Below, in pieces: positions 1-34,413 of a stretch of 34,413 nucleotides of DNA. A model generated the notes under the pieces. That model was not told the DNA's origin. It ran no database searches and was given only the letters and a program-made list of their open reading frames with translations. Numbering within the stretch: position 1 is the stretch's first letter; each line of letters starts with the position of its first letter. This DNA comes from a virus: positions 1 to 34,413 of the IMG/VR virus record IMGVR_UViG_3300025695_000056; one strand, 5' to 3'. Position numbers and translations under genes: made by a program.

Positions 1-932
1 ATTCCTTTATCAACTGCTGCGTTTCTTATTGAAACAATTCCTGTAGCTGATCCAGCAGCTGGTGCAGTTAATGCAAACAATATCTTGTTACTTGCGTTAT
101 TTTGATTTACAAGTCTTGGAACTGTGCCATCATTTACGTCTATCTTTAGATCATTACTATTACCAACTGTAAATCCGGCATCTCCCAATGCTAATGCATC
201 AGTTGTTTTTAAGTAATCACTTGCTAAAAATCCACCCAAACGCAATGCATCATTAGCAGTACCCCAAATGATTGGTTCATTTGTAGCGCCTGTTACTGGC
301 TGGTCTAGAGCATTTTTTGTAATACCTGTGGCACTATTGACTAGTGTAATACCTTTTTTGATTAAACTAAATCCTGTTAAAGATGGAACACCAGCTGCTT
401 GTACGCCATTTAATGTAAACTCTTCTCCGGAGATTATATACAGGCTAACATCATTTATTAGAGCAACAATAATAGTTTTTTCAACTGCTGGAACAGAGTT
501 ATCTGTAACATTAACACTAAGCATCTGTGTTGTTCCGCTTCCTGCACTCTGAGGACCTACTAATATAAACTCGCCTGCGGCTGTTTTACCATATAACTGA
601 TTACTTGTACTGCTCCACCACAAATCGCCTTCATCTAGTCCTGCTGGTTCAGAACTTGATACTTCGGTACCGCCTGCTGTTTTCCATGCACTACCAGTAT
701 AAAACTTTAGTTTAGTAGTTCCAGCATCATACCATACCTGGCCATCAATGGCTTTAGCAGGTGCAGTAGTTCCTCTGAAGTTTTCTAGTAAATGAACTAG
801 GTTTTCATTTTGGGCTTCACCAAATCCACTATAGTTTTTACCAATAAGTTTTAGATCAGTTGTTTGATCTATTGTGCCGTCTTCAACGACTGTTATCTGT
901 GTACCGTTATATCTATTTACAATATAGGCCAT
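1..932 (-). CDS. Tail-fibre-like structural protein, 3' part outside window (paralogue 1 of 3)
   Basis: An open frame runs from the ATG at 932 leftward past position 1, so only about 310 N-terminal residues are present. The start is preceded by a strong Shine-Dalgarno (GAGGAG, about 941-946) and by a late-type promoter motif at 963-970. The first 130 residues match the two genes just upstream: MAY start, then IGKNYSGFGEAQNENLVHL, LLENF, GQVWYDAG, LKFYTGSAW and a final LVGPQ. This N-terminal block is known to me from fibre-like virion proteins of marine T4-like phages; by inference it attaches the fibre to the baseplate or to a neighbouring fibre. The rest is Thr/Ala/Asn-rich beta-type sequence without a domain I can name. 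The C-terminal tip, which would define host contact, lies outside the window. Confidence 0.8.
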   Translation of the reverse strand, partial: MAYIVNRYNGTQITVVEDGTIDQTTDLKLIGKNYSGFGEAQNENLVHLLENFRGTTAPAKAIDGQVWYDAGTTKLKFYTGSAWKTAGGTEVSSSEPAGLDEGDLWWSSTSNQLYGKTAAGEFILVGPQSAGSGTTQMLSVNVTDNSVPAVEKTIIVALINDVSLYIISGEEFTLNGVQAAGVPSLTGFSLIKKGITLVNSATGITKNALDQPVTGATNEPIIWGTANDALRLGGFLASDYLKTTDALALGDAGFTVGNSNDLKIDVNDGTVPRLVNQNNASNKILFALTAPAAGSATGIVSIRNAAVDKG

Positions 933-962
933 TGTTGCTCCTCGTGCTTAGTGCTCTTATGT

Positions 963-970
963 TATTTATC
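963..970 (-). promoter_or_regulatory. T4-type late promoter (GATAAATA)
   Basis: Minus-strand GATAAATA matches T4 late consensus TATAAATA at 7 of 8 bases. With T4 spacing, transcription would start near 957 and give a leader of about 25 bases containing the GAGGAG ribosome site of the fibre gene starting at 932. The motif lies directly downstream of the stop codon (972-974) of the preceding gene. Confidence 0.65.
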
Positions 971-971
971 G

Positions 972-2894
972 TTAAAGTGCCGATGCTGCTATTGTGCTAC
1001 CGTTGACATCCCATATTCCACTGTTTATCTTCATAGTTATTATTATTCTATTTGCTGTTAGGTTAACTGATGCTGTAGGAGAAGTGATTGTAAAGTCACC
1101 AATAACATTAACGTTTTGTGTACCTGCACTATCAACCGCTTGTAAAGATTTTACAATGCCGCTATTAACATCAATCGGATCAGATGTAGCTGTATAATAA
1201 TATGCATGTATCTTGGCAGTTTTACCTTGTGTGTCAACAGGTGCAGCAGGTATTGGATATATTTCTGTTAATAATACAGCAATATTAGTAAGCAATCCGT
1301 CATCTGCAAAAGTATCACCATATGTTCCTGTTGCATATGTACTACCTAATCCAGTAACATCTACTCCCATAGCAATAGTTGATGATGCTAGTTCGTCATC
1401 AACATATCTTTTAACTACTACATCTTGATCAGCACCTTCTGTTAATAATGCATTGTCGGCTTTACGGCGTGGGCTTACTGGAGTTTCTACGTTTGTTATT
1501 TTTACCTTGTTTATTAAGTTTATACTGCCAGTTGATGCAAACTCTAGATTACTAGTTGTTGTAATACGATCTTCAGTTAATGTCATTGTATCACTTTGTA
1601 GATTATTTCCTACTACTAGTGTATTAAGTTGTCCTAACGTTTGTAAACTACTATTTACAACCGTTGATCCTAACGTATCCAATGATAATACATTTGTATT
1701 ATTAATAGCATAGTTGTTTAACTCGTTATCAATATTAATAATATGACTACTTGTCCAGCTGTTGGTTGCATTTATCCAAGTCCAGCGTTTATCGTCGCCT
1801 TCAACTCTTATAACAATGCCGCCATCATCAGCTTCTGCGTCAGTTGCTAATGTACTATCATCTTTGATTGCAAGTTCAATCTGATGATCCTCAACTCTAA
1901 GAGTAGCAATATCTAAACTCACTGAGTTTCCTTCGATTAATAAATCTCCAGTAACACGCAAGTCTCCTGTAACATCTAACGTATATGCAGGATTTGTTTT
2001 AAATACACCAATCTTTTTAGTATCAGCATCAAAATACATAGCAGTGTATGTACCCGCAACATCTTTAAGATCTACTCGCATGTCAGCATTTTGAATATTA
2101 TTCTGCCAGACTGTGGTTTGTCCACTTACCTTTATTGTAAGATCCGTATCTAGTCCAATACTTAATCCGTTATCGTTGGCTATTGCCAATCTGCCTGTTG
2201 TAACATCATCAACAACAGCACTTATAAAACTGTTCTGATCAAAAACATTTCCAAGCTCGTCAACAATTTTTCCAGCACTAGAGGCTTTTCCAAGCCATTC
2301 AAAATCAACAAATGCTGAGTTTATGTTTACACCTTGTTTTAAATCTGTAAATCCTGTAATAGCCGGAAACGGTGTAAAGGTTACATTTTCTTTTGAAACG
2401 ATTGCATATAAACTACCATTTAAATACTTTTTAACTACCACTCTATTTTGACTTGTAGTATCTCTAATAGTTTCTATTACATCGCCTGATCTAAGCTGAT
2501 TTTTAGTATATGATGGTCCTACTAATACTGCTTCAACTCCGTTCCAAAACAACAACTGATCTTTAGATCCGTCTATCCATATATCTCCTGGTATTAGTTC
2601 TGACGGTTGAGAACTAGCATATATTGTACTATCTGTACTTCTAAATGTTATACCATCGTATATTTTTAATCTGCCTGTAGCAGTATCATACCAAAGTTGT
2701 CCTTTAAGTGGTTTTACCGGTGCTGTACTATTACTAAAGTTTTCCAGCATCTTAATAAAGTTTTCATTTATACTTTCGCCAAATCCTTGATAGTTTTTTC
2801 CTATTAATGCAATATCTGCACTGGATATATCTAGCCTGCCATCAACTAGTTCAACTAGTAACGATCCGTCTGTTTTGTTTAGTTTATAGGCCAT
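972..2894 (-). CDS. Tail-fibre-like structural protein (paralogue 2 of 3)
   Basis: 640 residues. Residues 1-130 are the shared N-terminal block (MAYKLNKTDG, IGKNYQGFGESINENFIKM, GQLWYDTATGRLKIYDG, LVGPSYT). The middle has the fibre signature YTLDVTGDLRVTGDLLIEGN followed by TLRVEDHQIELA, a short beta-repeat common in marine T4-like tail fibres. The C-terminal 180 residues are Thr/Ser/Ala-rich and contain KRYVDDEL; no collar domain or recognised tip is visible. The start is chosen from GGAGT a few bases upstream and from its direct contact with the previous stop (TAA then ATG), which implies translational coupling to the gene at 2895-4877. Likely a trimeric fibre or fibre-base segment; the exact position in the virion cannot be told from sequence. 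Confidence 0.8.
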   Translation of the reverse strand: MAYKLNKTDGSLLVELVDGRLDISSADIALIGKNYQGFGESINENFIKMLENFSNSTAPVKPLKGQLWYDTATGRLKIYDGITFRSTDSTIYASSQPSELIPGDIWIDGSKDQLLFWNGVEAVLVGPSYTKNQLRSGDVIETIRDTTSQNRVVVKKYLNGSLYAIVSKENVTFTPFPAITGFTDLKQGVNINSAFVDFEWLGKASSAGKIVDELGNVFDQNSFISAVVDDVTTGRLAIANDNGLSIGLDTDLTIKVSGQTTVWQNNIQNADMRVDLKDVAGTYTAMYFDADTKKIGVFKTNPAYTLDVTGDLRVTGDLLIEGNSVSLDIATLRVEDHQIELAIKDDSTLATDAEADDGGIVIRVEGDDKRWTWINATNSWTSSHIINIDNELNNYAINNTNVLSLDTLGSTVVNSSLQTLGQLNTLVVGNNLQSDTMTLTEDRITTTSNLEFASTGSINLINKVKITNVETPVSPRRKADNALLTEGADQDVVVKRYVDDELASSTIAMGVDVTGLGSTYATGTYGDTFADDGLLTNIAVLLTEIYPIPAAPVDTQGKTAKIHAYYYTATSDPIDVNSGIVKSLQAVDSAGTQNVNVIGDFTITSPTASVNLTANRIIITMKINSGIWDVNGSTIAASAL

Positions 2895-4877
2895 TTATGA
2901 TACTCCGTGATAGATAATAAAGTTAAGTGCAAGGAACGGATTTGTTATGTCTAGTGCATCATTTGCTAAATCTACTACACCTCCTGATGTTCGTAGTCGT
3001 GTTCCAGTTCCTGATGAATCACCGTCGTTGGGTACAACTTCTGATGCACTTGCTGTAGCTGTTGTAGTAGCATAGAATTGCTCTCCTGTACTACTTTTTA
3101 AGTCGTGCTCGTGTTCGGGCAAGTTGGCTGCTGTTATTGTAACATCTTCACTACCTGCTATGCCGCCCATAACACCTACAGTTGATGATGTAATTCTGTT
3201 TGCCGATACTACTTGTCCTAGTCCTGCAGGCGTTCTTCCTCGCATATCCGGTATTTTAAACAATGTATTAGGATCACTTGGTGTTCCATGATACCATGTT
3301 GTTGGATCTGCTGAACTGTAACCTAAAACTGTTGCTAAATTACCGTATGTTGTTAATGATTTTTCTGTTCCGTCTAATATAAACCATCCAGCAGGTGCAA
3401 CTAATCCGCCATACATTATTACAGTACCAACCGGCATAGTATCAATCGAACCAATAAGCTGTGCAGGCGTTGCTTTAACTAATGTTCCGCTTTGATTTAA
3501 CAAAACTTCATCTGTTGTTCTGTTGATGCTTGATGCTGCTGCTCTATTAGAAATAGCAGCTGATTGTATGGTAGATGTAAATGTTTTGGTAGATCCGCCT
3601 GTTTGTCCATCAAATGTAAAACTTGTTGCACTAACATCTCCTGCTAGTGAAAAAGTAGTTACACTATTAAGTTTTGCTGTACTGCCAGCCGTACCGCTAA
3701 CATTACCTGTTACATTGCCTGTTAAGTTACCTGTTATACGATTAGCATGTAATGTATCGTAAGGTAATACTGACGAGCCTATAGAATAAACATTTGCAGT
3801 ATCTGGTAGTATATTTCCTGTAGTAATGCTGCCATCGACATCAAAGTTTCCAGTTACAGTTAGATTTCCTGTTATGCTGGTATTTCCTGTTAGCCCTGTT
3901 GTTCCAGTTACAGTTAAGTTACCGGCAAGTTTTTGATTTCCAACTACATCTAAACTTTCTGTTGGAGACAAGTTATTGATGCCTACATTGGTGTTTCCTT
4001 TAACTCTAATCGGTATTGAAAACACTCCGTTGTTGTTAACTCTTAAATCTATTGGAGCACCTGGAACGGCATTTTCAACAATACTGTTATTACCTTCAAC
4101 TACTAAACTTAATGTTTTTGAAACACCAACTTCTAACCCTTGATTGGTTTTTATTTGAAGTTTTTCTGAAAGTTGATTAACAATGTTGTTGCGCATAAAT
4201 GTCGAACTTGGTATTGTTGCTCCACTAATAAGTAAGTTTTCTGCGTTAGTTGCAGTGCCATTAAACTTTGCTGCTGTTAATGTTTGATTAAAGTTCGTTC
4301 CAACTTTTATCGGTGTTACACTATTAAATCCAGCAAATGTTGTTTTAGGTGAAAACTCAACTCTACTTGTAATACTAACTGGTATATTTTCAATGTATAC
4401 AACTACTACTGTTCTAGTTGTATCTGTAGTATCTACTATCTCAACTGATTTAGCTCCTGTAGTATTTCCATTACTAAAATCAGGACCTACTAACAGCCAA
4501 CCGCTGCCTGTATACAAATACAACTGACTAGTTGATGTATTAACCCAAAGATCTCCTTTAACACTGTTTGTGCTATCAGGTTCTGATGCGTTCTTTTTTA
4601 GGCCGCCTGCTGCGACCCAGTTTGTGCCATCGTATATTTTTAACTGATCTATACTGTCTGTAGTATCATACCAAAGTTGTCCTTCAACAGGATTTAATGG
4701 CGGATTTGCATTTGCAAAGTTTTCTAATAGTTTTAAAAAGTTTTCATTGATTGCAACACCATAGTCTGATAACAATCTACCAGGAAGTTTTAAACTAGTT
4801 TCTGTATTGATTGCATTGTCTTCGACAGTAATAATACCTTTGTTAGCTTGGTCTGTAAACGGAATCTCATATGCCAT
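2895..4877 (-). CDS. Tail-fibre-like protein with C-terminal phage tail collar domain (paralogue 3 of 3)
   Basis: 660 residues. The N-terminal 130 residues are the same block as in the two genes downstream (YGVAINENFLKLLENFANAN, GQLWYDTTDS, LKIYDGTNW, LVGPDFS). Residues about 300-400 hold short GNLTVTG / TGNLTGNVTGNVSG repeats, typical of a thin beta-helical shaft. From about residue 480 there is a phage Tail Collar domain: MPVGTVIMYGG, APAGWFILDG, then IPDMRGRTPAGLG, ending in a C-terminal NFIIYHG. This domain is shared with T4 gp12-type short fibres and many other fibre tips. The ATG overlaps the previous stop by one base (TAATG) and follows a GGAGG ribosome site, so it is probably co-translated with the 200-residue gene. 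Of the three paralogues only this one visibly has a collar; the tip of the first is outside the window. Confidence 0.85.
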   Translation of the reverse strand: MAYEIPFTDQANKGIITVEDNAINTETSLKLPGRLLSDYGVAINENFLKLLENFANANPPLNPVEGQLWYDTTDSIDQLKIYDGTNWVAAGGLKKNASEPDSTNSVKGDLWVNTSTSQLYLYTGSGWLLVGPDFSNGNTTGAKSVEIVDTTDTTRTVVVVYIENIPVSITSRVEFSPKTTFAGFNSVTPIKVGTNFNQTLTAAKFNGTATNAENLLISGATIPSSTFMRNNIVNQLSEKLQIKTNQGLEVGVSKTLSLVVEGNNSIVENAVPGAPIDLRVNNNGVFSIPIRVKGNTNVGINNLSPTESLDVVGNQKLAGNLTVTGTTGLTGNTSITGNLTVTGNFDVDGSITTGNILPDTANVYSIGSSVLPYDTLHANRITGNLTGNVTGNVSGTAGSTAKLNSVTTFSLAGDVSATSFTFDGQTGGSTKTFTSTIQSAAISNRAAASSINRTTDEVLLNQSGTLVKATPAQLIGSIDTMPVGTVIMYGGLVAPAGWFILDGTEKSLTTYGNLATVLGYSSADPTTWYHGTPSDPNTLFKIPDMRGRTPAGLGQVVSANRITSSTVGVMGGIAGSEDVTITAANLPEHEHDLKSSTGEQFYATTTATASASEVVPNDGDSSGTGTRLRTSGGVVDLANDALDITNPFLALNFIIYHGVS

Positions 4878-5479
4878 TAGCTATTACCTCCGCTAAGACT
4901 TTGTACTCTTACAGTATAATCAATCTGTATTAATCTGTTGAGTGATTTTTGTACTGGGTGGAAAATAACATGAGTAAGAAGTCTTCCTGTTCCGCTGGCT
5001 GAATAACCTACCAACCCAAGTTCATCAAATACAAACTGTTGTTCTGTATCAGCAGCAGTATCAAATGCATCTTGTCCTTCTGGTTCGCCGTAGTCTAACA
5101 AACAACTTACAACAATATCAGTATAGTTTGTACCAGTAACATGACGTGTTTCTATTTTGTTTCGTTGTGGATCAACATTGTTTACACTGCGATCGTCTAC
5201 CACTTTTGCATATGTTTGATTGTACAAACTTGCATTTGTACCTGTGCTGTTTGGTGTTAAGTATGTAATAATACCAGTTGGATCAACACTTGTTCCTCCG
5301 TTGCCAAACGCCATTTGATATATATAGCCTGATCCGGCATTTCCAAGACTTTCAGCAAGGCTAATACTCATATTTTCATAATGAATAGCATTGCGCTTGT
5401 TAACAAATACATGCCCACTTTCTGGATTGTGTATTTTTATGTGTCCTTCGAGGTGTACACCGCTTTGTTCGTTAATCAT
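4877..5479 (-). CDS. Conserved-looking baseplate or fibre structural protein, function unknown
   Basis: 200 residues, no signal peptide or membrane segment. It begins MINEQSGVHLEGHIKIHNPE, followed by VNKRNAIHYENMS, and has a Gly/Thr-rich centre (MAFGNGGTSVDPTG). The C-terminal half carries FDELGLVGY and a final IDYTVRVQSLSGGNS. I recognise the general style as that of small virion proteins lying next to tail-fibre genes in marine T4-like phages, but cannot assign a T4 counterpart; by position it could replace one of the small wedge or connector proteins (gp8, gp9 or gp11). It has its own late-type promoter at 5503-5510 and a GGAA ribosome site, and its stop overlaps the next fibre start. That coupling suggests it connects the fibres to the baseplate. 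Confidence 0.7.
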   Translation of the reverse strand: MINEQSGVHLEGHIKIHNPESGHVFVNKRNAIHYENMSISLAESLGNAGSGYIYQMAFGNGGTSVDPTGIITYLTPNSTGTNASLYNQTYAKVVDDRSVNNVDPQRNKIETRHVTGTNYTDIVVSCLLDYGEPEGQDAFDTAADTEQQFVFDELGLVGYSASGTGRLLTHVIFHPVQKSLNRLIQIDYTVRVQSLSGGNS

Positions 5480-5502
5480 GTTTCCATTCCGTTTCTATAC
5501 TG

Positions 5503-5510
5503 TATTTATC
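5503..5510 (-). promoter_or_regulatory. T4-type late promoter (GATAAATA) overlapping a stop codon
   Basis: Minus-strand GATAAATA, 7 of 8 bases of TATAAATA. The TAA inside it (5506-5508) is the stop codon of the giant gene 5506-19146. T4 spacing predicts a start near 5497 and an 18-base leader carrying GGAA before the ATG at 5479. Confidence 0.65.
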
Positions 5511-8500
5511 GTGGTAGCGATATTGTTTTGTCTGTTATAAATCTAGCTATTTGATTTGTACTGGTTGCAAGAGATTTTCCTGCATCATTCCATATTTTTC
5601 CTGTTCTACGAACAACTTCAACGAATATTCCATCTGCAGGAGCATCAATATAATCTGCAAGTGTTAATACTGTGATTGTACTACCGTCGCCTGTTATTAT
5701 ATTTTGAAGTGTATACTCAGGATCTATTGTTACATCTGCTTCAGGAGAATCTTGATCAACTGTTTTGTCAAATGTTACAATATTATCTTTGCGCAATCTA
5801 GTCCCGGCTAAAAATACGTCAATCTCATTTACACTAGTTGGAATAAAATCAAGTATAAACTCTTTGGTGCTAGAATCACCAATAAACATAGTTTTAGAAG
5901 TTTCGTCTTTATAAGGAATATTCTCTTCTAATCCCTGTCCTTGTACAACTGTAGCAGTTGGATATTGTTCTTTAATACCTGTGCCTAAAGTACCTCTTCT
6001 TATCTGTCTAAGAAGGTTGCCATCAACACTAAAATATTCAATACGCTCTTTATCTATCCAAACAACACCTGGTACGCCAAGTGCTTTGTTAGGTTCTTGT
6101 ATTCCTGTACTATCAACTAACTGAATATTTGAATCATAATAGTTTAAAGGCTGTTGTAGTTTGTATTCATTGTCTTTGTTTAAACGCTTGAAGTGGAAAC
6201 GATTTAGCATATCTTTAAAAATACGATATCCAAACTTAGGATCGCTTGTTAATGCTGTAAACTGTAATACTTCAACTTTATCGTTTGATGTAACTTTATT
6301 ATAAAGCTGAACGCCAGTTCCACTTGCATCAAGAGAATAATCATTCTGAGGAGTAAGCAACTTGCCGTTTTTAAATACCCAAACATAGTTTGCACTTAAT
6401 GCAGGTTTTTCAAGTTTGATGAATCCTCTACTCAACAAGTTTTTATCAATATAAAACTGTGTTCCTGCAGGTGCTTGATTTGTGTTCCAAACAATATCGT
6501 ATGAGTTTCTTTCAAACCCATTTATATCGTGATTACTGAATACATAGATATCAACTGTTTCCCATTCTTCCGGTGCTTCAGTTAATGATAAAACATCTGT
6601 TTCAATAAGAGTGATAGCTCCAATAGTTGCTCGTGTACTATCAGATTCCCAACTTGCTGTAACTTCTGGAGTATCGTCAATACTTTTTAACTGGAATAAC
6701 TCTCTAATATATCCTTGTAGTTCTATTGTTAATATTCTTCCATTTCTGCTAAAGGATTCAACACATGCAATAACTGTAGTACTATCATCAGCTAGTTCAA
6801 AACTAACATCTTGTCCTATTACAGGATCATTTACACCAGATGGTTCGGTGTCTATTTCCACTGTTGTGTTTATAAAGTAATATTCTGCATCTCTAATAAT
6901 AAAGATTTCCAATGTCTGACCAATCAGTCCTACGTTGTTGTTGAGAAGCTGTACTCTTCCATTTGCAGTATCATAATAGTAATCGAGTACATTGACAATC
7001 TCACCGTCGATATAAAGTATAACATCTGTATTTCTAACTGCTGTTGTGTCTTCAAACTGCCATCTATCAATGTCGTAAGCACGGTTGAAATCTATTGTAT
7101 ATTTTTTTCTATAACCTGCATTTAAGAACCTTCCGTCTCCACGCTTAACTAAAATATTATGCGATAAAGGTTTATCAATAACTGGTAGTGCAACATCATT
7201 AGTAAATCTATGAACTTTATTTGTACCATCAGTTACAAAAGTATTATCGATTACCATTTGACTGTATTGATTTACACTGCCGTCATATATTGTATATCCA
7301 ATAATCTTGCCGGCAGTTATTTTAATCGGAAACTCAAGTTGAGCTTTGCCAGCATCTGATTCTGTAAGTCCATAATCTGTTGTATCGTTTTGCAATACAC
7401 CATTTATTGTTACAAACGAACTTAATCCAGACTTCCAAGTGATTGGCAGATTGTATATAAAAGTATCACCAGTAGAAACAATGTTATCACTGTCGATTAA
7501 ATCTACACCATTGGTTCCTATTGTAAGTATTGAAAGATTTTTTCCTGCATCGAGTGCTGTACTATCATTTAAACTTATAAACTTTCTTTCATAATCAACA
7601 TTTAAATCGTCATTGTCGATAATATCACCATCAACTTTTACAACTAATGTAGTGTTTGATTGTGGGAAACTATCAAACTCCCATTCAATAGTTGTGCCAT
7701 CTGTGATATAGTTTCTAACACTAATAACACCCTGGCCGTCTGCACTTCTATTATAAACTTGTATGTCTACAGCATCAAGCACCTGTCCTGGTACTTGCTC
7801 TTCTGGTCCTTTGCTTGTTGTTTCTGTAACAAATCCGTCACCGTCAACTACAATGTCTCCTGAATCTATTCCAGTTGCAGTTGTGTATTCAAAGTTGCCA
7901 CCTTGTAAACTTACATCGTATGCTGTTGACTCTGGAGTGAAACTACCATCACTAGTAGATTTTCTAATAATCACAACATCACCATCTTTGGTTTCAATAA
8001 CATCGCTGTCTAGGAATACGGTATTTGTAATATTGTCGCCTTGTGGTGATACCATTTTTGCATTTGGATTGGCTGTTACACTACTTCCATCATAAAACGG
8101 ATCATCTATTCTTACATTATTAAGATATACATTGTATGTTACACCCGATTCTAAAACACCGCTCAATGATATTATCTGAGTACTACCATCTAATGTGATA
8201 ATCTCGTCTTCGTAGTTGGTGTCAAATGTATCAAAATCAATACCATAACTATTTGCATCAAACCCAGTGTTTTCTCCAAAACCGATACTGTCCATTTGGA
8301 CGCCACCATAATCAACTCCGTCCATTAACTGACTTAGTTCTTTGCCTGGCATGTTTGTAGTAGGCTTGTAGAAGAAGTTTATTCTATCTTCAGCAGTTAA
8401 CAAGTTGGATGATTTTTTATAGTTTATAACAACAGCAGCATTATTTGCAGGTGCAGTAGTAAATGTTATTTTACCACGATATCTGTCAAATGTCTTGGTT

Positions 8501-11500
8501 GTATCGATAACATTTGACGCTACAAATTCACTTATCAGTTGTGGCTCTCCTGCAACAGTTATTGATATGTCTGCACTGTTTGTGCTCAGTGGCCATTTTA
8601 AACTAAACTCAGTCAAGCCGCCATTGCCAATAAATGTTTCTGTTTCATCCAATGTAGTAAAGTAATATGCACCAGCAACTCTATCAAACTTCATCAACAT
8701 ATGAGTTGATCTGATTACACTATTTCCTATCTGTGCATAAACAACTGCATCAACACCATCTTCAGTTAAACTTCCGTTTATTGTTACAGTCGGTGTTGTA
8801 AAGTATTTTGCTCCAACTGTGTCAACTTCAATGTACTGGATTGATCCGCCGCCAATATAAGCAAGGCCTTCGAGTGTTGGACCTCCGCCACCACTGACTG
8901 TTACATTTGCAGTATCAGTATATCCACTGCCTCCATTGTAAACAACAAACTCTGTTATTTCAAATCCAACATTGTCTAACCAATGTTTTTGTGGATATGT
9001 AGTTGTCGTATCGTTTATTCCGACAAGGCCGTTGTTGTAAAACTTGATAGTTTCACTGATAATCTGTCCACGCTCTGCATCATAGCGAGGTGGCAAATCA
9101 AAATCAGTAACACTAGTTTGTGTTGGTTCTGTTCTACCATATGAACTAATATATTCTCTTATTTTAGTACTGTATGGTTTTACTTCTTCAATATAGTCTT
9201 GATAGTTAGGAAGATTATCGTTTTGATAAGTTACTTTTTGTGTAAGCTCGCCAACGTTGTGTTTTGCAACTACAAAACTTGATTTAAATATCCAGTCTAA
9301 ATCAACCTGTTCGCTCATTGCATATCTAATACTAGCAAAGAATAGTTTATTCCATTCCACTTCTAGTTGATCAACAAACAAGTTATCTCTTAGTGCATAC
9401 AGTATTATTTTTATTTCATCAGTTGGCTCACTATCGTACAACGAAATGTCATAGATTATGTTATCAAATCCAACTGCATCATTTTGATACAATGTATTGC
9501 TAAATTCTACTGTGCCATTTTGTCTGCCTACAACTTTATAGTTGATAGTATAATCTACTTCTAGTTGATTGTCAATCTTTTCTAATAGTATCCAGCCGCC
9601 GCTGCCAATATTTTCAATCTTAACAGTATTGCCTAGTTTATCGTTTAATCCATCAAGTTCATAACTACCATCTATAACAAAATCAATAGATGTAACTTCA
9701 CTGTATCCAGTTGCATACCAGTCAACATACTTCCAGTATCTATTAACATCATAACTTTGAATATAGTTTCTAAACCATTCTTGTGTGGATGATATCCAGT
9801 TGTACACTGCCCACAATCCGCCTACTTCTATATCAGTTGTTACAAGAACACTAAACGGACGTACAATAAGTGTAGTATCACTTAAATAGTTTTTGCCGCC
9901 ATTTACAACTTCAACTTCGATAACTTGTCCGAGATTATTGATGTAAGTTTTTATTTCTGCATCAACACCTTTACCTTCTATAGTTACTGTTGGACCATGT
10001 CGCTTGCCAGTTGTATAGTTACTGTCAATGTATCCTCTTCCTGGTTCTGTAATAGTTGCGCCTGTAATGGTTCCGTCAACAATAATAGGTGTAAGGGTTG
10101 CTTGTTTGATTTTTGCAGTACCAACAAATCTCAACAAACTTTCTGTATCAATCTGTGTGTCCCACTCATTGCTAAACTTGCTTGGTGCAGTTTCTGTTTG
10201 GAACAAAGGCGAAATATCAAAATCATCTACGATTGTATATTGTGATAATACTCCATTTACTCTTTCAATAACTTGTTTTAGTGCTTCAGTTCTATTAACA
10301 AATATAGTTTGATTTGGATTATTTAAAATGCCATAACGTTGAGCAACACTGATATTTAAATCAGGCAAAACTTTTCCGTTTTTATCGTACCCTGCTAAAC
10401 TGTCAACCCACTTGTCAACAATGTCATTATTTGGCTTGCTTGATGCCAATCCTTCAACAACCAATGCATATTCGCTATGAATGTTTTTGTTTTCTGCATT
10501 ATCTTGAACATAATAATCTACATGCAAAATAGTATCTTTATCTTTTACAAGATTTTTTACATTGTGTAATGCAAACTTTTTACCATCAAGCAGTGTAATA
10601 TGTCTGTAACCCTGACCTGAAGGATCTGCTATCAAGTTTGCAACATCAAACGAGCTGATCTTTCTGCCATATGTATCAGGCAATGTGTTTTTGTTTTTAA
10701 CCCAGAAATAATACTTTGGTACAAAAATACTTGCTACACTATCGTATACTCTTGCTCTTACATAAGAATCATCGCTGTATAATGATTTTCCACTTATGCT
10801 ACTTGCTAGTCCTTCTGTAGTGTCTGCTATTTCATCCCATTCACTTGGTAATAAATCACTTTCAACCCACTCATATACATCTATACTAAACCCAGGAATA
10901 ATCTGATTCCATGTATTGGATTTATATTGTATACTTCCTTGATACGGATTGTACCATTTTATAGCATCGAGATTCCACCATAGTTTTCCAACTTGCTGTT
11001 TACCCCAAAGATCTGCTACACCAGTGTCTCTAGTGCCAACATTATAAACTGCTGGATCATAATAAGTCTTATAACTAAGTTCTTGTTCTGCAGGGCCGGC
11101 AATACGTCCTCTGATAGGATCTATATAATCAAGGTATGTGATCAAATCATTTGTATTTGTATCATATAGCCACACACCTTTGATTTTATCAACGTCAACA
11201 TAACTGTCGCCTTGGCTGTTAATATTCCAAGCTGTGGCATTTAAGTCAGTTCTATGATCTTGAATAAGTCCTGTTTTGTCATCAACTGCTGTTCCTATTG
11301 AAATAACATACAGATGGTTTCTATTTAATACACTTAATATATCAGATGAATCTGATATATCTACTTGTGAATAAAGTTTTTCAGCATATACCAACTTGTT
11401 GTTTAGTGTTTCATACACATAAACTTGTCCATTATCTTTGATTTTATCATAAATGTTTGTTGCTTTATTATCAAAGTCTGTAAGTTCATTGTCAAATGTT

Positions 11501-14500
11501 ACGTATGATGCTGTATCACCGTTGCGACTTGTTACAGCAAGTTTATTAGAATTAAAACTTACATTAGTACCAAATCTTTCATTCTTTTCTCCATCTGGTG
11601 CAAACAATATTTGATCTTGTGTATATGTTCCATTTGTAAGTTTATACACATATACTGCACCATTGTAAATGCCATTAGCATTTGATAACTGTGCTCCTAT
11701 TGCTATTTTAGATCCATCGTCGTTTAGACTTAATGTAGTTCCAAATGCTTCGTCTTCAGTTGCAGTATCGATGTTTTCATCAAACACAAATCTGCCATTT
11801 GTTTTTCTATAGATTGCTATTCTATATTCGCCGCCTGTTTGAATTCCGCCAAGTGCTAATACTTCACCGTTTTTACTAATATCATAACTTGAGCCAATAG
11901 CAAGTGCATTTAAAAAATCACTACTATCGTCATCTAGTAGGCTGCCGGTACTATCATCAGTTTGTGAAGAATAAGGAACGTAACCTAAATAATCAACATA
12001 TGTATCAAGCACATCCCACTGATTATTGTCAAAAGGATTTCCTGCAAGTACTGTTGTATTTGCTTGGCGAAGTTCGCCTTCATAATAAACAATATTGTTA
12101 GGAATATATTTTGAAATACTTTCCCATTCGCCTTTGTAGTTTGGATCTCTCGAATATGCATAAGATGTTACATTAGATTGACCTTTGTTGTTAACAAAAT
12201 AAACACGACCATTGTCTTTTAAACTTCTAATAATAATGTTATGTTGGAAATCGCTTGGCGAAGCTGATTTGATTGCAATACCAAACTGTTCGTTTGTTGA
12301 AGGCTCTGGACTTAAAATAATATCAACTAAAGCAAAAGAGTCGTCGATGAGTTTTTTATAAATGTAAACTACACCTTGATTTGCATATCCGAGACTTGCT
12401 CCTGCTGTATCAGTAACTATAAGATCTGCTAGTTCCCAGTCTTGACTCAATAGATTGATTGTGCTACTTTCTGCTGTAACATCAACTAGAGCTCTCCAGA
12501 GTGTTCCTCGCTGACTTACATAGTCCCCAGCTAGGTAACTTTCACCTTCAGTGAATACACCCCTGTATCGTGTTTTAACATTTGCAGCAGTTGGAGCGCC
12601 TACATATAGGTACTGTCCGTTGTCTGTTATTTCAACACTTGTACCAAAATCGCCGGCGGCATGATGATTAGATAACGGTTCTAATGTTTGCTTTAATATA
12701 AATGCACCAGCTTCGCTGCCACGAGTGTATACATAAACTTTGCCATCGTCTATATCTGGAGTTCCGACTGCTAATGTAGTATTGTTGCTGCTAACAGCTA
12801 AATCAGATCCAAACTCTCTACTACCAGTTTCTGGTGCTGAAATACTTTGTTTGAAGCTACGTATAATGTCACTGTCGTACACTCCAAATGTTCCGTTGCC
12901 AATATCATCAACCCATACTCTATCGTTATCGTCTAAATCATAAAGTTTTGTAATATTGTTTATACCTTCAGGAGATGATACTCTACGTGATGATAGTTCT
13001 GATACTATTCCAACTGTACTATCTGACAAGTCAATAAAATCTTCTGTTATTGGATTGTCTAGTTGTATTTCAAAATCAGTATATCCAATATTTTGTACAA
13101 TCCAAAAGCCATTGACTTCTCCATTGACATTATTAAATCCAACAATATCGCCTTCTACAAACGTAATAGGCTTGCTAAAGTTTGCTTTAAATCCTAGCTG
13201 TGTTTTTTCAATAGACTGAATAGATACCGGAGATGCAACGTGTTTATAAACATTCCATGATTGCGAATCTTTTGGTACCCATATGTAACTTCCAATATCA
13301 ACACTATCAATATCTAAAACCAACATATCATTTTTTGTAGTTGTTAAAAAGTTTACTTGATCTAGTTTAACATACCCAGCAGTTTTAGTATATTCTATAC
13401 TGCCAGATGTTAAAGGCAAAGATGTATGTGCATAATCAGTAGGAGAAAGATATACATCTTTCCTTGGATATTGATAAACCAAATCTGTACGTGTTGAATC
13501 TACTGTTTCAACAAACTCAATAAGTTGCGGTTCAATTCTAAACTGGCTTTCGTCTAGTTTGAATTCAACTTCGTCGTAACTTGTGGTTGCGCCGTATCTA
13601 CCAACACGTATTGCCCATTCTTCGTATAGTTCAACACTATCAGAATCTGCTGATCCAAGTTTGTCAAATAACTTCGTAACAGCATTTGAGGTACCTTTGT
13701 CTTGTATAAATCCTTGATAGAACTTGTATTGACTAACATCATCTTGAATAATGTTGGCAAGATATTCACGCTTTTGATATCCGATAAGATGCTGTGCTAA
13801 TCTTTGTTGTTCACTATCAAAGTTATCTGTATCTAAATCATAAAAATCTGCAAACTGATTAGCTCTATAATCCCAGTTTGGTTTAAGTTCGCTTGTAGGC
13901 TTACTGTCTAATCTGCTCCAGTTTCCATAGATGAAATCTTGTGTGCCACTGTGTGTAAATCTAGCTGCATAATAAAACTCTTTGTATTTTACTAGTTCTG
14001 CGGTTTTATAATCTTTATAACTGGTCCATTCAGTAACCCTAGCATCGTCGTATACAAATCCGGGAATATTTAAACTACCATTCCAGTCGTCTGTTCTATA
14101 TCCTACAACTTTCAAACGCTCTTGTCTATATCCTGTCTCAGGTACATAGATTGTATCGTTGAATACTGTTGTATTATCAACCAACACAAGATGTTCTTTT
14201 TGTATCAGCGGTAGCTTGAGAAGATATATTCCGTCATCCTCTGATGTTAGAGTAAATCTGTTGGTGTTGTCTCTGTAAATACTAGAACGGTTTTTACTAA
14301 TCACATTTCCGTTTTCGTTCAATACTGCAAATCCATAAAGATTGCTGTGTATATTATCAACTACATAAAAGTCCTTTTCAAACTCAACTTGATTTGCCAA
14401 TGGTGATAATGTTAAAGTGCTGGTATTTGCCCAGTTTTGTGTTATCCAAAACAAAAACTCTTTACATGCTAGTTGCCAGTTTTCAACAGATTCAGTTGTT

Positions 14501-17500
14501 TTATTAAAATATTCAAACTTAAATCCAATGTCTTTTAAATATTGTTGATAGCCTAATAGAAAGTTAACCACTTGTTGTTCATCATTTAATATTGTTCCGT
14601 AATCAAGTGTTAGTATTTCATTGGTGAATGACTTTCTAAAATAAGCACCTCTACCGCCATTTTCAGGCAGGCTCGGCAACGGAGTGTACAAACTCGAATC
14701 AAAATCTGCTCCAGTTGTATGGTTGGCATTTACTCTATAATATCTATCATTGTATTCTATAAGTTTGCCAGCAACAAGAAACTTGTTTTCAGTCCACTGT
14801 ATATAACTTTCGCTGATGCCGCCGATGTTTACAAACGGATCATTTGCATTTTCTCTTGGATTGCGATATTTAAAAGATGGAAGATCTTTATCATATCCAC
14901 TTATGCGATATCCTTTTCCGGTTCTTTCGACTATTACACCACTGTAGGTTGCTACATCTTGAGGACTAGAAGTTCTTAAAACAATACTATAGTTTTCATC
15001 AGGAACAAATATATTTCCTTTGTTGAGTGGAGTCTTACTATCTAATACTAGTTTTAGTTTGCTTTTTTCAGCAAAGCCAGCAAGTTTAAATCCTACTTTG
15101 TTGTTTAATAGTTTTAGATTGTCAACATATGTAGTATATGGATACAACGAGTCTGCATTAATGTATTCACTGATATAGTTTAAAAATCCTGCACTTACAG
15201 CATTTTTTATCTTTGGAAATATTAAATCTGTTGTGTTTATTCTTTTGTTTGTAGCAGTATAAATCAAGTTTCCAGCAATATCACGCTGAATTCTACTTCT
15301 ATCAAATCCAATACCCATTGTATGTGCAGGTCTAATGATCAATGCAGCAATCATTAAACTAAACGGATATCCACTGCTTCTTCTCCATGCTGTTTCAGTC
15401 GGTGCTTCATCGCCAAACTTGAATAGGTTTTGACTTTGTGGTGCATAACTGAAGTTGCTTATATAACCGCTGTCCATTGGTGATATCAACTGTCCGTTTT
15501 CATTCACTGGAATATGATTTAATAGATTGTGTCTAATATATTTTTTGTTTCTTAATACTGTTTTGCCAGGCTCTCTAATCACGCCGTTTTGCAAATCAGT
15601 CCAAAGTATCAAGTTGTTGTTTGTGTAAGGTGCAGGGCCATACACACTTTCCCACCAAGTTGGCTGTATTCCATAACCCAACATTTCCCACGGATGTGTA
15701 TGTGGACGATCAGTATCAAATGCTTGTCTATAAATGCCTCGCCAAAATCCTGGTACTGCTTCGTTGCGATCATTTGTACTTCCGGTGTAGTTATAAGTAA
15801 AACTTTCACCTTGTACTATAAAGTCATTTTTAGTATAATCTGAAATCTTAGCAACACTGGTCCAATCAATAAAATCTTTGATAATAATGTTGTTGATTTC
15901 TTGTGATGTGATCTTTGTATTTCTATCAACACCTCCGACAATATCGTTTATGTCAAATATGTCTGGATTGTAATCAACTTTTAGATTATTAAAAATACGC
16001 TTTTCCATTTCTAGAATCAAGTCGTCTCTATAATCATCATAAGCAAGTGTAATACTGCCGTCGTGTCCTCTAATAACTTTTTGCGGAGTTTGATAACTAG
16101 AGTCAACAAATATTTCAGGAACATATGCTGGGAACATGCCTATTTTTGTAGGTGTTGGTGGAATAAAACTACCTTCAGTATTATCGTATTCGTGTATGGT
16201 TAATATGTCGCCATCAGTTAGGGTTGCAGTAATATCTACAAAGCCTGTTCCTGTAAATGTATAATCTCTATTAAACACAAGTTGTTGATTGTTTAGATAC
16301 ACATACAATGCTTTATTACTGATGGCTGATTTATCAAAAACTGTCGAGAGAGAATAAACTGTTAATCTACTATCAAGTATTTTATATTCAATCTTTTTAC
16401 TGCCACCAGTGGCTGCCATATCTGTACTGTAAAAAGGAGTAGTTGTAGTCTTTGTACTATTAATCTCATTAAAAATAAAATCAACATATTCCTTTACTGT
16501 TCCGTCAAATGATGTTTCAGTTGCAGTTTGTAAAAACTGTCTTTTAAACTTTGTGTATTCATTTAGTGCATATCTAATAGCTGCAACAACATTTGAGTTT
16601 TTATTAACCAAATGATAAAGCGAAAGATTTAGCGGGCCGCTATGTTGGACAAACTTTCTACCATATTCTGCAACTGGGCCTAAATCTCTTAGATTGTTTA
16701 AGCCTGGCTGAACTCCTGAAAATGCTGCAACTTCGGAAACAAGTCCTTCGACATGATCATTTACTTCGCCTAGTGTAAACTCTGTAATATTTTTATTAGA
16801 CGGATTTCTTTCAAAGTTATGTGGAATCTCGTAATAACCGTTGTCGTTTTTGTTTGCCGAGCTTTTGGTTTTAATAACAACAATATCAGTAAACCCAATG
16901 TCTTTAGGAAGTACAACTTTGGTTGTTTTATTTTCGTTGACTATTTGATAATCATGGTTATATTCATTATTAACATATATTTTGATTTCTAAATCGGTTA
17001 ACTCAGCACTATTATTGTAAACATCAACTGGGAATCTATTTGTATAATCTTCGCCTGTATATTTTCTTATAACATATTGACTGCTTTTTATATTTGCTTT
17101 TTTCCAAGCATTGGTATAAGATATAGTTTGATTGTTGTATTCTTGTAAAAAGAAAACATCACTGCTTATAGTTGTAAAAATATTATTAACTTTGTATTTG
17201 TAATCTTCTGCAAGTAATGCAAAATCAAAAACAATGTCGCCAATATTTACAAAGTTTTTGTATGTAAGAGGAAATCCAAGTTCTGTATCATTTGCACCTT
17301 CACCGACTCTATAACTAAAAAGCCTGTTTCCAGCAAAATCTGTACTATCATAAACTGTAGTATCTCCAAGACTGTTTCCGCTACTATCAAATAAATCAAA
17401 CTTTGGTGCTTGATTTAAGCCTATTTTATCTTGAGCTAGTTTCCATCCAGTTGAGTCATACCAATACATTTTTCCAGCATTTTTTACACCGTCTTTGATT

Positions 17501-19146
17501 AGTATGGTTTGATTTAGCACAGGGTCTGTATCGGCTGTTTCGATCAAACTTATTTGAGTGGTGTTGGTATGAGTAATAAACTTAACTTCAAATATTTTAT
17601 CTTTTACTAAAATATCTGTATCTGCTACAAATAATATACGCATTCCGTCAACTAAATCGATTCCATCAATGTTGTATCCAGCAGTACCTTCGATTGTACT
17701 AAATGCATCCTTTGTAAATGTATCAACTAAATCAACATTGAGCTTGGCTGTATTACCATGATTCCACAAACGCAGATTTGGTTCAAACTCAATAATAGGA
17801 CGCTTGGCTCTTGCCGACTGATCTAACTCGATTGGTTGATTATTAATATTTGCACTTTTTTCAATAACTGATTTATGGAACCAGCGATTGTATCTTGCCC
17901 ATGCATTTCTACTAGTGTCTCTTCTGTTTATACAAATGTAATCTTTGTATCCTGCATAACTTCTAGCATTACTCCAAGGAACACGGTCAAATCCGTTTAC
18001 ATCAAACGGTACTTGTGTGTCTTGTGTAAATATAGCCGGAACTTCTAGGTCGCTAACTGGAACTAGTTTGATAGATTTGCCCACACCTTCAACATAATAC
18101 AAACCTTGTGCATACGTTGCCGGAGTTACATTGCCTTGAAAATACACTTTCATACCATTTGACATATCCCAGCCGTTAATGGTTGTATATGTTTTCTTGC
18201 CTATGATTTCTTCGTCTACATTTATATCACTGTTTTCTTCTATATCGTATACATTAAACACACCACTGTTGTCAATATCGCTTTGACTAACATAATAAAG
18301 ATTTTCAGGAGCGTCTCCTGGCACTGTAAATTCAATGACGCCAGTTTCGATAAATCCATCTTCTAAATAATCTTGTGGATTTACTAATGTGTCGTCTGTA
18401 TTTGCATGTGTTAGTACAACACCTTCTTGATATAATGTACTAACTAATGTACTATCTTTTGAATACTCGACTTTTTTCTGTCTGCTTGTTGCAAAACTAA
18501 TAGGATGGCCTGGAACATTAACTTCAAATCTATATGTTTGTCCTCTAAACAACTTTATACTTTTATTACGTGTTACGCCATCTGGTGAAAATACATAAGC
18601 AGTATTATCGTCATCAACAACAGTTTCAACAGTAAATGTACTAACTACTTCTCTGCCTTGTCCTCTTATAGGAACTTCTTGTGGTCCATTTGGCAACCAA
18701 TAATATTCTCTAAAGTTAGTAAACTTATCAAAATCAATATGCGGGTTCCAAGCATAAAACTCTTGAGCAAAAAGTTTGTCATGATTTTTAGTGTTGCCGC
18801 CGAATGCACTTATTTGTCCTAGTATGTCTACATAATCGGCATCAAACTCTACATTTCCAAGATTATCTTGAACAATAGCAAACGGTTCTAACTGATAGTT
18901 TTCTCTGTTAGAGTTAATATCACTAATATAACTATCTTGAGTGGTAACTGCTTTAGCAGTTCTACTTCCGACAAATCCATTAATCTTTTCAACGACACCT
19001 GGATTAGTTAACTGATCAACTGTACTACCTAAAAACTTTTTATTTGCATTAGTTCTAAAATATCTTGGAAGCAACGAAGCCGAAGTTCTTTTTGCACTAG
19101 AACTTCCTGGTACAGGATATTCATTTTGATCATCATTGTATGCCAT
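5506..19146 (-). CDS. Giant baseplate/tail structural protein (4,546 residues), gp7-gp10 position
   Basis: A single uninterrupted frame of 13.6 kb between gp6 and the fibre genes, where T4 has genes 7 to 11. Visible parts: an N-terminus rich in aromatic motifs (FREYYWLPNG); a cupredoxin-like beta-sandwich at about residues 185-300 (FRGQTYRFEVNVPGHPISF ... VIEFTVPGDAPENLYYVSQ); short carbohydrate-binding-like modules near 1440-1492, 1703-1745, 2191-2241 and 2333-2379; FG-GAP-like propeller blades across about 2105-2585; two glycine-rich beta repeats of the GSGY...PTVTI type near 3019-3098 and 3394-3477; and a C-terminal quarter built of repeated 70-90-residue beta modules of the type DGS-T-EF ... 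DVFLAGTRL. No catalytic motif was recognised. By position and composition it is inferred to be a baseplate arm combining wedge and host-contact roles. It starts two bases after the gp6 stop. Confidence 0.8.
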   Translation of the reverse strand: MAYNDDQNEYPVPGSSSAKRTSASLLPRYFRTNANKKFLGSTVDQLTNPGVVEKINGFVGSRTAKAVTTQDSYISDINSNRENYQLEPFAIVQDNLGNVEFDADYVDILGQISAFGGNTKNHDKLFAQEFYAWNPHIDFDKFTNFREYYWLPNGPQEVPIRGQGREVVSTFTVETVVDDDNTAYVFSPDGVTRNKSIKLFRGQTYRFEVNVPGHPISFATSRQKKVEYSKDSTLVSTLYQEGVVLTHANTDDTLVNPQDYLEDGFIETGVIEFTVPGDAPENLYYVSQSDIDNSGVFNVYDIEENSDINVDEEIIGKKTYTTINGWDMSNGMKVYFQGNVTPATYAQGLYYVEGVGKSIKLVPVSDLEVPAIFTQDTQVPFDVNGFDRVPWSNARSYAGYKDYICINRRDTSRNAWARYNRWFHKSVIEKSANINNQPIELDQSARAKRPIIEFEPNLRLWNHGNTAKLNVDLVDTFTKDAFSTIEGTAGYNIDGIDLVDGMRILFVADTDILVKDKIFEVKFITHTNTTQISLIETADTDPVLNQTILIKDGVKNAGKMYWYDSTGWKLAQDKIGLNQAPKFDLFDSSGNSLGDTTVYDSTDFAGNRLFSYRVGEGANDTELGFPLTYKNFVNIGDIVFDFALLAEDYKYKVNNIFTTISSDVFFLQEYNNQTISYTNAWKKANIKSSQYVIRKYTGEDYTNRFPVDVYNNSAELTDLEIKIYVNNEYNHDYQIVNENKTTKVVLPKDIGFTDIVVIKTKSSANKNDNGYYEIPHNFERNPSNKNITEFTLGEVNDHVEGLVSEVAAFSGVQPGLNNLRDLGPVAEYGRKFVQHSGPLNLSLYHLVNKNSNVVAAIRYALNEYTKFKRQFLQTATETSFDGTVKEYVDFIFNEINSTKTTTTPFYSTDMAATGGSKKIEYKILDSRLTVYSLSTVFDKSAISNKALYVYLNNQQLVFNRDYTFTGTGFVDITATLTDGDILTIHEYDNTEGSFIPPTPTKIGMFPAYVPEIFVDSSYQTPQKVIRGHDGSITLAYDDYRDDLILEMEKRIFNNLKVDYNPDIFDINDIVGGVDRNTKITSQEINNIIIKDFIDWTSVAKISDYTKNDFIVQGESFTYNYTGSTNDRNEAVPGFWRGIYRQAFDTDRPHTHPWEMLGYGIQPTWWESVYGPAPYTNNNLILWTDLQNGVIREPGKTVLRNKKYIRHNLLNHIPVNENGQLISPMDSGYISNFSYAPQSQNLFKFGDEAPTETAWRRSSGYPFSLMIAALIIRPAHTMGIGFDRSRIQRDIAGNLIYTATNKRINTTDLIFPKIKNAVSAGFLNYISEYINADSLYPYTTYVDNLKLLNNKVGFKLAGFAEKSKLKLVLDSKTPLNKGNIFVPDENYSIVLRTSSPQDVATYSGVIVERTGKGYRISGYDKDLPSFKYRNPRENANDPFVNIGGISESYIQWTENKFLVAGKLIEYNDRYYRVNANHTTGADFDSSLYTPLPSLPENGGRGAYFRKSFTNEILTLDYGTILNDEQQVVNFLLGYQQYLKDIGFKFEYFNKTTESVENWQLACKEFLFWITQNWANTSTLTLSPLANQVEFEKDFYVVDNIHSNLYGFAVLNENGNVISKNRSSIYRDNTNRFTLTSEDDGIYLLKLPLIQKEHLVLVDNTTVFNDTIYVPETGYRQERLKVVGYRTDDWNGSLNIPGFVYDDARVTEWTSYKDYKTAELVKYKEFYYAARFTHSGTQDFIYGNWSRLDSKPTSELKPNWDYRANQFADFYDLDTDNFDSEQQRLAQHLIGYQKREYLANIIQDDVSQYKFYQGFIQDKGTSNAVTKLFDKLGSADSDSVELYEEWAIRVGRYGATTSYDEVEFKLDESQFRIEPQLIEFVETVDSTRTDLVYQYPRKDVYLSPTDYAHTSLPLTSGSIEYTKTAGYVKLDQVNFLTTTKNDMLVLDIDSVDIGSYIWVPKDSQSWNVYKHVASPVSIQSIEKTQLGFKANFSKPITFVEGDIVGFNNVNGEVNGFWIVQNIGYTDFEIQLDNPITEDFIDLSDSTVGIVSELSSRRVSSPEGINNITKLYDLDDNDRVWVDDIGNGTFGVYDSDIIRSFKQSISAPETGSREFGSDLAVSSNNTTLAVGTPDIDDGKVYVYTRGSEAGAFILKQTLEPLSNHHAAGDFGTSVEITDNGQYLYVGAPTAANVKTRYRGVFTEGESYLAGDYVSQRGTLWRALVDVTAESSTINLLSQDWELADLIVTDTAGASLGYANQGVVYIYKKLIDDSFALVDIILSPEPSTNEQFGIAIKSASPSDFQHNIIIRSLKDNGRVYFVNNKGQSNVTSYAYSRDPNYKGEWESISKYIPNNIVYYEGELRQANTTVLAGNPFDNNQWDVLDTYVDYLGYVPYSSQTDDSTGSLLDDDSSDFLNALAIGSSYDISKNGEVLALGGIQTGGEYRIAIYRKTNGRFVFDENIDTATEDEAFGTTLSLNDDGSKIAIGAQLSNANGIYNGAVYVYKLTNGTYTQDQILFAPDGEKNERFGTNVSFNSNKLAVTSRNGDTASYVTFDNELTDFDNKATNIYDKIKDNGQVYVYETLNNKLVYAEKLYSQVDISDSSDILSVLNRNHLYVISIGTAVDDKTGLIQDHRTDLNATAWNINSQGDSYVDVDKIKGVWLYDTNTNDLITYLDYIDPIRGRIAGPAEQELSYKTYYDPAVYNVGTRDTGVADLWGKQQVGKLWWNLDAIKWYNPYQGSIQYKSNTWNQIIPGFSIDVYEWVESDLLPSEWDEIADTTEGLASSISGKSLYSDDSYVRARVYDSVASIFVPKYYFWVKNKNTLPDTYGRKISSFDVANLIADPSGQGYRHITLLDGKKFALHNVKNLVKDKDTILHVDYYVQDNAENKNIHSEYALVVEGLASSKPNNDIVDKWVDSLAGYDKNGKVLPDLNISVAQRYGILNNPNQTIFVNRTEALKQVIERVNGVLSQYTIVDDFDISPLFQTETAPSKFSNEWDTQIDTESLLRFVGTAKIKQATLTPIIVDGTITGATITEPGRGYIDSNYTTGKRHGPTVTIEGKGVDAEIKTYINNLGQVIEVEVVNGGKNYLSDTTLIVRPFSVLVTTDIEVGGLWAVYNWISSTQEWFRNYIQSYDVNRYWKYVDWYATGYSEVTSIDFVIDGSYELDGLNDKLGNTVKIENIGSGGWILLEKIDNQLEVDYTINYKVVGRQNGTVEFSNTLYQNDAVGFDNIIYDISLYDSEPTDEIKIILYALRDNLFVDQLEVEWNKLFFASIRYAMSEQVDLDWIFKSSFVVAKHNVGELTQKVTYQNDNLPNYQDYIEEVKPYSTKIREYISSYGRTEPTQTSVTDFDLPPRYDAERGQIISETIKFYNNGLVGINDTTTTYPQKHWLDNVGFEITEFVVYNGGSGYTDTANVTVSGGGGPTLEGLAYIGGGSIQYIEVDTVGAKYFTTPTVTINGSLTEDGVDAVVYAQIGNSVIRSTHMLMKFDRVAGAYYFTTLDETETFIGNGGLTEFSLKWPLSTNSADISITVAGEPQLISEFVASNVIDTTKTFDRYRGKITFTTAPANNAAVVINYKKSSNLLTAEDRINFFYKPTTNMPGKELSQLMDGVDYGGVQMDSIGFGENTGFDANSYGIDFDTFDTNYEDEIITLDGSTQIISLSGVLESGVTYNVYLNNVRIDDPFYDGSSVTANPNAKMVSPQGDNITNTVFLDSDVIETKDGDVVIIRKSTSDGSFTPESTAYDVSLQGGNFEYTTATGIDSGDIVVDGDGFVTETTSKGPEEQVPGQVLDAVDIQVYNRSADGQGVISVRNYITDGTTIEWEFDSFPQSNTTLVVKVDGDIIDNDDLNVDYERKFISLNDSTALDAGKNLSILTIGTNGVDLIDSDNIVSTGDTFIYNLPITWKSGLSSFVTINGVLQNDTTDYGLTESDAGKAQLEFPIKITAGKIIGYTIYDGSVNQYSQMVIDNTFVTDGTNKVHRFTNDVALPVIDKPLSHNILVKRGDGRFLNAGYRKKYTIDFNRAYDIDRWQFEDTTAVRNTDVILYIDGEIVNVLDYYYDTANGRVQLLNNNVGLIGQTLEIFIIRDAEYYFINTTVEIDTEPSGVNDPVIGQDVSFELADDSTTVIACVESFSRNGRILTIELQGYIRELFQLKSIDDTPEVTASWESDSTRATIGAITLIETDVLSLTEAPEEWETVDIYVFSNHDINGFERNSYDIVWNTNQAPAGTQFYIDKNLLSRGFIKLEKPALSANYVWVFKNGKLLTPQNDYSLDASGTGVQLYNKVTSNDKVEVLQFTALTSDPKFGYRIFKDMLNRFHFKRLNKDNEYKLQQPLNYYDSNIQLVDSTGIQEPNKALGVPGVVWIDKERIEYFSVDGNLLRQIRRGTLGTGIKEQYPTATVVQGQGLEENIPYKDETSKTMFIGDSSTKEFILDFIPTSVNEIDVFLAGTRLRKDNIVTFDKTVDQDSPEADVTIDPEYTLQNIITGDGSTITVLTLADYIDAPADGIFVEVVRRTGKIWNDAGKSLATSTNQIARFITDKTISLPR

Positions 19147-19148
19147 TA

Positions 19149-22100
19149 TTAATTATTTCCTTCAGTAATGGTAGTTGTTGAAGTTGTTGTACTTTGAACA
19201 CCTGTATTTAAAACTTCGTTACTTGTAATAACATTTGCAGTTGCTTTAAGTCTTGATGCAGTAATACTATCAATAACTTCAACATCACTAACACTTGCAC
19301 TACTAATCAATATTTCGTCATTTTCACTTTTTAGTTCATACATACTGCCAAAAGATTGTGTTTCACTTTTTGGTACTAGAACAATACTACTTATATCAGG
19401 TGCAACTTGCTTCATAATATATGCTGCTAGTTCACTAAAATAAAATGTTTCGCCAAAGTCCCAGTTTTCTAATGCAAAAAATTCATTAATACTGTCAACA
19501 ACTCGTGATTTTATGTCATTGTCATTTACAACACGATTTGTATTTTTTACTATTTTAAATGTTGCTTGCACATCAGTATCACTTTCAGAACCAAATAAAG
19601 ATTTATATTTTACAGGATGATATATTACTTCATCACTGATTGATTTAATCTTTTTAATATCATTGCCAAAATCTAAAAACAAAGAATCACTACTAGGCGG
19701 CAATGGCTTAGTTGCAATATCGCCTTTGAGGTATTTCCTATATTCAATATCATAAGATTTTGTTAAAATATACAAATCAATAATATTACTACTACTCGGA
19801 TCAATGCGACGATTTTCAGCAGCAGCATGGCTATAGGCAAATCTAATATTATCTCTGCCTTTGTATGCTTTGTAATCAATAGATAATTCTAATCCTGTTT
19901 GGAGTGCATTAAACTTTTTAAATACATCAGTACTACTAATATAAAATATTGTTGCAGCATCATACAAACTATATGCTCCGATTGCTGCTTCAGTTTGTTT
20001 TACTACAATATTTTCTGCTGCGGCACTAACATATTCATATGTTTCAACATCATTTTTTTCAAACTTTTTAGAAAATATATATTTTGTGTCTGGCAAATAA
20101 GCAGGTGCAACAATATTTGTAAATAGATCAGGATCGTCAATCACTCCATCGGCATCGCTATCAGTAAATCCTATTTCTAGTTTTTTACTATCTACATACC
20201 CATCTGCACTTCTGTATTCTTTAACAACTTGCCACTTCCAATCTTGGTTGAACGGTGTTAACGAATCAGGCTTATTATTATTACTTAAAATACTAATACT
20301 ATCGGTAACAATCTTACCAACTTTACTATCGTATATACGATCATTGCCATCAAAGTAAAAACGTATTTGCTTGTCACTTTCATATACATATCTCACAGCA
20401 CGGCTAGTTACTGTATATTTTTCACCATCAGTTTCAAACAAGAAAACCCAACTAGCATCTTGATTTGTGCCTGTAGCATCTCCAGTTTTTCCAGTATCAA
20501 ATGCACTGGTTGTATCAAGGTTGCTATTTGTAATAACTTTCCAGTTGGTTGTTTCAACATCGTATCGTAATCCAAATGTTTTAAATGCAAATACTTGATC
20601 AACCATTTGTGATAATGTATCATTTACAATGGTATTATTTAATACTGGGATAATTTCTGAAAGTTTGCTAGTACTAGGAACTTCATCATTTAATATAATA
20701 GGTCCTAATGTACTGTCAATATTTCCTATTGTTCCATTCTCATATACACTTATAATTTTAGTCCATATATATTCTTTGTCACCTAATGCAGATACTTCGC
20801 CTAATACTAGTTTATTGTTTTTGTCGTAATGATATCCTGCTGGAGGAGTAAACTTGACTAAACTTCCAGCAGCAACAAATTTCATTGTTGTCGCTGTAAA
20901 GCTAGATACTGCAACTGGTATAGAAAACTGATCTTGGAATAGTCCACTACTTTGATTTGTTTCGTTTGTTGTAGCATTCCATGTATAGTTTAAGTCAGCA
21001 ATACTTGTATTTCTACTAAAGTTTTTATAATAAAAGTTTTTAGTTTGCGTATCCTTTATTATTTCTAATACTCGATTATTGATAACTGCTTCAATGTCTG
21101 TTTTTGAAACAAAGTTAAAGCTGAATTTGTTTTTGAGATTTTCTGTAAAAATACTTCCGTCGTCGCCAAACATTAGTGTATTACTATATTTTCCAGTAGC
21201 ATCTCTTAGATCATAATATCTACTAATACCACTACTGGTTCTATTAATGCTTTTTGTTTTAATAATCTGTTGACTTACACCCAAAGGACCAATATTATAA
21301 TCTTCGCCAGTTATCAAACGATTTTGTGTGTAATATGTACTAGGTGCATTTGTTTGAATACTTTCATTGGTTTCTGATTGGTCAGCATTTGAAACAACTG
21401 ATTGTAGTTCTAAAACTATGTTGAGTGTTTCTGCTGAGTTATTTTTACTGATATAAGGAACTTGAATTTGTATTCCTGTCATATCAGCTGGATTTATATT
21501 AAACTGCGCATTTGCTGATGTTCTATAATAGACTTTAAAATCACCTTTTGGTAATGTTCCAAAAGTTCCATCACTAAACACAAGACTTATTCTATCACTA
21601 ACACGACTTAATACGCTATACAAATCACGAATACCTTTGGTAACACTATTGTAAACAATGTTGTTGCCTTCTGTGCTTTCAACTTTTTGCCATAACGCTT
21701 CTTCATTTCCGTTACTGTCTAACTTGTAAAGCCAAACATCACTGTTGTTGATGTTGTCGCTGTCAATATTTACAGTTGTGTTTGGAACTGGATTTAATAT
21801 AGAAAATACATTTTCTTGTAGACTACCTTGTCTAAAGTGCATAAAAAATCCACTGTTTGAACTTCCTGCGCCTTGGCCATTGTCTCTATATAAAAATGCT
21901 AGTTTGTTTCCAGGAAACGGTTCTTCTTCATATATTGTTGTAGTATCTGTATCAATATTAGTACTAACAATTTCAAACTTGCGTGAAGTGTCATCTATGC
22001 TTTTTGTAAAACTATATATAGGCAACCCTGTATTATTTGCACTAAATCTGTATTGTTCAGTTGTTACACCATTTACAATAGCCTTTTTAATAGGACGACC

Positions 22101-22610
22101 GAACGTCGAGTTTGCTGGTAATGCTGCATTTAAAATCTTAATAAACTGTTCGTACCAATCTGAGTTGGTAGGATCATTCCAAATAATAGTTTGATTAGAC
22201 AAGTTGTTGTTATTAGCATCAACTACATCCTCTGTGGTACTAACACTTTCAATTTTTAATAATCCGTTGGCTGGAATATTTCTATTTGCATTATAACTAA
22301 TAAGCCTTGCCAAACGGAGAATACTTTCTCTACGGTCAGCAGTTTCTATAAAGTTTTCTCTAGCATTTAGGTCGGTGCGGAAAGCAAGGTTTTGTCCTAA
22401 AAATGCAATAAGATCAATAAGTGCAAGATATTCACTAGATTCAATATAATCATTGAAGTCTTCTGGATAGTTTTCACGGATATATGTAATCATAGTTCTG
22501 CGTAGATTGTCAAAGTCGTAACTTTGGAAATCTGCGTATCTAAAACTTTGATATATTGTTTTCCAGTCTTCTGCTAGTAGAAGTCTATTTTGCCTATCTG
22601 TCGTTGACAT
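19149..22610 (-). CDS. 6: Baseplate wedge protein gp6-like, elongated
   Basis: 1,153 residues, much longer than T4 gp6 (660). The N-terminus is typical of gp6: WKTIYQSFRYADFQSYDFDNL, then YLALIDLIAFLGQNLAFRTDLN and a RRESILRLARLISYNANR helix. A TGEDYNIGPLGVSQQIIKTKSINR block resembles the mid-protein segment of gp6/gpJ-type wedge proteins. Near residues 1040-1085 is the C-terminal wedge motif SRVVDSINEFFALENWDFGE followed by YIMKQVAPDISSIVLV. Between these lies a large beta-rich insertion. In the T4 family gp6 dimers form the inner ring of wedges that holds the baseplate together and drives its opening. A GAGGAA ribosome site precedes the ATG, with a weaker late-type motif at 22634-22641. The stop lies two bases before the giant gene. 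Confidence 0.87.
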   Translation of the reverse strand: MSTTDRQNRLLLAEDWKTIYQSFRYADFQSYDFDNLRRTMITYIRENYPEDFNDYIESSEYLALIDLIAFLGQNLAFRTDLNARENFIETADRRESILRLARLISYNANRNIPANGLLKIESVSTTEDVVDANNNNLSNQTIIWNDPTNSDWYEQFIKILNAALPANSTFGRPIKKAIVNGVTTEQYRFSANNTGLPIYSFTKSIDDTSRKFEIVSTNIDTDTTTIYEEEPFPGNKLAFLYRDNGQGAGSSNSGFFMHFRQGSLQENVFSILNPVPNTTVNIDSDNINNSDVWLYKLDSNGNEEALWQKVESTEGNNIVYNSVTKGIRDLYSVLSRVSDRISLVFSDGTFGTLPKGDFKVYYRTSANAQFNINPADMTGIQIQVPYISKNNSAETLNIVLELQSVVSNADQSETNESIQTNAPSTYYTQNRLITGEDYNIGPLGVSQQIIKTKSINRTSSGISRYYDLRDATGKYSNTLMFGDDGSIFTENLKNKFSFNFVSKTDIEAVINNRVLEIIKDTQTKNFYYKNFSRNTSIADLNYTWNATTNETNQSSGLFQDQFSIPVAVSSFTATTMKFVAAGSLVKFTPPAGYHYDKNNKLVLGEVSALGDKEYIWTKIISVYENGTIGNIDSTLGPIILNDEVPSTSKLSEIIPVLNNTIVNDTLSQMVDQVFAFKTFGLRYDVETTNWKVITNSNLDTTSAFDTGKTGDATGTNQDASWVFLFETDGEKYTVTSRAVRYVYESDKQIRFYFDGNDRIYDSKVGKIVTDSISILSNNNKPDSLTPFNQDWKWQVVKEYRSADGYVDSKKLEIGFTDSDADGVIDDPDLFTNIVAPAYLPDTKYIFSKKFEKNDVETYEYVSAAAENIVVKQTEAAIGAYSLYDAATIFYISSTDVFKKFNALQTGLELSIDYKAYKGRDNIRFAYSHAAAENRRIDPSSSNIIDLYILTKSYDIEYRKYLKGDIATKPLPPSSDSLFLDFGNDIKKIKSISDEVIYHPVKYKSLFGSESDTDVQATFKIVKNTNRVVNDNDIKSRVVDSINEFFALENWDFGETFYFSELAAYIMKQVAPDISSIVLVPKSETQSFGSMYELKSENDEILISSASVSDVEVIDSITASRLKATANVITSNEVLNTGVQSTTTSTTTITEGNN

Positions 22611-22633
22611 TCGCGGTTCCTCACTTTATAGTA

Positions 22634-22641
22634 TATTTACC
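22634..22641 (-). promoter_or_regulatory. Possible late promoter (GGTAAATA)
   Basis: Minus-strand GGTAAATA differs from TATAAATA at the first two positions. It sits in the 52-base gap between gp25 and gp6, and T4 spacing would place the start near 22628 with an 18-base leader carrying GAGGAA. Distance and leader resemble the better matches, hence a moderate call. Confidence 0.4.
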
Positions 22642-22662
22642 TGAAGTAAAAAACTGCGTACT

Positions 22663-23100
22663 TTAAATTAATCCGTTGGCCTGATCAAACTTTATACGCA
22701 TACTTTCGCTAATGCTGTAAGGAATATAAGTCAACGAACAGTCAATCTGTATACCACTTTCGTAACTGTCAACGATTACACTATCAACATTAACTCTCGG
22801 GTCGTAGTTGACTATTTCTGTTACATCTTCAATAATAAGTTGTTTTAAGTCATCAGTAAATGGTTCAAATAACACATCCCATATAATAGTTCCAAACTCT
22901 GGATTTTCAAGTTTTTCGCCTTGACGAATATGGAAATGATTTATAATATCCTGCTTGATTATACTAATATCATATAAGTTAAATCCTTTAGGATTAGCTA
23001 CTGTGCTAACTCCTCTGTATTGTTTGGAAACTACAGGAGGACTAGTAATATCATTTGATACTGTTACATTTTTGTATAAGGGTTTTTCATTTGTAGCCAT
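22663..23100 (-). CDS. 25: Baseplate wedge protein gp25
   Basis: 145 residues with the hallmarks of the gp25 family (lysozyme-like fold without known enzymatic role): GFNLYDISIIKQDIINHFHI, then RQGEKLENPEFGTIIWDVLFEPF and, after a helix, EIVNYDPRVNVDSV. The E-P-x-F-G-T segment with the later DPR motif is the most conserved part of this family across contractile injection systems. gp25 joins the wedge core bundle to the sheath, seeding sheath assembly. Length agrees with T4 gp25 (132). The start at 23100 is only five bases from a GATAAATA late motif; the only ribosome-site candidate, AGGA at about 23111-23114, overlaps that motif, so the message could be leaderless if the promoter is used. Confidence 0.93.
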   Translation of the reverse strand: MATNEKPLYKNVTVSNDITSPPVVSKQYRGVSTVANPKGFNLYDISIIKQDIINHFHIRQGEKLENPEFGTIIWDVLFEPFTDDLKQLIIEDVTEIVNYDPRVNVDSVIVDSYESGIQIDCSLTYIPYSISESMRIKFDQANGLI

Positions 23101-23104
23101 AACG

Positions 23105-23112
23105 TATTTATC
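23105..23112 (-). promoter_or_regulatory. T4-type late promoter (GATAAATA) overlapping a stop codon
   Basis: Minus-strand GATAAATA whose TAA (23108-23110) is the stop codon of the upstream 432-residue gene, in the same register as the motifs at 5503 and 24423. T4 spacing puts the transcription start at about 23099, on the first bases of the gp25 start codon. Confidence 0.5.
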
Positions 23113-24406
23113 CTGTTGTCATATAGTTAAAGGCGGCTTGACTTTCAGCGGGTAATTTTAATAATTCAGCGGATCTATTACTAGGATTCAACTCTACTAT
23201 TCTATCAAAATCGTATGATCCTATTTTAAAAACTTGTCCATCTACTACAATGCCTAATATTGTATCTTCTTTTGCTTTTTCTTCAATGCTTATTCCATAC
23301 CCATTATTCTTTTTAACAAGTTTAGTTCCAAACTTTTTAGCACATCTCTTACAAGCAGTTGCCATATTTGCAAATGCAGGATCGTTTGTTGTTTTGAATG
23401 TTTTTTTATCTATTTGTTTGGCTAAGTTTGCCATATTATTAAGTTGGCCCACTGGGTTATCATTGAATATAATGTCGTTGGCTATTTGTTTGCCTGCTTT
23501 GCTAGTAATTCTTGGTTTGTTGAATATTTTTCCAACTAGATTTGCTCCTACATTTGCAGCGGCGCCGCCTAATACTTTTTGTAAATCAGGTGGTAACCCG
23601 TTTAGTGCTCCTGAAAGATTTTTTGTAAAATCTCCAACTCCTCGACTAAACTGATCAAACACTGGGCCCACTCCTGGTATGCCTGAAATAGCTGCTCCCA
23701 AACCGCTTGCTAGTTTTCCAGCCATATCTCCTAATGCGCCCGATACTGCACCAAGTGCATTTCCAATAGCACCATCGATAGCTCCTAATGCACTTCCTAA
23801 TGCACCAGATAATCCTGTACTTGATAGTAAGTTGCCCATTACACCAGGAAGTTTTCCTAGTATTCCCCCAAGTGCTGATCCTGCTATACTACTTAATCCA
23901 CCTTGCAAGCCTTGTAAAAAACTATCTTTTATGTAATCAACTGTGTTAGTAGTTGCATCTTGTATTTCTGTTCTAACCTCTGCTGGATTAGTAGCGTTTG
24001 TGCCGCCAGCGTAAGTGCTTGTAACTGAAGAACTGCCAGCAGGTGCACCAAAGTTTCCAAATGGTACTCTTATACCAGCAATAGCAGGAATATTACCTGC
24101 TGCAAGAGTAGCAGGACTAACAAAACCTAAGTTTTCAACAAAGGCAGCTGGATTTGAAATGCCTTGTAGTGCGCCTGCTGCACTAGCTAGTTGTCCTGAT
24201 ATTGATCCAAATACTGCTCCTGCTGCGCCTTGAAGAGCACCTTCAATATTACCAGATTGTATGCCGCCGGCAATGCCGCCAACAAGTGCTACTGTGGGCA
24301 AAGGTGCATTAGCTAATGCTTGGTTTATTCCTTCTACTCCTCGAGATATTGATTCTCTAACAATAGGCTCAACCAACTGCGAGTTGTTTATTGCAAATGC
24401 TACCAT
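23108..24406 (-). CDS. Gly/Ala-rich baseplate-associated protein, unrecognised
   Basis: 432 residues; I do not recognise the family. Most of residues 30-270 is Gly/Ala/Leu-rich with glycine-zipper spacing (ALVGGIAGGIQSGNIEGALQ; GSALGGILGKLPGVMG; ALGSALGAIDGAIGNALG), capable of hydrophobic helical packing. A more ordinary C-terminal domain follows, with a CKRC pair (C352 and C355) in MATACKRCAKKF, then GIVVDGQVFKIGSYDFDRIVEL. No PAAR signature is seen. It sits between the spike gene gp5 and wedge gp25, has a strong ribosome site (AGGAGGG) and its own late-type promoter at 24423-24430. By position it may belong to the central hub or spike tip, or be delivered through it; that is inference only. 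A tape-measure role seems unlikely because it is short and lacks coiled-coil character. Confidence 0.75.
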   Translation of the reverse strand: MVAFAINNSQLVEPIVRESISRGVEGINQALANAPLPTVALVGGIAGGIQSGNIEGALQGAAGAVFGSISGQLASAAGALQGISNPAAFVENLGFVSPATLAAGNIPAIAGIRVPFGNFGAPAGSSSVTSTYAGGTNATNPAEVRTEIQDATTNTVDYIKDSFLQGLQGGLSSIAGSALGGILGKLPGVMGNLLSSTGLSGALGSALGAIDGAIGNALGAVSGALGDMAGKLASGLGAAISGIPGVGPVFDQFSRGVGDFTKNLSGALNGLPPDLQKVLGGAAANVGANLVGKIFNKPRITSKAGKQIANDIIFNDNPVGQLNNMANLAKQIDKKTFKTTNDPAFANMATACKRCAKKFGTKLVKKNNGYGISIEEKAKEDTILGIVVDGQVFKIGSYDFDRIVELNPSNRSAELLKLPAESQAAFNYMTTG

Positions 24407-24422
24407 ATTGCCCTCCTAGTAG

Positions 24423-24430
24423 TATTTATT
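24423..24430 (-). promoter_or_regulatory. T4-type late promoter (AATAAATA) overlapping a stop codon
   Basis: Minus-strand AATAAATA, 7 of 8 bases of TATAAATA; its TAA (24426-24428) is the stop codon of gp5. T4 spacing gives a start near 24417, so the message would begin directly with the AGGAGGG ribosome site of the gene starting at 24406. Confidence 0.65.
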
Positions 24431-25937
24431 CCTCTTTTCCTAGCTCGTTCATTGGTGTTCTATCAGTGTGTACCGGGCGTTCATCCATATGAACATCTTG
24501 ACTTTCTGTGTCAACTGCTTCTGTTTTATCTGGTGCTGTTTCTAGTGGGTTCCAGTTTTCGTGGCCTTGCCATGGTTCATGCTGCGGAACTCGTTGTGGA
24601 AACTTGGCTTTTACTGCTTCTGCTGCTTCTGGTGCATCTGGTCCGTTGAGATGTATGTCGCCACCTTTGATTGTTGTATTTGTTGCACCAATACTAAAGT
24701 CGCCGCCAGCTGTTACTTTTGCACCAGCAGCACTTCTGATGTTTATTTCAGCACCGGTTGTAATATTACCGTTTGCACCAACTTTTATTTCTATATTTGC
24801 AGCAGCACTTTGATATATACTTTCATTTACAATCATATTAATATTTCTGCCAGCTTCAAAGTTTATATCTCTATCTGCTACAAAGTTAAAATCTGTTTCT
24901 GTATGAAAACTAATACTATCTTTAGCATAAACATCAAGTTTACCATTACTTGACATTTCGATCCATGCTGTTCCTCTACTATTATTAATGTAAATTAGAT
25001 CTTCACTGGTGTTGATCATTATTTGTGCACCAGTACGTGTTCTAAATCTTATCATTTCATTTGCAGGGCGTGTAACATCGCCGCCGGGTTCGCTTGCTTC
25101 TTTGTTGATATATTTGTAAGGAGTATCTTCAGGTGATCCTTCTCTTATAAGTTTATCATCGCCGTCATCAATAACAAAACTACTACTGCCTAAACGGTTT
25201 ACATGCACTGTTGCTTGGCTTTCTTTTATTCCTATTCTGCCTTGCGGCGATCCGCCACGCTTGTCAACAGGTCCCGGACTACTTAATCCAACTACTGCAC
25301 TAGGAAATTCACGTTGCGCACTACTAGTTGTTATTCCTCTAATATCATCTTCAACAAGTCCTTGTTCTTTTAGTTGAGTAATAAAATCTTCATTAACAGG
25401 TCTTTTGTATTTTACAGGATTGTTGGTTTGTATTTTTGTTATTTTTTTGTTGTATTCTCCAACTGGTAGTTTTTTACCTTTTAATTCTTTCGGAACTGGG
25501 CCGCTGGTTTGTTCAGTACTAGGCTGTCCGCCAGGCAACATAAATGTCATACCTCTTTCAGGTACACAACCAAACCAATAACCAAACTCTCTGCTTCCTT
25601 CTACAAATGTACACAATACCAATGTTCCTGGATCTGGTGGAATAGCCCAAAATCCATAACTTTTTTGTGTATTTGAATACGTATCGTTTTTTCCTAAATG
25701 TTGGGCACCTGTAACTCCATAAAATGGACTTGCATAATAAACTATTGACGTTTGTCCTAATGTTTCGCCAGCTGTTCCTGCTTCGCTTATTTTTAAAAGT
25801 TCAACTTCTAATGCTCCGAGATACAAAGGATCGGCATGTTTAATAACTCTAGCCAAATATGGGCCAGACTTTGAAGTAGGCTGTCCGTTATCAACTGATC
25901 TTGTTTGTTCTGCTTTTATTGGTCCATTGTTTTGCAT
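24426..25937 (-). CDS. 5: Baseplate central spike protein gp5-like, without lysozyme domain
   Basis: 503 residues. Residues about 25-135 fit the gp5/VgrG OB-fold (GPYLARVIKHADPLYLGALE ... YGFWAIPPDPGTLVLCTFVE). Residues about 298-435 fit the gp5/VgrG beta-helix needle: RFRTRTGAQIMINTSEDLIY, then repeats such as DRDINFEAGRNINMIVNESI and GGDFSIGATNTTIKGGDIHL. T4 gp5 carries a lysozyme domain of about 160 residues between these two; here the linker (about 140-295) is polar and has no lysozyme-like motif, so the spike probably pierces without digesting peptidoglycan. A charged tail follows (FPQRVPQHEPWQGHENWNP). In the T4 family the trimeric spike sits at the centre of the baseplate on the hub protein, here presumably the product of the gene immediately upstream. 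The two genes abut (TAA then ATG). Confidence 0.87.
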   Translation of the reverse strand: MQNNGPIKAEQTRSVDNGQPTSKSGPYLARVIKHADPLYLGALEVELLKISEAGTAGETLGQTSIVYYASPFYGVTGAQHLGKNDTYSNTQKSYGFWAIPPDPGTLVLCTFVEGSREFGYWFGCVPERGMTFMLPGGQPSTEQTSGPVPKELKGKKLPVGEYNKKITKIQTNNPVKYKRPVNEDFITQLKEQGLVEDDIRGITTSSAQREFPSAVVGLSSPGPVDKRGGSPQGRIGIKESQATVHVNRLGSSSFVIDDGDDKLIREGSPEDTPYKYINKEASEPGGDVTRPANEMIRFRTRTGAQIMINTSEDLIYINNSRGTAWIEMSSNGKLDVYAKDSISFHTETDFNFVADRDINFEAGRNINMIVNESIYQSAAANIEIKVGANGNITTGAEINIRSAAGAKVTAGGDFSIGATNTTIKGGDIHLNGPDAPEAAEAVKAKFPQRVPQHEPWQGHENWNPLETAPDKTEAVDTESQDVHMDERPVHTDRTPMNELGKEE

Positions 25938-28349
25938 TTAACTATTAAATCCTGTGTTTACTTGACTTGCTCTGTTAGCATCTTGTACTTTATTTGCTTG
26001 ATCTGATGTTCCTGTTGTACTAGTATCGTCGGGCTGGCCTCGACGTCTTAGCAATGTAAGTTCTTGTGTAAACCTATTTCGTTGAATTTTGTTTTCAATA
26101 GCAGTTACTCTATACAATCCATTAAACTGCGATACTGGAACTGTATCTTCTGGGTAAATCATTCCTCCAGTATCCGGATTATAATCAATTGGAGTTCTAA
26201 AGTTTAATAAAACATCAACTTCGCTGCGTTGATAATCAACTTGACCGCTTGCAGTACTATTTAAATCTCCTGGCTGATCGGTCCAGTTGCCCATTCCACT
26301 ATCAACTATAAAATAAGGATCGCCGAATATTTCAAGTTTAACTTCAACTAAATCAACACTGCCGTTGCCTAATATCTGATCATGAAACTTACGTGCCCAT
26401 CGAATCTTACTATTATCAATCCCGGCGCCGCCGCCACCTTGTGTGCTGCTTGAATTTACAAATGCTTGTGTAGCTAATCCAGTTGAACTATTTGCTCCTG
26501 AGGATTGAATATTCAATCCTAACTGATTTGGCTTTTGTTCTGTAAGATTAAACTGTGTGCCACCAGTTTTTGCATCAATGCTCAACTGGCCGCTGTCTGG
26601 TTGTATAAATTGAAAGAATGCTGCTCTAAAGTTTATATCAAAACGAACAATATCAGTATTTTCTCCACTGTAGATATAGTTGTACTCTTTTTTTGCATTT
26701 TGTCTTAAACTGTTGTAATCTATACCCGCTGCTCCAGCGTTTTGAAAGTGACTACTATGCACCATATACTCTACAACTTTATAATGATTTACTTTTGCAT
26801 CTTCGCCAAATACATTTTCTTGTTGTGCATTTGGTTTTAGGTAACTTTCTGCATCTATTCTAAACCACGGAACCATTCCGTTTGCATCTGGTGCTCGTTC
26901 TTTTATAGATTTGCCCCAGTCGCTTGTTAATATCACATCCTCAATGATTTTTAATATTGATGTACCCGAACTATAGCTAAAAACTCTTTCGTCGTTACTA
27001 ACAGTATTTTTAGAACGAGTCATAACTTTATTCTTTTTGTCATAAACTTGACCAGTTTGTGGCATTGGCACTGTTCCGCTTTCTTCAGCACCTTCAATGA
27101 TACGTGCTTTTCCAAGATTGTTCAAACTATTTGGGTCTTGTGCTATTGATGATAGCTGTTCACCAATACTACTTTTTGTTAATATTTGTCCAGTAATCAT
27201 ACTTAAAAATGCTTCAAAGTTTTGAGGTGCTTGTGCTCCTAAAAATCCACTAATGTTTTCAAACAACCCTTGTACATTACCTGATTTAAAGTTTGCCAAC
27301 AATCCTCCAAGACTTTTGTCTAGGCCGCCTGCTAATCCACCTAACAACCCTCCGGCTGCGCCGCCAATGCCGCCAAGTGATCCTCCTAATGCGCCTGCAA
27401 CAGCGCCTGCGGCACTATTTTGAAAACTATTTTTTAAACTATTACCGTTTGCAAGTCCGCCTATAACACCACCTACTACTCCAGCTGCTACAGCACCAAA
27501 TAATCCGCCGCCTTTGCCGCCGCCTCCGCCGCCGCCTCCACCTCGAGATTTAGTTGTGGCGCCTGCATCAGTTGTATTTGGTATTCTTGAAGGGTTTCCG
27601 CTAGTTGCAATGTCTTTTGGGAATGTAATAACTATTTCCGAAGCTTCTGCTATTTGATTTGCTTTTCTTAGTTCTTCATAGTGTCCATTAATAATAGTTG
27701 TTAAACTTTGTTCGCCGCTTTGTAAGAGTTTTTCAACAGTGTTGCCTGTTAATGCAATATCAACTGGACTTGCAGTTGCATCATCGAGATATGCTTGTTC
27801 ATTCCACGGTAGTGCTTCAACTGTGTAGGTTGTGCCGCCTTGATTTACATCAAACTCTATGTTTGTTAGCTTTATTGGAACATCTCTACGAAGATTTAAT
27901 CCTGATTCAGTAACAATAACATCTCCATCGTCATCGTAACCTATAAACTCCATTGATAACATAAACGGAGCATTAGCATAGTTTTGATATCCGCTAATAG
28001 TTGCAGCTATTTGACAAGTTTGTAAGAATAATCCCATACTATATGGTTCGTCAACAGTAAATGTTATAAATGTAGCATTTGTACTGCGTGATTTTGAGTT
28101 TGGAACACACAATGCTTCAATATTAACATTATCAATAAAGTATTCTAACTTGCCACCGATAATATCTTCGTATTCGGTCGTAACTTTGTTGTCGCCGGCG
28201 CCGCCGCCGCTTCTAAGAATAACATTTTGAGGGCCATATGCTCTATATGTTTCATTAGGTACTGCAATCTCATCTCTTGTTAAACAAGACATTGTAAAAA
28301 TAGTATTAAAACTAGAAAACTGATGTAGACTGTTTATTTCGATAGACAT
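25938..28349 (-). CDS. Large baseplate hub protein (gp27 position)
   Basis: 803 residues. The N-terminal 250 residues look like a folded beta domain (FTMSCLTRDEIAVPNETYRA, KLEYFIDNVNIEALCVPNSK, DVPIKLTNIEFDVNQGGTTY). Residues about 265-350 are low-complexity: a polyglycine run followed by Gly/Ala/Leu zipper sequence (GAVAAGVVGGVIGGLANG, AAGAVAGALGGSLGGIGGAA). The C-terminal half is again beta-rich and ends with a hub-like segment: PIDYNPDTGGMIYPEDTVPV, then FNGLYRVTAIENKIQRNRF and TQELTLLRRRGQP, a pattern seen near the C-terminus of hub proteins that carry gp5/VgrG spikes. Lying directly before gp5 and after gp53, it most likely does the job of T4 gp27, although I see no direct sequence match to gp27. 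Related marine phage proteins have been given a VrlC-type name. The ATG overlaps the gp53 stop by one base and follows AGGAA. Confidence 0.65.
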   Translation of the reverse strand: MSIEINSLHQFSSFNTIFTMSCLTRDEIAVPNETYRAYGPQNVILRSGGGAGDNKVTTEYEDIIGGKLEYFIDNVNIEALCVPNSKSRSTNATFITFTVDEPYSMGLFLQTCQIAATISGYQNYANAPFMLSMEFIGYDDDGDVIVTESGLNLRRDVPIKLTNIEFDVNQGGTTYTVEALPWNEQAYLDDATASPVDIALTGNTVEKLLQSGEQSLTTIINGHYEELRKANQIAEASEIVITFPKDIATSGNPSRIPNTTDAGATTKSRGGGGGGGGGKGGGLFGAVAAGVVGGVIGGLANGNSLKNSFQNSAAGAVAGALGGSLGGIGGAAGGLLGGLAGGLDKSLGGLLANFKSGNVQGLFENISGFLGAQAPQNFEAFLSMITGQILTKSSIGEQLSSIAQDPNSLNNLGKARIIEGAEESGTVPMPQTGQVYDKKNKVMTRSKNTVSNDERVFSYSSGTSILKIIEDVILTSDWGKSIKERAPDANGMVPWFRIDAESYLKPNAQQENVFGEDAKVNHYKVVEYMVHSSHFQNAGAAGIDYNSLRQNAKKEYNYIYSGENTDIVRFDINFRAAFFQFIQPDSGQLSIDAKTGGTQFNLTEQKPNQLGLNIQSSGANSSTGLATQAFVNSSSTQGGGGAGIDNSKIRWARKFHDQILGNGSVDLVEVKLEIFGDPYFIVDSGMGNWTDQPGDLNSTASGQVDYQRSEVDVLLNFRTPIDYNPDTGGMIYPEDTVPVSQFNGLYRVTAIENKIQRNRFTQELTLLRRRGQPDDTSTTGTSDQANKVQDANRASQVNTGFNS

Positions 28350-28651
28350 TAGATTCCTAACTCTGTTTTTAACTTTGATTTCTTAGGTAAAAATATTTTT
28401 GTGCCGGCTTCAAAATCAAATACAGGATCTTTTATTGTATCCATATTTCTTTGAGCAAAAACCCACCACAACTTTGATGTATTATACAAATCATATGCTA
28501 ACAAGTCAGGACGGTGTGAATATTGAGGTTCGATAGTGTAAAGAATATCGTCATCTTCAGCTGGAACTGGTCTAATAGAGAAGAAACCTAACTCTCCGCT
28601 GTTTGTAAGTTTTGTATTTCCGTAAGGACTGGTTTTTCCATAATTTGCCAT
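28349..28651 (-). CDS. 53: Baseplate wedge protein gp53-like (LysM-like)
   Basis: 100 residues. The core is a LysM-like fold: LYTIEPQYSHRPDLLAYDLY, then NTSKLWWVFAQRNMD, and ending FDFEAGTKIFLPKKSKL, where the final strand corresponds to the usual LysM closing motif. T4 gp53 is about twice as long and carries this domain in its C-terminal half, so this version is the reduced form with only a short N-terminal tail (NYGKTSPYGNTKLTNSGELG). gp53 links wedges to each other and to the hub during baseplate assembly. Both ends overlap the neighbours by one base (TAATG), placing it firmly in the gp48-gp53-hub-gp5 operon. Confidence 0.8.
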   Translation of the reverse strand: MANYGKTSPYGNTKLTNSGELGFFSIRPVPAEDDDILYTIEPQYSHRPDLLAYDLYNTSKLWWVFAQRNMDTIKDPVFDFEAGTKIFLPKKSKLKTELGI

Positions 28652-29439
28652 TAGATGAATCCTTTATTTGCTATATTACCAGTGATAAACTGATCCATAT
28701 TGAAACTTGATACTTTGCTTCTGCTGTATGTTGGTTTTAATCCTATTGAAAGCATACTATTTGTTGGTACCATTTGATAAGTTGAAGAATATTCTCCAAA
28801 TGCTCCAGTGTTTACTTTGATATAATCAATTTCATCAGCTAAATCAAAACTAAACTGTGTAACTACAACTGGTACATTATTTAAGACATAATCTCCATAT
28901 CCACTTAGTTTTACAACAGGTGGAGGTGAACCTTTTTCACTACTTTCACCATAAAACATCTTAGTAAGACTTCTAAACAAGTGAACACAAGCAACCCAAT
29001 ACATTCCATCCTCTTCGGACTGTACTGGAAATCTTCCAGTAACAGTTATATCGTCATGCCTACTGTTAACATATTGCGGAAAGGGATAATTACTATGTGT
29101 AGGAGCCATTTCCTCATATGCTGCTGACGATACAAGGTTTATTGTTGGCGTAACTGGAAAAACAGCATACCAATCTGTTTGTGCTAAAGGAGCTAATATA
29201 GGACTATATCTATAAGATGATATTGTAGGAACTTTTATTTTGACTCGCCAATCTGGAACTGAATCGTTTGTCGGAGCAAACCGTGCAGTTGTTGCAGATC
29301 CTCTATCAGGTTCTGCACCTGGAGGTAAACTTCTTGAACGTATTGATTTGCCAACATTCGATCGGTTTGCAAAGAATGTATTATTAAGATTTCTAGTACC
29401 AACTGTGTTTGGTACTGATTGATTTGGTTTATTTGACAT
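28651..29439 (-). CDS. 48: Baseplate tail-tube cap protein gp48-like
   Basis: 262 residues. A polar Asn/Arg/Ser-rich N-terminus (about 1-60) is followed by a compact domain: DWRVKIKVPTISSYRYSPIL, then FPVTPTINLVSSAAYEEMAP, DDITVTGRFPVQSEEDGMYW, and LKPTYSRSKVSSFNM near the end. The order (first late gene, then gp53, hub, gp5) and these motifs match the protein annotated as gp48 in marine T4-like phages. The family caps the baseplate and starts polymerisation of the tail tube; the middle domain resembles tube-type proteins. The alternative is gp54, the other tube initiator. It is the first gene of the leftward block, with an AGGAG ribosome site at 29446-29450 and a weak late-type motif at 29457-29464. 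Confidence 0.7.
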   Translation of the reverse strand: MSNKPNQSVPNTVGTRNLNNTFFANRSNVGKSIRSRSLPPGAEPDRGSATTARFAPTNDSVPDWRVKIKVPTISSYRYSPILAPLAQTDWYAVFPVTPTINLVSSAAYEEMAPTHSNYPFPQYVNSRHDDITVTGRFPVQSEEDGMYWVACVHLFRSLTKMFYGESSEKGSPPPVVKLSGYGDYVLNNVPVVVTQFSFDLADEIDYIKVNTGAFGEYSSTYQMVPTNSMLSIGLKPTYSRSKVSSFNMDQFITGNIANKGFI

Positions 29440-29456
29440 AGTAAACTCCTACATAC

Positions 29457-29464
29457 TATTTAGT
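29457..29464 (-). promoter_or_regulatory. Possible late promoter for the leftward block (ACTAAATA)
   Basis: Minus-strand ACTAAATA matches 6 of 8 bases of TATAAATA. T4 spacing predicts a start near 29451 and a 12-base leader that begins with TAGGAG, the ribosome site of gp48. Its last base abuts the -35 box of the opposite early promoter. Confidence 0.45.
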
Positions 29465-29492
29465 TGACAAAATAATGTATGTATATTATAAT
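29464..29492 (+). promoter_or_regulatory. Consensus sigma70 early promoter for gp55
   Basis: TTGACA at 29464-29469 and TATAAT at 29487-29492 with exactly 17 bases between: a full consensus host promoter. The predicted start near 29499 puts the AAAGGAG ribosome site (29498-29504) at the very 5' end of the message, before the ATG at 29512. Confidence 0.9.
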
Positions 29493-29511
29493 AAGTTAAA
29501 GGAGTCGAAAT

Positions 29512-30348
29512 ATGGCTAGAAAAGTAAACTATCTCAACAACAAAGACATGTTATTAGAGATACACAGAAGTAAGGCTACGTTTTGTAGTTATATTGCACC
29601 AGAACATGCTGATTATGATATTATTTTACCCAGTGTAGATAAAATCAACATAAGAACTATTGCCGAAGCAAAGAGAAATAAAGCAAAACTACAAGGATCT
29701 CGTGCATATGAAGCAGCAAAGAGTGCTGGAAAAAAGGTAAAGATGGCAGAGTTTGCAGTAGATTATAGAAAGATTGAAAAAAACGAACTAATCTTCCGTA
29801 TTATGACATTTGATCACATTCCAGAAGAGCCAGGACGTAAAAAGAATCCTAAAACAGTTGCCGATCACAAAACTAAACTAAATTTTCCTCCATTTCAGCA
29901 CTACAAGTTTGATGACGATGACAATCTTATTTGTGTAGGCAAAAGTCATTGGGAAGGTGGCATGGAAAACGGTTATTTTAACAAAGGACATGGCATGGCA
30001 ACCAATAAACTTGCTATGATGTGGTTAAAACTTGTTGATCGTTATGCTACCCGTGGCAATGTACGTGGATATACTTACAACGACGAAATGAAAGGTCAAG
30101 CAATACTACAACTGTCGCAGATTGGTCTACAGTTTGACGAATCAAAGTCAAATAATCCCTTTGCATATTATACTGCTGTGGTTACTAACTCGTTTGTGCG
30201 TGTAATCAATATTGAAAAACGTGCGCAAAACATACGCGATGACATTTTAGAAATGAATGATATGAATCCTAGTCATACTAGACTACATTCAGGCGAATGG
30301 GAAGCTGCTGTAAAGCGTGAAGAAGGTGCAGCAAAAAATAAAGGTTGA
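29512..30348 (+). CDS. 55: Late-transcription sigma factor gp55-like
   Basis: 278 residues versus 185 in T4. The N-terminus YLNNKDMLLEI corresponds to the T4 motif YVNNKELLQAI. Residues about 165-245 correspond to the sigma region 2 core of gp55: MMWLKLVDRYATRGNVRGYT, NDEMKGQAILQLSQIGLQFD, then SKSNNPFAYYTAVVTNSFVR and IEKR, matching T4 blocks such as [30 protein letters not shown] and KKERK. gp55 replaces the host sigma on RNA polymerase and reads the -10-only late promoters; it should act on the NATAAATA sites in this window. Residues about 33-160 are an insertion absent from T4, with the aromatic patch VGKSHWEGGMENGYF. The C-terminus (EWEAAVKREEGAAKNKG) shows no obvious copy of the hydrophobic clamp-binding tail of T4 gp55. 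The start is set by AAAGGAG behind a consensus early promoter. Confidence 0.92.
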   Translation: MARKVNYLNNKDMLLEIHRSKATFCSYIAPEHADYDIILPSVDKINIRTIAEAKRNKAKLQGSRAYEAAKSAGKKVKMAEFAVDYRKIEKNELIFRIMTFDHIPEEPGRKKNPKTVADHKTKLNFPPFQHYKFDDDDNLICVGKSHWEGGMENGYFNKGHGMATNKLAMMWLKLVDRYATRGNVRGYTYNDEMKGQAILQLSQIGLQFDESKSNNPFAYYTAVVTNSFVRVINIEKRAQNIRDDILEMNDMNPSHTRLHSGEWEAAVKREEGAAKNKG

Positions 30349-30373
30349 TCTTCTTAAAAATCTAGTTTATAAT
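30345..30373 (+). promoter_or_regulatory. Sigma70-like promoter for gp47-gp46
   Basis: TTGATC (30345-30350, 4 of 6 to consensus) and TATAAT (30368-30373) with a 17-base spacer. The TGA stop of gp55 (30346-30348) lies inside the -35 box. The start would be near 30380, giving a leader of about 16 bases with GGAG at 30385-30388. Confidence 0.7.
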
Positions 30374-30395
30374 ATACAGGAAATGGAGAATATTC

Positions 30396-31409
30396 TTGTT
30401 TAAAAAAGCGGCAGTGTTTACTGACATACATTTAGGTATGAAAGGCAACTCTCGAGTTCATAATCAGGACTGCGAGGACTATATCGATTGGTATATCAAA
30501 CAAGCTAAGGCTCATGGATGTGAAACTGGCTTGTTTTGTGGCGACTGGCATCATAATCGCAACAGTCTTAACCTTACAACCATGGATACAACCATTAGGC
30601 TGCTAGAAAAACTAGGTGCATCCTTTGAAAACTTTTATATGTTTGCTGGTAACCACGACTTGTACTACAAAGACAAGCGTGATATCTCATCAACTGAGTT
30701 TGCAAGACACATACCAGGCATTACCGTAATAGATCAGATGATGGTCCAAGACGATGTTGCACTGGTCCCGTGGTTAGTCGGCGATGAGTGGAAGAAGATC
30801 GAAAAGTTAAAAGCAAAATACTTGTTTGGTCACTTCGAACTCCCATCGTTTTATATGAACGCTATGGTACAAATGCCCGACCACGGAGAACTTAAAGCTG
30901 AACACTTCAAAAATCAAGAGTATGTGTTCAGCGGACACTTCCACAAGCGTCAGAAACAAGGAAAGGTACACTACATTGGTAATGCTTTTCCACATAACTA
31001 TGCTGATGCGTGGGACGATGCACGTGGTATGATGATACTGGACAAAGAGAATGATGCACAACCATTGTACCTTGATTGGGCAGAGTGTCCTAAGTACCGT
31101 ACAGTCAAGCTATCCAAGCTGATTGACGAGAAGGATACACTTATCAAGCCAAACATGTACCTTAGAGTTACACTTGATATTGATATCAGCTACGAAGAAG
31201 CAACTTTTATCAAAGAAACCTTTATGGAAGCATATAGTTGCAGAGAAATAACACTTATTCCAAACAAGAACATTGAAGATATTACAACCGACCTCGATAT
31301 TGAACAGTTTGAAAGTGTAGATCAGATTGTAAGCAACGAAATACAAGCAATCGACAGTGAACAGTTCAACAAAAAACTACTATTAGACATATACAACGAG
31401 CTAACATGA
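30396..31409 (+). CDS. 47: Recombination endonuclease subunit gp47 (SbcD/Mre11 family)
   Basis: 337 residues, same size as T4 gp47 (339). Metallophosphoesterase motifs are in order: DIHLG (D10, H12), CGDWHHN (D50), AGNHD (N86, H87, D88), FGHFE (H146) and SGHFHKRQ (H181, H183), giving the two-metal nuclease site. With gp46 it forms the Rad50/Mre11-like complex that resects DNA ends for recombination-dependent replication and helps degrade host DNA. The start is TTG at 30396: an upstream start is needed to keep the D10/H12 motif, GGAG at 30385-30388 is well spaced, and the next in-frame ATG (codon 17) would cut the motif off. The nearby ATG at 30383 is in another frame and stops after six codons. 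The gene overlaps gp46 by four bases (ATGA). Confidence 0.94.
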   Translation: MFKKAAVFTDIHLGMKGNSRVHNQDCEDYIDWYIKQAKAHGCETGLFCGDWHHNRNSLNLTTMDTTIRLLEKLGASFENFYMFAGNHDLYYKDKRDISSTEFARHIPGITVIDQMMVQDDVALVPWLVGDEWKKIEKLKAKYLFGHFELPSFYMNAMVQMPDHGELKAEHFKNQEYVFSGHFHKRQKQGKVHYIGNAFPHNYADAWDDARGMMILDKENDAQPLYLDWAECPKYRTVKLSKLIDEKDTLIKPNMYLRVTLDIDISYEEATFIKETFMEAYSCREITLIPNKNIEDITTDLDIEQFESVDQIVSNEIQAIDSEQFNKKLLLDIYNELT

Positions 31410-33184
31410 TTAAAATACAAGACTTAACCGTAAAAAACTTTATGAGTGTGGGTAATGTTACTCAGGCTGTGGACTTCAACAAAGAACAGTTAACACTTGT
31501 GCTAGGAGAGAACCTAGATCAAGGAGGTGACGACACTGGATCACGCAATGGTACAGGTAAGACTACTATCATTAATGCATTAAGCTATGCATTGTATGGT
31601 ACAGCTCTTACAAACATCAAACGCAACAACTTGATCAACAAAACCAACAGCAAAGGCATGTTGGTTACTCTTAATTTCAGTATAGGTGCTAACCAATACC
31701 GTATTGAGCGTGGTAGATCTCCAAACATACTCAAGTTTTACGTAAACAATCACGAACAGAAGGACGATTTACACGACGAATCACAAGGTGATAGTCGTAA
31801 AACGCAAGAAGATATCAATAGTTTGCTTGATATGAGTCATGATATGTTTAAACATGTTGTTGCACTCAATACTTATACAGAACCTTTTTTAAGTATGCGA
31901 GCAAACGATCAACGTGCTATTATTGAGCAGCTATTGGGTATTACTATCCTTACTGAAAAGGCAGATAGCTTAAAAGAAAAAGTAAAACAAACAAAAGACT
32001 TTATCACAGAAGAAACATTAAAGATTAATGCTATTGAAGCTGCAAATAAAAAGATTGAACAAAGTATTGAAACACTTGCAGGCAGACAACGTGCTTGGCA
32101 AAGTAAAAGTAGACTGGATCAAGACAGATTAGCAGCAGGTATTGAAGAATTAGAGAAGCTGGACATTGATTTTGAACTTGATGCACACGAAAAACTAGTC
32201 AACTGGACTGAACACAACAATAAAATAACCTCTTTAAGGAAGGAGTTAAGCACACTCGAGCCTGCACTACGGCGTGCCACTGCTAGTGTTGAAAAGGTTA
32301 ATAAAGACATCTTAGAATTAAAGGATGCAACATGTTATACGTGCGGTCAAGAGCTACATGCAGACAAAAAAGCCGAGATTGAATCACTAAAAGTGCAAGA
32401 ACTAGATGATGCAGTTGCATATCAAAGCGAAGTTTCAACTAAACTAAATACAACCGTGCAGCTATTAGAAGAGATTGGCGATATAAACGGCAAGCCTACT
32501 ACTTTTTACGAAAGTGCTAAAGAAGCATACGAACATAGAAACAACGTAGATAACTTGCGCAGTACATTGATAAGTAAGCAGCAAGAAGAAGATCCATATC
32601 AAACACAGATTGACGATTTAACAGAGACAGCACTACAAGTTATTGATTGGGAACCAGTTAATCAACTTACTTTACTCAAAGAACACCAAGAGTTTTTGCT
32701 TAAACTGTTGACAAACAAAGACTCGTTCATTCGTAAAAAGATTATAGATCAAAACTTAGCGTATTTGAACAACAGGCTTACATATTATCTTGACAAACTA
32801 GGCTTGCCGCATCAAGTTCAGTTCCAAAACGATTTGTCAACTGAGATTACTCAGCTAGGACAAGACTTGGACTTTGATAACTTGAGTAGAGGCGAACGCA
32901 ACAGGCTGATACTAGGCATGAGTTGGGCATTTAGAGATGTTTGGGAGTCATTGTATCAAGGAATCAACTTGTTGTTTATCGACGAGCTTATCGACAGTGG
33001 CATGGACACTGCTGGCGTTGAGTCAGCACTTGCCGTACTAAAGAAAATGGGCAGAGAACGCAGCAAAAATGTTTTCTTAATCTCACACAAAGACGAATTA
33101 ATAGGTAGAGTTAATCATGTTATGAAAGTGATTAAAGAAAATGGCTTTACCTCATACGAAAACGATATTGACATTGTAGAATAA
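31406..33184 (+). CDS. 46: Recombination endonuclease subunit gp46 (SbcC/Rad50 family ATPase)
   Basis: 592 residues (T4 gp46 is 560). N-terminal ATPase half: LTVKNFMSVGN, then the P-loop SRNGTGKTT with lysine 52, preceded by an unusual loop GENLDQGGDDTG that separates it from the first beta strand. Residues about 170-450 are charged coiled coil, broken by a zinc-hook-like CYTCGQ (C310, C313), the point where two Rad50-type arms join. The C-terminal half has the ABC signature LSRGERN (493-499) and Walker B LLFIDELID (D526, E527), then the D-loop SGMD and the switch histidine in LISHKDE. It powers and gates the gp47 nuclease. It is translated from an ATGA overlap with gp47, giving coupled, probably balanced synthesis. 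Confidence 0.94.
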   Translation: MIKIQDLTVKNFMSVGNVTQAVDFNKEQLTLVLGENLDQGGDDTGSRNGTGKTTIINALSYALYGTALTNIKRNNLINKTNSKGMLVTLNFSIGANQYRIERGRSPNILKFYVNNHEQKDDLHDESQGDSRKTQEDINSLLDMSHDMFKHVVALNTYTEPFLSMRANDQRAIIEQLLGITILTEKADSLKEKVKQTKDFITEETLKINAIEAANKKIEQSIETLAGRQRAWQSKSRLDQDRLAAGIEELEKLDIDFELDAHEKLVNWTEHNNKITSLRKELSTLEPALRRATASVEKVNKDILELKDATCYTCGQELHADKKAEIESLKVQELDDAVAYQSEVSTKLNTTVQLLEEIGDINGKPTTFYESAKEAYEHRNNVDNLRSTLISKQQEEDPYQTQIDDLTETALQVIDWEPVNQLTLLKEHQEFLLKLLTNKDSFIRKKIIDQNLAYLNNRLTYYLDKLGLPHQVQFQNDLSTEITQLGQDLDFDNLSRGERNRLILGMSWAFRDVWESLYQGINLLFIDELIDSGMDTAGVESALAVLKKMGRERSKNVFLISHKDELIGRVNHVMKVIKENGFTSYENDIDIVE

Positions 33185-33393
33185 TGAATGATACTCACGA
33201 TCAAATAATGCAAGCTGTGCTGAGTTACTTGAAAGCTAGTGAAACATTTGAACGCAGACCAAGCGAAAGTACAAAACGCACTGCTCGAAGAGAACTAAGG
33301 CTGCTAATGGGATTAGCAAAGCAAAGGCAAGACGAAATAATAGACAAATATGAAAAACATATAACTGAAATACGAAATAATCGAGACACATAG
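33184..33393 (+). CDS. Small basic helical protein, unknown function
   Basis: 69 residues, translated from a TAATG overlap with the gp46 stop, so likely coupled to it and real despite its size. The sequence is polar and predicted helical: HDQIMQAVLSYLKASETFER, then RRELRLLMGLAKQRQDEIID, with many Arg/Lys/Glu and no membrane segment or metal motif. I recall similar short proteins after gene 46 in marine T4-like phages, but no function can be given. Its place suggests a link with the gp46/gp47 complex or with early DNA metabolism. Confidence 0.65.
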   Translation: MNDTHDQIMQAVLSYLKASETFERRPSESTKRTARRELRLLMGLAKQRQDEIIDKYEKHITEIRNNRDT

Positions 33394-33443
33394 GCATTTA
33401 TTCAAAAAAGACAAACAAACAAAGGCAAGCAAATAACTAATGT

Positions 33444-33893
33444 ATGCATTGGACATATAATGGTAAAGAAATAACTGAGATACCTGAAGAGTATGAAGGA
33501 TTTGTTTATCTTATTACCAATCTCACTAACAATCAGAAGTACATAGGCAAAAAACTAGCAAAGTTTAAAACTACCAAGCCACCACTCAAAGGCAAAAAGA
33601 ATAAACGTAGAGGCTACAAGGAAAGCGATTGGCGAACATACTATGGTAGTTCGGATAGACTAAACGCAGACGTAGCACAACTAGGCGAAGAAAACTTCAC
33701 AAGAGAAATATTATACCTATGTAAAGGTAGAGGCGAAATGTCCTACATAGAGGCAAGAGAACAATTTGATAGGCGTGTACTTGAAACAGATGAATACTAC
33801 AACGGTATCATTAATGTTAGAGTAGGCGGATCAGACAAACTCAAACAGGCATTGTTAGAACACAATATCCAGGCAAAGCAATCCAACACATAA
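33444..33893 (+). CDS. GIY-YIG endonuclease, Seg-like
   Basis: 149 residues. The GIY-YIG core is visible near the N-terminus: GFVYLITNLTNNQKYIGKK (Y22 in the first motif, Y33-I-G35 in the second), followed by a Lys-rich loop and WRTYYGSS. The expected catalytic glutamate is probably E103 in SYIEAREQFDRRV, and the asparagine is N120 or N124 in YYNGIINVRVG. This layout fits the Seg-type freestanding endonucleases of T4-like phages, which cut DNA and can spread by homing; a house-keeping role in degrading foreign DNA is also possible. No strong ribosome site is seen before the ATG, and there is a 50-base gap after the previous gene. It is the last gene before the structured noncoding stretch. 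Confidence 0.75.
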   Translation: MHWTYNGKEITEIPEEYEGFVYLITNLTNNQKYIGKKLAKFKTTKPPLKGKKNKRRGYKESDWRTYYGSSDRLNADVAQLGEENFTREILYLCKGRGEMSYIEAREQFDRRVLETDEYYNGIINVRVGGSDKLKQALLEHNIQAKQSNT

Positions 33894-34220
33894 GGTTGGC
33901 GGGCCAGATTGAAAACACCGCTGTGGAAAACGCTACCATATAGGAGCACACGTAACACATTGAGCGGCATCCGGTAGTAGGATGTTTGATTGATGTAGAT
34001 AGATTGTTGGCTGTCAAAAAACTGCACATTACACATAAAAACTCTTTAGCAATAGGAACGAAGCGAGAGGTAGCTGGAAACAGCGATGTCGACGTAGGTT
34101 GGGAAAGGTCAGAGCCCATTGTGTAGCAGTATAATAAAAACCTACTTCCGATCTCGGCTGGTGATACTCACATAATGTTTGAGAGGACGGGACCATAAAC
34201 AGGTTCCGTCTGACCAGATC
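33894..34220 (+). ncRNA. Candidate structured noncoding RNA, family unknown
   Basis: About 330 bases without a credible protein gene. By hand count G+C is about 45 percent here (81 of 170 in 34051-34220), against 32 of 120 in the next 120 bases. Possible stems: 33894-33901 with 33931-33937 (7 pairs, one bulge); GCTG-GAAA-CAGC at 34073-34084, a GNRA tetraloop hairpin; 34094-34100 with 34139-34145 (7 perfect pairs); 34167-34170 with 34180-34183; 34186-34194 with 34202-34210 (9 pairs, one G-U); and CTGGT 34158-34162 with ACCAG 34213-34217, which would close the last two hairpins into a three-way junction. It may be the 3' part of the early transcript or a processed RNA. I match it to no known family; strand is inferred from the loops and the neighbouring genes. 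Confidence 0.5.
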
Positions 34221-34238
34221 AATCTACATAATATTAAA

Positions 34239-34258
34239 TGCATATGCATAGCATATGC
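34239..34258. repeat. Palindromic duplicate GCATATGC
   Basis: Two copies of the self-complementary octamer GCATATGC (34240-34247 and 34251-34258) separated by ATA; the first is part of the palindrome TGCATATGCA (34239-34248). It could be a protein-binding site or a hairpin. Confidence 0.6.
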
Positions 34259-34259
34259 C

Positions 34260-34281
34260 TTGTTTATATATCATTAAACAA
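34260..34281. repeat. Inverted repeat TTGTTTA / TAAACAA
   Basis: Seven perfect pairs (34260-34266 with 34275-34281) around an 8-base loop. No T-run follows on the plus strand, so a simple intrinsic terminator is not supported. Confidence 0.55.
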
Positions 34282-34288
34282 ATATAAA

Positions 34289-34313
34289 TGTGTTGAGTGC
34301 TAACGAAAACACA
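34289..34313. repeat. Inverted repeat TGTGTT / AACACA
   Basis: Six perfect pairs (34289-34294 with 34308-34313) around a 13-base loop, directly followed by the 8-pair inverted repeat at 34313-34331 (sharing base 34313). Confidence 0.45.
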
Positions 34314-34331
34314 GTTGAACGTAGTTCAACT
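34313..34331. repeat. Inverted repeat AGTTGAAC-GTA-GTTCAACT
   Basis: Eight perfect pairs with a 3-base loop, ending eight bases before the late promoter at 34339. It could stop incoming early transcription, insulate the next late gene, or be an operator-like site; there is no following T-run. Confidence 0.6.
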
Positions 34332-34338
34332 AATAAGT

Positions 34339-34346
34339 TATAAATA
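34339..34346 (+). promoter_or_regulatory. Perfect T4-type late promoter (TATAAATA)
   Basis: Exact TATAAATA on the plus strand. T4 spacing predicts a start near 34352 and a leader of about 19 bases before the ATG at 34371, in line with the leaders of the leftward late genes. Confidence 0.8.
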
Positions 34347-34370
34347 CATTATGATAGTTGGAACAGTTCT

Positions 34371-34413
34371 ATGAAACTAAGTGAAGTCACATTAAGAAAA
34401 ACACATCTTATAT
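34371..34413 (+). CDS. Start of a rightward late gene, cut by the window end
   Basis: ATG at 34371 opens a frame reading MKLSEVTLRKTHLI up to the window edge (14 codons). It follows a perfect late promoter at the usual distance and a weak TTGGA ribosome site at about 34358-34362. An ATG at 34351 in another frame stops after seven codons and was not chosen. By promoter type it is probably a virion or late-function gene; too little is present to identify it. Confidence 0.6.
   Translation, partial: MKLSEVTLRKTHLI

What the first reader, a model, noticed from the sequence alone, without database searches (positions are those of the whole stretch)
33894..34220. GC-rich, stem-rich candidate noncoding RNA downstream of the early operon
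In an otherwise tightly packed genome, about 330 bases carry no credible gene, have clearly higher G+C than the flanking AT-rich sequence, and contain several good stems, a GNRA hairpin (34073-34084) and a possible three-way junction closed by 34158-34162/34213-34217. In AT-rich genomes this combination is a strong sign of a functional RNA. It carries no group I or group II intron core that I can see. It could be a phage regulatory RNA, a host-RNA mimic, or a stabilising 3' end for the gp46/gp47 messages.
Basis: partly seen in the sequence, partly recalled or inferred. Interest (0 to 1): 0.8.

Follow-up and report, generated by a model that had tools for sequence, protein, structure and literature searches.

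The report
Large structured RNA in uncultured phages
Beside the DNA-repair genes of an uncultured T4-like phage lies a gene for a large, knotted, non-coding RNA that many other phages carry, including small phages of a different type; it matches no family in the RNA catalogue searched and holds a puzzling pair of repeats that change together.

Summary
It belongs to a recurrent RNA family and is longer than noted: about 33885-34332, plus strand. 250 held loci (172 distinct cores) carry the core. Most are in T4-like phages near gp46/gp47, usually after a SegE-type GIY-YIG gene (111 of 122 in the pattern-scan set). Others are in small phages beside terminase genes, without GIY-YIG.

Helices covary (covariation score 0 of 500 shuffles), including a pseudoknot. 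No reading frame crosses it. Rfam 15 gives only chance-level hits.

Strangest: two short direct repeats (34170-34176, 34226-34232) flank a hairpin and vary together as direct, not complementary, copies (126 sequences, 0 of 2000 swaps). All 12 copies of a later, divergent set match too. No convincing third copy or internal antisense was found.

Function is not shown. Best guess: a trans-acting RNA whose pseudoknotted core binds a partner and whose twin repeats are recognition sites.

The parts
33444..33893 (+). Upstream gene: SegE-type GIY-YIG endonuclease (not part of the RNA; absent from several carriers)
   Evidence: Pfam SegE_GIY-YIG 2.1e-36; not found within 1.2 kb upstream in 11 of 122 distinct pattern-scan carriers
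33885..33897 (+). 5' box AACACATAAGGTT; overlaps the GIY-YIG stop codon here, but is also seen after different upstream genes
   Evidence: a lenient form (ANAAGG) is in 111 of 131 carriers, so not universal
33898..33922 (+). Helix P1 (33898-33902/33918-33922), GCCAG in the loop
   Evidence: 97.4% of cells paired, compensatory changes
33923..33951 (+). Helix P2 (33923-33925/33949-33951) and inner hairpin (33932-33933/33946-33947)
   Evidence: 100% and 98.9% paired; UA to AU, GC to CG, CG to UA changes
33957..33996 (+). Helix P3 (33957-33963/33990-33996) with a modular inner part of at least two forms
   Evidence: compensatory pairs in RNAalifold of 89 sequences; forms seen; no shuffle control run for P3
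33998..34015 (+). Hairpin P4
   Evidence: 92.4% paired, 5 of 5 pairs changed on both sides in some sequences
34030..34125 (+). Long-range helix P5 (34030-34035/34120-34125); crosses S2, making a pseudoknot
   Evidence: five inner pairs 91.4% paired, all five changed on both sides; outermost pair 71.4%; permutation z 10.2
34042..34069 (+). Hairpin P6 with GGAACGA (34055-34061)
   Evidence: 89.2% paired, 6 of 7 pairs changed on both sides; alone it folds weakly, z -0.17; GGAACGA in 137 of 137 pattern-scan carriers
34073..34084 (+). Variable arm, here a GAAA tetraloop hairpin; absent to over 100 nt in homologues
   Evidence: fold z -5.14
34094..34145 (+). Helix S2 (34094-34099/34140-34145), second half of the pseudoknot
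   Evidence: 99.5% paired, 2 of 6 pairs changed on both sides, 3 never vary; GCAGGU/ACCUGC in L310 and relatives
34101..34117 (+). Hairpin P9 (GGG/CCC) with loop AAAGGUCAGAG
   Evidence: used as the search anchor, so its invariance is partly by selection; never varies in A1; GGUUAGAG form set
34170..34176 (+). Direct repeat copy 1 (ACAUAAU here), preceded by ACUC
34186..34210 (+). Hairpin P11 between the two repeats
   Evidence: 98.1% paired, 3 of 9 pairs changed on both sides, covariation score 0/500; fold z -5.24
34226..34232 (+). Direct repeat copy 2, preceded by AUCU
34240..34258 (+). A+T-rich hairpin of changing sequence (terminator-like by consensus scan)
   Evidence: in the alignment 12-21 of 89 rows break individual pairs
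34290..34312 (+). Hairpin A: stem, GAG...CGA internal loop, stem
   Evidence: lenient pattern in 137 of 145 distinct sequences, outer stem 0/2000 swaps; strict pattern once in 4 of 5 long records, beside the RNA each time; 34289-34311 alone folds weakly, z -0.27
34313..34331 (+). Hairpin B, 8-bp hairpin
   Evidence: fold z -4.82; counterparts visible, not tested statistically
34339..34346 (+). TATAAATA, T4-type late promoter motif before the next gene (start 34371)
   Evidence: only match in the window; promoter role recalled, not tested

Best explanation
Shown by comparison of sequences: the region encodes a conserved non-coding RNA with a pseudoknotted core, variable arms and a 3' domain in which two identical short segments flank a hairpin. 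Inferred: it is made as the 3' part of the gp47-gp46-nuclease transcript (or from its own promoter in other phages), ends near hairpins A/B, and is released as a stable RNA. Inferred: it acts in trans, its invariant core binding a protein (perhaps a host one, since no shared partner gene was found in a partial comparison), while the twin repeats contact the same partner molecule twice, as bait or guide; a partner whose sequence differs between hosts would make both repeats change together.
For: Covariation in eight helices (P1, P2 and its inner hairpin, P4, P5, P6, S2, P11), of which P5 and S2 form the pseudoknot. Conserved stretches that were not search anchors: GGAACGA in 137 of 137 and CCUNNUUCC in 140 of 140 pattern-scan carriers, as expected of an RNA that binds protein or catalyses. 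Two phage contexts. Six small-phage loci (five carriers and L300) share with two T4-like records only the RNA region, weak terminase matches and one weak match of an unassigned protein. Repeats covary as direct copies in 126 sequences, 0/2000, while their complementarity does not; 12 of 12 copies of the later set agree, 11 of them not seen before; no convincing internal antisense or third copy.
Against: No transcript seen and no partner known. Shuffles and swaps are not corrected for phylogeny; 100 of the 126 repeats begin ACAUGA, so the signal rests on the others and on later positions. That the repeats are single-stranded is inferred from the lack of a covarying partner. A gene lies just upstream in most carriers, so a cis role is not excluded. 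Only fragments of the small phages were compared, so a shared partner gene could have been missed.
Confidence: 0.4

Rival explanations
1. A cis-acting 3' element: it protects or terminates the operon transcript and separates it from the late promoter that follows.
For: It follows the last gene of the plus-strand cluster directly, ends in hairpins and is followed by TATAAATA.
Against: The same core sits in other gene contexts; it is far more elaborate than 3' stabilisers that I recall; repeat covariation is not explained.
Confidence: 0.2
2. A self-processing RNA (ribozyme or degenerate self-splicing element) that reacts at or near the two repeats, which must match because they serve as alternative strands of one reaction.
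For: Conserved core with a pseudoknot; direct repeats with fixed, different left flanks ACUC/AUCU; a GIY-YIG gene before most copies.
Against: No Rfam ribozyme or intron match; it interrupts no gene that I could see; no convincing internal guide complementary to the repeats.
Confidence: 0.15
3. Part of a mobile unit spread by the adjacent homing-type nuclease; the RNA is target or cargo rather than a working RNA.
For: SegE-like GIY-YIG ends within 1.2 kb upstream in 111 of 122 distinct pattern-scan carriers with enough sequence; the RNA occurs in different phage types.
Against: 11 of those 122 have no such gene there and keep the RNA; covarying helices mean the fold itself is selected; Melnitz has a 69% identical GIY-YIG and no RNA.
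Confidence: 0.12
4. A DNA-level element (recombination or replication site) in which the direct repeats are strand-exchange sequences.
For: Direct repeats that stay identical resemble att-type or iteron repeats (recalled).
Against: The distance from the start of copy 1 to the hairpin varies from 13 to 31 nt, and helices over the whole element covary, with G-U pairs tolerated.
Confidence: 0.06

Closest known systems
GOLLD, ROOL and OLE, ornate large RNAs (start of the abstract of PMC12286853 seen in listings)
   Same: Large, elaborate, conserved RNA of unsettled function; GOLLD is recalled to occur in phages
   Different: No Rfam match; about 450 nt; covarying direct repeats (none recalled for those RNAs)
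Group I introns with GIY-YIG genes (T4 td, recalled)
   Same: Phage RNA with a long-range pseudoknot near a GIY-YIG gene
   Different: No Rfam match, interrupts no gene that I could see, an A-rich linker where P8 would be, nuclease gene optional
IS110 bridge RNAs and HEARO/omega RNAs (recalled)
   Same: Structured scaffold that displays short variable segments beside a hairpin or loop
   Different: No constant protein partner found (partial comparison); repeats are identical direct copies rather than guides to two strands; no HEARO match
CsrB-type sponges and ToxI-type repeat RNAs (recalled)
   Same: The same short segment presented more than once in one RNA
   Different: Two copies only, sequence varies between phages, embedded in a large pseudoknotted fold

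Membership tests
Any Rfam 15 family | Covariance-model match at the gathering score | tested here: not met
   0 matches in the window and in five divergent loci; E-value searches of the region and of 11 loci gave only chance-level hits, best E 0.53
Group I intron | Rfam group I core | tested here: not met
   no match
Group I intron | Interrupts an exon or gene | tested here: not met
   lies between a complete upstream gene and a separate downstream reading frame
GOLLD / ROOL / OLE | Sequence-structure model of the family | tested here: not met
   no match, assuming those models are in the release, which I recalled and did not list
Structured non-coding RNA (general) | Compensatory base changes over homologues | tested here: met
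Structured non-coding RNA (general) | No conserved reading frame | tested here: met
Structured non-coding RNA (general) | Discrete transcript | not testable with these tools
   no expression data held
HEARO / omega RNA (RNA-guided nuclease scaffold) | Constant neighbouring nuclease gene | tested here: not met
   GIY-YIG not found in 11 of 122 pattern-scan carriers with enough upstream sequence
Self-cleaving ribozyme | Catalytic activity | not testable with these tools
   needs in vitro transcription

The most novel reading that the evidence does not exclude
The two repeats are twin guides: a phage-encoded RNA machine whose pseudoknotted body is shared by different phage types while its two identical 6-11-nt segments are retuned to each host or rival, giving a compact RNA-guided system of a kind not yet described.
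Probability: 0.12. Interest if true: 0.92.

Novelty: new variant of a known kind. Interest (0 to 1): 0.74.

Why it matters
An RNA kept by phages that share almost nothing else in the stretches compared should do something basic to infection. No family in Rfam 15 matches it, and none of the six paper searches listed a paper that appears to describe it. Direct repeats that covary as copies, with no convincing complementary partner inside the molecule, are an unusual signature: they point to an outside partner and so to a testable question. Phage genomes are tightly packed, so about 450 nt of conserved RNA is strong evidence of benefit.

Tried and rejected
Single-sequence thermodynamics: only suggestive on the plus strand (z -1.64), nothing on the minus strand (z -0.49, 34 of 100 shuffles as good); P6 and hairpin A alone fold no better than shuffles. 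Protein-coding reading: rejected. The three-way-junction stem: rejected. A pairing of loop GUCAGA with UCUGAC after P11: considered because both are strongly conserved; not supported, since L310 and relatives change the first without a matching change in the second. Direct repeats as an antiparallel helix: rejected (control). Internal antisense to the repeats: best of 135 windows z 3.9, next to and overlapping copy 1 itself; several windows after copy 2 reach z about 3; not convincing. Third copy: apart from the two copies the best of 150 windows has z 3.5; not convincing. RNA in bacterial or archaeal genomes: 3 pattern matches, chance-like by their flanks; R1 gave E 0.16 and 0.28 for two and nothing for the third. 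Viral matches judged chance and left out of all counts: L245 (R1 E 0.021 over 26 positions), L250, L266 and L408. RNA in named phages: no DNA match for three queries (the tool may leave out near relatives); R1 found nothing below E 0.1 in 11 of 11 named records (two at 0.65 and 0.92). Shared partner gene: none apparent (the tblastn limit was 1e-3). An 'empty site': L300, whose terminase is 93% identical to that of L261, lacks the RNA core but keeps hairpins A and B and has a different folding stretch in its place.

Limits of the tests: the P4 test was invalid because its two windows overlapped (it gave z -3.7); one search replaces it. One search returned nothing because its pattern was too strict; one search replaces it. 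One search stopped with an error; one search is the repaired run. The 134 of 145 includes loci fetched through the GIY-YIG protein itself, so repeats the count on pattern-scan loci only (111 of 122). Sequences lacking an anchor motif were dropped before the permutation tests (140 rows kept, 126); two rows (L089, L207) missed the hairpin pattern and were not counted, though their printed sequence shows matching repeats. A1 used 35 of 64 candidate references, A2 47 of 64 (L112 and L120, the most divergent, were among those left out), A3 46 of 56 plus L310. The scans select for the core. A checkpoint note gives the repeats at wrong coordinates; those here are right.

Papers: search listings and the starts of abstracts only, and a word search of PMC12753301 (no hits). 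That none describes this RNA rests on those listings; the library holds few subscription journals.

Full report
What was checked. The window is a 34,413-base virus record. Long reading frames lie on the minus strand up to about 29,440 (not annotated here). On the plus strand follow a late-sigma-type gene, gp47- and gp46-type genes, a 69-aa frame and a SegE-type GIY-YIG gene. The finding begins directly after the GIY-YIG stop codon. ARAGORN and Rfam at gathering scores found nothing in the window. Folding the 327 nt alone gives z -1.64, so the case had to rest on relatives.

Relatives. The 80 best of 597 relatives of the GIY-YIG protein in IMG/VR were fetched. In 78 of 80 the DNA right after the gene matches the window element; the other two contigs end 30-40 nt after the match. 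A second form of the pattern returned 63, three of which look like chance by their flanks, and a third returned 5. A fourth, taken from the divergent copy L310, returned 13, of which 12 match the covariance model R1 at E <= 3.9e-9. In all 250 held loci carry the core, with 172 distinct 120-nt cores; several loci come from the same contig, and L001 and repeat fetches were left out. Of 12 records searched whole with the core pattern, 11 have exactly one copy; the twelfth, Melnitz, has none.

Contexts. Among 122 distinct carriers found by pattern alone and with at least 1.3 kb upstream, 115 have gp46/gp47 relatives and 111 have the GIY-YIG ending within 1.2 kb upstream. Four T4-like carriers (L398, L399, L402, L407) have no GIY-YIG there; in the three read, other frames precede the RNA and the box ACAUAAGG is present. 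Seven carriers (L112, L120, L204, L253, L261, L401, L403) have neither gene in the stretch held. Seven distinct carriers, partly the same ones, have a terminase large subunit of the L261 type. For two of these terminases, L253 and L261, the best named matches are HTVC111P-type pelagiphages, a lake phage and Vibrio phages at 41-54% identity. In L253, L261 and L310 the RNA lies upstream of the terminase genes. Among 80 relatives of that terminase only L299 (the L261 contig) and L310 have an R1 match at E <= 1, so the RNA is rare in that group. Six loci of small phages (five carriers and L300) were compared with two T4-like records: matches were the RNA region itself, as chance frames, weak terminase matches and one weak match of an unassigned protein. 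The RNA has therefore moved between different phages, or is very old.

Structure. On A1 (35 divergent sequences) the model with pseudoknot pairs 93.4% of cells against 81.1% in shuffles, with 110 cells changed on both sides against 34 (0 of 500); sliding the partners drops pairing to 36-45%. On A2 (47 sequences) P1, P2 and its inner hairpin pair 98.5% against 83.2%, with 64 cells changed on both sides against 21; two of the five measures there (pairs changed on both sides, 96 of 500 shuffles as high; further pair types, 422 of 500) do not exceed shuffles. On A3 (47 sequences) P11 pairs 98.1% against 96.3%, covariation score 0 of 500. Alignment-free swaps agree for P5, P6 and S2 (z 10.2, 14.8, 3.9) and for P1 and P11 (0 of 2000). 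The order of the pseudoknot is: P5 strand 34030-34035, P6, variable arm, S2 strand 34094-34099, hairpin P9, second P5 strand 34120-34125, A-rich linker, second S2 strand 34140-34145. The later copy L310 has GCAGGU/ACCUGC for GUAGGU/ACCUAC and GGGA/UCCC for GGG/CCC. GGAACGA occurs in 137 of 137, and CCUNNUUCC in 140 of 140, pattern-scan carriers with enough flank. The controls do not correct for phylogeny.

The direct repeats. Two copies of a short sequence flank P11. Variants include ACAUGAAG, ACAUGAUG, ACAUAAU, ACGUGAA, ACAGAAAG, ACAGGAA, GCAUGAAG, GCAUAAAG, GUAUGAA, AACUGAA and AUCAUCAAGU; both copies change together. Over 126 sequences the longest shared string averages 7.53 against 6.25 when copies are swapped (largest swapped mean 6.53, 0 of 2000), while complementarity between the copies is no better than swapped (1838 of 2000 as high). 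Shared lengths are 6 (2 rows), 7 (64), 8 (53), 9 (5) and 10 (2). 100 of the 126 begin ACAUGA, so the signal comes from the other types and from the last positions. The three bases before the copies differ in all 126 rows, typically CUC before copy 1 and UCU before copy 2. In the set, 12 of 12 copies have matching repeats of 7-11 nt, including the new type AACUCAAGUUU; L405 is the L310 contig already seen, and L399, L404, L409 and L410 look alike.

The 3' end. After copy 2 come an A+T-rich hairpin, hairpin A (GAG...CGA) and hairpin B. Hairpin A was found in 137 of 145 distinct sequences with a lenient pattern and its outer stem covaries; a strict form occurs once in 4 of 5 long records, each time beside the RNA. 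In isolation the window's hairpin A folds weakly (z -0.27). L300 keeps hairpins A and B without the core, so they may be a separable module. In the window TATAAATA follows at 34339-34346.

What it is. A conserved, structured, non-coding RNA family that matches no Rfam 15 family. The listings of six paper searches show no paper that appears to describe it. The kind - large structured RNA of phages and bacteria with unsettled function - is known; the family and its covarying direct repeats appear new.

How it may work. Supported by comparison: sequence, fold, distribution. Inferred: transcription with the upstream operon and an end near hairpins A/B; a trans role; a protein bound by the core; an outside partner recognised by both repeats. 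The partner is the main unknown. I give the mechanism about 0.4 and the existence of a functional RNA far more.

Noticed in passing
L300:2226-2592: In a phage whose terminase is 93% identical to that of carrier L261, the RNA core is missing and a different non-coding stretch that folds strongly (z -2.63, 0 of 100 shuffles) sits before hairpins A and B; no Rfam match, and a pattern from it hit only its own contig.
   Followed up: partly
window 33444-33893: PHROG 447, the best PHROG for this protein, is labelled 'NAD synthetase', and many phage records bear that name, although Pfam gives SegE GIY-YIG; likely a propagated misannotation.
   Followed up: no
L002-L081, after the GIY-YIG gene: 20 of 80 contigs end within 200 nt after the GIY-YIG match, as if shared RNA sequence broke the assemblies.
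   Followed up: no
window 34339-34346: TATAAATA occurs once in the window against 5.2 expected in shuffles, and the one copy follows hairpin B.
   Followed up: no
L310:687-694: In this small phage a TATAAATA motif lies about 60 nt upstream of the R1 match, suggesting a promoter of its own.
   Followed up: no
L398, L402, L407, upstream of the RNA: In these T4-like carriers no GIY-YIG precedes the RNA; L398 and L407 have near it a frame containing ASKSKxKGKxFEREV that recalls a phage resolvase or nuclease (not tested).
   Followed up: no
window 34073-34084 and homologues: The arm between P6 and S2 ranges from absent to over 100 nt, with similar hairpin modules recurring in otherwise different copies.
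   Followed up: no
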